64,000 nucleotides of DNA, from assembly GCA_020641055.1 (NCBI GenBank), contig CP067345.1:326001-390000 (forward strand), given 5' to 3'. The first letter of the stretch is position 1. Each line of letters opens with the position of its first letter. Position numbers and translations under genes: made by a program. The stretch is from Clostridioides sp. ES-S-0010-02 (GTDB taxonomy: Bacteria > Bacillota > Clostridia > Peptostreptococcales > Peptostreptococcaceae). The notes beneath the pieces are model-generated. The model ran no database searches, was not told where the DNA came from, and saw nothing but the letters and a program-made list of their open reading frames with translations. Shown piece after piece: positions 1-64,000 of this stretch.

Positions 1-2
1 AA

Positions 3-917
3 GGAAAGAAAATATTATTTAGTTCACATATGGATACAGTAACTCCAGGAATAGGGGTAAAACCTATAGTGGATGAAGTAAATGGAATAATAAAAAGTGA
101 TGGGACTACAATATTAGGATCTGATGATAAAGCAGGTATAGCAGCTATATTAGAGGGATTAAGACAAGTAAAAGAAAATAATATAGAACATACTGATATT
201 CAAGTTGTATTCTCTATATGTGAAGAATGTGGATTAGTTGGAGCTAAAAATTTAGACTATGCAAAAATAGATTCTAAATATGCCTTTGTATTAGATAGTG
301 GTGGTTCTCCAGGAGAGATAATAGTAAAAGCTCCTGCACAAGATGTAATAAATGTTAAGATATTAGGAAAGACAGCTCATGCAGGTCTTGAGCCTGAAGC
401 TGGTATAAGTGCTATAATGGTAGCTGCTAGAGCAATAGATAATATGAATTTACTTAGAATAGATGAAGAAACAACTGCTAACATAGGAATTATAAATGGT
501 GGAACAGCTACAAATATAGTAACAGGAGAAGTTAACATAGTTGCAGAAGCTAGAAGTCTAAAAGAAGATAAATTAGATGTTCAAACTAAACATATGGTAG
601 AAACTTTTGAAAAAGCTGCTAAGGATTTTGGAGCTAAAATTGAAATAGATGTAAATAGAGCATATACTCCAATAGATGTTAATGAAGATTCAGAAATAAT
701 ACAACTTGCAAAAAAAGCATTTTCAAATTTAGGAATAGAAGGTCATACTGAATCTACAGGAGGAGGTAGCGATACTAATATATTAAGTAAAAATGGTATT
801 GAAGCTATAACTCTAGGAATAGGTATGAAAAATGCGCATACATTAGATGAACATATAGCTATAAAGGATTTATATGATTCTGCCAAAATGGTAATAGAGA
901 TAATAAAAGAAGCATAA
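3..917 (+). CDS. M20-family metallopeptidase, PepT-like (5' end outside window)
   Basis: Zinc-dependent exopeptidase of the M20 family, closest in pattern to the tripeptidase T / YqjE-like group, expected to trim short peptides in the cytoplasm. The reading frame is open to the left edge: in-frame codons before the ATG at 30 encode residues ending SSH, which join MDTVTPG to make the family motif S-H-x-D-T-V with the first zinc ligand His. The ATG at 30 is therefore internal and the true start lies upstream. Downstream are the expected GSDDKAG (bridging Asp) and CEECG (catalytic Glu pair) motifs and a C-terminal NAHTLDE with the last His ligand. A terminator follows directly. The family is clear; the exact substrate is inferred. 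Confidence 0.88.
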   Translation, partial: GKKILFSSHMDTVTPGIGVKPIVDEVNGIIKSDGTTILGSDDKAGIAAILEGLRQVKENNIEHTDIQVVFSICEECGLVGAKNLDYAKIDSKYAFVLDSGGSPGEIIVKAPAQDVINVKILGKTAHAGLEPEAGISAIMVAARAIDNMNLLRIDEETTANIGIINGGTATNIVTGEVNIVAEARSLKEDKLDVQTKHMVETFEKAAKDFGAKIEIDVNRAYTPIDVNEDSEIIQLAKKAFSNLGIEGHTESTGGGSDTNILSKNGIEAITLGIGMKNAHTLDEHIAIKDLYDSAKMVIEIIKEA

Positions 918-946
918 ATTTAAATAATAGTGTATAATATATATAT

Positions 947-978
947 CGCCTAGCTCAAGCTAGGTGATTTTTCATTTT
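947..978 (+). terminator. Intrinsic terminator after the M20 peptidase gene
   Basis: Arms 947-955 and 958-966 form a 9-bp stem around CCTAGC/GCTAGG, followed by a T-rich stretch. It closes the peptidase transcript. Confidence 0.8.
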
Positions 979-1102
979 ATAGAAGATTGATAATCTCTAT
1001 TGAAAGTAAAAGATATACATTTGAATATAATAATAAATTTAATTTATGTTTAAGTATATGTTTTTAATAATATTTAGATTTGGTTTGTTAGGAGGAATAA
1101 CA

Positions 1103-1999
1103 ATGGAAACAAGGTATGAGGAAGCAAATAAAATAACAATACAATCAATAATTTGGAATATAGTCTTAACAATAATTAAGGTGATAGCTGGTATTATTGG
1201 TAATTCGAGTGCTATGATTGCAGATGGATTACATTCAGCCTCAGATATTATAAGTTCTATAGGTGTACTGATAGGTAATTATGTATCTTCTAGACCAGGA
1301 GATAAGGAACATAATTATGGTCACGAAAAGGCAGAGACATTGGTATCATTCGTATTATCAATATTACTTATATTTGTTTCTATAACAATAGGTATAGGGG
1401 CTATTAAATCATTATTTAACTTAGATGCATTGAGTGTTCCATCAATACTTCCGTTAATAGTGTCAGTCATCTCAATTTTGATAAAAGAGTATCAATATAG
1501 AATAACAATCAAAGTTGCTAAAAAGATAAATTCACCAGCTTTAAAAGCAGATGCTTGGCATCATAGGTCAGATGCTCTATCTTCAGTGGCTGCATTTATA
1601 GGTATAGGAGGTTCTATTTTAGGATTTAAACCATTAGACCCAATTGCGTCAGTTGTAGTGGCAGTATTTGTGGCTAAGGTAGGAATCGATATACTTAGAA
1701 GTTCTGTAAATGAATTGATGGATGTTTCAGTTGATGAAGAAGAAAGAAGAGAATTAAAGTTTATTGTAGCAGATACAGAAGGTGTTAAAAATCTAGGAGA
1801 TATAAAGACTAGAAAGCATGGAGCTATGGCATATGTGGACTTGACTATATGTGTTGATGAAAATCTCACAGTAAAACAGGGGCACGATATTGCTACTAAG
1901 TTGGAAAAACATATAATAAAACATATGGAATTTGTAAAAGGGATAACAGTTCATGTTGAACCATGCACTAATTGCCAAGGAAATAAGTGTATAAAATAA
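1103..1999 (+). CDS. Cation diffusion facilitator (CDF) metal exporter
   Basis: Membrane antiporter expected to export Zn2+ or a similar divalent cation in exchange for protons. From the ATG at 1103, placed 6 nt after an AGGAGG site, the product is 298 residues. A longer frame from 1046 exists but has no ribosome site. About six membrane segments fill residues 15-215. They carry the two transport-site motifs H44-x3-D48 and H153-x3-D157, the histidine-containing pattern common in Zn exporters. The C-terminal cytoplasmic ferredoxin-like domain follows. Unusually, the protein ends in a cysteine cluster (C288, C291, C296) that could bind metal. A short inverted repeat (984-996, AGATT-GAT-AATCT) lies upstream and could be a regulator site; that is only a suggestion. 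Confidence 0.88.
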   Translation: METRYEEANKITIQSIIWNIVLTIIKVIAGIIGNSSAMIADGLHSASDIISSIGVLIGNYVSSRPGDKEHNYGHEKAETLVSFVLSILLIFVSITIGIGAIKSLFNLDALSVPSILPLIVSVISILIKEYQYRITIKVAKKINSPALKADAWHHRSDALSSVAAFIGIGGSILGFKPLDPIASVVVAVFVAKVGIDILRSSVNELMDVSVDEEERRELKFIVADTEGVKNLGDIKTRKHGAMAYVDLTICVDENLTVKQGHDIATKLEKHIIKHMEFVKGITVHVEPCTNCQGNKCIK

Positions 2000-2068
2000 T
2001 TATAGCTTAAAAAAAAGTGTAAAAAGTTATATAATTGTTTTATGACTATAAACTCTAGGGGTGGTTAA

Positions 2069-2863
2069 ATGAGTAAGAAAAGAAAACTAAAGAAAAAAGC
2101 TGCAATATTAATAGGAGTAGTTGTTTTCTTTATAATATACTTTATATCCTTTAAAATAGGTCTAAACATGGAGAAGGATAAGAGTGAGGTTCCAAAGAAA
2201 GTAGAAACAGAGACAGAAGATAATAGGTCTTTAATGACTCAAATAAAAGAGAAAAAGAAAATTTATGTATCAGATAAAAATGTAGAAAACATAAAAATCG
2301 AAGAAGATATGTGGAACGAGATAAAGTTCTTTTTCTCAGAATTTAAGAAGGTAAGAAATACTACTTCTTATGAAGCAATTTATGAAGGGTATTCTGATGA
2401 TGGAATTAAATTTTCTACAGACCTTAATTTTTTTAGAGTCTATACTGTAAATAAAGAGGAATATTATAAAGTTCCAATTGATTCCAAAAATTCTTTTAAG
2501 AAACTTTTAGATGAGAGTATATATACTTCATTTGACCTTTTGAGTCACTATAAAGACTGGAAAGAGGTTACTATAACTTATGGAAAAGAAACTAAGAAGG
2601 TTCATAAATGGAAGTTTGATGATTTAGCACATAAGATGATTTCAAAAAGAGTTGTAGGAAAGGTTCAGCCAGAAAAAAGCAAGGAAAGAAGTGATTATAA
2701 TTTCAGTATAAATATAAAAGGTGAAAATTTTGCTGTGAAAGTAGATACAATGGGCAAGGATTATGTAAAAGTTACTTCTAAAAAAACTGTCTCTTACTAC
2801 GAGGTTCATACAAGTTTATTTGATTATCTTAAAAATGAAATATTTGAGATTGGAAAGAAATAA
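2069..2863 (+). CDS. Membrane-anchored protein of unknown function
   Basis: 264 residues, not recognised. The start is an ATG behind AGGGGTGG. The N-terminus is strongly basic (KKRKLKKK) and is followed by one hydrophobic segment at about residues 11-31. The remaining ~230 residues are hydrophilic, rich in Lys, Glu and Asp, with no cysteine motif, so the likely topology is N-in with an extracytoplasmic domain. The tail (about residues 200-264) has alternating beta-strand-like pattern. It sits alone between the CDF gene and the shared terminator before murC. Its role cannot be deduced from the sequence. Confidence 0.75.
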   Translation: MSKKRKLKKKAAILIGVVVFFIIYFISFKIGLNMEKDKSEVPKKVETETEDNRSLMTQIKEKKKIYVSDKNVENIKIEEDMWNEIKFFFSEFKKVRNTTSYEAIYEGYSDDGIKFSTDLNFFRVYTVNKEEYYKVPIDSKNSFKKLLDESIYTSFDLLSHYKDWKEVTITYGKETKKVHKWKFDDLAHKMISKRVVGKVQPEKSKERSDYNFSINIKGENFAVKVDTMGKDYVKVTSKKTVSYYEVHTSLFDYLKNEIFEIGKK

Positions 2864-2873
2864 AATATTAAGA

Positions 2874-2906
2874 AGGCTATCAAGCGATTATATCATTTGA
2901 TAGCCT
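2874..2906. terminator. Shared terminator between convergent genes
   Basis: A perfect 10-bp stem, AGGCTATCAA (2874-2883) with TTGATAGCCT (2897-2906), lies between the convergent ends of the 2069 gene and murC. T-rich sequence flanks it on each side when read outward, so it can serve both strands. Confidence 0.75.
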
Positions 2907-2940
2907 ACATTAATTTTTATATGTTATTTTTAGTTACATA

Positions 2941-4293
2941 CTATTTTTCAACTAGTAAGTCTGCAACCTTATATATTGGACCAGCACCAGCAGTTATTAC
3001 TAAATCATTATCATTAACATTTTCACGTAAATATTTTACTATATCTTCAAATTCTTTTATGTAGATAGCATCTACGTTGTTTTGATATAATTTTTCAACT
3101 AAATCTTTAGAGTGTATATCTCCTGGATCATCTTCTCTTGCAGCATATATGTCTGTTATGATAACTTTATCAGCAGCATAGAAAGCTTCTGAAAATTCTC
3201 CTAAAAGAGATTTTGTTCTAGTGTAAGTATGTGGCTGGAAGATGCACCATAAAGTTGATTTTTTTAACTTTTTAGCAGCAGCTAAAGTAGCCTTTAATTC
3301 AGTTGGATGATGTGCATAATCATCTATTACTAAGGCATTTTTGTAGTATCCTTTAGATTCAAATCGTCTTCCTACACCTTTATATATTTTTAAATTTTTT
3401 CTTATAGTCTCTAAATCAATACCAGAAACAAGAGCTGCCATTATAGCAGAAGAAGCATTGTATATATTATGAAGACCATATACAGAAAGCTCGAATTCTC
3501 CCAAATCTTTTCCTTGATACTCTATTTTAAATATCCCATGACCACTATTATCAAAATGTATGTCTTTTATTACAGCATCATTGTCAGAATCTCTACCATA
3601 TTTTATAATAGTAGCTTTGACATCATATAATATGTCATCTACATTTTCATCATCACCATTTATTATGAAATATCCATCTGGAGGTAAAAGTTTACCAAAT
3701 TTATTAAAAGAAGCTTTGATTTCGTCTATACCTGAGAAATAATCAAGATGGTCTTCCTCAACATTTAAAACTATAGATATCTTAGGATTAAAATTAAGGA
3801 AACTATCTACATATTCACATGCTTCAGTTATAAAATGGTTAGAATTACCTATCTTAACATTACCACCTATCATGCTTAAGTTACCACCAACTAGTATAGT
3901 TGGGTCTAAGTCTGCATATTCAAAAATTGTAGACAACATAGATGTTGTAGAAGTCTTTCCATGTGTACCAGAAACTGCTATAGAGTTTTTATATTCTCTC
4001 ATAATCTGGCCTAAAAAAGTAGCTCTGTTCATTATTAATTTATTCTTTTCTCGAGCAGCTATAAGTTCTTCATTATCTGGGTGAACTGCTGCAGTATAAA
4101 CAACCATATTTACATCATCTGATATATTTTCTTTTTTTTGACCGATATAGATGTTTGCCCCTTGATCCCTAAGTTTGTCTAATAGATATGATTCGTTTGA
4201 ATCCGAACCTGAAACCTGATAACCCTTATTGATACATATTTCGGCTAATGCACTCATGCTGATACCGCCAATTCCTATAAAGTGTATATTCAT
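2941..4293 (-). CDS. murC: UDP-N-acetylmuramate--L-alanine ligase
   Basis: Cytoplasmic ATP-dependent ligase that adds L-alanine to UDP-MurNAc, the first amino acid of the peptidoglycan stem peptide. The 450-residue length is normal for MurC. Residues 5-10 (FIGIGG) form the N-terminal nucleotide-binding start, and GTHGKTS at 109-115 is the Mur-ligase P-loop. The central domain holds the EACEY segment and the C-terminal domain the DDYAHHPTE motif typical of MurC. The start has an AAAGGTGG site 8 nt upstream. It is the only convincing minus-strand gene in the window and is divergent from purR. An extended -10 promoter candidate lies at 4437-4445. Confidence 0.97.
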
Positions 4294-4411
4294 AATAAAA
4301 CCACCTTTCTTTTTAATTAAGTCCTACAATATGAACTATTTTTGTGGTATAATAATATAATGTTCAATATTTTATAATTAATATGCATATAATATTATAT
4401 GTATTTTATTT

Positions 4412-4441
4412 TTGAATATAATAAAACATAAGTAATATTAT
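4412..4441 (+). promoter_or_regulatory. Sigma-A promoter candidate for purR
   Basis: TTGAAT (4412-4417) and TATTAT (4436-4441) are separated by 18 bp. Transcription would start near 4448, inside the inverted repeat at 4445-4458. The -10 overlaps the minus-strand -10 of murC. Confidence 0.45.
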
Positions 4442-4445
4442 ACCA
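4437..4445 (-). promoter_or_regulatory. Extended -10 promoter candidate for murC
   Basis: On the minus strand the sequence reads TGGTATAAT, a consensus extended -10 element, about 145 nt upstream of the murC start. There is no good -35. A mirror-image TGGTATAAT on the + strand lies at 4345-4353. Confidence 0.45.
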
Positions 4446-4458
4446 CAATACGAATTGT
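4445..4458. repeat. Inverted repeat ACAAT-ACGA-ATTGT in the murC/purR intergenic region
   Basis: Perfect 5-bp arms around a 4-bp centre. It lies next to the murC -10 and over the expected purR start point, so it could be an operator. It does not match the B. subtilis PurBox well. Confidence 0.4.
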
Positions 4459-4511
4459 TATGCATTATTTAGTTTAACGTTATATAAAGGTATTTGTAGG
4501 AGGAAATAGTA

Positions 4512-5390
4512 ATGAAATTTAAAAGAACAGAGAGAATTGGAGCAATAGTTAAAATACTATCTGATAATCCAAATAAAATATATACATTAAGTTATTTTAC
4601 AAATCAATTTAATGCAGCAAAATCCACAATAAGTGAAGATTTATTAGTTGTAAAAAATGTATTTGAAAAACTACATTTAGGGAAAGTTATAACTATCTCA
4701 GGTGCAGCAGGAGGAGTAAAATATATACCTAAAACTTCTATAGCAGAAAATGCAGAGTTTTTAATGGAATTATGTGAGAAAATATGTGACACATCTAGAA
4801 TACTATCTGGTGGTTTTTTATACTTAATTGATTTAATTTATGACCCTACAATAGCTGCTAAGATAGGAAAAATATTTGCTTCAAACATTGAATATGTAGA
4901 TGCAGATTATGTTGTAACAATGGAAACAAAAGGTATACCTATGGCACTTATGACTGCAAAGGCTATGAATTTGCCTTTAGTTATAATAAGGAAAGACATA
5001 AAAGTATCAGAAGGTCCTACCCTTAGTATGACATATGTAAGTGGAAATAATTCGAAGGTTGAGAGTATGAGTTTACCAAGAAGGGCTCTTAAACCAGATA
5101 GTAAAGTTATAATTATAGATGATTTCATGAGGGGTGGAGGTACTATAAAAGGAATGGTAGACCTTATGAATGAATTTGGAGCAGAGGTTATAGGTACTGG
5201 AGTATTTATATCTACAACAAATCCTTCAGAAAAAATGGTAAAAGATTATATATCACTAATTCAGTTAGATGTTACTGGAGATAAAATAGTAGTTGAACCA
5301 AATTTAAAAACTTTTAAAGATGAATATAGAAATGAAGAATTAGATGAAGAAAATGATTCAGAATTTGAATTTGAAATAGATGAAGATTAA
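4512..5390 (+). CDS. purR: Purine operon regulator PurR (PRPP-sensing)
   Basis: Transcription regulator of purine synthesis and related genes; in B. subtilis DNA binding is relieved by PRPP. The 292-residue product has an N-terminal winged-helix domain (residues ~1-75, beginning KFKRTERIGAIVKIL) and a phosphoribosyltransferase-fold domain. Its PRPP-binding loop IIIDDFMRGGGT lies at ~199-211, nearly the same as the B. subtilis sequence. The start follows GGAGG by 9 nt. The C-terminus is highly acidic. It is divergent from murC and upstream of spoVG-glmU-prs, matching the B. subtilis order except that yabJ is absent. prs makes the PRPP that PurR senses. Confidence 0.95.
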   Translation: MKFKRTERIGAIVKILSDNPNKIYTLSYFTNQFNAAKSTISEDLLVVKNVFEKLHLGKVITISGAAGGVKYIPKTSIAENAEFLMELCEKICDTSRILSGGFLYLIDLIYDPTIAAKIGKIFASNIEYVDADYVVTMETKGIPMALMTAKAMNLPLVIIRKDIKVSEGPTLSMTYVSGNNSKVESMSLPRRALKPDSKVIIIDDFMRGGGTIKGMVDLMNEFGAEVIGTGVFISTTNPSEKMVKDYISLIQLDVTGDKIVVEPNLKTFKDEYRNEELDEENDSEFEFEIDED

Positions 5391-5426
5391 TAAAAAAAAT
5401 ATTTAGAAAAATATGTAAAAATAAAA

Positions 5427-5455
5427 AGAGGATATCCCTAGTTGTCCATAGAATT
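5427..5455 (+). promoter_or_regulatory. Sigma-H promoter of spoVG
   Basis: AGAGGATAT (5427-5435) fits the sigma-H -35 consensus RnAGGAwww, and ATAGAATT (5448-5455) fits the -10 RnnGAATw, with 12 bp between. It lies ~90 bp upstream of spoVG, a known sigma-H target in B. subtilis and C. difficile. Confidence 0.8.
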
Positions 5456-5545
5456 ACTTAAAAAACAGTTTATATTAATTTATTCCAACAATAATAATTT
5501 TAATATAAATTAATTTCTGTCAAAATCAAAGGGGGATATATTGGT

Positions 5546-5824
5546 ATGAAGATAACTGACGTAAGAGTAAGAAAATTAACAGAAGAAGGCAAGATGAAAT
5601 GTATAGTTTCAATAACTTTTGATAATTTGTTTGTAGTGCATGATATAAAAGTTATAGAAGGCCACAATGGGTTATTTATAGCAATGCCTAGCAGAAAAGT
5701 AGGCGAAGGAAATTTCAGAGACATAGCTCATCCAATAAATGCAGAAATGAGACAAGTTTTAGAAGATGCAGTTTTACAAGCGTATCATGAAGCATTAGTT
5801 CAATGGGAAGTAGCTGCTGAATAA
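5546..5824 (+). CDS. spoVG: Septation/sporulation regulator SpoVG
   Basis: Small nucleic-acid-binding regulator. In B. subtilis it affects asymmetric septation and the spore cortex; in other Firmicutes it is a broad regulator. The 92 residues cover the whole SpoVG fold: the N-terminal strand [11 protein letters not shown], the conserved IAMPSRK segment and the RDIAHPI motif, ending in the usual amphipathic helix. The start is an ATG ~9 nt after AGGGGGA. It is monocistronic: a sigma-H promoter lies upstream and a terminator directly downstream. Confidence 0.97.
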
Positions 5825-5843
5825 CAATAAATATAAAATGGAG

Positions 5844-5870
5844 AGAGCCCGAACATTTAGGCTCTTTTTA
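5844..5870 (+). terminator. Intrinsic terminator after spoVG
   Basis: AGAGCC (5844-5849) pairs with GGCTCT (5860-5865), followed by a T run. It separates spoVG from glmU. Confidence 0.8.
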
Positions 5871-6034
5871 AATGTAGAATTTGCATTAAAATATGTACTT
5901 TTTAGTAAAAAAGTGCTATATTATTAGTGATAATGTATATGTTGTATACAAATTGTTAAATAAATGTATTATAATGTATATTGATTGAGATAATAATACG
6001 AATAAAATTAAATTAGATTGAATGGAGTGTATCA

Positions 6035-7414
6035 ATGAACTTTAAAGCTATAATCCTTGCCGCTGGCAAAGGAACAAGAATGAAGTCTAAATACCCAAAA
6101 GTTATACATAAAGTATGCGGAAAAGAAATGGTCAACCATATTATAGATGTTTCAAAAAAATCAGGTGTAAAGGATACTGTTGTAATTTTGGGGCATGAAG
6201 CGGATGTAGTAAAAGAAAAACTTGCAGAAGAAACTATGATAGCTATGCAAACAGAACAGCTTGGAACAGGACATGCTGTAAAAATGGCTAAAGAATATAT
6301 AAATGATGACGATATAATAGTTGTACTTTGTGGAGATACTCCACTTATAAAGGAAGAAACATTAAAGAAATTATTTGATTTCCATATAGAAAATAAATAT
6401 CATGCCACAGTTCTTACAACAAAAGTTGGAAATCCAACAGGTTATGGTAGAATAATAAGAGATAAGAAGGGTGACCTTCTTAAAATAGTGGAACAAAAAG
6501 ATGCAAATTCAGAAGAAAAAATGATAAGTGAGATAAATTCTGGGATATACTGTTTTAATGGAAAGAGTCTTAGAGAAGCATTAGATTTGTTAAATAATAA
6601 CAATGCACAAGGTGAATATTATTTAACTGATACTGCTAAAATAATGAGAGACAAGGGCTTAAAAGTTGGTGCATTTGCAGGTTCAACTATTGAAGAACTT
6701 ATGGGTGTTAACTCAAGAGTGGAATTATCAAAGGCAGAAGAAATTATGAGAAGAAGAATAAATGAATCTCATATGGTAAATGGAGTGACTATAATAAACA
6801 CTAACTCTACCTACATAGAATCTGATGTTGAGATAGGTAATGATACTATAATATATCCAGGGGTTATGTTACAAGGAAAAACAAAGATAGGTTCAGATTG
6901 TATAATTGGAATGAACTCATCTATAACAAACTCAGAAATAGGAAATGGTACAGAAATAAAAAATTCAACGATACTTGATAGTAAAGTTGGAGATAATACT
7001 ACTGTTGGACCATATGCATATTTAAGACCGAAAACTAACTTAGGAAACAATGTAAAAATAGGTGATTTTGTAGAGGTAAAAAATGCTGTTATAGAAGATG
7101 GTTCAAAAGCATCTCATCTTTCTTATATAGGAGATGCGCATGTTGGAAAAAATGTAAATATTGGATGTGGAGTAGTATTTGTAAACTATGATGGTAAAAA
7201 TAAATTTAAGTCAATAGTTAAAGATGATGCGTTTATAGGTTCAAATTCTAATTTAGTTGCACCAGTAGTTGTAGAAGAAAAAGGATATATAGCAACAGGT
7301 TCAACAATAACACATGATGTCCCAGATGGAGCTTTAGCAATAGCAAGACAAAGACAAGTTGTTAAAGAAGGATGGGTAGAAAAGAAGAATCAAAAAGATA
7401 ATCAAGGTAAGTAG
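6035..7414 (+). CDS. glmU: Bifunctional UDP-GlcNAc pyrophosphorylase / GlcN-1-P acetyltransferase
   Basis: Makes UDP-N-acetylglucosamine, precursor of peptidoglycan and wall polymers: acetylation of glucosamine-1-phosphate, then uridylyl transfer. The 459-residue length is normal. The N-terminal Rossmann domain (1-~230) has the nucleotide loop LAAGKGTRMKS and the QLGTGHA motif. From ~250 the hexapeptide repeats of the left-handed beta helix begin, with the acetyltransferase segment RPKTNLG...IGDFVE and KASHLSYIGDA. GGAGTG precedes the ATG. It probably shares a transcript with prs, 94 nt downstream. Confidence 0.97.
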   Translation: MNFKAIILAAGKGTRMKSKYPKVIHKVCGKEMVNHIIDVSKKSGVKDTVVILGHEADVVKEKLAEETMIAMQTEQLGTGHAVKMAKEYINDDDIIVVLCGDTPLIKEETLKKLFDFHIENKYHATVLTTKVGNPTGYGRIIRDKKGDLLKIVEQKDANSEEKMISEINSGIYCFNGKSLREALDLLNNNNAQGEYYLTDTAKIMRDKGLKVGAFAGSTIEELMGVNSRVELSKAEEIMRRRINESHMVNGVTIINTNSTYIESDVEIGNDTIIYPGVMLQGKTKIGSDCIIGMNSSITNSEIGNGTEIKNSTILDSKVGDNTTVGPYAYLRPKTNLGNNVKIGDFVEVKNAVIEDGSKASHLSYIGDAHVGKNVNIGCGVVFVNYDGKNKFKSIVKDDAFIGSNSNLVAPVVVEEKGYIATGSTITHDVPDGALAIARQRQVVKEGWVEKKNQKDNQGK

Positions 7415-7508
7415 TTATTTAGTTTATTATTTTGGCTAATAAAATTAGCTCGAAATTATTATAAATTATATTCATTAGGATTTTAAAATTTTCAGGAGGG
7501 TTACATAA

Positions 7509-8459
7509 ATGAATACTAGCGGAAGCGAGATTAAAATTATTGCAGGTAATTCATCGAAAGAGTTAGCACAAAAAATAGCTGACTATATAGGTGTATCAGT
7601 GCTAGACTGTGAAGTAGGTACATTTAGTGATGGTGAAATATGTGTAAACATGAATGAGACAGTAAGAGGTTGTGATGTGTTTGTAGTACAATCTACTAAT
7701 AGTCCAGTAAATGATAACTTAATGGAGTTATTAATCTTAATTGATGCATTAAAGAGAGCATCAGCAGGAAGAATAACAGCAGTTATTCCTTACTATGGAT
7801 ATGCAAGACAAGATAGAAAAGCTAAGGCAAGAGATCCAATCACTGCTAAATTAGTTGCAAACTTAATAACTGCTGCTGGGGCAGACAGAGTATTAACAAT
7901 GGATTTACATGCAGCTCAAATACAAGGATACTTTGATATACCACTAGACCACTTATTAGGTGGAACAATATTAGCAGATTACTTCAATGAAAAGAAAATA
8001 GAAGATTTAGTAGTAGTATCTCCAGATTTAGGAAGTGTTACTAGATCAAGAAAGTTTGCTAATACTTTAAATGGAGAAGTTCCAATAGCGATAATAGATA
8101 AGAGAAGACCAAAAGCTAATGTATGTGAAGTTATGAACTTAATAGGTGATGTTAAAGGTAAAAATGTTATACTATTAGATGATATGATAGATACAGCTGG
8201 AACAATCGTTAATGCGGCAAATGCACTTAAAGAGTTTGGAGCAAAAGATGTTTATGCTTGTTGTACTCATGGTGTATTATCAGGACCAGCTATTGAAAGA
8301 ATTTCTAATTCAGAAATAAGTGAGTTAATAGTTCTTGATACTATACAACTTCCTGAAGAAAAAAGAATAGATAAGATAAAAATAAAAACAGTAGCTCCTT
8401 TATTTGGAGATGCTATAAGAATGATATTCTCTAATGAATCAGTAAGTAAATTATTTTAA
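7509..8459 (+). CDS. prs: Ribose-phosphate pyrophosphokinase (PRPP synthetase)
   Basis: Transfers pyrophosphate from ATP to ribose-5-phosphate, giving PRPP for purine, pyrimidine, NAD, His and Trp synthesis. The 316 residues are the normal class I length. Visible motifs are FSDGEI, the ATP loop [11 protein letters not shown], the catalytic-site region [21 protein letters not shown] and the ribose-5-phosphate loop [11 protein letters not shown]. The ATG follows AGGAGGG by 8 nt. Its product is the ligand of PurR, encoded nearby. A strong terminator closes the operon. Confidence 0.97.
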
Positions 8460-8473
8460 TTAATTAGATTTAT

Positions 8474-8512
8474 AAGAGTTGCTTAAAGTAAGTTTTTAAG
8501 CAACTCTTTTTT
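8474..8512 (+). terminator. Strong terminator after prs
   Basis: A 14-bp perfect stem, 8474-8487 with 8495-8508, a 7-nt loop and a T run. Confidence 0.88.
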
Positions 8513-8674
8513 AATATCTAATTTATGTATTATTATAATTTATTGGAGTTGTATGTGTGTATATAAAAGTAAATGTTTCTTGTAAAACATGTGGATAAGT
8601 AATTAAAAACTAAATGCAATAAAAGATATAAAATTATGAATATTACGAATATAAAAAATATTTGCAAAAAAGTA

Positions 8675-8703
8675 TTGAAAAAATTTGAATTATGTAGTAT
8701 TAT
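8675..8703 (+). promoter_or_regulatory. Sigma-A promoter of the orphan RNA
   Basis: TTGAAA (8675-8680), a 17-bp spacer and TATTAT (8698-8703). Transcription is expected from about 8710. The nearest normal gene (pilA1) begins over 800 bp away, with two terminators between. Confidence 0.6.
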
Positions 8704-8735
8704 GTAAATATAAATTAAAGAAAGAGGTGTTTCCA

Positions 8736-8774
8736 ATGGGAATGATTGAAGATGAACCCCTAATAATTAATTGA
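8736..8774 (+). CDS. Possible 12-codon micro-ORF in the orphan RNA
   Basis: ATG preceded by AAAGAGGTG with suitable spacing, encoding MGMIEDEPLIIN. It is too short for a family assignment and could be chance. It is the first start codon in the predicted transcript, which is why it is noted. Confidence 0.25.
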   Translation: MGMIEDEPLIIN

Positions 8775-9072
8775 TTCAGTCACAATCTAAAGTAAATATA
8801 AAAATCTATTGAAAGTTTATTTATAAGAATTGAAAATAGTATCTATTCTATATCTTTAGTGTTTGTGAGAGGGTTCTGGATTATATAAAGTTACTGTAAA
8901 GAAAGTAATTTTGTACGATAAGCATATATATAGATGAAGAGTTTCATTTATATAGTGATTGTGGCTGAATCATAACTGCAAGAATATAGAATGTTTATAT
9001 ATAGATGTTTTTAATAAAATACTATATTGTAATAGCTTTTAGCTTTCAAATAAATATTAGCAAAGGATGGAA

Positions 9073-9105
9073 ATGACAATGATAAAACTAAATGATAATT
9101 TATAA
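9073..9105 (+). CDS. Possible 10-codon micro-ORF before the orphan RNA terminator
   Basis: Preceded by AAAGGATGG and encoding MTMIKLNDNL. Its stop codon overlaps the 5' arm of the terminator at 9104-9154, a layout that recalls leader peptides, yet no gene follows in the same transcript. Weak evidence. Confidence 0.2.
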   Translation: MTMIKLNDNL

Positions 9106-9154
9106 ATATCTCCTTACGATATATGGTAATTGTAGGGAGATGTTTCTTTTTTTG
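9104..9154 (+). terminator. Terminator of the orphan RNA
   Basis: Arms 9104-9117 and 9132-9145 form a 14-bp stem (core ATCTCC/GGGAGAT, with G-U pairs), followed by seven T residues at 9147-9153. Confidence 0.85.
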
Positions 9155-9227
9155 TATAGTATAATCACTTTCGGAAATTATGTTTGAATATGTTAAAGTT
9201 TGGTATATATAAATAATATAAACTGTA

Positions 9228-9256
9228 TTGCTAAAATGTGGTAACTATTATATAAT
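9228..9256 (+). promoter_or_regulatory. Sigma-A promoter of the pilA1 leader
   Basis: TTGCTA (9228-9233), a 17-bp spacer and a perfect TATAAT (9251-9256). Transcription would start near 9263, ~45 nt before the riboswitch aptamer. Confidence 0.7.
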
Positions 9257-9307
9257 ATAAGTGGATATGTATCTCTATTATGAGTTATATATCATTCTAA
9301 ATTTAAT

Positions 9308-9384
9308 AAAATAGAAACGTTGATGTATGTTCTGTGATGTGGGCACCTTGGAACATATTGAGTTAGTGGTGCAACCGGCTATGA
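9308..9384 (+). promoter_or_regulatory. Cyclic di-GMP-II riboswitch aptamer controlling pilA1
   Basis: The class II c-di-GMP aptamer core is present: GAAACG near 9314, then GGGCACC, a variable hairpin, GAGTTAGTGGTGCAACCGGC, with the GGCACC / GGTGC pairing of the pseudoknotted fold. The closing helix pairs ATAG (9311-9314) with CTAT (9379-9382). The same CTAT begins the terminator stem at 9379-9415, so ligand binding and termination exclude each other. This predicts an ON switch: high c-di-GMP allows read-through to pilA1. A c-di-GMP-II riboswitch activating pilA1 is established for C. difficile. Confidence 0.93.
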
Positions 9385-9423
9385 AATTGTATTTATGATA
9401 CTTTTATTTTCATAGTTTTTTTT
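9379..9423 (+). terminator. Riboswitch-controlled terminator upstream of pilA1
   Basis: CTATGAAA (9379-9386) pairs with TTTCATAG (9408-9415), with a small inner hairpin, then eight T residues (9416-9423). Its 5' arm overlaps the 3' closing strand of the aptamer. Confidence 0.88.
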
Positions 9424-9454
9424 GTTCAAAAAAATGGTTATATGCTAGAAATAA

Positions 9455-9501
9455 ATCTGGTTAGTACGTGTAAATAATTTTACTTAGATTTTTAACCAGA
9501 T
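9455..9501 (+). repeat. Second hairpin in the pilA1 leader
   Basis: ATCTGGTTA (9455-9463) and TAACCAGAT (9493-9501) form a perfect 9-bp stem between the riboswitch terminator and the pilA1 ribosome site. No T run follows, so it is not a terminator. A role in mRNA stability or a second control point is possible. Confidence 0.55.
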
Positions 9502-9546
9502 ATATTATAATTAAGTATTAATTAAAAAAATTGAGGGGGTATAAAA

Positions 9547-10038
9547 ATGAAGTTAAGAAAAAATAAAAAAGGTTTCACTTTAGTGGAATTATTGGTAGTA
9601 ATTGCAATTATAGGTATATTAGCAGTAGTGGCAGTTCCAGCTTTATTTAGTAATATAAACAAAGCTAAGGTAGCAAGTGTTGAGTCTGATTATAGTTCAG
9701 TTAAAAGTGCAGCATTGTCTTATTATGCAGATACTAACACATTACCTACAGATATAAAAACGCACTTAAAATCATACTTGGAATCTGATATAGAAAATTC
9801 TGATATTGGTGGAACTTATGATTTAGTTAAAGTTAGTAATAATAAAAAATTAGCATTATTGATAGATGGCGCAACAATAACAAAAGAACAAGCGAACAAA
9901 CTAGTATCTGATATAGGGGAAGATAAGGTTTATACAGATGAAAATCTTTCTAGTAAGTTAACTAGTGCTTTAGATAAAGGTGATATATACATCATTCTTA
10001 TAGATAATTTAGAGGATAATGGTAGTAGTGGTAATTAA
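9547..10038 (+). CDS. pilA1: Major type IV pilin PilA1
   Basis: Structural subunit of the type IV pilus. The 163-residue precursor has a short basic leader and the class III signal KKG|FTLVELLVV: cleavage after Gly10 gives a mature N-terminal Phe with the conserved Glu5. The hydrophobic helix spans residues ~11-32, followed by an amphipathic helix and a small globular domain without the paired cysteines of many Gram-negative pilins. AGGGGGT precedes the ATG. It heads the pilus operon behind the c-di-GMP-II riboswitch. A terminator just downstream probably makes pilA1 mRNA more abundant than the machinery genes. Confidence 0.97.
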   Translation: MKLRKNKKGFTLVELLVVIAIIGILAVVAVPALFSNINKAKVASVESDYSSVKSAALSYYADTNTLPTDIKTHLKSYLESDIENSDIGGTYDLVKVSNNKKLALLIDGATITKEQANKLVSDIGEDKVYTDENLSSKLTSALDKGDIYIILIDNLEDNGSSGN

Positions 10039-10099
10039 TAGTAAATAATATATTTATTATTTGATTATATTTAAGTTTAATTATAAATTTAATGAAAAA

Positions 10100-10127
10100 G
10101 GCAGGAAGAAAATCTTCCTGTCTTTTA
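10100..10127 (+). terminator. Terminator between pilA1 and pilB
   Basis: GGCAGGAAGA (10100-10109) pairs with TCTTCCTGTC (10113-10122), a 10-bp stem with a 3-nt loop and only four T residues. Probably leaky, so the downstream operon is made at a lower level than pilin. Confidence 0.75.
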
Positions 10128-10192
10128 TACTATTTTCTTTAATGTCCAATCACAAATGATGATATAATTGAGATAGTAAAGGAGTGAAATCT

Positions 10193-11869
10193 GTGGCTAA
10201 AAAAGTTAGAATAGGAGACAAACTGGTCGAAAAAGGATACATAACAGAAGACCAGCTTAAATGGGCATTATCAGAGCAAAAAAACAGTGGAAAAAGACTA
10301 GGAGAATTTCTAGTACAAGAAGGTCTTATAGATAGTAACTTATTAATAAGTGTATTAAAAGAACTTTTAGATATAGAAAGTGTATTTTTAGAAGGAACAG
10401 AAATAGACACATTAGCTACAAAGATGGTTCCAGAAAATATATGCAAAAGATATGCTGTATTTCCATTCAAAATCGATGGAAATAAAATATGTCTAGCCAT
10501 GTCAGACCCACAAGACAGAGAAGCAGTTCAAGATGTAAGACGTATGTCAGGTAAAGATGTCGAAATATTTATATCAAGTGCAGAAGATATAAACAAAGCA
10601 ATAGGTCATGCTTATGCACATTCAGAAATAAATAAAGCAATGACTGAATACAACAAAAACAAGACTGGTGGAATTAGAGAAACAGTAATCCTTGAAGAGG
10701 ATGTAAATGCTGCTCCAATAGTAAGACTAGTAAATAATATACTAGAAAATGCTGTTAGAATGGAGGCCAGTGATATACATATAGAACAAAGCGAAAATTA
10801 CATGCGTGTTAGATTTAGAATAGATGGAATGTTAAGAGAATATATGAGAATGAACTCTGCTCCATACAAAGCGGTAATAAGTCGTATAAAAATAATGTCA
10901 GATATAAATATATCTGAAAAGCGGATTCCACAAGATGGTAGAATATATTTAAAAGTAGATAATAAACCTATAGATTTTAGGGTTTCTACAATGCCTACTA
11001 ATAGGGATGAAAAAATAGCAATGAGAGTACTTGATAAGAGTAATTTTATGGTAAGTAAAGAAGTACTAGGAATAGATGAACATGGCTCTAAGATATATGA
11101 TGAGTTAATAAATACCCCTTATGGGCTTATATTGGTAGTTGGACCTACTGGAAGTGGAAAAACTACTACATTATATTCAATGCTAAATCAATTGAATACG
11201 GAAAATAGAAATTTATTAACGATAGAAGACCCTATAGAGTATGAACTACCTGGTGTAAATCAATCTCAAATAAATGAGAAGGCAGGACTTACTTTTGCCA
11301 GTGGGCTTAGAGCCTTTATGCGTCAAGACCCAGATATAATAATGGTTGGAGAGATAAGAGATACAGAAACTGCTGAAATAGCAATTAGAGCTTCTCTTAC
11401 AGGACATTTAGTTTTAAGTACATTACATGCAAATACAGCAGTCGGAGCGATTTCACGTCTTTTAGATATGGATGTGGAAAGTTTTTTGATAACTTCATCT
11501 CTTTTAGGGGTAATATCTCAAAGGCTGACACGAAAAATATGTGAACATTGCAGAATTTCATATGAGGCAGACACTGGAGAAAAAAAGGCTCTTGGAATTG
11601 ATGTAAACGAATCAGTGACTATCTATAAAGGACAGGGATGTGAAAGATGTAATAATACTGGATATAAGGGACGTCTAGGTATATTTGAAATGCTTGAAAT
11701 TACACCAGAAATAAAAGAGCTAATAGATTCATCTGCAAATCAAAGAGAAATTTTAAAGTTAGCTAAAAAACAAGGTATGGTTAGTCTAAAAGAGGATATA
11801 GTTAAAAAGGTTTTAGGTGGAAAGACAACAGTAGAAGAAATGATTAGAATAATTTTGATGACTGATTAA
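10193..11869 (+). CDS. pilB: Type IV pilus assembly ATPase PilB
   Basis: Cytoplasmic hexameric ATPase that powers pilus extension with PilC. I start it at GTG 10193, 8 nt after AAAGGAG; a GTG at 10184 lies inside that site. The product is 558 residues. The N-terminal ~70 residues are an MshEN-type domain with two tandem motifs, RIGDKLVEKG...L...Q and RLGEFLVQEG...L; such domains bind c-di-GMP in MshE and related ATPases. The GspE/PilB ATPase core follows, with Walker A GPTGSGKTT at ~317-325 and the Asp/His boxes. A zinc site of four cysteines (450, 453, 483, 486) lies near the C-terminus. Confidence 0.96.
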   Translation: MAKKVRIGDKLVEKGYITEDQLKWALSEQKNSGKRLGEFLVQEGLIDSNLLISVLKELLDIESVFLEGTEIDTLATKMVPENICKRYAVFPFKIDGNKICLAMSDPQDREAVQDVRRMSGKDVEIFISSAEDINKAIGHAYAHSEINKAMTEYNKNKTGGIRETVILEEDVNAAPIVRLVNNILENAVRMEASDIHIEQSENYMRVRFRIDGMLREYMRMNSAPYKAVISRIKIMSDINISEKRIPQDGRIYLKVDNKPIDFRVSTMPTNRDEKIAMRVLDKSNFMVSKEVLGIDEHGSKIYDELINTPYGLILVVGPTGSGKTTTLYSMLNQLNTENRNLLTIEDPIEYELPGVNQSQINEKAGLTFASGLRAFMRQDPDIIMVGEIRDTETAEIAIRASLTGHLVLSTLHANTAVGAISRLLDMDVESFLITSSLLGVISQRLTRKICEHCRISYEADTGEKKALGIDVNESVTIYKGQGCERCNNTGYKGRLGIFEMLEITPEIKELIDSSANQREILKLAKKQGMVSLKEDIVKKVLGGKTTVEEMIRIILMTD

Positions 11870-11880
11870 AGGATGATATT

Positions 11881-13089
11881 ATGAAAAGTTTTAAGTATAC
11901 AATAATAAAAGAGGATGGGAAAAAGCAAACTGATGTAATTGAAGCTAATGATTTTAATGAAGCTAAAAGTCTTCTTAGAAAAAGAAATCTTAGAGTTCTT
12001 GAAATCAAAGAAAGTAAAAGTAAAAATATAAATATATCTTCTAGAAAGAGAAAAAAAGACTTAGGGGCTGACCAAATAAGCCATTTTTGCAGACAGTTTG
12101 CTATTATAGTATCTTCTGGTATAAATAGTATTTCTGGATTAGAAACATTAGCAGGAAGGTCAACTAATGTTACATTAAGAGAAGAAATAAATCGTATAGT
12201 AGCAGAGATAAAAATAGGTTCTACTATTGCTGACTCAATGCTTGCACCAAAGTCTAAGTTTCCAAAGTTACTTGGTGCTATGGTGGCTACAGGTGAGGCT
12301 ACAGGTAAACTAGATGAAGTATTAAAAAGTATGGCTTCATTTTATTCCAGTGAGCATAGAGTTAAGCAAAAGCTTAGAAATGCAGCTACATACCCATTAA
12401 TAGTTTTGATTTCTTCATTTATAATGATTTTTATATTTACAGCATTTATGGTACCTAAGATGATTAATTCAATCACAACAGTAGGTGCCACTCTTCCACT
12501 TGTAACAAGGATTGTTATGGGATTTGGTACATTTATGAAGACATTTTGGCCAATAGTACTTTTAGTTATTATACTGTCTATTTACCAATTTAAGAAGTAT
12601 CTAAAAACACCAGTGGGTAGAGCTCAAAAGGATAGAGTTATAAATAAAATTCCTGTATTGGGAAAAGGTATAAACTGTATGGTGGCTACACGATTTTCAA
12701 GAGCATTGTATCTATTTGTATCAACTGGGTATCCATTAGTTCAAGGGCTCGATTATATTATAGATAGTGTAAATAATACTATGGCAGAAAAGATTTTAAC
12801 ATCAGCAAAAGATGGAATAACAAGAGGTGAAAGTCTAGCAGAAAACTTAGAAAGATATACGTATTTTGATTCAGTTTTAGTGCAGATGATAGCTATAGGG
12901 GAACAGACAGGGGAATTAGAGAACATAAGTAGACAGATGGCTGAATTCTATGAATATGAATCCGAAATTTATCTAAATAGAATGGCATCAATGATAGAAC
13001 CTGTTTTAATAATTGCAGTTGGTATTATAGTTGCGGTACTGGTTGTATCAATATTCATGCCAATGCTTAGTATATATGATGCTATGTAG
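11881..13089 (+). CDS. pilC: Type IV pilus inner-membrane platform protein PilC
   Basis: Polytopic membrane protein that couples the PilB/PilT motors to pilin insertion. The 402-residue length is normal. An N-terminal ~55-residue ferredoxin-like segment is followed by two repeated GspF/PilC domains (~70-190 and ~270-395). Each has the conserved cytoplasmic helices and hydrophobic segments (~165-190, ~220-240, ~370-395) and the family pattern G-E-x-T/S-G-x-L (GEATGKLDEVL; GEQTGELENI). AAAGGATG precedes the ATG, and the gene begins 11 nt after pilB. Confidence 0.96.
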   Translation: MKSFKYTIIKEDGKKQTDVIEANDFNEAKSLLRKRNLRVLEIKESKSKNINISSRKRKKDLGADQISHFCRQFAIIVSSGINSISGLETLAGRSTNVTLREEINRIVAEIKIGSTIADSMLAPKSKFPKLLGAMVATGEATGKLDEVLKSMASFYSSEHRVKQKLRNAATYPLIVLISSFIMIFIFTAFMVPKMINSITTVGATLPLVTRIVMGFGTFMKTFWPIVLLVIILSIYQFKKYLKTPVGRAQKDRVINKIPVLGKGINCMVATRFSRALYLFVSTGYPLVQGLDYIIDSVNNTMAEKILTSAKDGITRGESLAENLERYTYFDSVLVQMIAIGEQTGELENISRQMAEFYEYESEIYLNRMASMIEPVLIIAVGIIVAVLVVSIFMPMLSIYDAM

Positions 13090-13104
13090 GAGGGAAAACA
13101 ACAA

Positions 13105-14817
13105 ATGAATAAGGTTTATGTATCATATTATGGTGATTCTATATCCATAGTTGAAGGCAGATACAAACATGATAAAGATAAATTTTATATAAAAAACTTT
13201 AATGTATTTTCAATAGAGGATATTGCTCAAGATTTTTCTAAAGAAAAGTATGCTCTATTGAGATATGCATTAGAAAATGTAAAGTTAAAATCAAAACATA
13301 TAGTGTTTTGTTTGAATACGAGAGATGTAATTCTAAAACCTCAAAAGTTGCCTAAGATGGATAAAAAAGATTTAGATGGATTTATGAAGCTAGAAATGGA
13401 TGAAATGATGGCTCTGGAATCAGATGAGTATGTATTTTCATATGAAGTATCTAGTGAGATATCTGATAGGTCAGAAGGTGAAGAGGCTAGTTTAAATCTG
13501 ATTATTGGGGCTATAAAGAAAGAAGAAGTAAATGCAATTGTAGATATAATACATGAATTTGATTTGGTATTGGATAGAATAGATACATTATCAACAGCTT
13601 ATTTAAGAATTCTCAAGAATTTAGATTACAATGATATAATGGTGACAAATATAAGCGATAATAGCACAATTATAAACATATATAAAAAAGATACTTTATT
13701 TATTAGTGATAATATACCAATAAGAATAACTGCTAAAGATATGGAAATGCAATTATTAAATGTGGTCGAAGAGTCAAAAGGACTTATGAATTACTATTCG
13801 TCAAGAAACTTTGGTAAGGTAACAGACACTATATTGATATTGGGGAAAAGGTACTCTAATAAATTAATTTATGAGGCTTTTAGTTCTGCATTTTCAAACT
13901 ATGTTTCTCAAGGTCTTACAGAGATAATGGATATAGCTGATATGGTATCTGGTGATATAGATGAAGATGATATAAATTCAATTGTAGAACTTTTAGGTTG
14001 TATGATAGAGCCTAAAGACAAAAAAGATTTTGAAAATATAAATTTTCTACCAATAGATATACTTAGAAAACAAATGAAAGCTAAACAAATAAAAAGTGTA
14101 ATGAAAATGGCACCTGTGGTTATTTTAGTGATTTCTATTCCATATTTATGTTTAATTTTTTCAAACAGTTTAGCTAATAAAGAACTTGAAAATGTAAATG
14201 ATGAAATAAGAAATATTGAGTCTGCTTACTATCAAATTGGAAATATAGAAAAAATGATACAAAGTAAAACAGAAGAAATAAAGGTATATGATATGTTAAT
14301 TGGGAAAAAGGTAAAATGGGAAAATCTATTGGATGATATAGATAAAAATACTCCAAGTAGAGTTGAACTAATGAGTTTATCAACGACTTATCAAAATCTT
14401 GGAACTACTAATAAAACTGAGAACTCAAATAACAATAAAACTACCACAAATAAATCAAGTAGTAATGAAACAAAATCAAATACAAAAAGTAGTAGTGATG
14501 GAGATAAAGCCAGCAGTGATTTAAATGAAGATAAGACTACAAATGTGTCAGAAGCATTAACTGGAGATAGTGGAACTGATAGTGATGATACAGATAAAGA
14601 TGATAAAACACCATTATATGATAAGATACCAAATGTTATAAACATAGAAGGAAATGCTAAAGATTCTTCTTATGTAGGTCAGTTTTTATATAAATTAAAG
14701 GGCTTGTATTATTTTGAAGATGTTAAACTGCATAGCATAAAAAGCAATGAAGAGAATTCCAACTATACATTTAATATGACATTATACCTGAAAGAAGGTG
14801 TATTAACTAATGAATAA
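13105..14817 (+). CDS. pilMN: PilM-PilN fusion protein of the pilus alignment complex
   Basis: 570 residues joining two proteins that are separate in most Gram-negative systems. Residues 1-~310 are the actin-like PilM ATPase fold, with YVSYYGDSISIVEG at the start and a PilM/GspL-like segment. A membrane helix at ~335-355 and a coiled coil (~358-395) then form the PilN part, ending in an extracytoplasmic alpha/beta domain (~510-570). Between coiled coil and domain, residues ~433-504 form an unusual linker made almost only of Asn, Thr, Ser, Lys and Asp. AGGAGGG precedes the ATG. The gene overlaps pilO by 8 nt. This fused form is known from C. difficile. Confidence 0.92.
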   Translation: MNKVYVSYYGDSISIVEGRYKHDKDKFYIKNFNVFSIEDIAQDFSKEKYALLRYALENVKLKSKHIVFCLNTRDVILKPQKLPKMDKKDLDGFMKLEMDEMMALESDEYVFSYEVSSEISDRSEGEEASLNLIIGAIKKEEVNAIVDIIHEFDLVLDRIDTLSTAYLRILKNLDYNDIMVTNISDNSTIINIYKKDTLFISDNIPIRITAKDMEMQLLNVVEESKGLMNYYSSRNFGKVTDTILILGKRYSNKLIYEAFSSAFSNYVSQGLTEIMDIADMVSGDIDEDDINSIVELLGCMIEPKDKKDFENINFLPIDILRKQMKAKQIKSVMKMAPVVILVISIPYLCLIFSNSLANKELENVNDEIRNIESAYYQIGNIEKMIQSKTEEIKVYDMLIGKKVKWENLLDDIDKNTPSRVELMSLSTTYQNLGTTNKTENSNNNKTTTNKSSSNETKSNTKSSSDGDKASSDLNEDKTTNVSEALTGDSGTDSDDTDKDDKTPLYDKIPNVINIEGNAKDSSYVGQFLYKLKGLYYFEDVKLHSIKSNEENSNYTFNMTLYLKEGVLTNE

Positions 14818-15718
14818 GGACATATTTAAAAAAGATATAAAAGATATATTTAAAATGGAAGTTAGTCTAAAGGGAATCATTATAAAAGTCGTAATTTTAC
14901 TTGCTATTTTATCCTATGGATATTTTGGACTTTATCCACAATACGAGAAATATGTTTCTACAAAAAATTCTGTAAAACAAGCTACACAAAAATTAAATAC
15001 ATACAAAGAGAAAACAGCTCTTATGCCAAAATATGAAAAACAACTTAAAAATATTGAAACTGAATTAAATGAAAAAAGTAAAAACCTATTATATGATATG
15101 CAAGATGGTCTGTTTCTAATTGGTTTAGACAAGAAAATGAAAACATATAATATTGACTTAACTAGCTATGATGTTGGAAATATTAGAGAATATGAACATT
15201 TTTATGGAATATCAACAACAATAAGTGTTAGAGGGGATTATAGAAATGTTAAAAAATTGATGGCTTATTTAGAAGAGCAAAAAAATGTTACTCAGATATT
15301 AGACTATACTATGACTTCATATATAGAGCCAGAAAAAGAAGAACAAGAGACAACAAGTAATAAAGACTTAATTAAAAATGTGAACATAAATAAAGATACA
15401 AAAATATATTGGGTAGAAGGCGAAGATAAATGGCATTTATATAATGACTGTCCATTGATAAAAGAAGGAGAAATTCTTAAGAATGACAAACTTTTAGATA
15501 GGTCAACAAGTTATCTATGTAACACTTGTGTACTTAGAGCTGCAACAGAAAAAGAAACAAAAAAAGAAGTAGTAACTCCACAAGCAGAAGGTGTAGTAGA
15601 GGCTACATTTAAATTTATAATGTATACTAAAGAAAATACTACAATGGTACTTGATACAGATAATCCATCTTCATGGAGACCAGGAAAATATAATCCATTT
15701 AAATCTAGTGCAAAATAA
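14810..15718 (+). CDS. pilO: Pilus alignment protein PilO with a Cys/His insertion
   Basis: 302-residue bitopic protein. A membrane helix lies at ~23-42, a coiled coil at ~45-95, then the PilO ferredoxin-like domain (~100-170), which normally forms a heterodimer with PilN. After ~170 there is an extra segment: a charged linker (EPEKEEQE), then H209...C214...C237-x2-C240 in the setting KWHLYNDC...YLCNTC. This spacing resembles Ada-type or nuclease-associated H-C-C-x2-C metal or redox sites. The sequence then returns to a beta-rich tail. AAGGTG lies upstream of the ATG. Overlap with pilMN suggests translational coupling. Confidence 0.85.
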   Translation: MNKDIFKKDIKDIFKMEVSLKGIIIKVVILLAILSYGYFGLYPQYEKYVSTKNSVKQATQKLNTYKEKTALMPKYEKQLKNIETELNEKSKNLLYDMQDGLFLIGLDKKMKTYNIDLTSYDVGNIREYEHFYGISTTISVRGDYRNVKKLMAYLEEQKNVTQILDYTMTSYIEPEKEEQETTSNKDLIKNVNINKDTKIYWVEGEDKWHLYNDCPLIKEGEILKNDKLLDRSTSYLCNTCVLRAATEKETKKEVVTPQAEGVVEATFKFIMYTKENTTMVLDTDNPSSWRPGKYNPFKSSAK

Positions 15719-15750
15719 AACCAAATAGGTTTTAAAGATAGGTGATGAGC

Positions 15751-16311
15751 TTGTACAAAAACAATGAAAGAGGTCTTACTTTATTAGAAATAATAGTAGC
15801 TGTATTTATATTGACTATAGTTTTAAGTATTTCTTATAAAGTATTTAATGGTATAACATCAGCAGTAAAAAAACAACAAATCATTACAGATGCTCAAGTA
15901 AATATTAATTTAATTAATAAATATTTAAATAGAGACTTAGAAAACTGTAAGGATGTAACAAAGAACAGTTCAGGTAGTGGTTATGAATACAATATAGAAA
16001 CTCCAGAGAATACAGTAAAGTATGAAGTATCTATAGATACAAAAAACAATACAGGAGTATACTCTGTAACAAGAATTCAAGAAAATACCACTAATACTGA
16101 AGATGCACTTAGAGAAGAAATAATTTCTAATCAACCATTAGTTCAAAACAATAAAGAAATGAAGGAAATGCCATTTAAAATAGAAAAACAAGCTGATAAA
16201 TCTATTTATACAGTAAGTGTATATTATAATGAATCAGCTCAAGAAGGCCAGAAAAGCAGTGATTTAAATAATAAGACTTATACATTTGATGTTATGTCAA
16301 GAATTGGGTAA
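15751..16311 (+). CDS. pilV: Minor pilin PilV
   Basis: Prepilin-like protein of ~186 residues with class III signal NERG|LTLLEIIVAVF. The hydrophobic helix runs to about residue 27 and a hydrophilic pseudopilin domain follows. I start it at TTG 15751, 6 nt after AGGTG. ATG 15745 directly abuts that site, and GTG 15742 lies within it, so the start is not certain by a few codons. The mature N-terminus would be Leu with Glu5 conserved. It is the first of three consecutive prepilin-like genes, the usual position for minor pilins that prime pilus assembly. Confidence 0.88.
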   Translation: MYKNNERGLTLLEIIVAVFILTIVLSISYKVFNGITSAVKKQQIITDAQVNINLINKYLNRDLENCKDVTKNSSGSGYEYNIETPENTVKYEVSIDTKNNTGVYSVTRIQENTTNTEDALREEIISNQPLVQNNKEMKEMPFKIEKQADKSIYTVSVYYNESAQEGQKSSDLNNKTYTFDVMSRIG

Positions 16312-16349
16312 ATGGGAATTTATTTAAAAAATAAGTAGGTTGATAAAAT

Positions 16350-16877
16350 ATGAGTAAAAAGAGTAATGAAAAAGGATTTTCTTTAATTGAAGTATTAGTA
16401 GCTATGGCGATTATGGGAATTATATTATTTGCATTTTTTAATATTATCAATACTAATGAAAAGGCCAACACTAAAAATGAAGCAGATATAAGTTCCTTAA
16501 ATTATGTTCAAAGTGAAATAGAGAACTTAAGAGAGAAAATAAAAAGTGGAACATTTGATTTTGACAGTCTGGATAAGCGAGAAGATGGAACAGTGGAATA
16601 TGAAAAATTAATAGATAAATCAAACAAAGTCGTATATGATAAAGTACTTAACAAGGATGATGTGAGTTTATATGATACTCCATATAAAGAGATTACAACA
16701 GTAGAAGATAAAGACGGAAATATAATTGACAAGGAAAGTATTACAAACAAAGTAAAGGTTATTGTAGATGATAAAAGTGGTCAAATATACAAAATAACTG
16801 CAACGGGGAAAAGCATGAATGACTATTCAAGTAAAAAAGAAGTTAAAATTGTAACTGAAATATTTAAAGATAAATAA
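16350..16877 (+). CDS. pilU: Minor pilin PilU
   Basis: 175-residue prepilin with class III signal NEKG|FSLIEVLVAMAIM, conserved Glu5 and a hydrophobic helix to about residue 30. The globular part is rich in Lys and Asp and has no cysteine. In C. difficile naming this minor pilin is called PilU and is unrelated to the Pseudomonas ATPase PilU. TAGGTTG precedes the ATG with weak complementarity. It lies 38 nt after pilV. Confidence 0.88.
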   Translation: MSKKSNEKGFSLIEVLVAMAIMGIILFAFFNIINTNEKANTKNEADISSLNYVQSEIENLREKIKSGTFDFDSLDKREDGTVEYEKLIDKSNKVVYDKVLNKDDVSLYDTPYKEITTVEDKDGNIIDKESITNKVKVIVDDKSGQIYKITATGKSMNDYSSKKEVKIVTEIFKDK

Positions 16878-16897
16878 TTTTACTTGGGGGTGAGATT

Positions 16898-18436
16898 TTG
16901 AGGAAGTATAATAAGATAAAAAACGAAAGAGGGGCGGCGTTAGTTTTAGTTTTGGTTGTAGTAGCATTGCTTTCTATTGTTGGATTGACATTTTCAAATC
17001 AGATAGCTAATGGAATAAAATCTACAAAGACTACTAATGAGGGTATACAGGCCAAGTATCTAGCAGATACATGTGTGGAAAATAGTGTTGATAAAGCATA
17101 TGAAAAATTGTATGATGAGCTTGAAAAAATAGATAATGAACTTAAAAGTGAAAATCAAGAAAAATCAATATCAAGGTCAGCATTAAGAAATATATCAAGT
17201 TTGGAACTTAATAATCAAGATGAGGAAAATCTTCCAGTGGAGAGACTTGGGTATATGAATAATATAAAGTTCTATTTAAATAAAGCTGCTCCAGATTTAG
17301 AAAAAGCTAGTATAGAGTTAAAAAAATTACAGGGTTTAAATATATTTGAGGATAGGGATATTGAAGATATAGCTGAAACTATTCTTTCACATAGAGATTC
17401 TACATTAAGAATTTGTAAGACTTATACTTCTGGAGATATCAGTAAAATAAATGAAAGTATTTTGGTTGGAGATATAGATTCAACTACATTACTTCAGGCA
17501 AAGTTAGTAAATAATGATATTCTTTTAAAAATGTTTTTAGAAGGAAATAAAGTTGAAAATGAACATTTAAATGGGACATTTTCATACACTTATAAAGCTT
17601 TAGATAGTATTTCTTTGGCAATGCAAAATATGATTGAATACAGACATACATTTCATATTGATGAACCAAAAGTAGAAATATCTGATGGAATTCCAGATTC
17701 TCAACAATATTATGACTTAATACAAAATCCTATAATAAATGGGAAGAGATATGGTTGGAATAGTAACTGGGATACATTAGAAAACTTGTTAAAACTCTTA
17801 CCAAATCAAACTGAAGGATTTAATGCTTTGAGGGTTCACTTGAGAAATAATGTAAGGAAATTTGAAAAATTAAGTGAGAATATATATAGTGGAAATAAAA
17901 ATACAGCAGAAGATTTTTTGGAATATAAAGAGTTACTATATGAGATATCAGACCAATGTAATCAGTTAAAAAGTATGTCTTATGAGAAAATACCTGTTAA
18001 ATATGATAATATGACTTTGATAACAACTTTTGATTATATACAAAATGAGCTTTTAGCGGAGATAAAATGTAGACTGAAGGAATTAAAACCTCAAGAAGTT
18101 GATAAAACAGAAGACGCTACTATAAAAATACCTTTTTATAAAGCTGACTACGACATGACAAAAGAAAGCTGGCCAGAATTAAAAGAAAATGGCTCAGGGG
18201 CAGAGTTAAGTTTAGTAGTAACTGGTGATAAAGATGGAATAAAAGAGGTAGAAGTTAAAGATGGACAAAAAAATATTCTTGGATTAGGTGTTGAAGAAAA
18301 TTCAAATTCAAAATATGAAGTTGAAGCTAAAGTTAAATTTAATATAAATGTAGATTCAAATATATTAGATAATTATGACATAAAAGATAAAATTTCAATT
18401 AGTCATGACATAAGTTCGTACAAAAAAGTAAACTAA
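16898..18436 (+). CDS. pilK: Large pilin-like protein PilK (GspK/PilX type)
   Basis: 512 residues, starting at TTG 16898 behind GGGGGTG. The class III signal is NERG|AALVLVLVVVALL: the +5 Glu is missing, as is common for GspK and PilX-type subunits that sit at the pilus tip. The hydrophobic segment is residues ~13-33. The large soluble part is helical and charged with no cysteine pair. It begins 20 nt after pilU, completing the minor pilin set with pilV and pilU. The exact tip role is inferred from GspK-like position and the missing Glu5. Confidence 0.85.
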   Translation: MRKYNKIKNERGAALVLVLVVVALLSIVGLTFSNQIANGIKSTKTTNEGIQAKYLADTCVENSVDKAYEKLYDELEKIDNELKSENQEKSISRSALRNISSLELNNQDEENLPVERLGYMNNIKFYLNKAAPDLEKASIELKKLQGLNIFEDRDIEDIAETILSHRDSTLRICKTYTSGDISKINESILVGDIDSTTLLQAKLVNNDILLKMFLEGNKVENEHLNGTFSYTYKALDSISLAMQNMIEYRHTFHIDEPKVEISDGIPDSQQYYDLIQNPIINGKRYGWNSNWDTLENLLKLLPNQTEGFNALRVHLRNNVRKFEKLSENIYSGNKNTAEDFLEYKELLYEISDQCNQLKSMSYEKIPVKYDNMTLITTFDYIQNELLAEIKCRLKELKPQEVDKTEDATIKIPFYKADYDMTKESWPELKENGSGAELSLVVTGDKDGIKEVEVKDGQKNILGLGVEENSNSKYEVEAKVKFNINVDSNILDNYDIKDKISISHDISSYKKVN

Positions 18437-18467
18437 ACACAAAACTATAACTTAGTATAAACTAATA

Positions 18468-18498
18468 AGTAATAAAATGACTTTGTATGTTTATTACT
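18468..18498 (+). repeat. Hairpin between pilK and pilT
   Basis: AGTAATAAA (18468-18476) pairs with TTTATTACT (18490-18498), a 9-bp AT-only stem with no T run after it. Possible mRNA processing or stability element; weak. Confidence 0.3.
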
Positions 18499-18541
18499 AA
18501 AAAAGTAAGTAAATTAATAAAAGATATGGAGAATAAATATT

Positions 18542-19624
18542 ATGTATATTTATGATTTATTAGAGCAAGCAATAAGTTTAAAGGCATCAGATATACACAT
18601 AACAGTTGGTACAAATCCTGTAGCTAGAGTAAAAGGTGGATTTGTAAAGCTAAGTGAACAAATCTTGACACCAGAGATAACGATGCAAATGGCAAAAGAC
18701 ATAGCAGGGGAATCTATGTTTAAAGTAATAGAAGAACATGGAGAAGCTGATTTTTCAGCTTCTCTAAAAACTGGAGAAAGATTTAGGGTAAACTCCTATA
18801 GACAAAAAGGAAATTATGCAATAGCAATAAGAACTATAACAGCAGAAATACCAACTTTTGAGAAACTAGGACTTCCAGAAAACATAAAATCTTTTACTGA
18901 AAGACATAAAGGATTGGTTTTAGTTACAGGACCTACAGGAAGTGGTAAAAGTACAACACTTGCAAGTATGATAAATATAATAAATGAAACGCAACAAAAA
19001 CATATAATTACACTAGAAGACCCAATAGAGTATGTCCATCACCATAAACAAAGTTTAGTAAACCAAAGAGAAGTAGGAACTGATACAGAAAGTTTTCACT
19101 CAGCTCTTAGAGCTATTTTACGTCAAGACCCAGATGTAATACTAATAGGGGAAATGAGAGACCCTGAGACTGTGTCAATAGCGTTAACAGCCGCAGAAAC
19201 AGGACATCTAGTATTTTCAACACTACATACAGTTGGTGCTGCTAAGACAATAGACAGAATAGTGGACATGTTCCAGCCAGCCCAACAACAACAAATAAAA
19301 ACTCAATTGTCTACAGTGTGTGAAGGGGTAGTATCACAACAATTACTTCCTACATCAGATGGGAAGGGTAGGATAGCTGCAATTGAATTGATGTTTGCAA
19401 CACCAGCAATAAAAAACCTAATAAGAGAAGGAAAAACATATCAAATTCCAAATATGATACAAACTGGAGTTAAAGCAGGTATGAAAACTATGGATCAAGA
19501 TTTAATGGAACTTTATAAAAATGGAAAGATTACAAAAGATATGGCACTTAGTAGATGTACTGACCAAGAATTTATGACTAGAATGATAGGTGGAGTAAGT
19601 TATAATGGAAATTATAGTCGTTAA
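18542..19624 (+). CDS. pilT: Type IV pilus retraction ATPase PilT
   Basis: Hexameric cytoplasmic ATPase that depolymerises the pilus, giving twitching motility. The 360 residues match PilT. It has an N-terminal PAS-like half (ASDIHITVG), Walker A GPTGSGKST at ~130, the Asp box TLEDPIEY, Walker B RQDPDVILIGEMRD and the His box HLVFSTLHT. The PilT hallmark AIRNLIREGK is present as AIKNLIREGK. GGAG precedes the ATG. The stop overlaps pilD1 by 20 nt, so the two are probably coupled. Confidence 0.97.
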   Translation: MYIYDLLEQAISLKASDIHITVGTNPVARVKGGFVKLSEQILTPEITMQMAKDIAGESMFKVIEEHGEADFSASLKTGERFRVNSYRQKGNYAIAIRTITAEIPTFEKLGLPENIKSFTERHKGLVLVTGPTGSGKSTTLASMINIINETQQKHIITLEDPIEYVHHHKQSLVNQREVGTDTESFHSALRAILRQDPDVILIGEMRDPETVSIALTAAETGHLVFSTLHTVGAAKTIDRIVDMFQPAQQQQIKTQLSTVCEGVVSQQLLPTSDGKGRIAAIELMFATPAIKNLIREGKTYQIPNMIQTGVKAGMKTMDQDLMELYKNGKITKDMALSRCTDQEFMTRMIGGVSYNGNYSR

Positions 19625-20387
19625 TTTATATGTATTTGTAGTTGGGCTAGTATTTGGAAGTTTCTTTAATGTTTGTATTTTTAGGATTCCAGAAGGTATA
19701 TCTATCTCTAGTCCCCCATCTCATTGTATGAGTTGCAATACTAGATTAAAGACTATGGACTTAATACCAGTTTTTAGCTATTTAATGAGTGGGAGAAAAT
19801 GCAGATATTGTGGTGAGAAAATTTCTAGTAGATATGCTATAGTAGAGTTAATTACAGGAATTTTATTTTTAACAGTATTTATGGTTTATGGAATATCCAT
19901 ATCGACTATTTATTATTTGGTTCTTGTATCTTTATTAATTGTAATAACATTTATAGATATTGACCACTTTATAATACCAGATAGGATACTAGTTTTTGGG
20001 GCTATATTTGCTATAATTTTTAATCTTCTACTAAAAGAAGTTTCAATTAAAGATTCTATTATAGGTGCTTTTGTATGTGGAGGAAGCGTTTGGCTTATAG
20101 TAGTTCTAATTGAATTCATAATAAAAAAAGAATGCATGGGTGGAGGAGATATTAAACTATTCGCAATGTTAGGCTTATATATGGGTGCTAAAAATGGTCT
20201 TTTAACAGCTTTACTGAGTGTTTATGTAGGGGCAGTATATGGAATTTGTGTGATAGTTTTGAGCAAGATAAAGGGAAAGAAATACAATTCTGTTATACCT
20301 TATGGGCCATTTATATCAATTGGAGCATTAATAACAATTTTATTTGGAAGACAATTACTTGAATTTTACTTTTCTATACTTATGTAG
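19605..20387 (+). CDS. pilD1: Prepilin peptidase / N-methyltransferase PilD1
   Basis: Aspartic membrane protease that removes prepilin leaders and methylates the new N-terminus. The 260-residue product has the cytoplasmic N-terminal domain with two C-x2-C pairs (C41/C44, C66/C69), linked to the methyltransferase part, then about seven membrane segments. The catalytic aspartates are D118 (TFIDID) and D182 in GGGD (179-182). The ATG lies inside the end of pilT, behind GGTGGAG. It is the complete peptidase of the cluster. Confidence 0.95.
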   Translation: MEIIVVNLYVFVVGLVFGSFFNVCIFRIPEGISISSPPSHCMSCNTRLKTMDLIPVFSYLMSGRKCRYCGEKISSRYAIVELITGILFLTVFMVYGISISTIYYLVLVSLLIVITFIDIDHFIIPDRILVFGAIFAIIFNLLLKEVSIKDSIIGAFVCGGSVWLIVVLIEFIIKKECMGGGDIKLFAMLGLYMGAKNGLLTALLSVYVGAVYGICVIVLSKIKGKKYNSVIPYGPFISIGALITILFGRQLLEFYFSILM

Positions 20388-20470
20388 AGGATAGTTAAAT
20401 TTAATGTAATTTTAATTTTTATAAAAGTGAATTAAAGTAATCAATAAGGACAATATTATTATTAACCCTA

Positions 20471-20486
20471 CTACAGAGTACTGTAG
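20471..20486 (+). repeat. Hairpin just upstream of pilD2
   Basis: CTACAG (20471-20476), loop AGTA, CTGTAG (20481-20486), ending 3 nt before the pilD2 start codon, where a Shine-Dalgarno sequence would be expected. Confidence 0.4.
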
Positions 20487-20489
20487 ACT

Positions 20490-21140
20490 ATGGAGTATAT
20501 AATAATAATTTCCTTATTTTTTGCATATTTGATAAATAAATCCTTATATATTTTTTGTGATGGATTAAAGAAAAGTTCGTATAATATGCTTTTTATTTAC
20601 ATAGTAACTGTAGTTTTATCTGTATTAATATATCTAAAATTTGGGATTAGTACAGAATGTGTACAATATATAGTATTGATTCCATTTTTAATAATTATAT
20701 CTATTATAGACTACTACACAATATATGTATATGATATAACAATAGTTAGTGGTATAATAGTTCAAGGTGTAATTTTTTTAATCTTTTGCAATATAGTGCA
20801 AATTGACTATATAAGTCATATATTTGGACTGGCAATAGGTTTTATTATACCTTATATTATTGCTAAATTTACAAAAGGATTAGGCTATGGAGATGTAGGT
20901 CTCTATAGCTTATGTTGCTTTGCATTGGGAAATAACTATGGATTTTATGTGATAATTTTATCATTTGTTTTAGCATTTTTATTTTTTGTTATTTTATATG
21001 TAATTAAAATTTTTAAAAATATAAATATCAAAAAACAAATTCCTTTTACACCATTTATTTCTCTAGCGACAATTATAATAATATTTACAGAGTATAATAT
21101 ATTTGATTTTTATTATAGTTTGTTATATAAATTTCTATAA
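20490..21140 (+). CDS. pilD2: Short prepilin peptidase PilD2 lacking the methyltransferase domain
   Basis: 216 residues, almost all membrane segments. It matches the A24 peptidase half only: aspartate D74 (IIDYYT) and the G-x-G-D motif GYGD with D135. The N-terminal Cys-x2-Cys methyltransferase domain of PilD1 is absent. A cleavage-only role or specialised substrate is inferred. There is no clear ribosome site before the ATG; a 6-bp hairpin occupies that position. A second prepilin peptidase of this kind is known in C. difficile pilus clusters. Confidence 0.85.
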   Translation: MEYIIIISLFFAYLINKSLYIFCDGLKKSSYNMLFIYIVTVVLSVLIYLKFGISTECVQYIVLIPFLIIISIIDYYTIYVYDITIVSGIIVQGVIFLIFCNIVQIDYISHIFGLAIGFIIPYIIAKFTKGLGYGDVGLYSLCCFALGNNYGFYVIILSFVLAFLFFVILYVIKIFKNINIKKQIPFTPFISLATIIIIFTEYNIFDFYYSLLYKFL

Positions 21141-21153
21141 CAGGAGGTAAAAA

Positions 21154-21714
21154 ATGTACGTAGTAGTAGGGTTAGGAAATCCAGGAAAAAAATACGAAAA
21201 GACTAGACATAACGTTGGATTTGATGTCATAGATATTCTTGCAAAAGAATACAACATTAGTGTTACTAAAATAAAACACAAAGCTTTAATTGGCGAAGGT
21301 AGAGTAGGTACTGAAAAAGTATTACTAGTAAAACCACAAACTTATATGAATTTAAGTGGAGAAACATTAATAGATATATATAAATATTATAAGGTAGATT
21401 TAAATAATATAGTAGTAGTGTATGATGATATAGATTTAGATGTTGGAAAGATACGCATAAGAAAAAAAGGAAGTGGTGGTACTCATAATGGAATGAAATC
21501 TATAACGAAGTGTTTAGGTTCAAATGATTTCCCAAGAGTAAGAGTAGGTGTATCTAAGCCAGAAGTTGGCCAAGACTTAGCAGATTTTGTACTTTCTAGA
21601 TTTAGAAAAGAAGAATCTGATAATATAAATGAAGCACTAGAAAAAGCGGCGTGTGCTGTTGACTCAATAATAAGAGAAAATATAGACATGTCTATGAACA
21701 AATACAATGGATAG
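21154..21714 (+). CDS. pth: Peptidyl-tRNA hydrolase
   Basis: Frees tRNA from peptidyl-tRNAs dropped by ribosomes. The 186-residue length is normal. It begins with the family signature [21 protein letters not shown], which carries the catalytic His20. The central [11 protein letters not shown] and [23 protein letters not shown] motifs follow. CAGGAGG lies 6 nt before the ATG. The order pth-mfd-prsA-spoVT is the standard Firmicute arrangement. Confidence 0.97.
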
Positions 21715-21730
21715 TGAGAGGGAGATTTAA

Positions 21731-24700
21731 ATGAATGATGTTTTTTTATATCCTTTGCAGAACTCAAAAGAGTATAAAGATATAATAAACTGCATAAAAA
21801 ATACAAAAGGCTCATTATTGGTTAATGGACTTTTACCAGTACAAAAACCTCATATATCATATTCTATGTTTAATGATTTGTCACGACAAATGATTTTTAT
21901 CACAAGTAGTGATTTAGAAGCAAAAAAAGTATATGAAGATTTAAATTTTTATGTTGGGGATAAGGTCGAATATTTAGGGTTTCAAGATATTTACTTTTAT
22001 CATTTAGATGCAAAGGACAGAAACGAAGAAGCAAAAAAATTAAAGGTGTTGTTAAAACTAGCAAAGAAAGAAAAAATAATTTTAGTGACTTCTATTGAAG
22101 CCGTTTTAAGAAAATATATACCAAAACAAGTTTTACTTGATAGTGTGTCTCATTACAAAGTGGGGGATAGTTTAGATTTAGAAAAATTAACTGAGAAGTT
22201 AGTTTCCTTAGGATATGAAAGAGTTTCAAAAATAGAGGGGTTTGGTCAATTTAGTATAAGAGGTGGAATTATTGATGTGTTCTCGCTTGAGTATACAAAT
22301 CCGATTCGTATGGAATTATTTGATGATGAGATAGATTCCATACGAACTTTTGACGTATTTTCTCAAAAATCAATTGATAAATTACAACAATTCTCTATAA
22401 CCCCTTCAAGAGAATTTATTTATCCAGAAAAAACTACAGATGCATTAGTTAGATTAAAAAAAGAAACAACTAAAAATACTGATGAAGGAACCTTTCAAAA
22501 TATAGAATATATATCAAGTAAGACCTATTTTGAAGGTGTAGAAAACTATATAGATTATATCTATCCAGAAGAAAACAAAAGTATATTTACTTATCTAGCA
22601 GATGATGCAATAGTATTTATCAATGATATAACAAGACTTAAGGAAAGGTGTGAAAATTACTTAAATGAGTTTAGAGAAAATTACAAATTAAACCTTGAAA
22701 GAGGTTTAGCTATCAAAAGTCAAGGAAAACTATTATACCACTATACAGATTTAGAGTACCTAGTAAAAGACAAGTCTGTAGTCTTAAATTCACTATTACC
22801 AAAGTCTATAAATAACTTTTCTGTAAAATCCATAATAAATTTTGAAAGTAGAGAAGTACCTACATTTAATGGAAAAGTAGACTTACTTGTAGAAGAATTA
22901 AATCGGCTGAAATACAATGGCTATAAAATAATTTTGGCTACAAATACATTGGAAAGAGCAAATAAATTAGGAAAAGATTTATTGGATAAAGGCTTAGAAA
23001 CAACTGTTTCTAAAGATAGAGATATTGAAATTAAATCTTCTCAAATTGTAATTGTACCTGCACATATAAATAGTGGTTTTCAGTATAAATCCATAAAATT
23101 TGTTGTTATAACAGATAATGAAATGATAGGGGTCTATAAGAGAGCCTCTAAGACTAGTAATAAAAAAGCCAAAAAAGGAAAGAAGATAGAGTCATTTTTA
23201 GATTTAAGCGTTGGAGATTATGTAGTACATGAAAATAGTGGTGTAGGTAGATACACAGGAATTGAACAGATTACAGTTAACGCCATCAAAAAAGATTACA
23301 TGAAAATAGTTTACCAAGGTGGAGATAATTTATATGTACCAATAGATCAGATGGATAAAGTACAAAAATATATTGGTGCAGAGGTAGAAAAAGTTAAGTT
23401 AAATAAGCTTGGAACAAATGAGTGGACAAAGGCAAAGGCAAAAGTCAAAAAAGAAATTGAAGATATGACAAAAGACTTAATTGAACTCTATGCAAAACGT
23501 GAAAAGATACAAGGGTATAAGTTTTCAAAAGATACACCTTGGCAGGCAGAGTTTGAATCCTTGTTTCCATATCAAGAAACAGAAGACCAATTAAAAGCAA
23601 TAGAGGAAACTAAACATGATATGGAATCAAGTAAAGTAATGGATAGACTTGTTTGTGGAGATGTTGGCTATGGAAAAACAGAAGTAGCAATTAGAAGTAT
23701 TTTTAAGGCATGTATGGACCAAAAGCAGGTTGCAGTATTAGTACCAACAACGATACTGGCTCAACAGCATTACAATACATTTAAAGAAAGGTTTGAAAAT
23801 TATCCTTTGAGAGTGGAAGTTTTGAGTAGATTCAAGACTCCAAAGCAACAAAAGCAGATTATTGAAGATGCTAAAAAAGGGTTAGTAGATATTTTAATTG
23901 GTACTCATAGAATAATATCTAAAGATATAAATTTACCAAACTTGGGTCTTGTAGTTATTGATGAGGAACAAAGATTTGGTGTAAAACACAAAGAAGCTTT
24001 AAAGAAAATTAAATCTACAGTAGATGTTCTTACACTTTCAGCAACTCCTATACCAAGAACTCTACATATGTCTTTAAGTGGGATAAGAGATATGAGTGTT
24101 ATAGAAGAACCCCCGCAAGAAAGACATCCTGTAATAACGTATGTTACTGAGAGTAAGGAAAGCGTAATTCAAGATGAAATAGAAAGAGAATTAAGCAGAG
24201 GTGGACAGGTATTCTTCGTATACAATCGAGTTGAACATATTGAAGAAATGGCAAGTATGATTCAAAAGCTTGTGCCAGATGCTAGAGTAGCTGTTGCACA
24301 TGGAAGAATGACTTCTAAATCACTAGAAAATATAATCTTAGGATTTTTAAATAAAGACTATGATGTGCTAGTGTGTACTACAATAATAGAAACAGGTATG
24401 GATATATCCAATGCAAATACCATGATTATATACGATGCAGATAAAATGGGATTAGCTCAGTTATATCAGTTAAGAGGTAGGGTTGGAAGAAGTTCCAGAC
24501 AAGGATATGCATATCTCATGTATGAAAAAGATAAGACTTTAAGTGAAATAGCAGAAAAAAGATTAAAGGCTATTAGGGAATTTACAGAATTTGGATCAGG
24601 CTTTAAAATAGCTATGAGAGACCTTGAAATCAGAGGGGCTGGAAATATTTTAGGTTCTCAACAACATGGTCATATGGCAGTCATAGGTTATGATTTATAT

Positions 24701-25117
24701 GTCAAAATGCTTAATGATGCAATTAAAAAGGTTAAAGGTGAGCCTATTGTTGAGGAAATTGATGTTGAAATAGATTTAAGTGTAAATGCATATATTCCAG
24801 ACAATTATATTAAGGATGAATTGATTAAGATTGAAATGTATAAGAAGATTGCTTCTATTGAAAATAGGGAAGATATGTTGGATATACAAGAAGAACTTGA
24901 AGATAGATTCTCTGATATACCTAAACCAGTACAAACACTACTTACAATAGCTTATATAAAATCATTGTGTAAGATATTAAAAATAGAAAAAATTAGACAA
25001 GTGAAAGATGAAATATTATTAGTTCCAATAACAAAGTATAGAACTAAACAAAAAATAGGTTATAATATAGTTACAGAATTAGAAGAACTGTTAGAAAAAA
25101 TGTGCAAGGTAAAATAA
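21731..25117 (+). CDS. mfd: Transcription-repair coupling factor Mfd
   Basis: Translocase that removes RNA polymerase stalled at DNA damage and recruits UvrA. The 1128 residues contain the N-terminal UvrB-like region, the polymerase-interaction domain (~480-560, VGDYVVHENSGVGRY) and the RecG-like motor. The motor has Walker A GDVGYGKTE at 643-651, the DEEQRFGV box, LSATPIPRTL and the RGRVGRS helicase motif. The C-terminal TRCF domain follows. It starts 17 nt after pth behind GAGGGAG. Confidence 0.97.
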   Translation: MNDVFLYPLQNSKEYKDIINCIKNTKGSLLVNGLLPVQKPHISYSMFNDLSRQMIFITSSDLEAKKVYEDLNFYVGDKVEYLGFQDIYFYHLDAKDRNEEAKKLKVLLKLAKKEKIILVTSIEAVLRKYIPKQVLLDSVSHYKVGDSLDLEKLTEKLVSLGYERVSKIEGFGQFSIRGGIIDVFSLEYTNPIRMELFDDEIDSIRTFDVFSQKSIDKLQQFSITPSREFIYPEKTTDALVRLKKETTKNTDEGTFQNIEYISSKTYFEGVENYIDYIYPEENKSIFTYLADDAIVFINDITRLKERCENYLNEFRENYKLNLERGLAIKSQGKLLYHYTDLEYLVKDKSVVLNSLLPKSINNFSVKSIINFESREVPTFNGKVDLLVEELNRLKYNGYKIILATNTLERANKLGKDLLDKGLETTVSKDRDIEIKSSQIVIVPAHINSGFQYKSIKFVVITDNEMIGVYKRASKTSNKKAKKGKKIESFLDLSVGDYVVHENSGVGRYTGIEQITVNAIKKDYMKIVYQGGDNLYVPIDQMDKVQKYIGAEVEKVKLNKLGTNEWTKAKAKVKKEIEDMTKDLIELYAKREKIQGYKFSKDTPWQAEFESLFPYQETEDQLKAIEETKHDMESSKVMDRLVCGDVGYGKTEVAIRSIFKACMDQKQVAVLVPTTILAQQHYNTFKERFENYPLRVEVLSRFKTPKQQKQIIEDAKKGLVDILIGTHRIISKDINLPNLGLVVIDEEQRFGVKHKEALKKIKSTVDVLTLSATPIPRTLHMSLSGIRDMSVIEEPPQERHPVITYVTESKESVIQDEIERELSRGGQVFFVYNRVEHIEEMASMIQKLVPDARVAVAHGRMTSKSLENIILGFLNKDYDVLVCTTIIETGMDISNANTMIIYDADKMGLAQLYQLRGRVGRSSRQGYAYLMYEKDKTLSEIAEKRLKAIREFTEFGSGFKIAMRDLEIRGAGNILGSQQHGHMAVIGYDLYVKMLNDAIKKVKGEPIVEEIDVEIDLSVNAYIPDNYIKDELIKIEMYKKIASIENREDMLDIQEELEDRFSDIPKPVQTLLTIAYIKSLCKILKIEKIRQVKDEILLVPITKYRTKQKIGYNIVTELEELLEKMCKVK

Positions 25118-25147
25118 CTTGTAAATTTAAGAAGGGATGTTTTAAAT

Positions 25148-26143
25148 TTGAAAAAAGTAATAACGTTAGTAATAGCTATGATAGTTGTAGTATCAATAAC
25201 AGCTTGTAGCGCAAGCACAGATGGAACTGTAGCAACAGTAAATGGTACAAAAATATCATCAGATGAATTTAAAAAAACTATAGCTCTTTATAAAGATTCT
25301 ATGGAACAAACTTATGGAAAAGACATTTGGGACAAAGAAGTTGAAAAAGGAGTAAAGTATAAGGACAAGTTTAAAGACTTAATTCTTGAACAACTTATAA
25401 CTACAGAAGTCATATATTCACAAGCTAAAAAAGATAACTTACTTCCTAAAAAAGAAGATGTTGAAAAAAGTTTTAAAGATTTAAAAGACGCTATGAGTAA
25501 AGATGAAAATTATAAAAAACAACTTGAAAAATTAGGTATAGATGATACATTTTTAAAAGACCAACAAGAAAAAGATTTAGCTATGCAAAACTATCAAGCT
25601 AATTTTACTAAAGAAACCAAAATATCAGATGAAGAAATGAAAAAATACTATGATACACATAAAGATGAATTCAAAAAAGATGAAGTAGAAGCTTCTCATA
25701 TTTTATTAAAAACAGTAGATGATAACAATAAGCCACTTTCAGAAGCGAAGAAGGCAGAAGCCAAGAAAAAAGCTGAAGAAGCCCTTAAAGAAGTTAAATC
25801 AGGTGAAGATTTTGCAAAGGTTGCAAAGAAATATTCACAAGATGCTTCAGCAAGTGATGGTGGTAAATTAGGATTCTTCTCAAGAGGTCAAATGGTAGCT
25901 GAATTTGAAGAAGCAGCGTTTTCTATGAAAAAGGGTGAAATATCTAACTTAGTTGAAACTCAATATGGATACCATATAATTAAAGTAACAGACAAAGTAA
26001 ATGAACAAACACCATTTGAAGATTCTAAAGAAACTATAAAAGAACAATTATTAAAAAATAAATATCAAGAGAAAATAGAAAAATTAACTAAAGAAGCTAA
26101 AGTAGAAAAAGATGAAAAAGTAATAAATACAATCACAATATAA
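25148..26143 (+). CDS. prsA: Foldase lipoprotein PrsA (parvulin peptidyl-prolyl isomerase)
   Basis: Extracytoplasmic lipoprotein that helps secreted proteins fold. The start is TTG 25148 after GAAGGGATG. The signal peptide ends in lipobox ITA|C with lipidated C20. A SurA-like chaperone helical domain (~25-170) is followed by the parvulin domain at ~178-275, with ASHILLKTV and the GGKLGFFSRGQMV and GYHIIKV signatures. The Lys-rich helices are usual. A strong terminator follows. The position after mfd is conserved in related species. Confidence 0.95.
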   Translation: MKKVITLVIAMIVVVSITACSASTDGTVATVNGTKISSDEFKKTIALYKDSMEQTYGKDIWDKEVEKGVKYKDKFKDLILEQLITTEVIYSQAKKDNLLPKKEDVEKSFKDLKDAMSKDENYKKQLEKLGIDDTFLKDQQEKDLAMQNYQANFTKETKISDEEMKKYYDTHKDEFKKDEVEASHILLKTVDDNNKPLSEAKKAEAKKKAEEALKEVKSGEDFAKVAKKYSQDASASDGGKLGFFSRGQMVAEFEEAAFSMKKGEISNLVETQYGYHIIKVTDKVNEQTPFEDSKETIKEQLLKNKYQEKIEKLTKEAKVEKDEKVINTITI

Positions 26144-26170
26144 AAACTAAAAAAATAGTAATATGCTTAA

Positions 26171-26204
26171 AAAAGCTATATCTGGAGAAGATATAGCTTT
26201 TTTT
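26171..26204 (+). terminator. Terminator after prsA
   Basis: AAAAGCTATATCT (26171-26183) pairs with AGATATAGCTTTT (26189-26201), a 13-bp perfect stem with seven T residues ending at 26204. Confidence 0.88.
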
Positions 26205-26266
26205 GTATATTTTTCTTAACAATGGTAAAAATAAACTTAAAGTAATTTATGGAGGGATTAAAAAAT

Positions 26267-26806
26267 ATGAAAGCAACAGGTATAGTTAGAAGAATAGATG
26301 ATCTTGGAAGGGTAGTTATCCCAAAGGAGATAAGAAAGACATTAAGAATTAGAGAAGGAGATCCTTTAGAGATATTCACAGCAAAAGATGGAGAAGTCAT
26401 ACTTAAAAAATACTCTCCAATAGGAGAATTAAATGAATTCTCTCAGGAATATGCTGAAACATTAGCAGAAGTACTAGGATATGGTGTATTAATAACAGAT
26501 TTAGATTCTATAATAGCTGTATCTAAACTTCCTAAAAAAGATTATAAAGAAAAAAGTATAAGTGATGAGTTAGAAGCAATAATAAGTGAAAGAACAGTAA
26601 AATACTCAAAAGATAAAAATATTTTACCTTTATTTAAAGAAGACCAAAAGGAATATATTAGTCAAGTTATTATGCCTATAATTAGTGCATCTGGTGACTG
26701 TATAGGTTCGATTGTAGTTGTTTCAAAAGATAAAGATACAATTGCAGAAAGTGAAGAAAAATCTTTAAAAATAGCTGCTAACTTTTTAGGAAAACAAGTT
26801 CAATAA
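26267..26806 (+). CDS. spoVT: Sporulation regulator SpoVT
   Basis: Forespore transcription factor; in B. subtilis it tunes the sigma-G regulon, and in C. difficile it is needed for normal spores. I start at ATG 26267, 10 nt after GGAGGG; an upstream ATG at 26249 overlaps that site. The 179 residues match the family. The N-terminal AbrB swapped-hairpin domain (MKATGIVRRIDDLGRVVIPKE, ~1-50) is followed by a GAF-like domain (~55-178). The gene is flanked by terminators on both sides, so it has its own promoter. A weak sigma-G-like pair (GTATA at 26205, AAAAATA at 26227) exists but is not convincing. Confidence 0.97.
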   Translation: MKATGIVRRIDDLGRVVIPKEIRKTLRIREGDPLEIFTAKDGEVILKKYSPIGELNEFSQEYAETLAEVLGYGVLITDLDSIIAVSKLPKKDYKEKSISDELEAIISERTVKYSKDKNILPLFKEDQKEYISQVIMPIISASGDCIGSIVVVSKDKDTIAESEEKSLKIAANFLGKQVQ

Positions 26807-26815
26807 TTTTATCAT

Positions 26816-26842
26816 AAAGACCTTTTACGTGAAGGTCTTTTG
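26816..26842 (+). terminator. Terminator after spoVT
   Basis: AAAGACCTT (26816-26824) pairs with AAGGTCTTT (26832-26840), with a short T tract. Confidence 0.75.
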
Positions 26843-26925
26843 AAGTTTTTGTTTAAAATATTGAATATAGCATTAAAAATATGGTATATTAAAGTTTGTT
26901 ATATAAACAGTATGGAGGTTATGTT

Positions 26926-28539
26926 ATGAACAATAACAAAAACAAAGACTCCTTTTTAAAAGGAGCCCTTATACTTGGGCTAGCAGGTGTAATTGTAAAA
27001 ATAATGGGTGGATTTTTTAGAATTCCCCTTGGAAACATGATTGGTTCAGAAGGAATGGGATACTATCAGGCTGCTTATCCTGTGTACACTCTATTTTTAA
27101 CATTAGCTACTGCTGGATTCCCAACAGCTGTGGCAAAGTTGGTTTCGGAAAAAGTTGCCATTGGAAATTATAAAGGTGCAAATAAGATATTTAAAGTATC
27201 ACATACAGTTTTATTTATAACTGGTATAATATCATTTTGTATATTGTTTTTTGGAGCCGACTACATAGTAACAAACATAATGAAAAATCCTGGTGCATTG
27301 TACTCTATGAAAGCTATTGCTCCAGCTTTATTATTTGTTCCAGCAATGTCAGCATATAGAGGATATTTCCAAGGGAGACAAGACATGACTAAGATTGCTG
27401 TGTCTCAAGTTGCAGAGCAATTTTTTAGAGTTGTATTAGGTCTTACTTTGGCTTACCTACTTATGAAAAGCTTTGGGCAAACTTTAGGAGCAGCGGGTGC
27501 TATATCAGGAGCTACAATAGGTTCAGTAGCATCTATGGTTTATCTGATGTTTGCTTATATGTTAGGAAGAAGAGAACGTAGAGCTGAGATAGATGCGAGT
27601 CAAAGGTTTAAGGATGAACAAGTTTCTTATATCTTTAAAAAGCTTTTAACAGTTGCTATTCCGATAACAATAGGTGCATCAGTAATGCCACTTGTAAATA
27701 TGATAGATAATGTTATTGTAATAAGAAGACTTATGGAAGCAGGCTTTACATATAAAGTAGCAAATTCAATGTTTGGTCAATTGACAGGTATGGCAATGGC
27801 AACAATAAATTTACCAGCCGTTATAACAACTGCAATGAGTATGAGCTTAGTTCCAGCTATTTCTAAAGCATATGCATTAGGTAATAAATCAAAGGCTAGA
27901 AAAGATACTAAAAGTGCTGTTAAGGTGACTTTACTTATAGTATTACCTTGTGCGTTTGGTATGGCATCATTAGCGATACCAATAATGGGTCTTTTATTTC
28001 CACATGAGCCATCATCTGTAGGAACTATCTTGTTTACTCTTACTCCATGTGTACTGTTCTTAGGATTAATACAAACATTGACTGGTATAATTCAAGGAAT
28101 GGGAAAACCAATAGTTCCTGTAATTGCTTTATGTGTGGGTATGTTATGTAAGATTGTTATAAGTTATACATTGACAGGTATTCCAGATATTAATGTATTA
28201 GGTTCAGCTTTTGGAACAGTTACAGCATACTTTGTGGCAGCTATGATTAACTTATTATATGTTAAGAAATATATGAATGTAAAATTTCCTAAGAAGGAAT
28301 TTATAATAAAACCATTTATAACAGTTATGACAATGTTTATAATGGTTAAATTGAGTTATGGTGCTTTAGTTGGATTATTGGGTAATAGTATATCTACAAT
28401 AATCGCAATAGGTGTTGGTGGTATTGTATATGTAGTAGTTATACTTGGAATAGGCGGAATTAAAAAAGAAGAGATACTAACTATGCCAAAAGGTGATAAA
28501 TTATATAAATTGTTAAAAAAAGTTAAACTTATAAGATAA
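26926..28539 (+). CDS. spoVB: SpoVB-like MVF/MATE-family membrane exporter
   Basis: Polytopic membrane protein of the polysaccharide exporter / lipid flippase family; SpoVB is needed for spore cortex synthesis, probably by moving lipid-linked precursors. I start at ATG 26926, after GGAGG; the frame opens 10 codons earlier without a ribosome site. The 537 residues hold about 14 membrane segments, with conserved RIPLGNMIGSEGMGYYQAAYP near the N-terminus. The SpoVB/YabM position between spoVT and mazG is conserved. A promoter-like TTGAAT-18-TATATT pair lies at about 26863-26892. Confidence 0.9.
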   Translation: MNNNKNKDSFLKGALILGLAGVIVKIMGGFFRIPLGNMIGSEGMGYYQAAYPVYTLFLTLATAGFPTAVAKLVSEKVAIGNYKGANKIFKVSHTVLFITGIISFCILFFGADYIVTNIMKNPGALYSMKAIAPALLFVPAMSAYRGYFQGRQDMTKIAVSQVAEQFFRVVLGLTLAYLLMKSFGQTLGAAGAISGATIGSVASMVYLMFAYMLGRRERRAEIDASQRFKDEQVSYIFKKLLTVAIPITIGASVMPLVNMIDNVIVIRRLMEAGFTYKVANSMFGQLTGMAMATINLPAVITTAMSMSLVPAISKAYALGNKSKARKDTKSAVKVTLLIVLPCAFGMASLAIPIMGLLFPHEPSSVGTILFTLTPCVLFLGLIQTLTGIIQGMGKPIVPVIALCVGMLCKIVISYTLTGIPDINVLGSAFGTVTAYFVAAMINLLYVKKYMNVKFPKKEFIIKPFITVMTMFIMVKLSYGALVGLLGNSISTIIAIGVGGIVYVVVILGIGGIKKEEILTMPKGDKLYKLLKKVKLIR

Positions 28540-28555
28540 TATAGGAATATATATG

Positions 28556-28598
28556 CAAATAAAGGAAATACTATACAAATAGTAAAGCTCCTTATTTG
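28556..28598 (+). repeat. Hairpin in the spoVB-mazG gap
   Basis: CAAATAAAGGA (28556-28566) pairs with TCCTTATTTG (28589-28598), with one bulged base. No T run follows. Confidence 0.4.
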
Positions 28599-28645
28599 TA
28601 TAACAATACAAAAATAAAGTGAAATTTGCTAATGGGAGTGATGTT

Positions 28646-30094
28646 ATGGGTAAGATAAGTATTGTAGGGCTTGGACCAGGAGACTATTCTCTTATAAGTC
28701 AAGGTGTACTGGAATCTTTAAAAAATAGCCCTAGAGTCTTTTTTAGAACAGAGAAACATCCGATAATTGATAAGCTTAAAGAAACTATACAATACACTTC
28801 TTTAGATTACTTTTATGAAAATGAGGAAAACTTTGAGAGTGTTTACTTAAAAATATCTGAATTTATTATAGAAGAATCTACAAAAGGTGACTTAGTATAT
28901 GCGGTTCCTGGTCATCCAAGGGTCGCAGAAAAGACTGTAAGTATAATAGAGAGACTTGCCAATGAAAAGCACATAAAAGTGGAGATAGTACCTTCTATGA
29001 GCTTTGTAGACGCTATGTTTAACTATTTAGCTATAGACCCATCTGATGGATTTAAATTGATAGATGCTTTTGAGATAGAAAACTCATATATAGATTTAGA
29101 TACAAGTATGATAATAACTCAAGTGTATGATAAATTTATAGCATCAAATGTAAAGTTAAAACTTATGGAATATTATGATTATAATCAAGAAATATGTATA
29201 GTAAATGGAGCAGGTGTCAAAGATTTAGAAAGTAAAAAGTTTATAAAATTATGTGAATTAGACAGAAATGAAAACTTTTTTGACTATTTAACTAGCTTAT
29301 ATATACCCAAAAGTTCTAAAAAGATGTATAATACAGTACATGACTTAGAAATAATAGTTAATACATTAAGAAGCCCATCTGGATGTGAATGGGATAAAAA
29401 ACAAACACATCAATCATTAAAAAATTCTGTTATAGAGGAAGCATATGAACTTTGTAATGCAATTGATAATAATGATATAGATGAAATGGTAGAAGAGCTA
29501 GGAGACGTTCTTTTACAAGTTATATTCCATTGTCAGATAGGTAATGAGGAGGGCTACTTCGATTTAAAAGAAGTGGTAAATGGTATATGCAAAAAATTAA
29601 TTCATAGACATCCTCATATATTTAATGGTGTAAAATTAGATATGTCTAAGTTTGAAAAAACTTGGGAAGAGTTAAAGAAAGAAGAAAAAGGCGAAAGCAC
29701 TGTAACAGATGGCCTTAGAAGAATACCAAAACATTTACCAGCTCTTATGAAGGCTAGTAAAGTTCAACATAAAGCAGCTCTTGTTGGCTTTGATTGGGAC
29801 AATGTAGAAGATGTATTTAAAAAAATTGAAGAAGAATATCAGGAATTACTTGACGAACACAGGGTCGGGAATATAAAATACATAAAGGAAGAACTAGGCG
29901 ATTTATTATTTTCGATAGTAAATCTAGCTAGATTTTTAGACATAGACTCAGGAGAAGCCTTGAACTGTACTACAGATAAATTCATAAATAGATTTGAGTT
30001 TGTAGAAAAAAGTGCAATGAATTTAAATAGGAAATTAGAAGACATGACACTTGAAGAGATGGATGAATTTTGGAATCAGGCTAAAAAACAATAA
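28646..30094 (+). CDS. mazG: Tetrapyrrole methylase-like / MazG fusion (YabN type)
   Basis: Cytoplasmic nucleoside triphosphate pyrophosphohydrolase that clears unusual nucleotides. I start at ATG 28646 behind GGGAGTG; a GTG nine codons earlier lacks a ribosome site. The 482 residues contain an N-terminal SAM-dependent tetrapyrrole-methylase-like domain (~1-225, IVGLGPGDYSL) and two MazG units. The first MazG unit has the EEAYEL...EELGDVLLQ metal motif and the second EEYQELLDE...EELGDLLFS. The same fusion is called YabN in B. subtilis. It precedes hup. Confidence 0.93.
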   Translation: MGKISIVGLGPGDYSLISQGVLESLKNSPRVFFRTEKHPIIDKLKETIQYTSLDYFYENEENFESVYLKISEFIIEESTKGDLVYAVPGHPRVAEKTVSIIERLANEKHIKVEIVPSMSFVDAMFNYLAIDPSDGFKLIDAFEIENSYIDLDTSMIITQVYDKFIASNVKLKLMEYYDYNQEICIVNGAGVKDLESKKFIKLCELDRNENFFDYLTSLYIPKSSKKMYNTVHDLEIIVNTLRSPSGCEWDKKQTHQSLKNSVIEEAYELCNAIDNNDIDEMVEELGDVLLQVIFHCQIGNEEGYFDLKEVVNGICKKLIHRHPHIFNGVKLDMSKFEKTWEELKKEEKGESTVTDGLRRIPKHLPALMKASKVQHKAALVGFDWDNVEDVFKKIEEEYQELLDEHRVGNIKYIKEELGDLLFSIVNLARFLDIDSGEALNCTTDKFINRFEFVEKSAMNLNRKLEDMTLEEMDEFWNQAKKQ

Positions 30095-30182
30095 AATTGT
30101 GGAAGGAAATTTGTCAAAAATCTAGAACTTTTATCAGAAAGATAGGAGTCTATATTATAAACATTTTTAGGAGGTAAATATC

Positions 30183-30461
30183 GTGAATAAAGCTGAATTA
30201 GTATCAAAGATGGCAGAAAAAAGTGGATTAACAAAGAAGGAAGCAGAGGCTGCGTTAAACGCATTTATGAGTTCTGTTCAAGATGCACTAGTAAATAATG
30301 AAAAAGTTCAATTAGTTGGATTTGGAACATTTGAGACAAGAGAAAGAGCTGCTAGACAAGGAAGAAATCCAAGAGATCCAGAGCAAATTATAGATATACC
30401 AGCTTCTAAAGCACCAGTTTTCAAAGCTGGAAAAGGATTAAAGGATACAATAAATGGATAA
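30183..30461 (+). CDS. hup: HU-type DNA-binding protein
   Basis: Nucleoid protein that bends and compacts DNA. It is 92 residues from GTG 30183, placed 7 nt after AGGAGG. The whole HU fold is present: the helical base NKAELVSKMAEKSGLTKKEAE, the GFGTFETRERAARQGRNP strand and arm with the intercalating Pro, and the KAPVFKAGKGLKD tail. The terminator right after it explains how it can be expressed at a high level apart from rqcP. Confidence 0.97.
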   Translation: MNKAELVSKMAEKSGLTKKEAEAALNAFMSSVQDALVNNEKVQLVGFGTFETRERAARQGRNPRDPEQIIDIPASKAPVFKAGKGLKDTING

Positions 30462-30474
30462 TTAGAAATCTTGT

Positions 30475-30507
30475 GAAAAAGTGTGGATAAATTTACCACA
30501 CTTTTTC
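30475..30507 (+). terminator. Terminator after hup
   Basis: A 12-bp perfect stem, GAAAAAGTGTGG (30475-30486) with CCACACTTTTTC (30496-30507). The 5' arm and loop contain TGTGGATAA (30482-30490), a consensus DnaA-box sequence. Confidence 0.85.
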
Positions 30508-30532
30508 TATAGAGCTAAGGAAGGTGATAATT

Positions 30533-30775
30533 ATGAGATTAGATAAGTTTTTAAAAGTATCTAGGATTATAAAGAGAAGAACTGTTGCTAAAGATGCATG
30601 TGATAAAGGAATTGTCACTATAAATGGAAAAGTCGCTAAATCTTCTTCAGAAGTGAATATTGGAGATACATTAGAAATACAATTTGGAGAGAAGAAGATG
30701 AAGTTTAAGATAAATGAAGTAAGAGAGCATGTATTAAAAAATGATGCGAAAGAAATGTACGAAATTTTAGAATAA
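30533..30775 (+). CDS. rqcP: S4-domain RNA-binding protein RqcP
   Basis: Ribosome quality control factor (YabO/RqcP family); with RqcH it helps add C-terminal Ala tails to stalled chains on 50S subunits. The 80-residue protein is essentially one S4 domain: MRLDKFLKVSRIIKRRTVAK, VTINGKVAK and the LEIQFG strand. I start at ATG 30533, 6 nt after AAGGTG; the GTG at 30524 lies in that site. The position between hup and yabP is conserved. Confidence 0.93.
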   Translation: MRLDKFLKVSRIIKRRTVAKDACDKGIVTINGKVAKSSSEVNIGDTLEIQFGEKKMKFKINEVREHVLKNDAKEMYEILE

Positions 30776-30836
30776 AATTAATAGTCCTCTAGTATATTAA
30801 TAGTAGTATTAGTGAAATATTTACTGGGGGGATATT

Positions 30837-31091
30837 ATGGAACAGAACATAACTTTGAAAGATAGATCAAAGCTGGTTATTTCAGGAGTTGAGCACATAT
30901 ATTCTTTTAATGATAAAAGAGTAGAGCTTAAAACTTCTGTTGGTGAGATGGTAATTGAAGGCGAAAACCTAGATATGAGCAAGCTAAGTATAGACGAAAA
31001 TATAATTAGCATAGATGGAACTATAAATTCTATGGTATATGCAAAGCCTAAAAAGCCACAAGAAAGTTTTTTGAAAAAGGTATTTAGATAG
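30837..31091 (+). CDS. yabP: Sporulation protein YabP
   Basis: 84-residue protein of the YabP/YqfC family, made in the mother cell under sigma-E in B. subtilis, with a poorly known role in spore formation. Family pattern: KDRSKLVISGVEHIYSFNDKRVELKTSVGEM near the N-terminus, then the G-x-N/D-L segment GENLDMSKLS and EDG-like DGTINSMVY. GGGGGG lies 7 nt before the ATG. It abuts yabQ with no gap. I could not find a convincing sigma-E promoter in the 60-nt gap upstream. Confidence 0.93.
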   Translation: MEQNITLKDRSKLVISGVEHIYSFNDKRVELKTSVGEMVIEGENLDMSKLSIDENIISIDGTINSMVYAKPKKPQESFLKKVFR

Positions 31092-31622
31092 ATGATACCT
31101 TTTACTCAAGATGTAAGTATTTTCTACGCTACTATTTATGGTGGAATACTCATAGGAGTGTTGTTTGATTTTTATAGAAGCCTGAGAGGGAGTTTTAAAT
31201 TCATCAATTATTTTGCAATAATTTTTGATGTATTATTTTGGTTTCTAGCAACCATTATAATATTTATAACAATAAACCTTACAGAGTTTTTTAATTTAAG
31301 ATATTACCATTTTGTGGCTTTGTTTATTGGTTTTATTTTATACTATAACACCATAAGTAAAATTGTTTTATCAATTATCAATAAAATAATTCGTTTTGTG
31401 AGGAATTCTTTTAAAAAAGTTACATACTACATAGTCAGTTTTTTAAACAATTTGTATTACGTTATAATCTATTCACTACACCTACTATTTGATATTATAT
31501 TTTATATACCAAATATATTTATAGCAACAAAAAAAAGTATAAAGAGAAAATCAAATAAAAAATCAAAAAACAAGAAAAAATCAAAATCTAAGAAAAAAAC
31601 TAAAACTAAAAAAAGGGTGTAG
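31092..31622 (+). CDS. yabQ: Sporulation membrane protein YabQ
   Basis: 176-residue membrane protein of the YabQ family, required for cortex formation in B. subtilis. It has about four hydrophobic segments (~10-28, ~40-60, ~72-90, ~115-140) and ends in a very basic tail made of Lys, Ser and Thr (~150-176). The start codon directly follows the yabP stop. An AAAAGG site lies within the end of yabP, so the two are likely coupled. Confidence 0.92.
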   Translation: MIPFTQDVSIFYATIYGGILIGVLFDFYRSLRGSFKFINYFAIIFDVLFWFLATIIIFITINLTEFFNLRYYHFVALFIGFILYYNTISKIVLSIINKIIRFVRNSFKKVTYYIVSFLNNLYYVIIYSLHLLFDIIFYIPNIFIATKKSIKRKSNKKSKNKKKSKSKKKTKTKKRV

Positions 31623-31627
31623 GAAAA

Positions 31628-31912
31628 ATGAACTTAAGAAAAAAATTTTCAGGACAAATTATTGTTATCAGTTTATTTTTAGGAATATCAATTTTTAGTA
31701 TAATGACAGGATTTGTATTTGAGTACGAAAAAGCTAAAGAATATAAAACAGAAATAGCAAGTCTAAATAAACAATTAAAAAAGACTGAAATACAAATAAA
31801 CAGCTTAAAGAAAGATGAAAAATCATATGAAGGAGACTTAGAAGAAATAGCTAGAAAAAGGTTAAACATGGTAAAGCCTAATGAAACCGTTTATGTAGAT
31901 ATAAATCGTTGA
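31628..31912 (+). CDS. divIC: Septum formation initiator DivIC/FtsB
   Basis: 94-residue bitopic division protein that forms a complex with DivIB/FtsL at the septum. A basic N-terminus, one membrane helix (~13-32), a coiled coil (~36-65, EIASLNKQLKKTEIQINSLK) and the FtsB/DivIC box LEEIARKRLNMVKPNE follow. TAGGAAAA lies before the ATG, 5 nt after yabQ. The yabP-yabQ-divIC order is conserved in Firmicutes. Confidence 0.95.
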   Translation: MNLRKKFSGQIIVISLFLGISIFSIMTGFVFEYEKAKEYKTEIASLNKQLKKTEIQINSLKKDEKSYEGDLEEIARKRLNMVKPNETVYVDINR

Positions 31913-31965
31913 TTAAAAGTTGCCAATAAGTCTACGAGTATTGATTTTAAAATTTAAGATTGAAT

Positions 31966-31998
31966 AAAAAAGTCATTCAGTTTAAGGATGACTTTTTT
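31966..31998 (+). terminator. Terminator after divIC
   Basis: AAAAAAGTCAT (31966-31976) pairs with ATGACTTTTTT (31988-31998), an 11-bp stem. It separates divIC from the phosphatase gene. Confidence 0.8.
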
Positions 31999-32024
31999 AT
32001 TTTGATTTAAGGAGGAATTTTATA

Positions 32025-32945
32025 ATGAAAATAGGAGCTATTGATATTGGAACAAACTCAATGAGATTGTTGATAGTAGATTATGTGGATGGAAAACTTA
32101 TAAATAGAAAAAAATTTGTTAACACAACTAGAATTGGGCAAGGTGTAGATAGCAAGGGATATATAAAGGAAGATGCGATTCAAAGAAATATAGAAGCATT
32201 AAAAGAATTCTCTGACAAGTGTAATGATGAAAAATGTGAAAATATTTATTGTATGGGGACATCTGCTCTTAGAGATAGTAAAAATGGAGATTATTTTGTT
32301 AAACTAGCAAAAGAAGAGGCTGGTATTGATGTTGACATAGTTACAGGTATAGAAGAATCAAATTTGGGCTTTAAAGGTGTTTTAGAAGGCATACAAGAAG
32401 AGAATGATATTATTGTTATAGATATTGGAGGAGGCTCAACAGAATTTATTATAGGTGATTCAGATGGAATTAAATTTAATAAAAGTAAAAATGTAGGAGC
32501 TCTTAGAATGACAGAAAAATTTTTAAAACACGATATCATTGAAAATGAAGAGTTTGAAGCTATGAGTTCATTTATATATAACGAAATCAGTGAGACTTTA
32601 AATTACATAAAAGAAAAGGGATTAAAAACTCTTATAGGTATAGGAGGTACAATCACATCATTGTCAGCAATTAATCAAGAATTAGAAATTTACTCTATGG
32701 AAAAAATACATAATAGTAAGATATGCAAAAAAGAAATAGAAGAAATTCTACAAAAATTAATAAAGATGACATTAAGTGATAAAAAGAACTTAAAAGGGCT
32801 ACAAGAAAAACGTGCGGATATTATAACTGCTGGTGTAAAAATATTGAATATAATAATGGAAAAATTAGAAATAGAAGAAATAACCGTAAGTGAATACGAT
32901 AATTTGGAAGGCTTAATATGTCAAAAGTCAAAAAAAATGTATTAA
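32025..32945 (+). CDS. Exopolyphosphatase / pppGpp phosphatase family protein
   Basis: Ppx/GppA-family phosphohydrolase acting on polyphosphate or (p)ppGpp; which of the two cannot be told from sequence. The 306 residues cover the ASKHA fold: the first phosphate loop AIDIGTNSMRLLI, the MGTSALRD segment, EESNLGFKG and the second phosphate loop DIGGGSTEF. It lacks the C-terminal HD domain of long Ppx proteins, as in other short clostridial forms. AAGGAGG lies before the ATG. It sits alone between two terminator-like hairpins. Confidence 0.92.
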   Translation: MKIGAIDIGTNSMRLLIVDYVDGKLINRKKFVNTTRIGQGVDSKGYIKEDAIQRNIEALKEFSDKCNDEKCENIYCMGTSALRDSKNGDYFVKLAKEEAGIDVDIVTGIEESNLGFKGVLEGIQEENDIIVIDIGGGSTEFIIGDSDGIKFNKSKNVGALRMTEKFLKHDIIENEEFEAMSSFIYNEISETLNYIKEKGLKTLIGIGGTITSLSAINQELEIYSMEKIHNSKICKKEIEEILQKLIKMTLSDKKNLKGLQEKRADIITAGVKILNIIMEKLEIEEITVSEYDNLEGLICQKSKKMY

Positions 32946-32968
32946 TATTTTTTGATATTTGGAACCGA

Positions 32969-32978
32969 TTATGACAAA
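32969..32978 (-). promoter_or_regulatory. Possible Spo0A box upstream of spoIIE
   Basis: On the minus strand the sequence reads TTTGTCATAA, close to the 0A-box core TTTGTCGAA. It is ~45 bp upstream of the start predicted from TATAAA at 33010-33015. spoIIE depends on Spo0A in B. subtilis and C. difficile. One short match, so tentative. Confidence 0.35.
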
Positions 32979-32986
32979 AAAAATTA

Positions 32987-33034
32987 CTCCTCTTTGTTAC
33001 AATTCTTAATATAAACAAAAGAGGAGGTTTTTTT
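32987..33034 (+). terminator. Terminator-like hairpin containing the spoIIE ribosome site
   Basis: CTCCTCTTTGTT (32987-32998) pairs with AACAAAAGAGGAG (33014-33026), with one bulge, then seven T residues (33028-33034) directly before the spoIIE ATG. The 3' arm holds the AGAGGAGG ribosome site (33020-33027). TATAAA at 33010-33015 in the loop could be the spoIIE -10, in which case spoIIE mRNA would lack the 5' arm. Confidence 0.7.
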
Positions 33035-35407
33035 ATGCAAAGAAGTGTAGCAGTTGTAAAGAACAAAACTGTAAAACCAAATGTCATAAAATTAATAAGC
33101 GGATATATTGATTTTACTACAGTGTCATTCGCTGTAATGGGATTTTTACTTAGTAGGTCTATCATAGTAGACTCTGTAGCTCCTTTAGGGATTGCCTTTT
33201 TTATATGTGCATCAAAGATTGATAAGTACAAGATACCTGTATTTATATCAGCATTAATAGGGATATTGTTATCATTCAATGATTTTGGAAATGTAGCAAA
33301 ATATGCTGTGTGCCTTACAATATTTATGGCATTAAATAAGAAACTAAAACTATTAGATTCAATTGCCAAAGTGGCGTTTATAGGTGCAATGGTATTACTT
33401 CCAATTTCCATGGGACAAGCGTTCTTTTCTGATAGGTGTGTGTATAATCTGCTTGTTGCAGGTGTAGAAGCAATAATAATGTTTATATCTATATATGTAT
33501 TTTCTTATGGTATAGGTTTAATGGCCAATGTAAACAATAGGATGTCTGTACGGACAGAAGAAGCCATATCAATAAGTTTACTGCTAACCTTTAGTATAAT
33601 GGGGATAGGAGATATATCTTTATTTGGAATATCGATAAGGACCATTTTGTCAACAGTATTGATATTACTGACCTCAATAGTAGGTGGAGCTACCATGGGA
33701 GCATCTAGTGGTGTAATTATTGGAGTGGCATCTATTTTAAATAATATGACATCAGCTATTTATATGGGTATATATTCTTTTTCAGGATTAATAAGTGGTG
33801 CATTTAATAAAATAAATAAATATTTCTGTATATTAGGATATATTCTAAGTTGGACAATAATATACCTATATACTTCTGGTATTACTTCAAATATGATGCA
33901 ACTAAGAGATATATTGTTAGGATGCTTGATAGTGATTGTGTTGCCTGAAAGGTTATTCAATAAGATTGAAAAATTAATAAAAAGTAATGTAGCTTCAAAT
34001 GAAATTGTATACGATTATATTATGAGAAGCAAAAACTTAACGAATAGCCGATTAAACAGTATCTATAAAACCTATGATGACCTTGCAGATACATTTGACA
34101 AGATAAGGGAAAAGGATAAGGTGCTAGACCAAAGAGACATAGCTAATGTAATAGATATGATTCATAATGATGAATGTAAAAGTTGTAGTATGAGAAGAAT
34201 GTGTTGGGAATCAAGATTTAATCATACATACACTATGATATATAATATTCTTGAAAAAATTGAAGAGAAAGGAGAATTAAGTGTAAACGATATACCTAAA
34301 AACTTTAGAAAGGAATGTATGAAGCCAGAGTCAATAGTGAAAATATCAAATCACTATTATAAAATGTTTGTATTAGATTATGATTGGAGTGTGAAGTTTT
34401 CAGAAAGTAGAAAATTAATAGCAAATCAGATAAGGAGTATTTCAAAATCAATTAAATCGCTGTCTCAGGATTTAGAGGGCGATATAATGTTAGATATAGA
34501 GAAAGAAAAAAATATATATGAACAATTAGAGAGATATGATATAACTGTTGATAAAGTAAGTTACTTAACAAAGAGTAACAGCGAGTTTGAAATATCAATA
34601 GAAAAGAAAACTTGCAATGATGGTTGCATGTGTGAAAATAAAATTGTAGATATAATTTCAGACCTAGTAGGAGAGAATATGTCTGTTAGAAAAATAGGAT
34701 GTCACTGTTTAGGAGGTAAATGTAAAGCAACATTTGTTAAGTCTCAAAAATATAAGGCTGTTACAGAAGTTTCAGCAATGTCAAGGGATGGACATATCCT
34801 TTGTGGAGATAATTACACATATATGGAGATAAATGATGGCAAATATATGATGGCTATAAGCGATGGTATGGGAAAAGGTAAAAAAGCTTATGAAGAGTCT
34901 TCTGCTACTATTGATATACTAGAAAAAATGATAGATGCAAAGATTAAAGATGAAATAGTCATAGATACTATAAATAATATGTTGTTATTAAAGTCTTCAG
35001 AAGAAATGTTTTCAACTCTCGACTTAGGTATTTTAGATTTAAAACGAGGGTGTTTAGAAACTATAAAGATGGGAGCATGTTCTACCTATATAAAAAGAGA
35101 GGATGGAGAAGTTGATTTAATATCATCATCATCTTTACCTGTGGGTATATTGTCAGATGTAAAGATTGATAGAAAAAATGTAAAAGTTAAGGAAGGGGAC
35201 TATGTTATAATGGTTTCTGATGGAATTGTAGATGCAGGAAGAAATAACAATTTAGGTGATAATTGGTTAATATATTTCTTAAAAAACATAGAAACTACTA
35301 ATCCAAAAGAAATTTCAAATTTAATATTAGATAGAGCATTGGAGTTACAAGCGTTACAAATCGAAGATGACATGACTGTTCTAGTTACAAAAATATGTAC
35401 AAAATAA
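33035..35407 (+). CDS. spoIIE: Stage II sporulation protein E, PP2C-type phosphatase
   Basis: Integral membrane serine phosphatase that dephosphorylates SpoIIAA and so triggers sigma-F in the forespore; it also acts at the polar septum. 790 residues, slightly shorter than the B. subtilis protein. About ten membrane segments span ~25-310. A central regulatory region includes C381-x2-C384-x5-C390, then C527/C531/C533 and C556/C558/C563. The C-terminal PP2C domain (~580-790) has AISDGMGKGKKA, STLDLGILDL and MVSDGIVDAG with the metal-binding aspartates. The ATG follows the SD-containing hairpin described separately. Downstream lies the DnaA-box-rich gap. Confidence 0.97.
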   Translation: MQRSVAVVKNKTVKPNVIKLISGYIDFTTVSFAVMGFLLSRSIIVDSVAPLGIAFFICASKIDKYKIPVFISALIGILLSFNDFGNVAKYAVCLTIFMALNKKLKLLDSIAKVAFIGAMVLLPISMGQAFFSDRCVYNLLVAGVEAIIMFISIYVFSYGIGLMANVNNRMSVRTEEAISISLLLTFSIMGIGDISLFGISIRTILSTVLILLTSIVGGATMGASSGVIIGVASILNNMTSAIYMGIYSFSGLISGAFNKINKYFCILGYILSWTIIYLYTSGITSNMMQLRDILLGCLIVIVLPERLFNKIEKLIKSNVASNEIVYDYIMRSKNLTNSRLNSIYKTYDDLADTFDKIREKDKVLDQRDIANVIDMIHNDECKSCSMRRMCWESRFNHTYTMIYNILEKIEEKGELSVNDIPKNFRKECMKPESIVKISNHYYKMFVLDYDWSVKFSESRKLIANQIRSISKSIKSLSQDLEGDIMLDIEKEKNIYEQLERYDITVDKVSYLTKSNSEFEISIEKKTCNDGCMCENKIVDIISDLVGENMSVRKIGCHCLGGKCKATFVKSQKYKAVTEVSAMSRDGHILCGDNYTYMEINDGKYMMAISDGMGKGKKAYEESSATIDILEKMIDAKIKDEIVIDTINNMLLLKSSEEMFSTLDLGILDLKRGCLETIKMGACSTYIKREDGEVDLISSSSLPVGILSDVKIDRKNVKVKEGDYVIMVSDGIVDAGRNNNLGDNWLIYFLKNIETTNPKEISNLILDRALELQALQIEDDMTVLVTKICTK

Positions 35408-35421
35408 ACTTTATAAATTTC

Positions 35422-35461
35422 TGTGTATAATATGTGGATAACTTGTGTATAATGTGTTAAT
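35422..35461 (+). repeat. Phased array of four DnaA-box-like 9-mers
   Basis: TGTGTATAA (35422-35430), TGTGGATAA (35433-35441), TGTGTATAA (35444-35452) and TGTGTTAAT (35453-35461), all in one orientation; the first three start 11 bp apart. TGTGGATAA is the complement of the consensus DnaA box TTATCCACA. Confidence 0.7.
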
Positions 35462-35517
35462 AGACTTTTGAAAAAAGTAAAGTTATTAACAAAAAAAACG
35501 TATAAATCAACAAAATT

Positions 35518-35656
35518 TGTTGATAAGTATGGCATAAATGTTAATAAAATGTAAAAAAAGAAAAAACAAAAGCTATTATCAAAAGAGATTCATGTTGAAA
35601 TAACTAAATTTCTAAGCAAGTAAAGCCTGTGAATATGTTGATTATTATGTGGATAA
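35518..35656 (+). repeat. Further DnaA-box-like 9-mers in the spoIIE-peptidase gap
   Basis: TGTTGATAA (35518-35526, one mismatch), TGTTAATAA (35539-35547), TGTTGATTA (35636-35644) and a perfect TGTGGATAA (35648-35656). All have the same orientation as the array at 35422-35461. The rest of the 350-bp gap 35408-35757 is AT-rich, with no gene that I can support. Confidence 0.6.
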
Positions 35657-35709
35657 CTATTAATTCGATATTTATTTATATAGTATGAATAATTGAATAA
35701 TATATCTAA

Positions 35710-35757
35710 AAAAAGCCATCCTATTATTAAGTAAACTTATTGAAAGGATGGCTTTTT
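35710..35757 (+). terminator. Terminator-like hairpin abutting the M3 peptidase start codon
   Basis: AAAAAGCCATCCT (35710-35722) pairs perfectly with AGGATGGCTTTTT (35745-35757), a 13-bp stem. The T run ends at the base before the ATG at 35758, and the 3' arm contains the AAAGGATGG ribosome site. It can end transcription from upstream or hide the ribosome site. Confidence 0.75.
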
Positions 35758-37647
35758 ATGAATAGGAAATTGTGCAAAGCAATAATACCTTTATTTATCT
35801 CTATTTTTTGCATGTTAATAATAAGTATAAAAGCTGACCAAGGATATCAAAAAAATAATGATAGAGCAATTACTGTCATGAATAATGATACTGAAGATGA
35901 TGCTGAAAAAAAACAAGAAATAGATTATGAAAAAACATGTTGGAATTTACAGTCTCTATTTAAAAGTGATGACCAATGGAAAAAAGAACTTAAGAGTTTT
36001 AATAAAGATACAAAAGAACTTAAAAATTACATAGGTAAAGTTACAAAGTCACCAACGCATTTGTCTTTTGCGTTAGATATCAAAGAGAAACTTGATATAA
36101 GATTAAATAAACTTTCTGCTTATGTAAAATTAAAACAAGATACTAATAAAAATTCATATAAATATTTAGATATGAGTGATAGTATGGGTAAATCTTATGG
36201 AGACTATATGGGGATTTGCTCAGATTTAGAGTTAGAGATATTAAAATTATCAAATAGAGATTATAAGAAGATTATTTCAAATAAAAATATAAATAGAAAA
36301 TATGGTGTGTATTTAAGAGATATAAGAAGAAATAAAGTACATTATTTGGACGATAAATCAGAAGATATTCTAAGTAAAGTGTCTTCAATAAGTAGTCTTC
36401 CAAGTCAAGTGTATGAGTTATTTAGAAATATGGATAGAAAAACTAATTTGACACCAGCTCAATATGCAAGTGAACTGGAATCGCCAGATAGAGAAAATAG
36501 AAAAAAAGCTTATCAAGATGAACTCATTACTTATAATGATAATATAAATACAATTGCGGGCTTGATTACTGGCCAAGTTAAAAAGAATATATTTTATTCT
36601 CAAGAAAGAGGTTATGAGTCGTCTTTAGAAATGTATTTAGAATCTGATAATGTAGATGAAAAAGTATACAATAATTTAATAAGAACTGTAAACAGTAATA
36701 TGGATAGTTTACACAAATATATAGATTTAAGAAAAAAAGTCTTAAAGTTGGATAAGGTTCATTCATATGATATGTCTGTACCTATAGTTAAGGCTGTTGA
36801 TAGTAATATTAACTATGAAAAAGCTCAGAGTATAGTATATTCAGCATTATCACCTTTGGGAAAAGAATACAATGATGTAGTATACAAAGCGTTTAATGAA
36901 AAATGGATAGATGTTTATTCACATGAAAATAAAGTGAGTGGTGGATATTGCCTATCTGTCTATGAAAATCATCCATATATACTTTTAAATTATAATAATT
37001 CGCTAGGCTCAGTTTCAACTTTATCACATGAGTTAGGTCATGCTGTATATGAATATCTAAGTTCTAAGAACCAAAATTATTTTAATTCAAGTCCATCTAT
37101 ATTTACTCATGAAGTTGCGTCTACTACTAATGAGGCATTACTTTATGAGATGCTTATAAGAGAATCTAAAAGTAATGGTGAGAAAGCTTATTATATAACA
37201 CAATATCTAGATTTAATAAAGGATACTCTTTATACACAAACTATGTATGCTGAATTTGAAAAAACTATACATGAATTAGTAGAAAAAGGAAAAAGTGTAA
37301 ATGCATTAGTGTTAAATGATGTTTGGGGACAACTTCTCAAGAAGTATTATGGGCAAAACTATGAATTAGACCAATTATCTAAGGTCGGATGGGCAAGAAT
37401 CCCACATTTTTATAATAGTTTTTATGTCTATAAATATGCTACAGGCTGTAGTGCAGGAGTCAGTTTCGCCCAAGATATACTAAAAAATGGCTCAGATAAT
37501 TATATAAATTTTCTTAAAAAAGGAAGCTCAGATTATCCAATAGACTTATTAAAAGGAAGTGGGATAAATTTAACTAATACAAAACCTATAGAAAATACAA
37601 TCAAAAAATTTGACAGCTTAGTAGCAGAACTTGAAAAGCTATTATAA
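35758..37647 (+). CDS. Secreted or membrane-anchored M3 oligoendopeptidase (PepF-like)
   Basis: Zinc metallopeptidase that cleaves short peptides. 629 residues from ATG 35758. Unlike typical cytoplasmic PepF, it begins with MNRKLCKAIIPLFISIFCMLI, a signal peptide or membrane anchor, so it probably acts outside the membrane. The M3 fold fills ~60-620. The zinc site is H424-E-L-G-H428, with the third ligand near E452 (EVASTTNEALL), and the substrate-binding segment GWARIPHFYNSFYVYKYATG lies near 545. A hairpin containing the ribosome site precedes it. The substrate is unknown; a link to spore or wall peptides would be speculation. Confidence 0.9.
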   Translation: MNRKLCKAIIPLFISIFCMLIISIKADQGYQKNNDRAITVMNNDTEDDAEKKQEIDYEKTCWNLQSLFKSDDQWKKELKSFNKDTKELKNYIGKVTKSPTHLSFALDIKEKLDIRLNKLSAYVKLKQDTNKNSYKYLDMSDSMGKSYGDYMGICSDLELEILKLSNRDYKKIISNKNINRKYGVYLRDIRRNKVHYLDDKSEDILSKVSSISSLPSQVYELFRNMDRKTNLTPAQYASELESPDRENRKKAYQDELITYNDNINTIAGLITGQVKKNIFYSQERGYESSLEMYLESDNVDEKVYNNLIRTVNSNMDSLHKYIDLRKKVLKLDKVHSYDMSVPIVKAVDSNINYEKAQSIVYSALSPLGKEYNDVVYKAFNEKWIDVYSHENKVSGGYCLSVYENHPYILLNYNNSLGSVSTLSHELGHAVYEYLSSKNQNYFNSSPSIFTHEVASTTNEALLYEMLIRESKSNGEKAYYITQYLDLIKDTLYTQTMYAEFEKTIHELVEKGKSVNALVLNDVWGQLLKKYYGQNYELDQLSKVGWARIPHFYNSFYVYKYATGCSAGVSFAQDILKNGSDNYINFLKKGSSDYPIDLLKGSGINLTNTKPIENTIKKFDSLVAELEKLL

Positions 37648-37711
37648 AAGATTTATTATAATCCACATGGAAAATATATCGAATTAATGTTAAAATATAC
37701 TAAAAGTTTAA

Positions 37712-37737
37712 AGTCCTATTTATAAATAGGGCTTTTT
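37712..37737 (+). terminator. Terminator after the M3 peptidase gene
   Basis: AGTCCTATTT (37712-37721) and AAATAGGGCT (37724-37733) pair with one G-U, followed by five T residues. Confidence 0.75.
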
Positions 37738-37764
37738 ATCTATTAATTAGTGGGAGATGATTCT

Positions 37765-38730
37765 ATGCAAGTTAAAGTTAAGAAAGCTGTAATACCAGCA
37801 GCAGGTTTAGGCACTAGATTTTTGCCAGCTACAAAGGCACAGCCAAAAGAAATGTTACCAATAGTTGATAAGCCAACACTACAATACATAATAGAAGAGG
37901 CTGTAGCTTCAGGAATAGAGGAAATATTAATAATAACAGGTAGAAATAAAAAATCTATTGAAGACCATTTTGATAAATCTGTAGAATTAGAACTTGACTT
38001 AGAAAAAAAAGGTAAAAAAGAGTTATTAGAAATAGTACAAAACATATCTAATATGATTAATATACATTATATAAGACAGAAAGAACCAAAAGGACTGGGA
38101 GATGCGATTTATTGTGCTAGACATTTTATAGGTGATGAGCCTTTTGCTGTAATGTTAGGAGATGACATTGTAGACAATGATGTACCTTGTTTAAAACAAT
38201 TAACAGACGCATATGAAGAGTATAGAACTACAATATTAGGTGTGCAAAAAGTGAATCCAGAAGATACTAATAAATATGGTATAATAGAAGCTAAAAATAT
38301 AGAGGGTAGGGTTTATAAAGTAAAAGATATGGTGGAAAAACCAGAATCAGGGAAGGCACCTTCAAATATAGCTATTTTAGGTAGGTATATAATAACTCCT
38401 GAGATATTTGACATCCTCAAGGATTTACCACCAGGCAAAGGTGGAGAAGTACAACTTACAGATGCTTTAAAAGTATTATCTAAAAAGGAAGCCATGTATG
38501 CATATAACTTTGAGGGTAAGAGATATGATGTAGGTGATAAATTAGGATTTTTAGAAGCGACTGTCGATTTTGCTCTAAAGAAAGAAGACCTTAAGGAAGA
38601 TTTTATTAAATATCTAAGACATGTCTGTAATGAATTTGATAAAGATGACAATGTGTTATACAATAGTACAAATGAAGGAATAGATTCAGATAAGATTTGC
38701 GAGATTAAAGAACTCGAAGTTCAAAAATAA
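37765..38730 (+). CDS. galU: UTP--glucose-1-phosphate uridylyltransferase
   Basis: Makes UDP-glucose for wall polymers, glycolipids and sugar conversion. I start at ATG 37765, after GGGAG; a GTG at 37750 lies just upstream of that site. The 321-residue product begins with VKKAVIPAAGLGTRFLPATKAQPKEMLP (nucleotide loop). The DKPTLQYI, MLGDDIV and KGGEVQLTDAL motifs follow. The C-terminal ~30 residues are acidic and vary between species. A 37-residue membrane protein gene follows within 20 nt. Confidence 0.95.
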   Translation: MQVKVKKAVIPAAGLGTRFLPATKAQPKEMLPIVDKPTLQYIIEEAVASGIEEILIITGRNKKSIEDHFDKSVELELDLEKKGKKELLEIVQNISNMINIHYIRQKEPKGLGDAIYCARHFIGDEPFAVMLGDDIVDNDVPCLKQLTDAYEEYRTTILGVQKVNPEDTNKYGIIEAKNIEGRVYKVKDMVEKPESGKAPSNIAILGRYIITPEIFDILKDLPPGKGGEVQLTDALKVLSKKEAMYAYNFEGKRYDVGDKLGFLEATVDFALKKEDLKEDFIKYLRHVCNEFDKDDNVLYNSTNEGIDSDKICEIKELEVQK

Positions 38731-38749
38731 TTAGGAAAGGTGATGTAGT

Positions 38750-38863
38750 GTGGCAAAATCAAGTCAAAAAAAGATTAATAGAATAATAGCTGTTGGGATT
38801 GTAGGTGTTCTTGTATTAACAAGTATAACAGCTGTTTTAAGCATGATTGCAACTATGTTGTAG
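38750..38863 (+). CDS. 37-residue single-span membrane protein (DUF4044-like)
   Basis: Starts at GTG 38750 a few bases after AGGAAAGGTG. The product has a basic N-terminus (MAKSSQKKINR) and one hydrophobic helix (~12-36) to the C-terminus. The length, basic start and single helix resemble the small DUF4044 proteins of Firmicutes. It is probably co-transcribed with galU, 19 nt upstream, and is followed by a long-stem terminator. Function unknown. The clear ribosome site and terminator support it as a real gene. Confidence 0.7.
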   Translation: MAKSSQKKINRIIAVGIVGVLVLTSITAVLSMIATML

Positions 38864-38895
38864 AAATAAATAACTACTGTAGTATACATAAATAT

Positions 38896-38957
38896 AAAAA
38901 CCATATATAACTTGATGTAGTTAAAAATTTACAGAATTCTAGTTATGTATGGTTTTT
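38896..38957 (+). terminator. Long-stem terminator after the small membrane protein gene
   Basis: 17-bp stem: 38896-38912 with 38941-38957, one G-U pair, 28-nt loop, the 3' arm ending in five T residues. The remaining gap to rho (38958-39254) is AT-rich and holds only the promoter described next. Confidence 0.75.
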
Positions 38958-39126
38958 AGAATTTATAAAGATAAAAAATAATTTTTATAATAGTTGCATA
39001 TTTTAAGGGAAAATATTATTATAAGATATAAATATAGTGATAAATTTATAAAAACGTGCTAAGATTGGACTTGAGATATAATAAATAAATGGATAATATG
39101 GATAATAATGTTTTAAATTTTATTTA

Positions 39127-39156
39127 TTGACCATAATGTATAAATAGTGATATTAT
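39127..39156 (+). promoter_or_regulatory. Sigma-A promoter of rho
   Basis: TTGACC (39127-39132), 18-bp spacer, TATTAT (39151-39156); each box has one mismatch. It gives a ~90-nt leader. Confidence 0.6.
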
Positions 39157-39254
39157 TAGACTTAACTGTTTGAATAAAACTTTTCTTTTTCATGCCTTCA
39201 ATTTCCAAAAAAAAAGTATGTATATAAATGAATATATAGATGAGGAGGATTTTT

Positions 39255-40859
39255 TTGATTTTAGATGATAAAGTATTAGAAGGATTGGGTAGTAAAACAT
39301 TAGTTGAACTACGAGAAATAGCAAAAGAATTAAAAATAAAATCAATTACTACATATAAGAAAAATGAGCTAATTGAGATTATAAATTCTAAGAGCAAGAA
39401 CGAAGTAAAAACAAGTGATATTAAAGTGAGTGAAGAAATTAAAGATAAAAATGAAAATATAAAAGAAGACATAAAAAATAGAAAAGAAAATATAGAGAGC
39501 GAAAGCATAGAAAAAGAAGTTGAATATAAGAGCCCTGCCAAATCATATAACAAAAAAGATATGGATAATCAAAATATTTCCCAAAGCCAAGATAACAGAA
39601 ACCAAAAAAATGATTATAATAAGACATCAAATACAAATGATTACAATAAGGCGTCAAATACATGTAATAGAATGGTCAGAAATAATAATAAAAACTATTA
39701 TATGCCTAAACAAGTTGATGAATCTAAGATAGTAGATGAATTTAACACATCAAAGGAAGATGAAGTGGTCGGTGTACTTGAGATTTTACCAGATGGATTT
39801 GGTTTTTTAAGAGGCTCAAATTATTTATCTACTGAAGGCGATGTATATGTTTCGCCATCTCAAATAAGAAGATTTAATATGAAAACAGGAGATAAGATTA
39901 AGGGTATAACTAGACATCCAAAAAGTGGAGAAAAGTTTAGAGCACTTTTATATGTTCAAAAGATAAATGATGAAAATCCTGATACAGCTATACAAAGAAA
40001 TGCATTTGAGACATTGACACCAATATTTCCAGAAGAACGACTTACACTGGAAACAAATAGAAATGAGATAGCCACAAGAATTATAGATTTAATTTCTCCT
40101 ATAGGTAAAGGACAAAGAGGATTGATAGTCGCACCTCCAAAAGCTGGGAAAACAGTTCTTTTAAAAAGTGTCGCAAACAGTATAGCTAAAAACCATCCAA
40201 ATGTTGAACTTATAGTACTTCTTATAGATGAAAGACCAGAGGAAGTTACTGATATGAAGGAATCTATTGAAGGAGATGTTATATATTCTACTTTTGACCA
40301 AGTATCAAGTCATCATGTTAAGGTTGCAGAAATGGTATTAAATAGAGCTCAAAGACTAGTTGAACACGGTAAAGATGTAGTAATATTACTAGACAGTATA
40401 ACTAGACTTGCAAGAGCATATAACCTTACAATATCTCCTACAGGTAGAACTTTATCTGGAGGTATTGACCCTGGGGCACTTCATGGACCTAAAAAATTCT
40501 TTGGAGCTGCTAGAAATATAAGACAAGGTGGTTCCCTGACAATACTAGGAACAGCATTAGTTGAAACTGGTTCTAGAATGGATGATGTAATTTTCGAGGA
40601 ATTTAAAGGTACAGGAAATATGGAATTACATTTAGATAGAAAATTAGCTGAAAAAAGGATATTCCCTGCAATTGATATTTATAAGTCTGGGACAAGAAGA
40701 GATGACCTATTGCTTGATGATGAAGAAAAAACAGCTCTTTGGAGATTAAGAAGAGAAATGAGTAATAATTCAGTGATGGAAATCACAGATAAAGTCATTG
40801 AACTTATAAAAAGAACCAAAGACAATAAAGAATTTGTAAAATCGATAAAGAGTTTGTAA
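39255..40859 (+). CDS. rho: Transcription termination factor Rho with N-terminal low-complexity insertion
   Basis: RNA-dependent ATPase that ends transcription. I start at TTG 39255, 6 nt after AGGAGG; the ATG at 39240 lies upstream of that site. 534 residues versus ~420 for typical Rho. The Rho_N helical domain occupies ~1-45 ([21 protein letters not shown]). An inserted region (~50-165) is made mostly of Asn, Lys, Glu, Asp and Ser. The CSD-like RNA-binding domain ([15 protein letters not shown], ~172) and the ATPase core follow, with P-loop APPKAGKT at 293-300, [12 protein letters not shown] and the Q/R-loop region. Such insertions are known in clostridial Rho proteins. Confidence 0.95.
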
Positions 40860-41010
40860 AATCAAGGAATAATTGTAAAAATAGATTATATAAAGTAATA
40901 GAAAAATCACTTGAATGGCATAATAAGTTATGCTATAATAATGTAGTTGATAATGTAAAAAGAAAGTTAATATAATTAATTTTTTTAAATAAAGAGAAGA
41001 GGTGACTATA

Positions 41011-41211
41011 ATGCAAAAGGAAATACAACCAAAATATAATCCAGTTGAAGTGCGTTGTGCTTGTGGGAACACATTTGTTGCTGGTTCAACTAAGGACGAA
41101 ATAAAAGTTGAAATATGTTCAGAGTGCCATCCATTCTATACAGGAAAACAAAAGAACATAGAAAAAGGTGGAAGAATCGACAAATTCAAAAAAAGATTCA
41201 AAATGGACTAA
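41011..41211 (+). CDS. rpmE: Ribosomal protein L31 (zinc-binding type)
   Basis: 66-residue 50S subunit protein. ATG 41011 follows AGAGGTG. The zinc-binding C+ form is shown by C-A-C in VRCACGNTF and C-x2-C in [15 protein letters not shown]. The C-terminus is basic. It follows rho, as in many Firmicutes. Confidence 0.97.
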
Positions 41212-41224
41212 TTTTTATAAAAGT

Positions 41225-41252
41225 GGAGTTGGAGGAAGCCAACTCCTATTTT
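41225..41252 (+). terminator. Terminator after rpmE
   Basis: GGAGTTGG (41225-41232) pairs with CCAACTCC (41239-41246), followed by a short T-rich stretch. Confidence 0.7.
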
Positions 41253-41355
41253 ATTACAAAAAAAGGTTCATATTCTACTTTAAATTGTCTTTTTGTATTA
41301 TAATAATAAATATGTTAAATTAAGTATTTAAAATGCAATTGAATGAGGTGAGTGG

Positions 41356-42249
41356 ATGGGAAAGCAATCTGTAGGTGGTCAAGCTGTTATTGAAGGCGTA
41401 ATGATGCAATCAAAAGATAAAAGAGCTGTAGCTGTTAGAAAAAGTGACGGAGAAATAGCCTTAAAAGAAGATAGAATAAAAAGTTGGGTAAGAGATAAGA
41501 ATATAGACAAGATACCTTTTATTAGAGGTTCTTTTGTTATGATAGATACAATGATTCAAGGAATAAAGAGCTTGAACTTTTCTTCAGAGTTTTTTATGGA
41601 AGAAGCTGAAGAGGACAAATTTGACTTATTTATGAAGAAGATTTTTAAAGATAAGGCAAATGATATACTTATAGTATTTTCCTTGGTTATAGCCATGATA
41701 CTTTCAGCTGGTTTATTTATTTTTATACCTACACTAGTAGGAGGGGCTTTTTCTAAGGTAATACCTAGTGATTTTATGCTCAATTTAATAGAAGGTATTA
41801 TAAGGATAGTTATATTATTTGCATATATAGTATTGATTTCTAGAAGTAAGGATATAGAAAGAGTATTTCAATATCATGGCGCAGAGCATAAATCCATATA
41901 TTGTTATGAAAATAATTTGGAACTTACAGTAGAAAACGCTAGAAAATTTAAAAGACTTCACCCTAGATGTGGTACAAATTTTTTGTTTATAGTTATGGCT
42001 GTATCAATAATACTATTTGCATTTTTTGGTTGGCCAAATCCAATACTTAGGATATTTATGAGAATCATATGCGTTCCTATAGTAGCAGGATTATCTTATG
42101 AAGTAATTAGAATTCTTGGAAAATACGACAATGGATTTACTAAGATTATTGCATATCCAGGTATGATGTTGCAATACTTTACGACTAAAGAGCCTGATGA
42201 TGAGCAGTTAGAAGTAGCTTTAGAAGCATTAAAGGCAGTAGTAGATTAA
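41356..42249 (+). CDS. DUF1385 membrane protein (YqhQ-like)
   Basis: 297-residue conserved protein of unknown biochemical function. It starts with the hallmark GGQAVIEGVMMQ. Three or four membrane segments lie at ~110-132, ~143-165, ~213-235 and ~238-255. The AEHK motif (YHGAEHKSIYCYE) and HPRCGTNFL between the second and third segments contain conserved Glu/His/Cys residues that could bind metal. GAGGTG precedes the ATG. It commonly lies beside prmC-prfA, as here, and may be co-transcribed with them (17-nt gap). Confidence 0.9.
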   Translation: MGKQSVGGQAVIEGVMMQSKDKRAVAVRKSDGEIALKEDRIKSWVRDKNIDKIPFIRGSFVMIDTMIQGIKSLNFSSEFFMEEAEEDKFDLFMKKIFKDKANDILIVFSLVIAMILSAGLFIFIPTLVGGAFSKVIPSDFMLNLIEGIIRIVILFAYIVLISRSKDIERVFQYHGAEHKSIYCYENNLELTVENARKFKRLHPRCGTNFLFIVMAVSIILFAFFGWPNPILRIFMRIICVPIVAGLSYEVIRILGKYDNGFTKIIAYPGMMLQYFTTKEPDDEQLEVALEALKAVVD

Positions 42250-42266
42250 AGAAAAGGGTATTTATT

Positions 42267-43118
42267 ATGACGATAAAAGATATAATTATTAAATATTCAG
42301 AGGAATTTAAAGGTATAAGTGATACTCCAAGACTAGATACAGAATTATTGTTACAAAAAGCATTAGGTGACGTTGATAGATTGTATATTCACTTAAATCT
42401 AAGTAAAGAATTAACTGAAGAACAGAAAACAGAATTTATAGGTTTTGCAGAAGAAAGAATAAATGGAAGACCAATAGCATATATAGTTGAAAATAGGGAG
42501 TTTATGGGACTAGATTTCTTTGTTAAGGAAGGAGTATTAATCCCAAGACCAGATACAGAAACTTTGGTAGAAGAAATAATTGAAATATGTAAAGGTAGAA
42601 AGAATGTAAGCATACTAGATATAGGTACTGGTTCAGGTGCGATTACAGTTAGCTTAGCAAAATATATTGAAAATTCTAAATTGATGTCTTTTGATATATC
42701 AGAAACAGCCTTAGAAATAGGAAAGAAAAATGCTATTATAAATGAAGTTGATGAAAAAATAGAGTACATTAAATCAGATTTATTTACAGTATTGAATAAT
42801 AGTGATATAAAATTTGATATTATAGTTTCAAATCCACCATATATAAAAAAACAAGACATAGAAACACTACACACACAAGTTAAAGATTATGAGCCATATA
42901 ATGCACTTGAGGGTGGAGAAGATGGATTGGATTTTTATAGAAAAATAACAGAGCAAGGTAAGAAATATTTAAATCAATGTGGAATATTAGCATATGAAGT
43001 TGGTCACAATCAAGCTGAAGATGTAATTAATATTATGAAAAGTAATGGATATAAAAAAATATATACAAAGAAGGATATACAAGGCATTGATAGAGTTGTT
43101 ATAGGATACAATATATGA
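42267..43118 (+). CDS. prmC: Release factor glutamine methyltransferase
   Basis: SAM-dependent enzyme that methylates the Gln of the GGQ motif in release factors; RF1 (prfA) is encoded next to it. 283 residues. An N-terminal helical substrate-binding domain (~1-75) is followed by a Rossmann methyltransferase core with DIGTGSGAI (~118) and the catalytic NPPY at 189-192. AAAAGGG lies upstream of the ATG. The gap to prfA is 43 nt. Confidence 0.96.
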   Translation: MTIKDIIIKYSEEFKGISDTPRLDTELLLQKALGDVDRLYIHLNLSKELTEEQKTEFIGFAEERINGRPIAYIVENREFMGLDFFVKEGVLIPRPDTETLVEEIIEICKGRKNVSILDIGTGSGAITVSLAKYIENSKLMSFDISETALEIGKKNAIINEVDEKIEYIKSDLFTVLNNSDIKFDIIVSNPPYIKKQDIETLHTQVKDYEPYNALEGGEDGLDFYRKITEQGKKYLNQCGILAYEVGHNQAEDVINIMKSNGYKKIYTKKDIQGIDRVVIGYNI

Positions 43119-43161
43119 TATAATCAACAATTGATATGTTACATTTAATCGAGGTGAAAGT

Positions 43162-44226
43162 ATGTTAAAAAAATTAGAGGTATTGGAAGATACATATAAA
43201 GACTTAAGTGAAAAAATAGGTGATCCTGATGTAATAAATGATCAAAAAGTTTGGCAAAAGTATATAAAAGAACATGCTGACTTAGAGCCTATTGTTATGA
43301 AATACAGAGAGTACAAAAGCGTTTTAGATAGCATAAAGGAATCAAAAGAAATTTTACAAGAAGAGTCAGATGAAGAGTTAAGAGAATTAGCTAAAATGGA
43401 ACTATCTGAAATGGAAGAAAAAGTAGCTCCAATAGAAGAAGAAATAAAAATACTACTATTACCTAAAGACCCTAATGATGACAAGAACGTTATAGTTGAA
43501 ATTAGAGGTGGAGCTGGAGGAGATGAAGCAGCTCTATTTGCAGGTGATTTATTTAGAATGTATTCGAGATATGCTGAGAGAAGAAGATGGAAAATAGAAT
43601 TATTAAGTGCTAGTGATACTGGAGTGGGTGGATATAAAGAAGTATCTTTTATGATAAAAGGTAAAGGAGCTTACTCAAGATTAAAGTATGAATCTGGAGT
43701 TCATAGAGTTCAAAGGATACCATCAACTGAATCTGGTGGAAGAATACACACATCAACTTCTACTGTTGCAGTATTACCAGAGGTTGAAGATGTAGAAGTT
43801 GACATAAATCCAAATGATTTAAGAATAGACGTTTTCCGTTCTTCAGGTAATGGAGGGCAAAGTGTCAATACTACTGACTCTGCTGTTAGGGTAACACACA
43901 TACCTACAGGTGAAGTAGTATCTTGTCAAGATGGAAAATCACAATTAAAAAATAAAGAGCAAGCTTTAAAAATATTAAAAGCGAGACTTTACGATAAAGC
44001 ATTGGCAGAACAACACAAAGATATAGCAGCAGAAAGAAAAAGCCAAGTCGGAACTGGTGACAGATCAGAAAGAATAAGAACATATAATTTCCCTCAAGGT
44101 AGAATAAGTGACCATAGAATAAATTTAACTTTATATAAGCTAGATGCATTCTTAGATGGGGATATAGATGAAATGATAGACGCTTTAATTACTGTTGACC
44201 AAACAGAAAAAATGACTGCAATATAA
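43162..44226 (+). CDS. prfA: Peptide chain release factor 1
   Basis: Recognises UAA/UAG in the ribosomal A site and releases the finished chain. The 354 residues are normal for RF1. Coiled N-terminal domain, then the central domain with the catalytic G231-G232-Q233 in [26 protein letters not shown]-type context, split here only for brevity. GAGGTGAAAG precedes the ATG. GGQ is the target of the neighbouring PrmC. Confidence 0.97.
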
Positions 44227-44241
44227 GGAATGTTTTAAAAG

Positions 44242-44290
44242 AGCTGTTTCTTTCTAGAAATTATTTTCTATTTTGAAACAGCTATTTTGC
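44242..44290 (+). terminator. Terminator after prfA
   Basis: AGCTGTTTC (44242-44250) pairs with GAAACAGCT (44275-44283), with extra AT pairing inside and a weak T tract. Confidence 0.65.
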
Positions 44291-44354
44291 ATTTTAGGTC
44301 ATGTTATCATATTCTACTGTATATAATTGTTATATACAAGTACAGGAGGGTTAT

Positions 44355-45035
44355 ATGATACTAAAAGTAACAATAATTGGACTTTTGGCAGGTGTTATAG
44401 GGACAGGATTAGGAGGAGTTATATCAGCTATCTTCAAAAGAGAAGTTGATAAATACCTAAATTTCTTTATGGGATTGTCTGGCGGAATAATGTTGGCTGT
44501 AGTAGTATTTGATTTGATGAAAGAATCCATGGATAAAATGGGAGTAATCAATACAGTTATATTTACATTTGTTGGAGCTCTCATAACTATGTACATAAAA
44601 ACAAGATTGGATGTATCTGGAAGTATGGCATCTGGATATCTTATATTCATAAGTATATTACTACATAATTTACCAGAAGGATTGGCTATTGGTTCTTCTT
44701 TTATGTCAACAGAAAGCTTAGGTATCACTCTTGCTATAGTAATAGGTCTACATAACATACCAGAAGGATTAGCTATGGCATTGGGTCTGATATGTAATAA
44801 AATGAGGATGAGTAAAGTTATTTTATTTACAATAATAGCTGGATTGCCTATGGGTCTAGGAAGTTTTTTAGGTGTTTATTTTGGAGGAGTGTTTACTTCT
44901 CTTATAGGTGTATTTCTTGCTACAGCAGGAGGTACAATGATGTATGTTGTATTGGAAGAAATTTTTCCGCATTCAAAAAGTGTGTATTGTATAGTTGGTT
45001 TTTTGTTAGGTACAATAATTGTAAACTATATCTAA
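44355..45035 (+). CDS. ZIP-family metal transporter
   Basis: Membrane transporter for divalent metals such as Zn2+. I start at ATG 44355, 4 nt after AGGAGGG; the open frame extends 18 codons upstream without a ribosome site. 226 residues, about eight membrane segments. The two metal-site helices are clear: HNLPEGLAIG and HNIPEGLAMA. Direction is usually uptake for this family. The metal is not determined by the sequence. It precedes sua5 by 28 nt. Confidence 0.93.
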   Translation: MILKVTIIGLLAGVIGTGLGGVISAIFKREVDKYLNFFMGLSGGIMLAVVVFDLMKESMDKMGVINTVIFTFVGALITMYIKTRLDVSGSMASGYLIFISILLHNLPEGLAIGSSFMSTESLGITLAIVIGLHNIPEGLAMALGLICNKMRMSKVILFTIIAGLPMGLGSFLGVYFGGVFTSLIGVFLATAGGTMMYVVLEEIFPHSKSVYCIVGFLLGTIIVNYI

Positions 45036-45063
45036 AATTAAAATGAAAGCAGGCATACGAAAG

Positions 45064-46103
45064 ATGAAGACTATTATAAGTAATATTGATATAAATAATA
45101 TTGATTATGAGGAAATAAAAATACAAGCAAAACTTCTTAGAGAAGGTAAGACGGTTATTTTTCCAACTGAGACAGTATATGGATTAGGTGCAAATGCATT
45201 AGATGAAAATGCAGTAAAGAAGATTTATGAAGCTAAAGGTAGACCTAGTGATAATCCACTTATAGTCCATATTTATGAAAAAGAAGAAGTTTATGATTTA
45301 GCTAAAGATATAAGTGATAAAGCTAAACTTGTTATGGAAAAACTTTGGCCAGGGCCTATAACCATAATACTAAATAAAAAAGATATAATTCCATATAGAA
45401 CTAGTGGAGGACTTGATACAGTTGCAATAAGAATGCCTTCTCATATTATTGCCAGGGCAATAATAAAAGAAGCAGGCATACCTATTGCAGCTCCTTCTGC
45501 AAATATATCAGGGAGACCATCCCCAACAAAAGCGAAACATGTATATGAAGAAATGAATGGAAGAGTTGATGGAATAGTTTTAGGAGGAGATAGTAACTTT
45601 GGACTAGAATCAACTGTATTAGACCTTACAGAAGAGATTCCTATGATATTAAGACCTGGAAGTATAACTAAAGAAGTCTTAGAAGAAATTCTTGGTGAAG
45701 TAAGTCTTGACCCATCATTAAGTAAAAAGAAGATAATCAAAAAGCCAAGGCTCCAGGAATGAAATATAAACATTATTCACCAAATGCAGACGTATATATT
45801 ATATCTGGCAAAAGGGAGAATGTAGCAACAAAGATTAATGATATGATAAAATCTAATAAAGAAAAAGGTCTAAAAACAGGTGTAATGTGCATTAGTAGAA
45901 ATAAAGAGTTTTATAATGGAGAAGTAATAGATTTGGGGAGTACTCTTGAGGAAGTAGCAAGTAATTTGTTTGATGCTCTCATAGAAATGGATAAAAAAGG
46001 TATGGATGTTATATATTCTGAGGAATTTCCTAAGAGCGGTGTCGGACAAGCAATTATGAATAGATTACTTAAGTCAGCAGGATATAAAGTAATAAAAGCT
46101 TAA
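45064..46103 (+). pseudogene. sua5: sua5/tsaC-type gene interrupted by a one-base frameshift
   Basis: L-threonylcarbamoyladenylate synthase makes the intermediate for t6A37 of tRNAs. The N-terminal YrdC catalytic domain is intact in 45064-45762 (KxR/SxN-type residues, PTETVYGLGANAL, KGRPSDNPL, PSANISGRPSPT). At about 45744 the frame ends in KKPRLQE-stop, where the family linker K-A-P-G-M-K-Y-K-H-Y would be. One extra A in CCAAGG would restore KPKAPG and join 45759-46103, the C-terminal Sua5 domain. The two frames overlap as ATGA. The N-terminal part alone resembles E. coli TsaC and may still work. The start ATG 45064 has a weak ribosome site. It could be a true mutation, a strain variant or a sequence error. 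Confidence 0.8.
45759..46103 (+). CDS. Sua5 C-terminal domain fragment, ATGA-coupled to the YrdC part
   Basis: 114 residues starting MKYKHYSPNADVYII, the standard beginning of the Sua5 C-terminal domain after its linker. The ATG overlaps the upstream TGA stop (ATGA at 45759-45762). Re-initiation could therefore make a separate polypeptide, although no good ribosome site is present. It lies in the -1 frame relative to the YrdC part. Confidence 0.6.
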   Translation: MKYKHYSPNADVYIISGKRENVATKINDMIKSNKEKGLKTGVMCISRNKEFYNGEVIDLGSTLEEVASNLFDALIEMDKKGMDVIYSEEFPKSGVGQAIMNRLLKSAGYKVIKA

Positions 46104-46119
46104 AAAGGAGTTGTGAAAT

Positions 46120-46569
46120 ATGAATATACTTATTGTATGTACAGGAAATACTTGTAGAAGTCCTATGGCTGAAGTTATATTAAAGAAAGCTATTGAGGAG
46201 TCTGGAAAAAATATTGAAGAATATTGCATATCCTCAGCAGGTATATCTACAGCAAATGGTATGGATGCTTCTAATAATTCTATAGAAGCTTTAAAAGAGC
46301 TTGGAATAGATTTATCAAATCATAAAAGTAGAGTAATTACTAAGGATTTATTAGATAAATCAGATATCATACTAACAATGACTAAATCTCATAAAGAAAT
46401 TTTAGTCCAAGCAGTTCCAAAATGCAAAGAAAAAGTGTATACTTTTAAAGGGTTCGCAAATCAGGATGAGTCAGATATATCTGACCCATTTGGTGGAAGC
46501 TTGGATACTTATAGAGATACTATGAAAGAAATAATATATTCTGTCAACCAAATAGTAAAAAATATATAA
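46120..46569 (+). CDS. ywlE: Low-molecular-weight phosphatase, YwlE-like (protein arginine phosphatase type)
   Basis: 149 residues. The catalytic loop is C7-T-G-N-T11-C-R13-S. Thr at position 11, instead of Ile, is the feature that gives YwlE its specificity for phospho-arginine. The acid is D122 in DPFGG, as in YwlE rather than DPY in tyrosine phosphatases. It would oppose a McsB arginine kinase; none is in this window. AAAAAGGAG lies before the ATG. Its position after sua5 and before rpiB matches the B. subtilis ywlC-ywlE-ywlF order. Arginine specificity is inferred from motifs. Confidence 0.9.
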   Translation: MNILIVCTGNTCRSPMAEVILKKAIEESGKNIEEYCISSAGISTANGMDASNNSIEALKELGIDLSNHKSRVITKDLLDKSDIILTMTKSHKEILVQAVPKCKEKVYTFKGFANQDESDISDPFGGSLDTYRDTMKEIIYSVNQIVKNI

Positions 46570-46585
46570 AACGGAGGATAAAGAA

Positions 46586-47038
46586 ATGAAAATAGGATTA
46601 GGCTGTGACCATGGAGGATATAATTTAAAAAAAGAAATAATAAACTATTTAGAAGGAAAAGGGATTGAATGTGTAGATTATGGAACTAAGAATGCTACAG
46701 ATTCTGTTGATTATCCTGCGTATGGAGAAATAGTTGCAAATGCAGTTATAGATAAAGATGTAGATTATGGAATATTATGCTGTGGTACAGGGATAGGAAT
46801 ATCTTTAGCTGCCAATAAAGTTCCTGGAATAAGATGTGCAGTTGTATCAGATGTATTTTCTGCAAAAATGTCAAAAGCACACAATGATGCAAATATGTTG
46901 TCATTAGGTGAAAGAGTTTTAGGTAAAGGTTTAGCACTTGAAATAGTTGAGGCTTGGATTAGTACAGATTTTGAAGGTGATAGACATGCTAGAAGAGTAA
47001 ATATGATTAAATCAATAGAAGAAAAACACAATAAATAA
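46586..47038 (+). CDS. rpiB: Ribose-5-phosphate isomerase B
   Basis: Interconverts ribose-5-phosphate and ribulose-5-phosphate in the pentose phosphate pathway, feeding prs. The 150 residues show the RpiB/LacAB pattern: [11 protein letters not shown] with D8 and H9, the catalytic Cys loop [12 protein letters not shown] (C65/C66) and [21 protein letters not shown] lies before the ATG. It is packed between ywlE and upp. Confidence 0.95.
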
Positions 47039-47073
47039 TAAAAATTACAGTTTTATCAGGAGGAATTATCAAA

Positions 47074-47703
47074 ATGAGCAAAGTGGTAGAGACAAACCAT
47101 CCATTAATACAACATAAACTAACTTTAATGAGAGATAAAAATACTGGTTCTAAAGATTTCAGAGAACTTTTAACTGAAATTGCAATGCTAATGGGATACG
47201 AAATAACAAAAGATATACCATTAAAAGATGTAGAAATAGAGACTCCTATTCAAAAAACATCATCTAAAGTTGTTGCAGGTAAAAAACTAGCTATAATTCC
47301 AATTTTAAGAGCAGGGCTTGGAATGGTAGATGGTTTAGTAAGTTTAATGCCTGCAGCAAAAGTTGGTCATGTAGGATTATATAGAGACCCAGAAACATTA
47401 AAACCAGTTGAATATTATTGTAAACTTCCTCAAGACATAGGAGAAAGAGATATAATAGTAGTTGACCCTATGCTTGCTACAGGAGGTTCTGCTGTTGCAG
47501 CAATAGATTTACTTAAATCTAAAGGAGCTAAAAGTATAAAATTAGCTAATTTAGTAGCTGCACCTGAAGGAATACAAGAAGTACAAAAATATCATGATGA
47601 TGTTGATATATATGTTGCATCAATTGATGAGAAATTAAATGAACATGGATATATAATTCCTGGTCTTGGTGATGCAGGAGACAGATTATTTGGAACTAAA
47701 TAA
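47074..47703 (+). CDS. upp: Uracil phosphoribosyltransferase
   Basis: Salvages uracil to UMP using PRPP. The 209 residues match UPRTase. Family motifs are [13 protein letters not shown], the [11 protein letters not shown] phosphate-loop region, the PRPP site [15 protein letters not shown] and the C-terminal [18 protein letters not shown], which binds uracil. AGGAGG lies before the ATG. A terminator follows. Confidence 0.97.
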
Positions 47704-47728
47704 AAATTAATAACTATAAATATTTATT

Positions 47729-47779
47729 GGGAACTTTCTTATATAGTAAAAATTATTTAATATAAGGAGGTTCCTTTTT
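47729..47779 (+). terminator. Terminator after upp
   Basis: Arms around GGAAC (47730-47734) and GTTCC (47770-47774), extended inside by CTTATAT/ATATAAG, then five T residues. The rest of the gap to 47995 is AT-rich, with small repeats of GAATT but no feature I can support. Confidence 0.7.
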
Positions 47780-47994
47780 ATATGTATTTTCTCATAATAA
47801 GAATTCTTGAATTGATAAATTTCTCGAATTGAGAATAAAAAGCTTTTACCAATTAATAAAGAATGGCTATTTTACTTGAGTTTACAAATTATGAGCAATT
47901 TTAAATATGGCATGTTAGTTGCTTACGATTAAATTGATATATATTAATTGAGTTTAAATTAAAATATTAATGATATTATTGGGAGTGATAATAC

Positions 47995-48810
47995 ATGAAA
48001 AAATGTATAGTAGTAAGAGGAGCTGGAGATTTAGCAACAGCAGTTATACATAAGTTACACAATAGTGGTTTTAAAGTGGTTGCATTAGAAATAGAAGAGC
48101 CTTTAGCAATAAGAAGACAGGTCTCTTTTTGTGAGGCTGTATATGAAAAGGAAGTTACTATTGAAGGTATAAAGTGTAAACTTTGTAAAAATAAAGACGA
48201 AATCGAAAAAACGTTATCTCAAGATAAAGTAGCACTTATTGTAGACCCAAAAGGAGAAAAACTATCTGAGATAAATCCAGTTGTTTTGATTGATGGAATA
48301 TTAGCCAAAAAAAATTTGGGTACAACTAAGGATATGGCTCCACTTACAATAGCTTTAGGACCTGGATTTTGTGCAGGAGAAGATGTTGATGTGGTCATAG
48401 AGACAATGAGAGGTCATAATCTAGGAAGAATAATAACCAGTGGTAGAGCTGAAAAAAATACAGGAATACCAGGTGCAATAAAAGGGATTTCTAAAGAAAG
48501 AGTAATACACTCAGAACATAGCGGAATAATGGAAAATGTATGTAAGATAGGCGATATAGTTGAAAAGGGTGATTTACTTTGTTATATTAATGATTATGGA
48601 CAAAAATATGAAGTTAGAGCAACAATATCTGGAGTTCTTAGAGGATTACTAAAAGAGGGAGCAAAAGTAAATAAAAATTTAAAAATATTAGACATAGACC
48701 CTAGAAAAGAGGAAGTTAAGAATGCTTTTACCATATCAGATAAAGCTAGATGTATAGCTGGAGGGGTTTTAGAAGCCATATTAAAAAATGGAATCTATCC
48801 AATAAATTAA
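47995..48810 (+). CDS. yqeB: YqeB/EF2563-type selenium-dependent molybdenum hydroxylase accessory protein
   Basis: 271 residues of the family found with selenium-dependent molybdenum hydroxylases such as purine/xanthine hydroxylase. The N-terminus VVRGAGDLATAVIHKLHNSG looks like a dinucleotide-binding loop and links to the XdhC-like family. A biotinyl/lipoyl-like beta domain lies near 180-215 (IVEKGDLLCYINDYG). The exact chemistry is not known. GGGAGTG precedes the ATG. It stands alone, with no selenium or molybdenum genes beside it in this window. Confidence 0.85.
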   Translation: MKKCIVVRGAGDLATAVIHKLHNSGFKVVALEIEEPLAIRRQVSFCEAVYEKEVTIEGIKCKLCKNKDEIEKTLSQDKVALIVDPKGEKLSEINPVVLIDGILAKKNLGTTKDMAPLTIALGPGFCAGEDVDVVIETMRGHNLGRIITSGRAEKNTGIPGAIKGISKERVIHSEHSGIMENVCKIGDIVEKGDLLCYINDYGQKYEVRATISGVLRGLLKEGAKVNKNLKILDIDPRKEEVKNAFTISDKARCIAGGVLEAILKNGIYPIN

Positions 48811-48873
48811 TTTATGATAAATAAGACTATTAATATTTCATTAAGGTGATATAATAAATTTAATAGATTAAGG

Positions 48874-48924
48874 AGAGCATATAAAGGGTATTTAAAATTT
48901 AAATGGTAAAAATGCTCTTTTTTT
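48874..48924 (+). terminator. Terminator after yqeB
   Basis: AGAGCAT (48874-48880) pairs with ATGCTCT (48912-48918), with an AT-rich inner part, followed by a seven-T run. Confidence 0.65.
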
Positions 48925-49037
48925 ATTGGACATTCAATTGACATGTGTATATAATATAAAAATAAGTATTTATTTAGGAAGAAATCTAATAAATATATAT
49001 GAGACCAGTACATAAACAAAGAGGAGAAAAGTAAATT

Positions 49038-49475
49038 ATGAGACCATCATGGGATGAATACTTTATGGAAATTGCAGAAGTGGTAAAAAAGCGTTCAACT
49101 TGTATTAGGAGACAAGTAGGAGCTGTTATTGTAAGAGATAAACAAATTCTAACAACTGGATATAATGGTTCCCCAAGAAATCTTGAACATTGTGAAAATA
49201 TTGGGTGCAAAAGACAGGAACTAAATATTCCTTCAGGAGAAAGACATGAACTGTGTAGGGCATTGCATGCTGAGCAAAATGCTATAATACAGGCTGCCCA
49301 TAATGGTATTAGTGTAGCTGGAGCAACTTTATATGTTACTACAAGACCTTGTGTTTTGTGTGCAAAAATGTGCATAAATGCAGGGATATTGAAAATTGTT
49401 TATGAAGGCGATTATCCAGATGATATGTCTACAGAATTGTTAGAAGAAGCAGGAATAGAACTTATAAAATTCTAG
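49038..49475 (+). CDS. Deoxycytidylate (dCMP) deaminase, ComEB-like
   Basis: Converts dCMP to dUMP for thymidylate synthesis. 145 residues with the zinc cytidine-deaminase site: H77-A-E79 (catalytic Glu) and P-C105-x2-C108. An inserted Cys/His group (H51, C52, C57, and H70/C73 region) matches the second zinc site of many dCMP deaminases. GAGGAG lies 9-10 nt before the ATG. The gene is called comEB in B. subtilis. Here it precedes the ATP synthase operon. Confidence 0.93.
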
Positions 49476-49568
49476 TAGATAAATTTTTAGTGAATAATTT
49501 TAGAATGACAATAAACGATAAAATTTGACACTGAAATACATGCTCATGAAATGATTAAAAGAAAGTGT

Positions 49569-49597
49569 TTGAAAAATAATCAGATTAGTAGTAAGAT
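49569..49597 (+). promoter_or_regulatory. Promoter candidate for the ATP synthase operon
   Basis: TTGAAA (49569-49574), 17-bp spacer, TAAGAT (49592-49597), ~75 nt upstream of the first atp gene. The -10 is only moderate. Confidence 0.4.
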
Positions 49598-49674
49598 ATA
49601 TTTTATAATTAAATAAATTTATGATATAGATTAATTACATGTTATTTATTTTGTAATAATGAGGGATACTATTT

Positions 49675-49902
49675 ATGAGTAAAAAAAATACACATATGGA
49701 AATTGCAAAGCTGTTTAGTTTAATAAGTCAAATAGGATTGATGATTGTAATATCAATATTAGGATGTACTTTCTTAGGAAAATTTTTAGATAGTAAATTA
49801 AATACAAGTCCAGTTCTAACAATAATATTTTTACTGTTAGGGGTTGGAGGTGCTTTTAGTGGTGTTTATAAAACTCTGATAGTATATACACGAAGGAAGT
49901 GA
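49675..49902 (+). CDS. atpZ: AtpZ/AtpI-family small membrane protein
   Basis: 75 residues with two membrane helices (~14-34 and ~44-66) joined by the conserved loop GKFLDSKLNTSP. The AtpZ family sits at the head of many atp operons and has been linked to Fo assembly or Mg/Ca handling; its role is not settled. GAGGGATA lies before the ATG. It begins the operon, 4 nt before atpI. Confidence 0.85.
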   Translation: MSKKNTHMEIAKLFSLISQIGLMIVISILGCTFLGKFLDSKLNTSPVLTIIFLLLGVGGAFSGVYKTLIVYTRRK

Positions 49903-49906
49903 TATA

Positions 49907-50293
49907 TTGGATATAAAATTACTTAACCAAGTAAGGTCAGTAACAAAGGGTATAGTAATATTTGATGTAATTTTAATTGTGCTAATGTTGATAACATCAA
50001 CATTAAGTAAGCCAGTATTTTTAGGACTTATATTTGGCTCTATAATAGCTATGTTAAATTTTAGATTATTAGCAATCTCACTAGAAAAAACAGTGTCATT
50101 GCCAGCTGGAAAAGCACAAGCTTATGCATCAGCACAATATACCATTAGGCTATTTATAATGGCAGTTGTTCTATTTGCTTCAGCTAAGGTTCCACATTTA
50201 AATATAATCGGAACAGCACTAGGATTATTGAGTACAAAGTTTGTCATATTATCAAAAAACTTTATAAATAAATTAAAGAGGAAGGAGGCGTAA
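49907..50293 (+). CDS. atpI: ATP synthase protein I
   Basis: 128-residue membrane protein with four hydrophobic segments. It starts at TTG 49907 after GAAGGAAGTG. AtpI helps assemble the c-ring in some bacteria. The conserved LGLIFGSIIAMLNFRLLA segment supports the family. It lies between atpZ and atpB, 2 nt from atpB. Confidence 0.85.
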   Translation: MDIKLLNQVRSVTKGIVIFDVILIVLMLITSTLSKPVFLGLIFGSIIAMLNFRLLAISLEKTVSLPAGKAQAYASAQYTIRLFIMAVVLFASAKVPHLNIIGTALGLLSTKFVILSKNFINKLKRKEA

Positions 50294-50295
50294 GT

Positions 50296-51000
50296 ATGAG
50301 TCAAGCGCATTATTATCTCATAGGAAACTTTAAAATTAGTGAAACAATACTAGTGAGTTGGGGAATAATGGCCTTTTTAGCGATAGCATCTTATTTTTTA
50401 ACTAGAAATTTGAAAAAAGTTCCAACCAGTAAAGTTCAAATATTTTTGGAATTTGCAATAGGTGGTCTTGCTAAAATGGTTACAAATGTTATGGGTAAAA
50501 ACACAGTAAAAAGAATGCCATATATGATACCATACATAGGAAGTTTGTTTTTATTTTTCGCGTGCTCAAATTTAAGCCCATTACTTGGATTAAGATCACC
50601 AACAACCGACCTAGATACAACTGCTGCATGGGCAATGATTACATTTTTTATGATTTATTTTGCAGGAGTTAAATTTAAAGGAGTATCATACTTTAAAGAA
50701 TTGGCTCAACCACTTGCCATAATGTTACCAATTAACATTATAGGTGAGTTAGCTAGACCAATATCATTAAGTTTCCGTCCATTTGGAAATATCTTAGGTG
50801 GAACAATTATAATGGGTCTATTTTATCAACTTTTAGGTTTTATATCTAGTCTAATACCAGGATTATCAATACCAATTGGACAGATACTAATACCAGTACC
50901 ATTACACTTGTACTTCGATTTATTTGCAGGATTGTTACAAGCATATATATTTATAATGTTAACAATGGTGTTTATATCAAGTGCAGGGGAATTAGATTAA
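50296..51000 (+). CDS. atpB: ATP synthase Fo subunit a
   Basis: Stator channel subunit of Fo. The 234 residues have about five or six membrane helices. The essential Arg lies in [15 protein letters not shown], with the neighbouring residues used for ion access, and [18 protein letters not shown] forms the C-terminal helix. AAGGAGG precedes the ATG. With the Na+-type c subunit next to it, it probably conducts Na+. Confidence 0.96.
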
Positions 51001-51070
51001 GAAATCAACTTATATTAAGATAAAAAATAAAAAACAATTTAAATTTTTAAATTTTAAGGAGGAAATAATT

Positions 51071-51331
51071 ATGGAAACAGCAATAGTAGCGGCAGCATCA
51101 GCAATAGGAGCAGGAATAGCAGTTGCAACAGGTATAGGTGCAGGAATTGGTCAAGGTGTAGCAGCAGGTAAGGCAGCAGAAGCAGTAGGAAATCAACCAG
51201 AAGCTAAAGGTGATATAACTTCAACTTTATTACTAGGTGTTGCTATAGCAGAGTCTTCAGCAATATATGGCTTGGTTGTATCAATAATACTTCTATTCGT
51301 AAATCCATTCTTCAAATACTTAGGAATGTAG
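51071..51331 (+). CDS. atpE: ATP synthase Fo subunit c with Na+-type ion site
   Basis: 86-residue double-helix hairpin that forms the rotor ring. Compared with the Na+-binding c subunit of Ilyobacter tartaricus (Q32, E65, S66, Y70), this protein has Q28 (GIGQG), E61, S62 and Y66 (AESSAIYG), so all key Na+ ligands are kept. The polar loop is [15 protein letters not shown] lies before the ATG. Large hairpins separate it from atpF and could raise its yield above the other subunits. Confidence 0.96.
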
Positions 51332-51348
51332 ATTTAGTCCTTAAATAT

Positions 51349-51425
51349 TTTGAGATAGGTTTTATAGATAAATCATCTCAAACTTATAATCATGAGATGA
51401 ATTTTATCATCTCGTGATTATAAGT
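51349..51425 (+). repeat. Two nested or competing hairpins between atpE and atpF
   Basis: Hairpin 1: TTTGAGAT (51349-51356) with ATCTCAAA (51375-51382). Hairpin 2: a 19-bp stem, 51382-51400 with 51407-51425, one G-U, 6-nt loop. GAGAT and ATCTC occur alternately, so the middle segments can pair in more than one way. No T run follows. Confidence 0.75.
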
Positions 51426-51454
51426 AGTTATGATTTATGGAAAGGAGGATAATT

Positions 51455-51952
51455 ATGGAGAAAGCACTAGTAGGTATAACATGGGAATTTGTATTCCAAA
51501 TTGTTAATACTTTTATAATATTTTTACTTCTAAGAAAGCTTTTATTTAAGCCAGTTTTAAATATAATCCAATCAAGAGAAAATGATATTAAAAATGACTT
51601 AGCAGAAGGCGAAAAAGCAAAAAACGAAGGATTGGCACTAAAAAAAGAATATGAGTCAAAAATCAATTTTGCTAAAGACGAAGGTCAAGAAATCATAAAA
51701 CAAGCAACTATAAGAGCAGAGAAAAAATCAGATGACATAATAAGTACTGCAAAACAAGATGCTCTTAATATAAAAGATAAAGCAAGCAAAGATATAGAAC
51801 AAGAAAAACAAAAGGTTATGAATGAAATTAAGAGTGATATATCAAATATAGCACTACTTGCAGCATCTAAAGTTATTGAAAAAGATTTAGATAAATCTAA
51901 ACATGAAGAATTGATAGAAAACTTTATAAAAGAGGTAGGGGAGGCTAAATGA
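51455..51952 (+). CDS. atpF: ATP synthase Fo subunit b
   Basis: Peripheral stalk subunit. I start at ATG 51455, 6 nt after AAAGGAGG; the ATG at 51437 precedes that site. The 165 residues have one membrane helix (~8-27), then a long charged coiled coil (~35-150) rich in Lys, Glu and Ala. The stop overlaps atpH as ATGA. It lies after the atpE hairpins. Confidence 0.95.
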   Translation: MEKALVGITWEFVFQIVNTFIIFLLLRKLLFKPVLNIIQSRENDIKNDLAEGEKAKNEGLALKKEYESKINFAKDEGQEIIKQATIRAEKKSDDIISTAKQDALNIKDKASKDIEQEKQKVMNEIKSDISNIALLAASKVIEKDLDKSKHEELIENFIKEVGEAK

Positions 51953-52494
51953 TAAACGTAGTAGCAAATAGATATGCCGAAGCCCTGTTTCAATTAGGAG
52001 AAGAAGAAAATTCAACTGATATATTATTTAAAGAATTAGAAAAAGTAGTAGATATGATGACTAAAGTTAGCAAAGATTTCTACAAAGTTTTAAAATCACC
52101 ATTAGTTTCAAAATCAGAAAAGAAAAACTTGGTAGAAATCATTTTTGATAAGGAAGTAAGCTCTAACATAAAAAATTTCTTAAAAGTTTTGGTAGATAAA
52201 GATAGAATAGCGTTTTTGGAAGACATAGAGTTAGCTTATAAAGACTTATTAAATAAGAAAAATAATATAATTGATGGTGTCGCAATAAGTGCGATTCCAA
52301 TGAGTGAAACAGATATTAAAGAACTTGAAGTTAAACTTTCAAACAAATACAACAAAAATGTTACTATAGAAAATGTAGTTGACAAGACTATACTAGGGGG
52401 AGTTCTAGTTAGACTTGGAAATGAGCAGATAGATGGCACTGTAAAAACTCGTCTAGATAAGATGAAAGAAAAGCTATCTGAAGTAATATCTTAA
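51949..52494 (+). CDS. atpH: ATP synthase F1 subunit delta
   Basis: 181-residue subunit that joins the stalk to the top of F1. The N-terminal helical bundle begins [13 protein letters not shown], and the C-terminal region has [23 protein letters not shown], the family signature. The start overlaps the atpF stop, so translation is coupled. AGGGGAGG lies just upstream. Confidence 0.95.
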
Positions 52495-52510
52495 GAATGG
52501 CGGTGAACCC

Positions 52511-54013
52511 ATGAACTTAAAACCTGAAGAAATAAGTTCTATAATTAAACAGCAAATAAAGAATTATGAGAATAAAGTTGAATTGACAGATACAGGTAGT
52601 GTTTTAACCGTTGGGGATGGTATAGCTAGTGTATATGGATTAGAAAAAGCTATGTCTGGTGAGTTACTAGAGTTCCCAGGTGAAGTATATGGTATGGCAC
52701 TTAACTTAGAAGAAGAAGTAGTTGGAGCTGTTATACTTGGAGATGACAGTGGAATAAAAGAAGGCGATATAGTTAAGAGAACTGGAAGAATAGTTGAAGT
52801 TCCAGTTGGAGAAGCCTTAATAGGTAGAGTTGTAAATTCTCTAGGTCAGCCAATAGATGGAAAAGGACCTATAGCTTGTACAAAAACTAGACCAGTTGAA
52901 TCTGAAGCACCTGGTATAATAGATAGAAGATCTGTTTATGAGCCATTACAAACAGGTATAAAATCAATAGATTCAATGATACCAATTGGTAGAGGTCAGA
53001 GAGAGTTAATAATAGGTGACAGACAAACTGGTAAAACATCTATAGTTGTCGACACTATATTAAATCAAAAAGGAAAAGATGTTATCTGTATATATGTAGC
53101 AATTGGGCAAAAACGTTCTACTATAGCTCAATTAGTTAGCTCATTAGAAAAAGGTGGAGCTTTAGACTATACAATAGTAGTTTCAGCAACAGCATCTGAA
53201 TCAGCGCCACTTCAATATATAGCACCATACGCTGGAGCAGCTATGGGTGAAGAATTTATGTACAATGGAAAACATGTGCTTATAGTATATGATGATTTAA
53301 GTAAACAAGCCGTTGCATATAGAGAAATGTCATTATTACTTAGAAGACCACCAGGACGTGAGGCATATCCTGGAGATGTATTCTACTTACATTCAAGATT
53401 ACTTGAAAGAGCAGCTAAGTTATCTGATGAATTAGGAGGAGGCTCAATGACTGCCTTACCTATAATAGAAACTCAAGCTGGAGACGTTTCTGCGTATATA
53501 CCAACAAATGTTATATCTATAACAGACGGTCAAATATACTTACAACCAGAATTATTCTATTCAGGTGTAAGACCAGCAGTTGACCCTGGTATATCAGTAT
53601 CGAGGGTTGGTGGTTCTGCGCAAATTAAGGCAATGAAAAAAGTTGCAGGTACATTGAAACTTGCATATTCACAATATAGAGAGCTTGCAGCATTCTCACA
53701 ATTTGGTTCTGACTTAGATGAAGATACTAAAAAGAGACTTGCTCAAGGTGAAAGAATCGTTGAGATATTAAAACAAGGTGAGCATCAACCAATAAAAGTT
53801 GAAAATCAAGTTATGATAATATACGCTGTTATAAATAATCACTTGGAAGATATTCCAATAGATAATATAGCTAGATTTGAATCAGAATTGTATGCATTTG
53901 TAGATAATAATTATCCAGAAATATCAAGAAAAATATTAGATGGAGAAGACTTCACTCATGATTTAACAGATGCAATAAATGAATTTAAAGAAAAGTTTGT
54001 TGTTGAAGTATAA
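52511..54013 (+). CDS. atpA: ATP synthase F1 subunit alpha
   Basis: Non-catalytic nucleotide-binding subunit of F1. 500 residues. Beta-barrel N-terminal domain, P-loop GDRQTGKT at 169-176, then the catalytic-interface Arg region in [11 protein letters not shown]. The C-terminal helical domain follows. GGCGGTG lies before the ATG. Confidence 0.97.
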
Positions 54014-54040
54014 TCCTTTTTAAAAAAGGAGGTAAATTAA

Positions 54041-54919
54041 TTGGCAGGAGCTGGAATTAAAGCGATTAAAACACGTATGGGGAGTGTTGAAAGTACAAAA
54101 CAAATAACTAAAGCAATGGAACTTGTTGCATCTTCTAAGCTTAGAAAAGCAAAAGAAAAAGCTGAAGATTCAAGAGAATACTTTAATACTTTGTACGATA
54201 CAGTAAAAGATATTGCCCAAACAACACGTGGAGTTAGAAATGAATTTTTAAAAGTAAGAGAAGTAAAAAATAAATGCTATATAGTGGTAGCTGGAGATAG
54301 AGGTCTTGCAGGTGGATACAATTCCAATGTATTAAAGGAATCTGTATCTCACATGGAAGGAAAAAAAGAAACAGTTATCACAGTAGGAAAGAAGGCACAC
54401 GAGTTTTTTTCTAAGAGAAATTACAATATAGCAAAAGATATAAATAGTGTTGAAGCTTGTGGATATGAAGAAGCGATAGAAATTTCACAAACTGTTATTG
54501 ACCTGTATAAAAAAGGTGAAGTAGATGAAGTTTATATAGCTTATACAAAGTTTAAATCAGCGTTATTACAAGAAGTTGAAGTTTTAAAATTGCTTCCATT
54601 GGTGTTTGAAAAAGATACAGATGACCATGGAATTGTAATAAAAGAAGAAAAACAAAATAAATCGAAAGTACAATATATACCATCAGCAGAAGCAGTCTTA
54701 AGTTATATTGTGCCTCAGTTTGTATCAGGTACAATATATGGTGGGATTTTAGAATCTTTTGCATCAGAGCAAGGAGCTAGAAGAACTGCGATGGAATCAG
54801 CCACAGATAATGCGAATGAAATGCTATCTAATTTAGAGTTAAGTTATAACAGAGCAAGACAGTCAGCTGTAACTCAAGAAATAACAGAGATAGTTGGTGG
54901 AGTTGAAGCTCTAAAATAG
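54041..54919 (+). CDS. atpG: ATP synthase F1 subunit gamma
   Basis: Rotor shaft of F1. 292 residues from TTG 54041, after AAGGAGG. The N-terminal coiled helix IKAIKTRMGSVESTKQITKAM and the C-terminal helix RARQSAVTQEITEIVGG are the family signatures. The middle Rossmann-like part includes AGDRGLAGGYN. Confidence 0.95.
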   Translation: MAGAGIKAIKTRMGSVESTKQITKAMELVASSKLRKAKEKAEDSREYFNTLYDTVKDIAQTTRGVRNEFLKVREVKNKCYIVVAGDRGLAGGYNSNVLKESVSHMEGKKETVITVGKKAHEFFSKRNYNIAKDINSVEACGYEEAIEISQTVIDLYKKGEVDEVYIAYTKFKSALLQEVEVLKLLPLVFEKDTDDHGIVIKEEKQNKSKVQYIPSAEAVLSYIVPQFVSGTIYGGILESFASEQGARRTAMESATDNANEMLSNLELSYNRARQSAVTQEITEIVGGVEALK

Positions 54920-54928
54920 GGAGGTTAG

Positions 54929-56326
<1,398 letters not shown>

Positions 56327-56328
56327 TC

Positions 56329-56589
56329 ATGGCTAGTGAATTTTCATTGAAAGTTGTAACTCCAAATGATACATTTTATGATGGAGAAGTTGAAATGATA
56401 GTAGTTAGAACTACAAAGGGAGACAAAGGGGTATTGAAAGGTCATATACCATTTGTTTCAGGCATACCTGTAGGGACTTTGAAGATAAAAAAAGATGGAA
56501 ATTTTAAAGAAGCAAAAATATCAGAAGGATTTGTTAATGTAGATCAAAATAAAACCGTTATATTGACAGAATCTGCTGAATGGATTTAA
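56329..56589 (+). CDS. atpC: ATP synthase F1 subunit epsilon, short form without the C-terminal helices
   Basis: 86 residues, against ~130-140 for most bacterial epsilon subunits. The beta-sandwich domain is complete (LKVVTPNDTFYDGEVEMIVVRTTKGDKGVLKGH... to TESAEWI). The two-helix C-terminal domain that senses ATP and inhibits hydrolysis is missing. The stop TAA TAA at 56587 is followed at once by a terminator, and no helix-coding sequence exists in another frame. This is therefore a real short form or an old truncation. GAAGGGAAG lies before the ATG. Confidence 0.93.
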   Translation: MASEFSLKVVTPNDTFYDGEVEMIVVRTTKGDKGVLKGHIPFVSGIPVGTLKIKKDGNFKEAKISEGFVNVDQNKTVILTESAEWI

Positions 56590-56608
56590 TAACTTAATAT
56601 AAAACATG

Positions 56609-56654
56609 AAAAGTCATTTTTACTAAAAATATTTTTGGTCAAAGTGACTTTTTT
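56609..56654 (+). terminator. Terminator of the ATP synthase operon
   Basis: AAAAGTCA (56609-56616) pairs with TGACTTTT (56645-56652), extended inward by AT and G-U pairs, with a T run. Confidence 0.75.
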
Positions 56655-57061
56655 ATGTTTTGGTGTTAATAAAATAATAACAAATAGAGTGTAAAGTATG
56701 CAGAAAATGTACTGATAATAAATTCACAAAATGTTTGAATTTACTGCAAAATTATGTTGTAATTAATAAGATAAAGAAAGTTTAGATAGATTATATAGAA
56801 GTGAAAAAATATTCATATAAGGAATCTATATAAAATTTTTATAAAATTTAAAAAATTTGCTTAGTTGTGTAGTATAATAAATAATATAATAGATTTACAT
56901 AGGTTATTTATTATAAATAATTTTAAAAGTTACAATTTTATTATAATGATTATTAAATTGGGATAAGTAACATAAACTAAACAATAATAGGTATTATCAA
57001 TAGTAAATTTATAAATTCATTATTAAATGGAAAGAGCTATTATAAATTTTCTGGAGGAAAA
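56655..57061. other. Gene-free AT-rich gap before acpS
   Basis: About 400 bp of very AT-rich sequence. Several TATAAT-like strings occur (for example near 56873), but no -35/-10 pair with good spacing is convincing. No open frame with a ribosome site is seen. Confidence 0.5.
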
Positions 57062-57442
57062 ATGGATATATTTGATATTGGAGTAGACATAGTTGAAATT
57101 GACAGAATAAAAAAAGCTGTAGAAAAAAATAATCGGTTTTTAGAGAAAATGTTTACAGATAAAGAAATTGAATATTTTAATTCTAAAAATTTTAAGGCAG
57201 AAAGTATAGCCGGTAATTTTGCGGCTAAGGAAGCTATAAGTAAATCTATGGGTACAGGAATCAGAATGTTTAACTTTAAAGATATAGAGGTTCTCAGAAA
57301 TGAAATGGGAAAACCAATAGTAAAAACTTATAATAATCTGGCAAAAATGTGCATAGATTATAATGTTTTAGAAATAAAAGTTTCAATATCACATTCAAAA
57401 GATTATGCTATAGCAAATGCGATAACTATAATTAAGGACTAA
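57062..57442 (+). CDS. acpS: Holo-[acyl-carrier-protein] synthase
   Basis: Transfers phosphopantetheine from CoA to acyl carrier protein. 126 residues. The Mg/CoA-binding motifs are visible: GVDIVEIDRI (Asp) and FAAKEAISKSMGTGI (Glu, Lys). The C-terminal KVSISHSKDYAIA segment is typical. GGAGG lies 5 nt before the ATG. It starts a cluster with the CBS protein, gerS and alr2; acpS beside alr is also seen in B. subtilis. Confidence 0.96.
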   Translation: MDIFDIGVDIVEIDRIKKAVEKNNRFLEKMFTDKEIEYFNSKNFKAESIAGNFAAKEAISKSMGTGIRMFNFKDIEVLRNEMGKPIVKTYNNLAKMCIDYNVLEIKVSISHSKDYAIANAITIIKD

Positions 57443-57456
57443 GGAGTGATTACACT

Positions 57457-57918
57457 ATGATGGATAAAACAGCAAAAGAAATAATGACAACAGATGTAAT
57501 AGTAGCAAAACAAGATGATAGTATAGCAGATGTAGCTAATATGCTAATTGCAGAGAAAATAGGAGGATTGCCAGTTGTAGATTCAGAAAATAAAGTTGTT
57601 GGAATAATTTCTGAGACAGACATTCTTAAAAAGGAAAAATATATAGAAGCACCTCTCTATATAAATTTATTACAAGGGCTGATTTTTTTAGATGATTTAA
57701 AAAAGGTAGAAAAAGACATAAAGCAAGTAGCAGCGTATAAAGTCGGAGAACTGATGTCTAAAGACATAATAAAAGTTCATGAAGATGATAAGTTCGATGA
57801 TGTGGCTAATATAATGATTAAAAAATCAATAAACAGAGTTCCTGTAGTAGATGATGACAATAAAATTAAAGGTATAATCTGTAGATATGATATAATAAAA
57901 GCTTTATATAATGAATAA
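57457..57918 (+). CDS. Two-CBS-domain protein
   Basis: 153 residues composed of two CBS modules (~8-60 and ~95-150), with a linker of ~35 residues. Each has the pattern GGLPVVDSENKVVGIISETD and NRVPVVDDDNKIKGIICRYD. CBS pairs bind adenosine nucleotides and act as sensors. There is no fused effector domain, so the output is unknown. The start has ATG ATG at 57457/57460 behind AAGGAGTG; either could serve. It lies between acpS and gerS. Confidence 0.93.
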   Translation: MMDKTAKEIMTTDVIVAKQDDSIADVANMLIAEKIGGLPVVDSENKVVGIISETDILKKEKYIEAPLYINLLQGLIFLDDLKKVEKDIKQVAAYKVGELMSKDIIKVHEDDKFDDVANIMIKKSINRVPVVDDDNKIKGIICRYDIIKALYNE

Positions 57919-57938
57919 ACTGAAGTAGGAGGTGTGAT

Positions 57939-58529
57939 GTGAGAAAAAAGTGGACTATAGTATGTATTATGTTCTTGGCACTGGTTATAATTGTAATAGG
58001 ATGCCAAAAACGACAGTCCACAAAAGAAGAAGTATACAAAGACTTTCAAAAGCAGATTTCTGATATGAATTCTTACAGTTGTAAAGCTGAAGTAGAAGTA
58101 GTTGGAAATAAGAGCCCGCACAATTATGTTTTAATTCATACTTATAAAAAAACTGATAACTATAAATTAGAAGTAATTTCCCCAAAACACTTAAAGGGAA
58201 AAAGTATAGAGTATCAAGGTGATAAAATATTAGTTAAAAATCCAAATATCAGTGATATAGTGGAATTGCCTAATACAGGAAAAAATAATCAATATCTTTT
58301 TATAGGAGACTTTATAAAAAATTATCTTCAAAACGAAGAGATGAAAATAAAGTTATCCAAAGGAAATTTGGTTTTAGAGACTTTTATTCCTGGGGATAAT
58401 AAATATTTTAATAAGCAAGTATTATATGTAAATACTGACACAAAGAACCCTGAAAAGATGGAAGTGTTGGATAATGAAGGAGTGCCAAGATTTACAGTAA
58501 AATACAGAGATTTTGAATACAGAAACTAA
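57939..58529 (+). CDS. gerS: Germination lipoprotein GerS (LolA-like fold)
   Basis: Spore lipoprotein. In C. difficile GerS is made in the mother cell and activates the amidase CwlD, which makes muramic-delta-lactam in the cortex, so it is needed for germination. 196 residues from GTG 57939, after AGGAGGTG. The signal peptide ends in lipobox VIG|C (C22). The rest has a LolA/LolB-like beta pattern (NYKLEVISPKHLKGKSIEYQGDKILVKNP). Its identity rests on the LolA-like lipoprotein plus the neighbouring alr2, the known gerS-alr2 pair. No clear sigma-E promoter was found directly upstream. Confidence 0.85.
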   Translation: MRKKWTIVCIMFLALVIIVIGCQKRQSTKEEVYKDFQKQISDMNSYSCKAEVEVVGNKSPHNYVLIHTYKKTDNYKLEVISPKHLKGKSIEYQGDKILVKNPNISDIVELPNTGKNNQYLFIGDFIKNYLQNEEMKIKLSKGNLVLETFIPGDNKYFNKQVLYVNTDTKNPEKMEVLDNEGVPRFTVKYRDFEYRN

Positions 58530-58543
58530 GGGGGACTAAAGAA

Positions 58544-59701
58544 ATGCAAAAAATAACAGTGCCTACATGGGCAGAGATAAATCTAGATAACTTAAGATTT
58601 AACTTAAAAAATATTAAAAATTTATTAGAAGAAGATATTAAGGTTTGTGGAGTAATAAAAGCTGATGCATATGGACATGGTGCAGTAGAAGTTGCAAAAT
58701 TATTACAAGAGGAAAAAGTAGATTATTTAGCAGTAGCAAGAACTGCTGAAGGAATTGAACTTAGACAAAATGGTATAACACTTCCTATTTTGAACTTAGG
58801 ATATACTCCAGATGAAGCTTTTGAAGATTCTATAAAAAATAAAATAACTATGACAGTTTATTCTTTAGAAACAGCACAAAAGATAAACGAAATTGCAAAA
58901 TCTTTAGGAGAAAAAGCCTGTGTTCACATTAAAATAGACTCAGGAATGACTAGAATAGGTTTCCAACCTAATGAAGAGTCAGTTCAGGATATAGTAAAAT
59001 TAAATAAATTAGAATATATAAATTTAGAAGGTATGTTTACTCATTTTGCTACAGCTGATGAAGTAAGTAAAGAGTACACTTATAAACAAGCTAATAATTA
59101 TAAATTTATGTCTGATAAGTTAGATGAAGCTGGTGTAGAAATAGCTATAAAGCATGTATCAAATAGTGCAGCTATTATGGATTGCCCTGATTTAAGATTA
59201 AATATGGTAAGAGCAGGAATAATATTATATGGTCATTATCCATCTGATGATGTATTTAAAGAAAGACTAGAACTAAAACCAGCCATGAAATTAAAATCAA
59301 AAATCGGACATATAAAACAAGTTGAACCAGGTATAGGAATAAGTTATGGACTAAAATATACAACTACTAGTATGGAAACAATAGCTACAATTCCAATAGG
59401 ATATGCAGATGGATTTACTAGAATTCAAAAGAATCCAAAAGTTATTATTAAAGGAGAAGTATTTGATGTAGTTGGTAGAATTTGTATGGATCAAATAATG
59501 GTTAGAATTGACAAAGATGTAGACATAAAAGTTGGAGATGAGGTTATACTATTTGGAGAAGGTGAAGTTACAGCTGAACGTATAGCCAAAGACTTAGGAA
59601 CTATAAACTATGAAGTGTTATGCATGATATCAAGAAGAGTTGACCGTGTTTATATGGAAAATAATGAGCTTGTACAAATAAACAGTTATTTGCTAAAATA
59701 A
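58544..59701 (+). CDS. alr2: Alanine racemase (Alr2)
   Basis: PLP-dependent enzyme interconverting L- and D-alanine. 385 residues. The PLP lysine is K39 in VIKADAYGHG, and the catalytic Tyr is Y268 in GISYGLKYTT. C-terminal beta domain has GRICMDQIMVRI. In C. difficile Alr2 also lets L-alanine or serine work as germinants by racemising them in the spore, consistent with its place next to gerS, 14 nt upstream. AAGGGGGA lies before the ATG. Confidence 0.94.
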   Translation: MQKITVPTWAEINLDNLRFNLKNIKNLLEEDIKVCGVIKADAYGHGAVEVAKLLQEEKVDYLAVARTAEGIELRQNGITLPILNLGYTPDEAFEDSIKNKITMTVYSLETAQKINEIAKSLGEKACVHIKIDSGMTRIGFQPNEESVQDIVKLNKLEYINLEGMFTHFATADEVSKEYTYKQANNYKFMSDKLDEAGVEIAIKHVSNSAAIMDCPDLRLNMVRAGIILYGHYPSDDVFKERLELKPAMKLKSKIGHIKQVEPGIGISYGLKYTTTSMETIATIPIGYADGFTRIQKNPKVIIKGEVFDVVGRICMDQIMVRIDKDVDIKVGDEVILFGEGEVTAERIAKDLGTINYEVLCMISRRVDRVYMENNELVQINSYLLK

Positions 59702-59733
59702 AACCATGATATTATAATCTGGGAGGCGATTTT

Positions 59734-60021
59734 GTGTACGATAAGAGTAAAGAAAAAATAGAAGTTACTTTACCAGACTCTCTGATTTCTGAAGTTGATA
59801 GTATTGTTCAGATGGAGAACAGTAACAGAGAAGATTTTGCAAAAGCTGCTTTTCAGTTCTATATAACTCAGAAAAAGAGAATTCATATTAAAGAATCTAT
59901 GAAAACGGGTTATAGAGAAATGGGTCAAATTAATCTGTCATTAGCTGAACTAGGTATGACAGTTGACGAAGTATCTTCTGATGATAAAAATGAAGGGAAG
60001 ATTGCCCAAGGTGAGTACTAA
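59734..60021 (+). CDS. mazE: Antitoxin MazE (ribbon-helix-helix type)
   Basis: 95-residue antitoxin starting at GTG 59734 behind GGGAGGCG. N-terminal ribbon-helix-helix DNA-binding domain ([18 protein letters not shown]), like NdoAI of B. subtilis, and a disordered C-terminal part (~60-95) that would bind and block MazF. It overlaps mazF by 11 nt. The alr-mazE-mazF order is the same as in B. subtilis. Confidence 0.92.
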
Positions 60022-60373
60022 TTGTGAAATAAAGCGTGGTGATTTATATTACGCTGATTTAAGTCCAGTTGTTGGTTCAGAACAGGGAGGAGTTAGGCCT
60101 GTTCTGATAATACAAAATGATGTAGGTAATAAATATAGTCCTACAGTTATAGTATCAGCTATAACATCTCAGATTAATAAAGCCAAATTACCTACTCATG
60201 TAGAGATAAGTTCCAATGAATATGGGCTTAATAAAGACTCAGTGATTCTTTTAGAACAAATCAGAACTATTGATAAAAAGAGGCTGAGGGAAAAAATTGG
60301 TTGTCTAGATGAAAATATGATGATAAAAGTAGATGATGGACTTCAAATAAGTTTAGGATTGTTTACTTTTTAA
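60011..60373 (+). CDS. mazF: Toxin MazF (sequence-specific mRNA endoribonuclease)
   Basis: 120 residues from GTG 60011, within the end of mazE; the open frame extends upstream without a ribosome site. The MazF fold begins [31 protein letters not shown], with the catalytic Arg and Thr ([14 protein letters not shown]). The C. difficile MazF is reported to cut at UACAU. A terminator follows. Confidence 0.95.
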
Positions 60374-60376
60374 AGA

Positions 60377-60409
60377 GGGATTTGTCTTTTGTTAGACAAT
60401 CCCTTTTTT
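60377..60409 (+). terminator. Terminator after mazF
   Basis: GGGATTTGTC (60377-60386) pairs with GACAATCCC (60395-60403) with one bulge, then six T residues. Confidence 0.78.
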
Positions 60410-60544
60410 CTTTAAAAATATTTCATAGAGTTTAATTTTAGTGCCTAAGCTAATAAAATCAAAAATAACGAAAAAAAATAGCATAAAAGTGATATAATAA
60501 TATGGAATTGATATAAAAATTACAAACTCAAGGGAGGTAATTAC

Positions 60545-61372
60545 ATGAGAGACCATAAAGGATTAAATGAGATTGCGCGTATCATAAGAAGAGATATAGT
60601 TTCTATGATACATAGAGCCAAATCTGGACATCCAGGAGGGTCATTATCAGTAGTTGAAATACTTACTGCGTTATACTTTGATGAAATGAATGTGGATTCT
60701 TCAAATCCTAAAATGGAGGATAGAGATAGATTTGTATTATCAAAAGGACATGCTGCACCAGCATTATATGCAACATTGGCTGAAAAAGGTTATTTTGATA
60801 AGGAAGAATTAAATGGGCTGAGGAAAATAGGAAGAATGTTACAAGGCCATCCAGATATGAAAGGAACACCTGGTGTGGAGATATCTACAGGTTCCTTAGG
60901 TCAAGGTTTCTCGGCTGCATGTGGGATGGCTATGGCATCAAAATTAGATAATGCACCATGGAATGTGTACACTTTACTTGGTGATGGAGAAGTTCAAGAA
61001 GGTATTGTTTGGGAAGCTGCTATGAGTGCAGCACATTATAAACTTGATAATTTAATTGCTTTTTTAGACAATAATGGACTTCAGATAGATGGAAACATAG
61101 AAAGTGTAATGAACTTAGGTTCAATAGTTGATAAATTTAAGGCTTTTGGATGGAATGTAATTGAAATAGATGGTCATGATTTTGACCAAATATTTGCTGC
61201 TCTTGATATAGCTAAATCAACAGTTAAAAAGCCTACAATGATAGTTGCAAAGACTATAAAAGGTAAAGGAATATCTTTTATGGAAAATCAAGCAGGATGG
61301 CATGGGACAGCTCCAAATGATGCAGAACTAGAACAAGCCTTACTTGAATTAGGAGGTGCTGACAATGAATAA
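60545..61372 (+). CDS. Transketolase, N-terminal subunit
   Basis: Thiamine-diphosphate-binding half of a split transketolase (pentose phosphate pathway). 275 residues: [28 protein letters not shown], the ThDP/Mg loop [16 protein letters not shown] with N-x-x binding, and [20 protein letters not shown] lies 7 nt before the ATG. It overlaps the C-terminal subunit gene by 8 nt. With rpiB and prs the window holds several pentose phosphate and PRPP steps. Confidence 0.95.
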
Positions 61373-62306
61373 AATGGCAACAAGAGAAGCATATGGTAAA
61401 GCCTTGGTAAAATTAGGACAAATAAATGACAATGTTGTAGTATTAGATGCAGATTTATCAAAGTCTACAAAGACACATGATTTTTATGAAGCATTTCCAG
61501 ATAGATTTTTTAATATGGGTATAGCCGAACAAAATCTAATAGGTGCTGCTTGTGGGTTATCAACTGCTGGAAAAATACCTTTTGCTAGTACTTTTGCTAT
61601 GTTTGCTACAGGAAGAGCATTTGAGATTATAAGAAATTCAGTTTGTTATCCAAAATTAAATGTAAAAATTTGTGCTACTCATGCAGGACTTACTGTTGGA
61701 GAAGATGGAGCATCTCATGAAAGTGTAGAGGATATTGCAATAATGAGAGCTATACCAAATATGACAGTTCTTGTTCCAGCTGATGGAGTAGAGACGGAGA
61801 AGATGATTTTTGAAATAGCTAAATACAATGGACCTGTTTATGTTAGACTAGGAAGAAGTTCAGTTCCAGTTTTATTTGATGAGGATTATCACTTTGAAAT
61901 AGGAAAAGGTGTAGTACTAAGAGATGGCAATGATGTCACGATTATAGCTTGTGGGATTATGGTGAATGATGCTATATTAGCACAAGAAAAATTGCAAGAA
62001 GAAGGTATTAGTGCTAGAGTCATAAATATGTCCACAATAAAACCTATAGATAAGGATTTAATATTAAAATCAGCAAAAGAAACTAATGCCATTGTAACTG
62101 TAGAAGAACATAGTATAATTGGAGGATTAGGTTCTGCTGTAAGTGAGACAGTTGGAGAATCTTATCCAACTATTGTAAAAAAAGTTGGGATTAAGGATTC
62201 TTTTGGAGAATCTGGTGCTCCAAACGAATTGTTAAAAAAATATGAATTAACTTGTGATGACATAGTAAAAGCTGTAAAAGAAGCTATTCTTGCAAAAAGA
62301 ATGTAA
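61365..62306 (+). CDS. Transketolase, C-terminal subunit
   Basis: Pyrimidine-binding and C-terminal half of the split transketolase. I start at ATG 61365, after AGGAGGTG; an upstream GTG at 61356 lies in that site. The 313 residues hold [30 protein letters not shown] with the catalytic Glu, [14 protein letters not shown], and the C-terminal domain ([17 protein letters not shown]). Translation is coupled to the N-terminal subunit by overlap. Confidence 0.95.
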
Positions 62307-62350
62307 GAAATATAAATTATGCATGTTTGTTAACAATATAATATGTGTAA

Positions 62351-62394
62351 AAGAGAGATATAAAGCATTATATGAATTTGTATCTCTCTTTTTT
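62351..62394 (+). terminator. Terminator after the transketolase genes
   Basis: AAGAGAGATA (62351-62360) pairs with TATCTCTCTT (62381-62390), then a T run. Confidence 0.8.
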
Positions 62395-62427
62395 ATACAC
62401 TATATCAATTTATCAAAAACCTAACCG

Positions 62428-62467
62428 AATATTCAAATTTTTACAAAAATAGAGAAAATATTCAAAT
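62428..62467. repeat. Direct repeat upstream of the YkvI-like gene
   Basis: AATATTCAAAT occurs at 62428-62438 and 62457-62467, 29 bp apart, just upstream of a -35-like box. It could be a regulator site; weak. Confidence 0.35.
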
Positions 62468-62472
62468 ATATA

Positions 62473-62501
62473 TTGACTATTCAGAAAAATATGACTAATA
62501 T
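62473..62501 (+). promoter_or_regulatory. Promoter candidate for the YkvI-like gene
   Basis: TTGACT (62473-62478), 17-bp spacer, TAATAT (62496-62501). It leaves a leader of ~230 nt (62508-62739), in which I find no known riboswitch. Confidence 0.4.
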
Positions 62502-62739
62502 ATAGTTTATAGGGAAATTAGTTTTATACATATAATAACTACTTAGATAAAAAGAATTTAAAGAATTGTATGAAGGGAGGTATACTGTATAAAAAATATG
62601 CTATAAGTTTTAAGTTATTATACAAAATACAAAAAGTTTTAAAACAGTTATCATGGATTTTATGTTAAAGGAAATTGTAAGTAGTTTATCGAAGTAATTA
62701 AGCAGATGAAAAAATTTCACGTGGGGAGGTAACTGAGAT

Positions 62740-63834
62740 ATGTCAGAAAAAGTAAATGTTAAAACGGTCATCAGTTTCGCAGGAGCTTATGTAGCAACAG
62801 TAATCGGTTCTGGATTTGCAACAGGACAAGAAATAATGCAATTCTTCACTTTTTATGGGTTTGCAGGTATTATTGGTGGGATAATTTCAATGGTATTATT
62901 CTCATGGATGGGTGCTTCAGTAATGTCAAAAGGTAAAGAACTTCAACTTAAGGAACCTATCAAAATTTATCGTGTTTATTGTGGTAAGTATTTAGGAATA
63001 TTCTTTGAGTGGTTTGGACCTTTATTCTTATTTGGTGTTTTCGTAGTAATGATTTCAGGAGCAGGAGCAACTTTAACTGAATACTATGGATTAAATCCAT
63101 TTGTAGGTAGAATAGGTATGGCAGTAGTAGCATTATTAACTGTTTCATTAGGTCTTGATAAATTATCAAAGATACTAGGTGGAATAGGACCTATAATAAT
63201 AATCTTTACACTTTTAGTTGGAGCTATAAGTTTGAGCAGTAATATAGGTAACTTATCTCAAGCAGGAGAGATTCTTAGTACTGTAGAGGTAACTAAGCCA
63301 GTTCCAAACGCATACCTATCTGGTGTAATATATACTACTTATAATACAATCGTTGTCATGGCGTTCTTAACAGGATTAGGAGCAAGTGCTGCTAATAAAA
63401 AAGAAGCTGTTTGTGGTGGTATACTAGGTGGTGTAGCACTTATGGCAGCAGCTATAATGATGAACTTAGCAATGCTTTCTGATATAGGAAACTTATATTC
63501 AAAAGCAATACCTTCATTATTCTTAGCTGATAAGATTTCACCAATAGTTGGAGTTTTATTCTCAGTAGTTCTTATATTAGGAATATATACAACAGCTGTA
63601 CCTTTATTATGGTCAGTAACTAATAGATTTGTAGATGATAATCATCCTAAATTCAAATTAATAACATTAATAACAGCTATATTAGGTCTTATAGGTGGAT
63701 TCTTACCATTTGATAAGCTGGTTGGTATCTTATATCCATATACCGGATATATGGGCGTCATAATACTGGTTTGTGTTCTTTATAGACAGATTACAAAAAC
63801 ATCTGGCTATCAAGAAGGAGTTAATGGTAAATAA
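62740..63834 (+). CDS. YkvI-like polytopic membrane transporter
   Basis: 364 residues with about ten membrane segments, matching the YkvI family (APC-like fold, substrate unknown). The N-terminus FAGAYVATVIGSGFATGQEIMQFF has the broken first helix typical of this fold, with Gly-rich unwound sequence. GGGGAGG lies before the ATG. It stands alone, flanked by terminators. Substrate cannot be deduced; amino acid or organic cation transport is a guess from fold only. Confidence 0.82.
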   Translation: MSEKVNVKTVISFAGAYVATVIGSGFATGQEIMQFFTFYGFAGIIGGIISMVLFSWMGASVMSKGKELQLKEPIKIYRVYCGKYLGIFFEWFGPLFLFGVFVVMISGAGATLTEYYGLNPFVGRIGMAVVALLTVSLGLDKLSKILGGIGPIIIIFTLLVGAISLSSNIGNLSQAGEILSTVEVTKPVPNAYLSGVIYTTYNTIVVMAFLTGLGASAANKKEAVCGGILGGVALMAAAIMMNLAMLSDIGNLYSKAIPSLFLADKISPIVGVLFSVVLILGIYTTAVPLLWSVTNRFVDDNHPKFKLITLITAILGLIGGFLPFDKLVGILYPYTGYMGVIILVCVLYRQITKTSGYQEGVNGK

Positions 63835-63854
63835 GTAATTTGGAATTGTAAAAT

Positions 63855-63903
63855 AAAGAGTTATATAAAAACAATTTAATTGTTTTTATATAACTCTTTT
63901 TTA
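63855..63903 (+). terminator. Very long perfect terminator after the YkvI-like gene
   Basis: 20-bp perfect stem, 63855-63874 with 63880-63899, 5-nt loop, T run. The last ~95 bp of the window hold no feature I can support. Confidence 0.85.
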
Positions 63904-64000
63904 TTTTATAATTTATTTGTCATAAAATCCCTTTTTTAATTGTTTTATACTTGAAGACAATTATTAATAAACATTTTATTATTGATGATTTAAAGTCTAA

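Follow-up and report, generated by a model that had tools for sequence, protein, structure and literature searches.

Based on a survey of DnaA boxes in a 64-kb stretch of DNA (hereafter the window; C1:326001-390000 of the source genome G000, which is one contig of 4,259,110 bases), a cluster of phased boxes is recognized behind spoIIE, at window positions 35422-35656 (C1:361422-361656), and the 3' end of spoIIE is the anchor of this cluster family-wide. With a probability of roughly 0.6, the spoIIE 3' flank is a cluster lying close to oriC that would restrain initiation by holding DnaA, in the manner of the Bacillus subtilis clusters, and the site most likely helps to set the timing of chromosome copying. 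A DnaA-box cluster of B. subtilis type outside oriC had been proposed in an earlier note on this DNA; the observation is confirmed and holds more strongly than was claimed there, and the assignment is strongly backed by the density of the boxes, their conservation, the types that they share with oriC and their position close to oriC.

Two definitions of a box were used, namely the consensus TTATNCACA and the extended form TTATNMACA. The spoIIE gene (33035..35407, + strand) is an ORF of 790 aa with the Pfam domains SpoIIE_N and SpoIIE, and its product is 97-98% identical to those of four Clostridioides difficile records. The boxes behind it form three modules. Module A, on the - strand, comprises three motif matches, TTATACACA (TGTGTATAA on the + strand) at 35422..35430, a perfect TTATCCACA at 35433..35441 and a second TTATACACA at 35444..35452, together with a weak box (TGTTAATAG on the + strand) at 35455..35463. 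The first three starts had been described as 11 bp apart, which is exact, with TGTGTATAA at 35422 and 35444, and the same phase extends to the weaker fourth site at 35455. In module B, an oppositely oriented TTATTAACA (35483..35491, + strand) lies 35 bp ahead of TTATCAACA (35518..35526, - strand), and a further TTATTAACA (35539..35547, - strand) follows exactly 21 bp from the latter. Module C (35628..35656, - strand) is a triple with starts at 0/8/20, made of a weak TGTGAATAT, a weak TGTTGATTA and a perfect TGTGGATAA at 35648, and its start is 89 bp past that of the final box in module B. The two or more perfect boxes that had been claimed are found as TGTGGATAA at 35433-35441 and 35648-35656. 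The claim of a single orientation holds for the four consensus boxes, but not for all seven extended ones, of which the TTATTAACA at 35483 is reversed. Two other perfect boxes, at 8590 and 30482, are intergenic as stated (flanked by ORFs of 80 aa or more), and a fifth, absent from the earlier note, lies within an ORF at 14932.

The window as a whole contains five perfect boxes against 1.0 expected, and none of 100 shuffles reached five. When one mismatch was allowed, 36 boxes were found against 24.6 expected, and one shuffle in 100 reached 36; an isolated one-mismatch box therefore means little. By comparison with 5000 dinucleotide shuffles, none of which matched either count, the 300 bp after spoIIE hold four consensus boxes (shuffle mean 0.09, maximum 2) and seven extended boxes (shuffle mean 0.22, maximum 3). 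In 13 sampled 20-kb stretches of the source genome, no 300-bp step held more than one consensus or more than two extended boxes. The consensus TTATNCACA is not over-represented in the 4.26-Mb genome (254 copies vs 286 for the reversed pattern), and it is thus the clustering that is exceptional. At least three consensus boxes with gaps of at most 250 bp occur at six places in the genome, whereas 500 random placements gave a mean of 0.05 and a maximum of two. At least four occur at only three places, namely oriC, the spoIIE site and 3712.3 kb, and never in the random placements; the spoIIE site is thus a grouping of boxes outside oriC much denser than chance would give. At the third place (L042, C1:3712271-3712354), four consensus boxes lie within 84 bp between a Mor-family gene, which adjoins a DnaB-like gene, and a ferredoxin-like gene; this locus is perhaps a mobile element.

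The sample of the GTDB family comprised 71 genomes, 54 of which gave a SpoIIE match below E 1e-200; one (G050), whose contig ends inside spoIIE, was dropped, and 53 were counted. At least three extended boxes lie behind spoIIE in 49 of the 53 and at least two consensus boxes in 42; as genomes within a genus are related, such counts overstate independence, and the fairer measure is that 16 of 17 genera have a member with at least three extended boxes. Altogether, the 53 gaps contain 142 consensus boxes, and extended boxes number 284, whereas the reversed extended motif gave 14 matches, the gap being set to 320 bp where the pepF hairpin was missing, which may include coding sequence and may affect genera g2, g21 and g22. 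The exceptions are G017, G018 and G024, with 0-1 extended boxes, and G013, with two; the cluster is thus not indispensable. In 15 of 16 loci compared (four of them from C. difficile; L014, L018 and L019 left out), the 420 bp behind spoIIE are the box-richest 420-bp stretch of the locus, and in the sixteenth (L016) there is a tie at one box. Outside the family, 20 spoIIE loci from the same taxonomic order contain at most one box in 350 bp (L121, which has no flank, was omitted), and the cluster therefore arose in, or was kept only by, the family as sampled. When the triple was sought with a 29-base pattern, one mismatch being tolerated, 31 of the 71 family genomes each had exactly one copy, and the reversed control pattern was never matched. 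A search of 391 sampled genomes of the class included seven of the family, two of them matching, and gave no match in the 384 from outside it.

The arrangement of the boxes is conserved as well, as judged from scans that admit very weak boxes. Same-strand pairs 11 bp apart, of the module A type, occur in 24 of 53 genomes (seven genera). Module B is a pair of boxes spaced by 21 bp, in most cases preceded by an opposite-strand box, and the module C triple, with starts at 0/8/20 (0/9/21 in g21 and g22), is recognized in 43 genomes of 14 genera. Among the 37 genomes with a 0/8/20 triple, 34 also have module B, and 23 of these place C at 89 bp from B; the other distances are 88 (three), 90 (two), 92 (two), 80 (one) and 78 (three), such that eight of the 34 deviate from 89 bp by something other than a whole turn. 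The opposite box precedes module B by 35 bp in 17 of the 34 (eight genomes of the C. difficile genus, which also carry a nearer weak opposite box at 14, and nine others), by 34 bp in six and by 24 bp in four, and was not found in seven. The values of 78 for the B-C distance and 24 for the opposite box are the usual ones minus 11, about one helical turn. The letters of the B-C spacer are only 54% identical among seven genus representatives, compared with 37% when shuffled. An element like TTGAAAAAACTAAAT (35595-35609 in the window), about 30 bp before the triple, recurs in this spacer among the genus representatives.

Within the eight genomes of the C. difficile genus, none of 89 box positions is variable, against 25 of 217 elsewhere in the gap (Fisher p = 1.5e-4), the 89 positions consisting of the seven extended boxes and three weak boxes that were added after inspection. 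Divergence is lower in boxes than at other positions in 11 of 12 genera, in a comparison that omits G017, G018 and G024. Summed over the 12 genera, boxes differ in 261 of 8837 comparisons and other positions in 7115 of 41905, with pairs counted both ways and hence non-independent. Genus g21 shows the opposite trend (14 of 44 in boxes vs 66 of 374 in the flank).

In the source genome, dnaA (C1:152504-153820) has boxes on both sides and is flanked by what we take, by eye, to be dnaN and rnpA, one on each side. The cluster had been described as away from the origin; it is indeed outside oriC, but the term is relative, as only about 207 kb separate it from dnaA, which amounts to 5% of the chromosome. 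In the 14 of 30 genomes for which the distance was calculated (G010, G046, G052 and G062 being treated as circles), it is roughly 120-270 kb, and the site is thus near oriC in these; in the remainder, the two genes are on the same contig in G004, G047 and G054 and on different contigs in 13. The four commonest extended boxes, TTATCCACA, TTATCAACA, TTATACACA and TTATTAACA, are the same beside dnaA (30 genomes, five of them without sequence upstream of dnaA) and behind spoIIE (53 genomes), whereas TTATAAACA is commoner at oriC (22 vs 1). The DnaA of C. difficile is predicted to recognise TTWTNCACA (PMC7561715), and the oriC1 and oriC2 described in that article share their leading box types and adjacent box pairs with the spoIIE cluster.

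When 14 genomes were scanned for box pairs, a few places were hit repeatedly among the matches listed, which totalled 200 against 55 for reversed-pattern controls (G061, G062 and G065 left out of the listed matches). Gene contexts were determined by tblastn for 20 places picked from these matches, which show recurrence and not rates. Boxes lie behind nrdG in five of the 20 picked loci, with one more beside a weak nrdG-like match, and between dnaC and purA in another five. All nine hpf loci, picked from pattern matches, have TGTGGATAATGTGGATAAnnnTGTTAATAA or a variant of it (0/9/21) upstream of the gene. The order of 9 then 12 in the hpf triple is that of the spoIIE triple in g21 and g22, and the order is reversed at nrdG (12 then 9). 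The source genome carries all three, namely the 0/9/21 triple upstream of hpf (Pfam S30AE) at C1:4216665-4216694 (L026), a cluster behind the anaerobic ribonucleotide reductase genes nrdDG at C1:11574-11657 (L022), and one between dnaC, the replicative helicase gene, and purA at C1:176062-176146 (L130), about 22 kb from dnaA; the latter two are recurrent in relatives. Because these places recur and carry boxes in the source genome, the spoIIE cluster is one of a set.

The next gene after the cluster in most genera is a pepF-like gene for an M3 oligopeptidase (35758..37647, + strand, in the window; Pfam Peptidase_M3), with a hairpin ahead of it. In eight genomes (G001, G002 and G059-G064), however, no pepF match was found behind spoIIE in the flank inspected (774 bp in G059 and about 1.55-1.6 kb in the other seven), and boxes are kept nevertheless, beginning 1-28 bases past the spoIIE stop. 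Six of them (G001, G002 and G061-G064) share a homologous gene that comes next on the opposite strand, so that their boxes are kept between convergent genes, a setting in which a promoter is not expected; a small ORF with the orientation of spoIIE intervenes in G060. Conversely, G017, G018 and G024 have pepF behind spoIIE and only 0-1 boxes. The boxes and pepF thus do not stay together, and the cluster belongs with spoIIE and not with pepF.

These data bear on what the cluster does. The earlier note had offered three roles, of which titration of DnaA, with restraint of initiation, is the best fit, while the incomplete association with pepF disfavours regulation of the peptidase, which was rejected as the main role. 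In a broader form, DnaA bound at the cluster would control pepF or read-through from spoIIE and would couple their expression to DnaA activity, like B. subtilis sda. DnaA is a transcription factor in B. subtilis (according to PMC4447404), and in C. difficile the cluster is followed by a strong leader hairpin and then by the start of pepF, about 100-340 bp further on; this reading is nonetheless unlikely in view of the eight clusters without pepF, six of them beside a convergent gene, the three pepF genes without a cluster, and sigma-70-type promoter matches at chance level (5 vs 5.4 in shuffles; only this type was sought). A different proposal is that the cluster changes the nucleotide state of DnaA, as do datA, DARS1 and DARS2 of Escherichia coli, which are likewise non-coding chromosomal loci with several DnaA boxes. 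The phasing would then position DnaA protomers for ATP hydrolysis or ADP release, and the single-copy triple, its fixed 8-9/12 spacing and the nearly fixed distances between modules are in keeping with this, as is the 9+12 spacing at hpf (9/9 loci, chosen from pattern matches). It is rather improbable, however, since datA works with IHF, and B. subtilis is reported to have neither IHF nor datA or DARS (PMC13220808).

A cryptic or former second replication origin was also considered, as the AT-rich gap contains boxes of the oriC type. In oriC2 of C. difficile, a DnaA-trio of the CTACTACTATTACTACTA type adjoins the box pair, while the spoIIE cluster has neither the dnaA gene nor such a trio beside its boxes (compared with oriC1 and oriC2 as given in PMC7561715). 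The trio, sought in the simple form TAGTAG/CTACTA, is absent from the C. difficile gap and is present in three of the 53 gaps. Together with the distance of about 207 kb to dnaA, its absence from the C. difficile gap makes a second origin very improbable, and this reading was rejected. Chance or AT-rich composition, or else a structured RNA in the 3' untranslated region of spoIIE, has a practically negligible probability. The AT-rich gap and the lack of a genome-wide excess of consensus boxes speak for it, but the shuffles, the scarcity of the reversed motif (14 vs 284) and the conservation of the cluster argue against chance. As for an RNA, the fold of the gap is weak (z -1.5; 8 of 100 shuffles folded equally well), and an Rfam scan of 35200-36000 gave no match in the cluster and one sub-threshold snoRNA match outside it; both possibilities were rejected on these grounds.

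Restraint of initiation by a DnaA-holding cluster would operate as follows. The three modules comprise roughly ten boxes, some strong and others weak, on which DnaA is expected to bind and to assemble cooperatively into a defined nucleoprotein complex. Lying about 5% of the chromosome from oriC, the site would be duplicated soon after each initiation, and the fresh copies would bind DnaA, so that less of it would remain for firing oriC again, a mechanism put forward for the B. subtilis clusters; the hpf, nrdDG and dnaC-purA siblings would act jointly with it. The sequence establishes the cluster, how it is conserved and arranged, where it lies and its siblings; the binding, the assembly and the effect on initiation are all inferred. 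The known clusters of B. subtilis (Okumura et al. 2012, as cited in PMC5295017 and PMC13220808) likewise consist of several intergenic boxes and are oriC-proximal. However, none of the eight strongest regions given in these sources lies at spoIIE, and the present locus differs in being fixed across a family and in having a single-copy triple of fixed spacing. For B. subtilis, DnaA binding and an effect on initiation have been demonstrated, whereas the spoIIE cluster is described here from DNA letters. Removal of six B. subtilis clusters is reported to cause early initiation, partially relieved when one was restored (PMC5295017). About 10-fold overproduction of DnaA reportedly gave no over-initiation in that species (PMC13220808), a point against simple titration there. 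The fixed geometry at spoIIE exceeds the needs of pure titration, and may indicate a device of a more specific kind or a structured complex.

The third role offered, loading of DnaA during sporulation, receives only indirect support from a Spo0A-box core found in the cluster of some members. TGTCGAA is the core recognised in vitro by C. difficile Spo0A (PMC3485338), and its complement, TTCGACA, occurs 89-137 bases past the spoIIE stop in 18 of the 53 genomes, belonging to eight genera (G011, G012, G025-G029, G046-G048 and G051-G058). Among the 53 gaps searched, those of the C. difficile genus do not contain it. According to PMC3485338, the genome of C. difficile 630 has 102 perfect cores, and one core per 400-bp gap would thus be rare there. 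The sequence TTTGACA near oriC1 was considered as a Spo0A-like site and rejected, as by eye it resembles a promoter -35 element (it was left uncounted). A bolder idea, which we regard as unlikely, is that the cluster is a geometrically fixed DnaA machine and no passive sponge, in which three phased modules form one complex that would set DnaA activity, and in which the Spo0A box of at least eight genera would reset this complex and couple commitment to sporulation to a block of replication.

Among open-licence papers, we found none that describes, for C. difficile or its relatives, DnaA-box clusters beyond oriC, and the main text of the C. difficile oriC study (PMC7561715) mentions neither titration nor spoIIE. 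Searches whose scope excluded most subscription papers and all preprints gave no paper joining the C. difficile DnaA box with spoIIE, and none joining Clostridium DnaA ChIP, DnaA boxes and sporulation. The family-wide candidate control loci, with exact coordinates, make titration testable beyond B. subtilis and E. coli. For the spoIIE cluster, the helical spacing suggests that DnaA forms an ordered complex, which could be studied structurally, and the position behind spoIIE suggests a connection of sporulation with the control of replication that can be put to the test.

The hairpin ahead of pepF (GCCATCC...GGATGGC; 35710..35757, + strand) is terminator-like and lies outside the cluster, with a fold of -22.9 kcal/mol (z -6.65). 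A simple terminator scan restricted to loops of 3-8 missed it. Of the 30 triple loci inspected (out of 31 triples, that of G070 being without a locus), 29 have such a hairpin nearby. As the hairpin ends at the pepF start codon and its 3' arm includes the presumed ribosome-binding site, it is possibly an attenuator or a translation switch.
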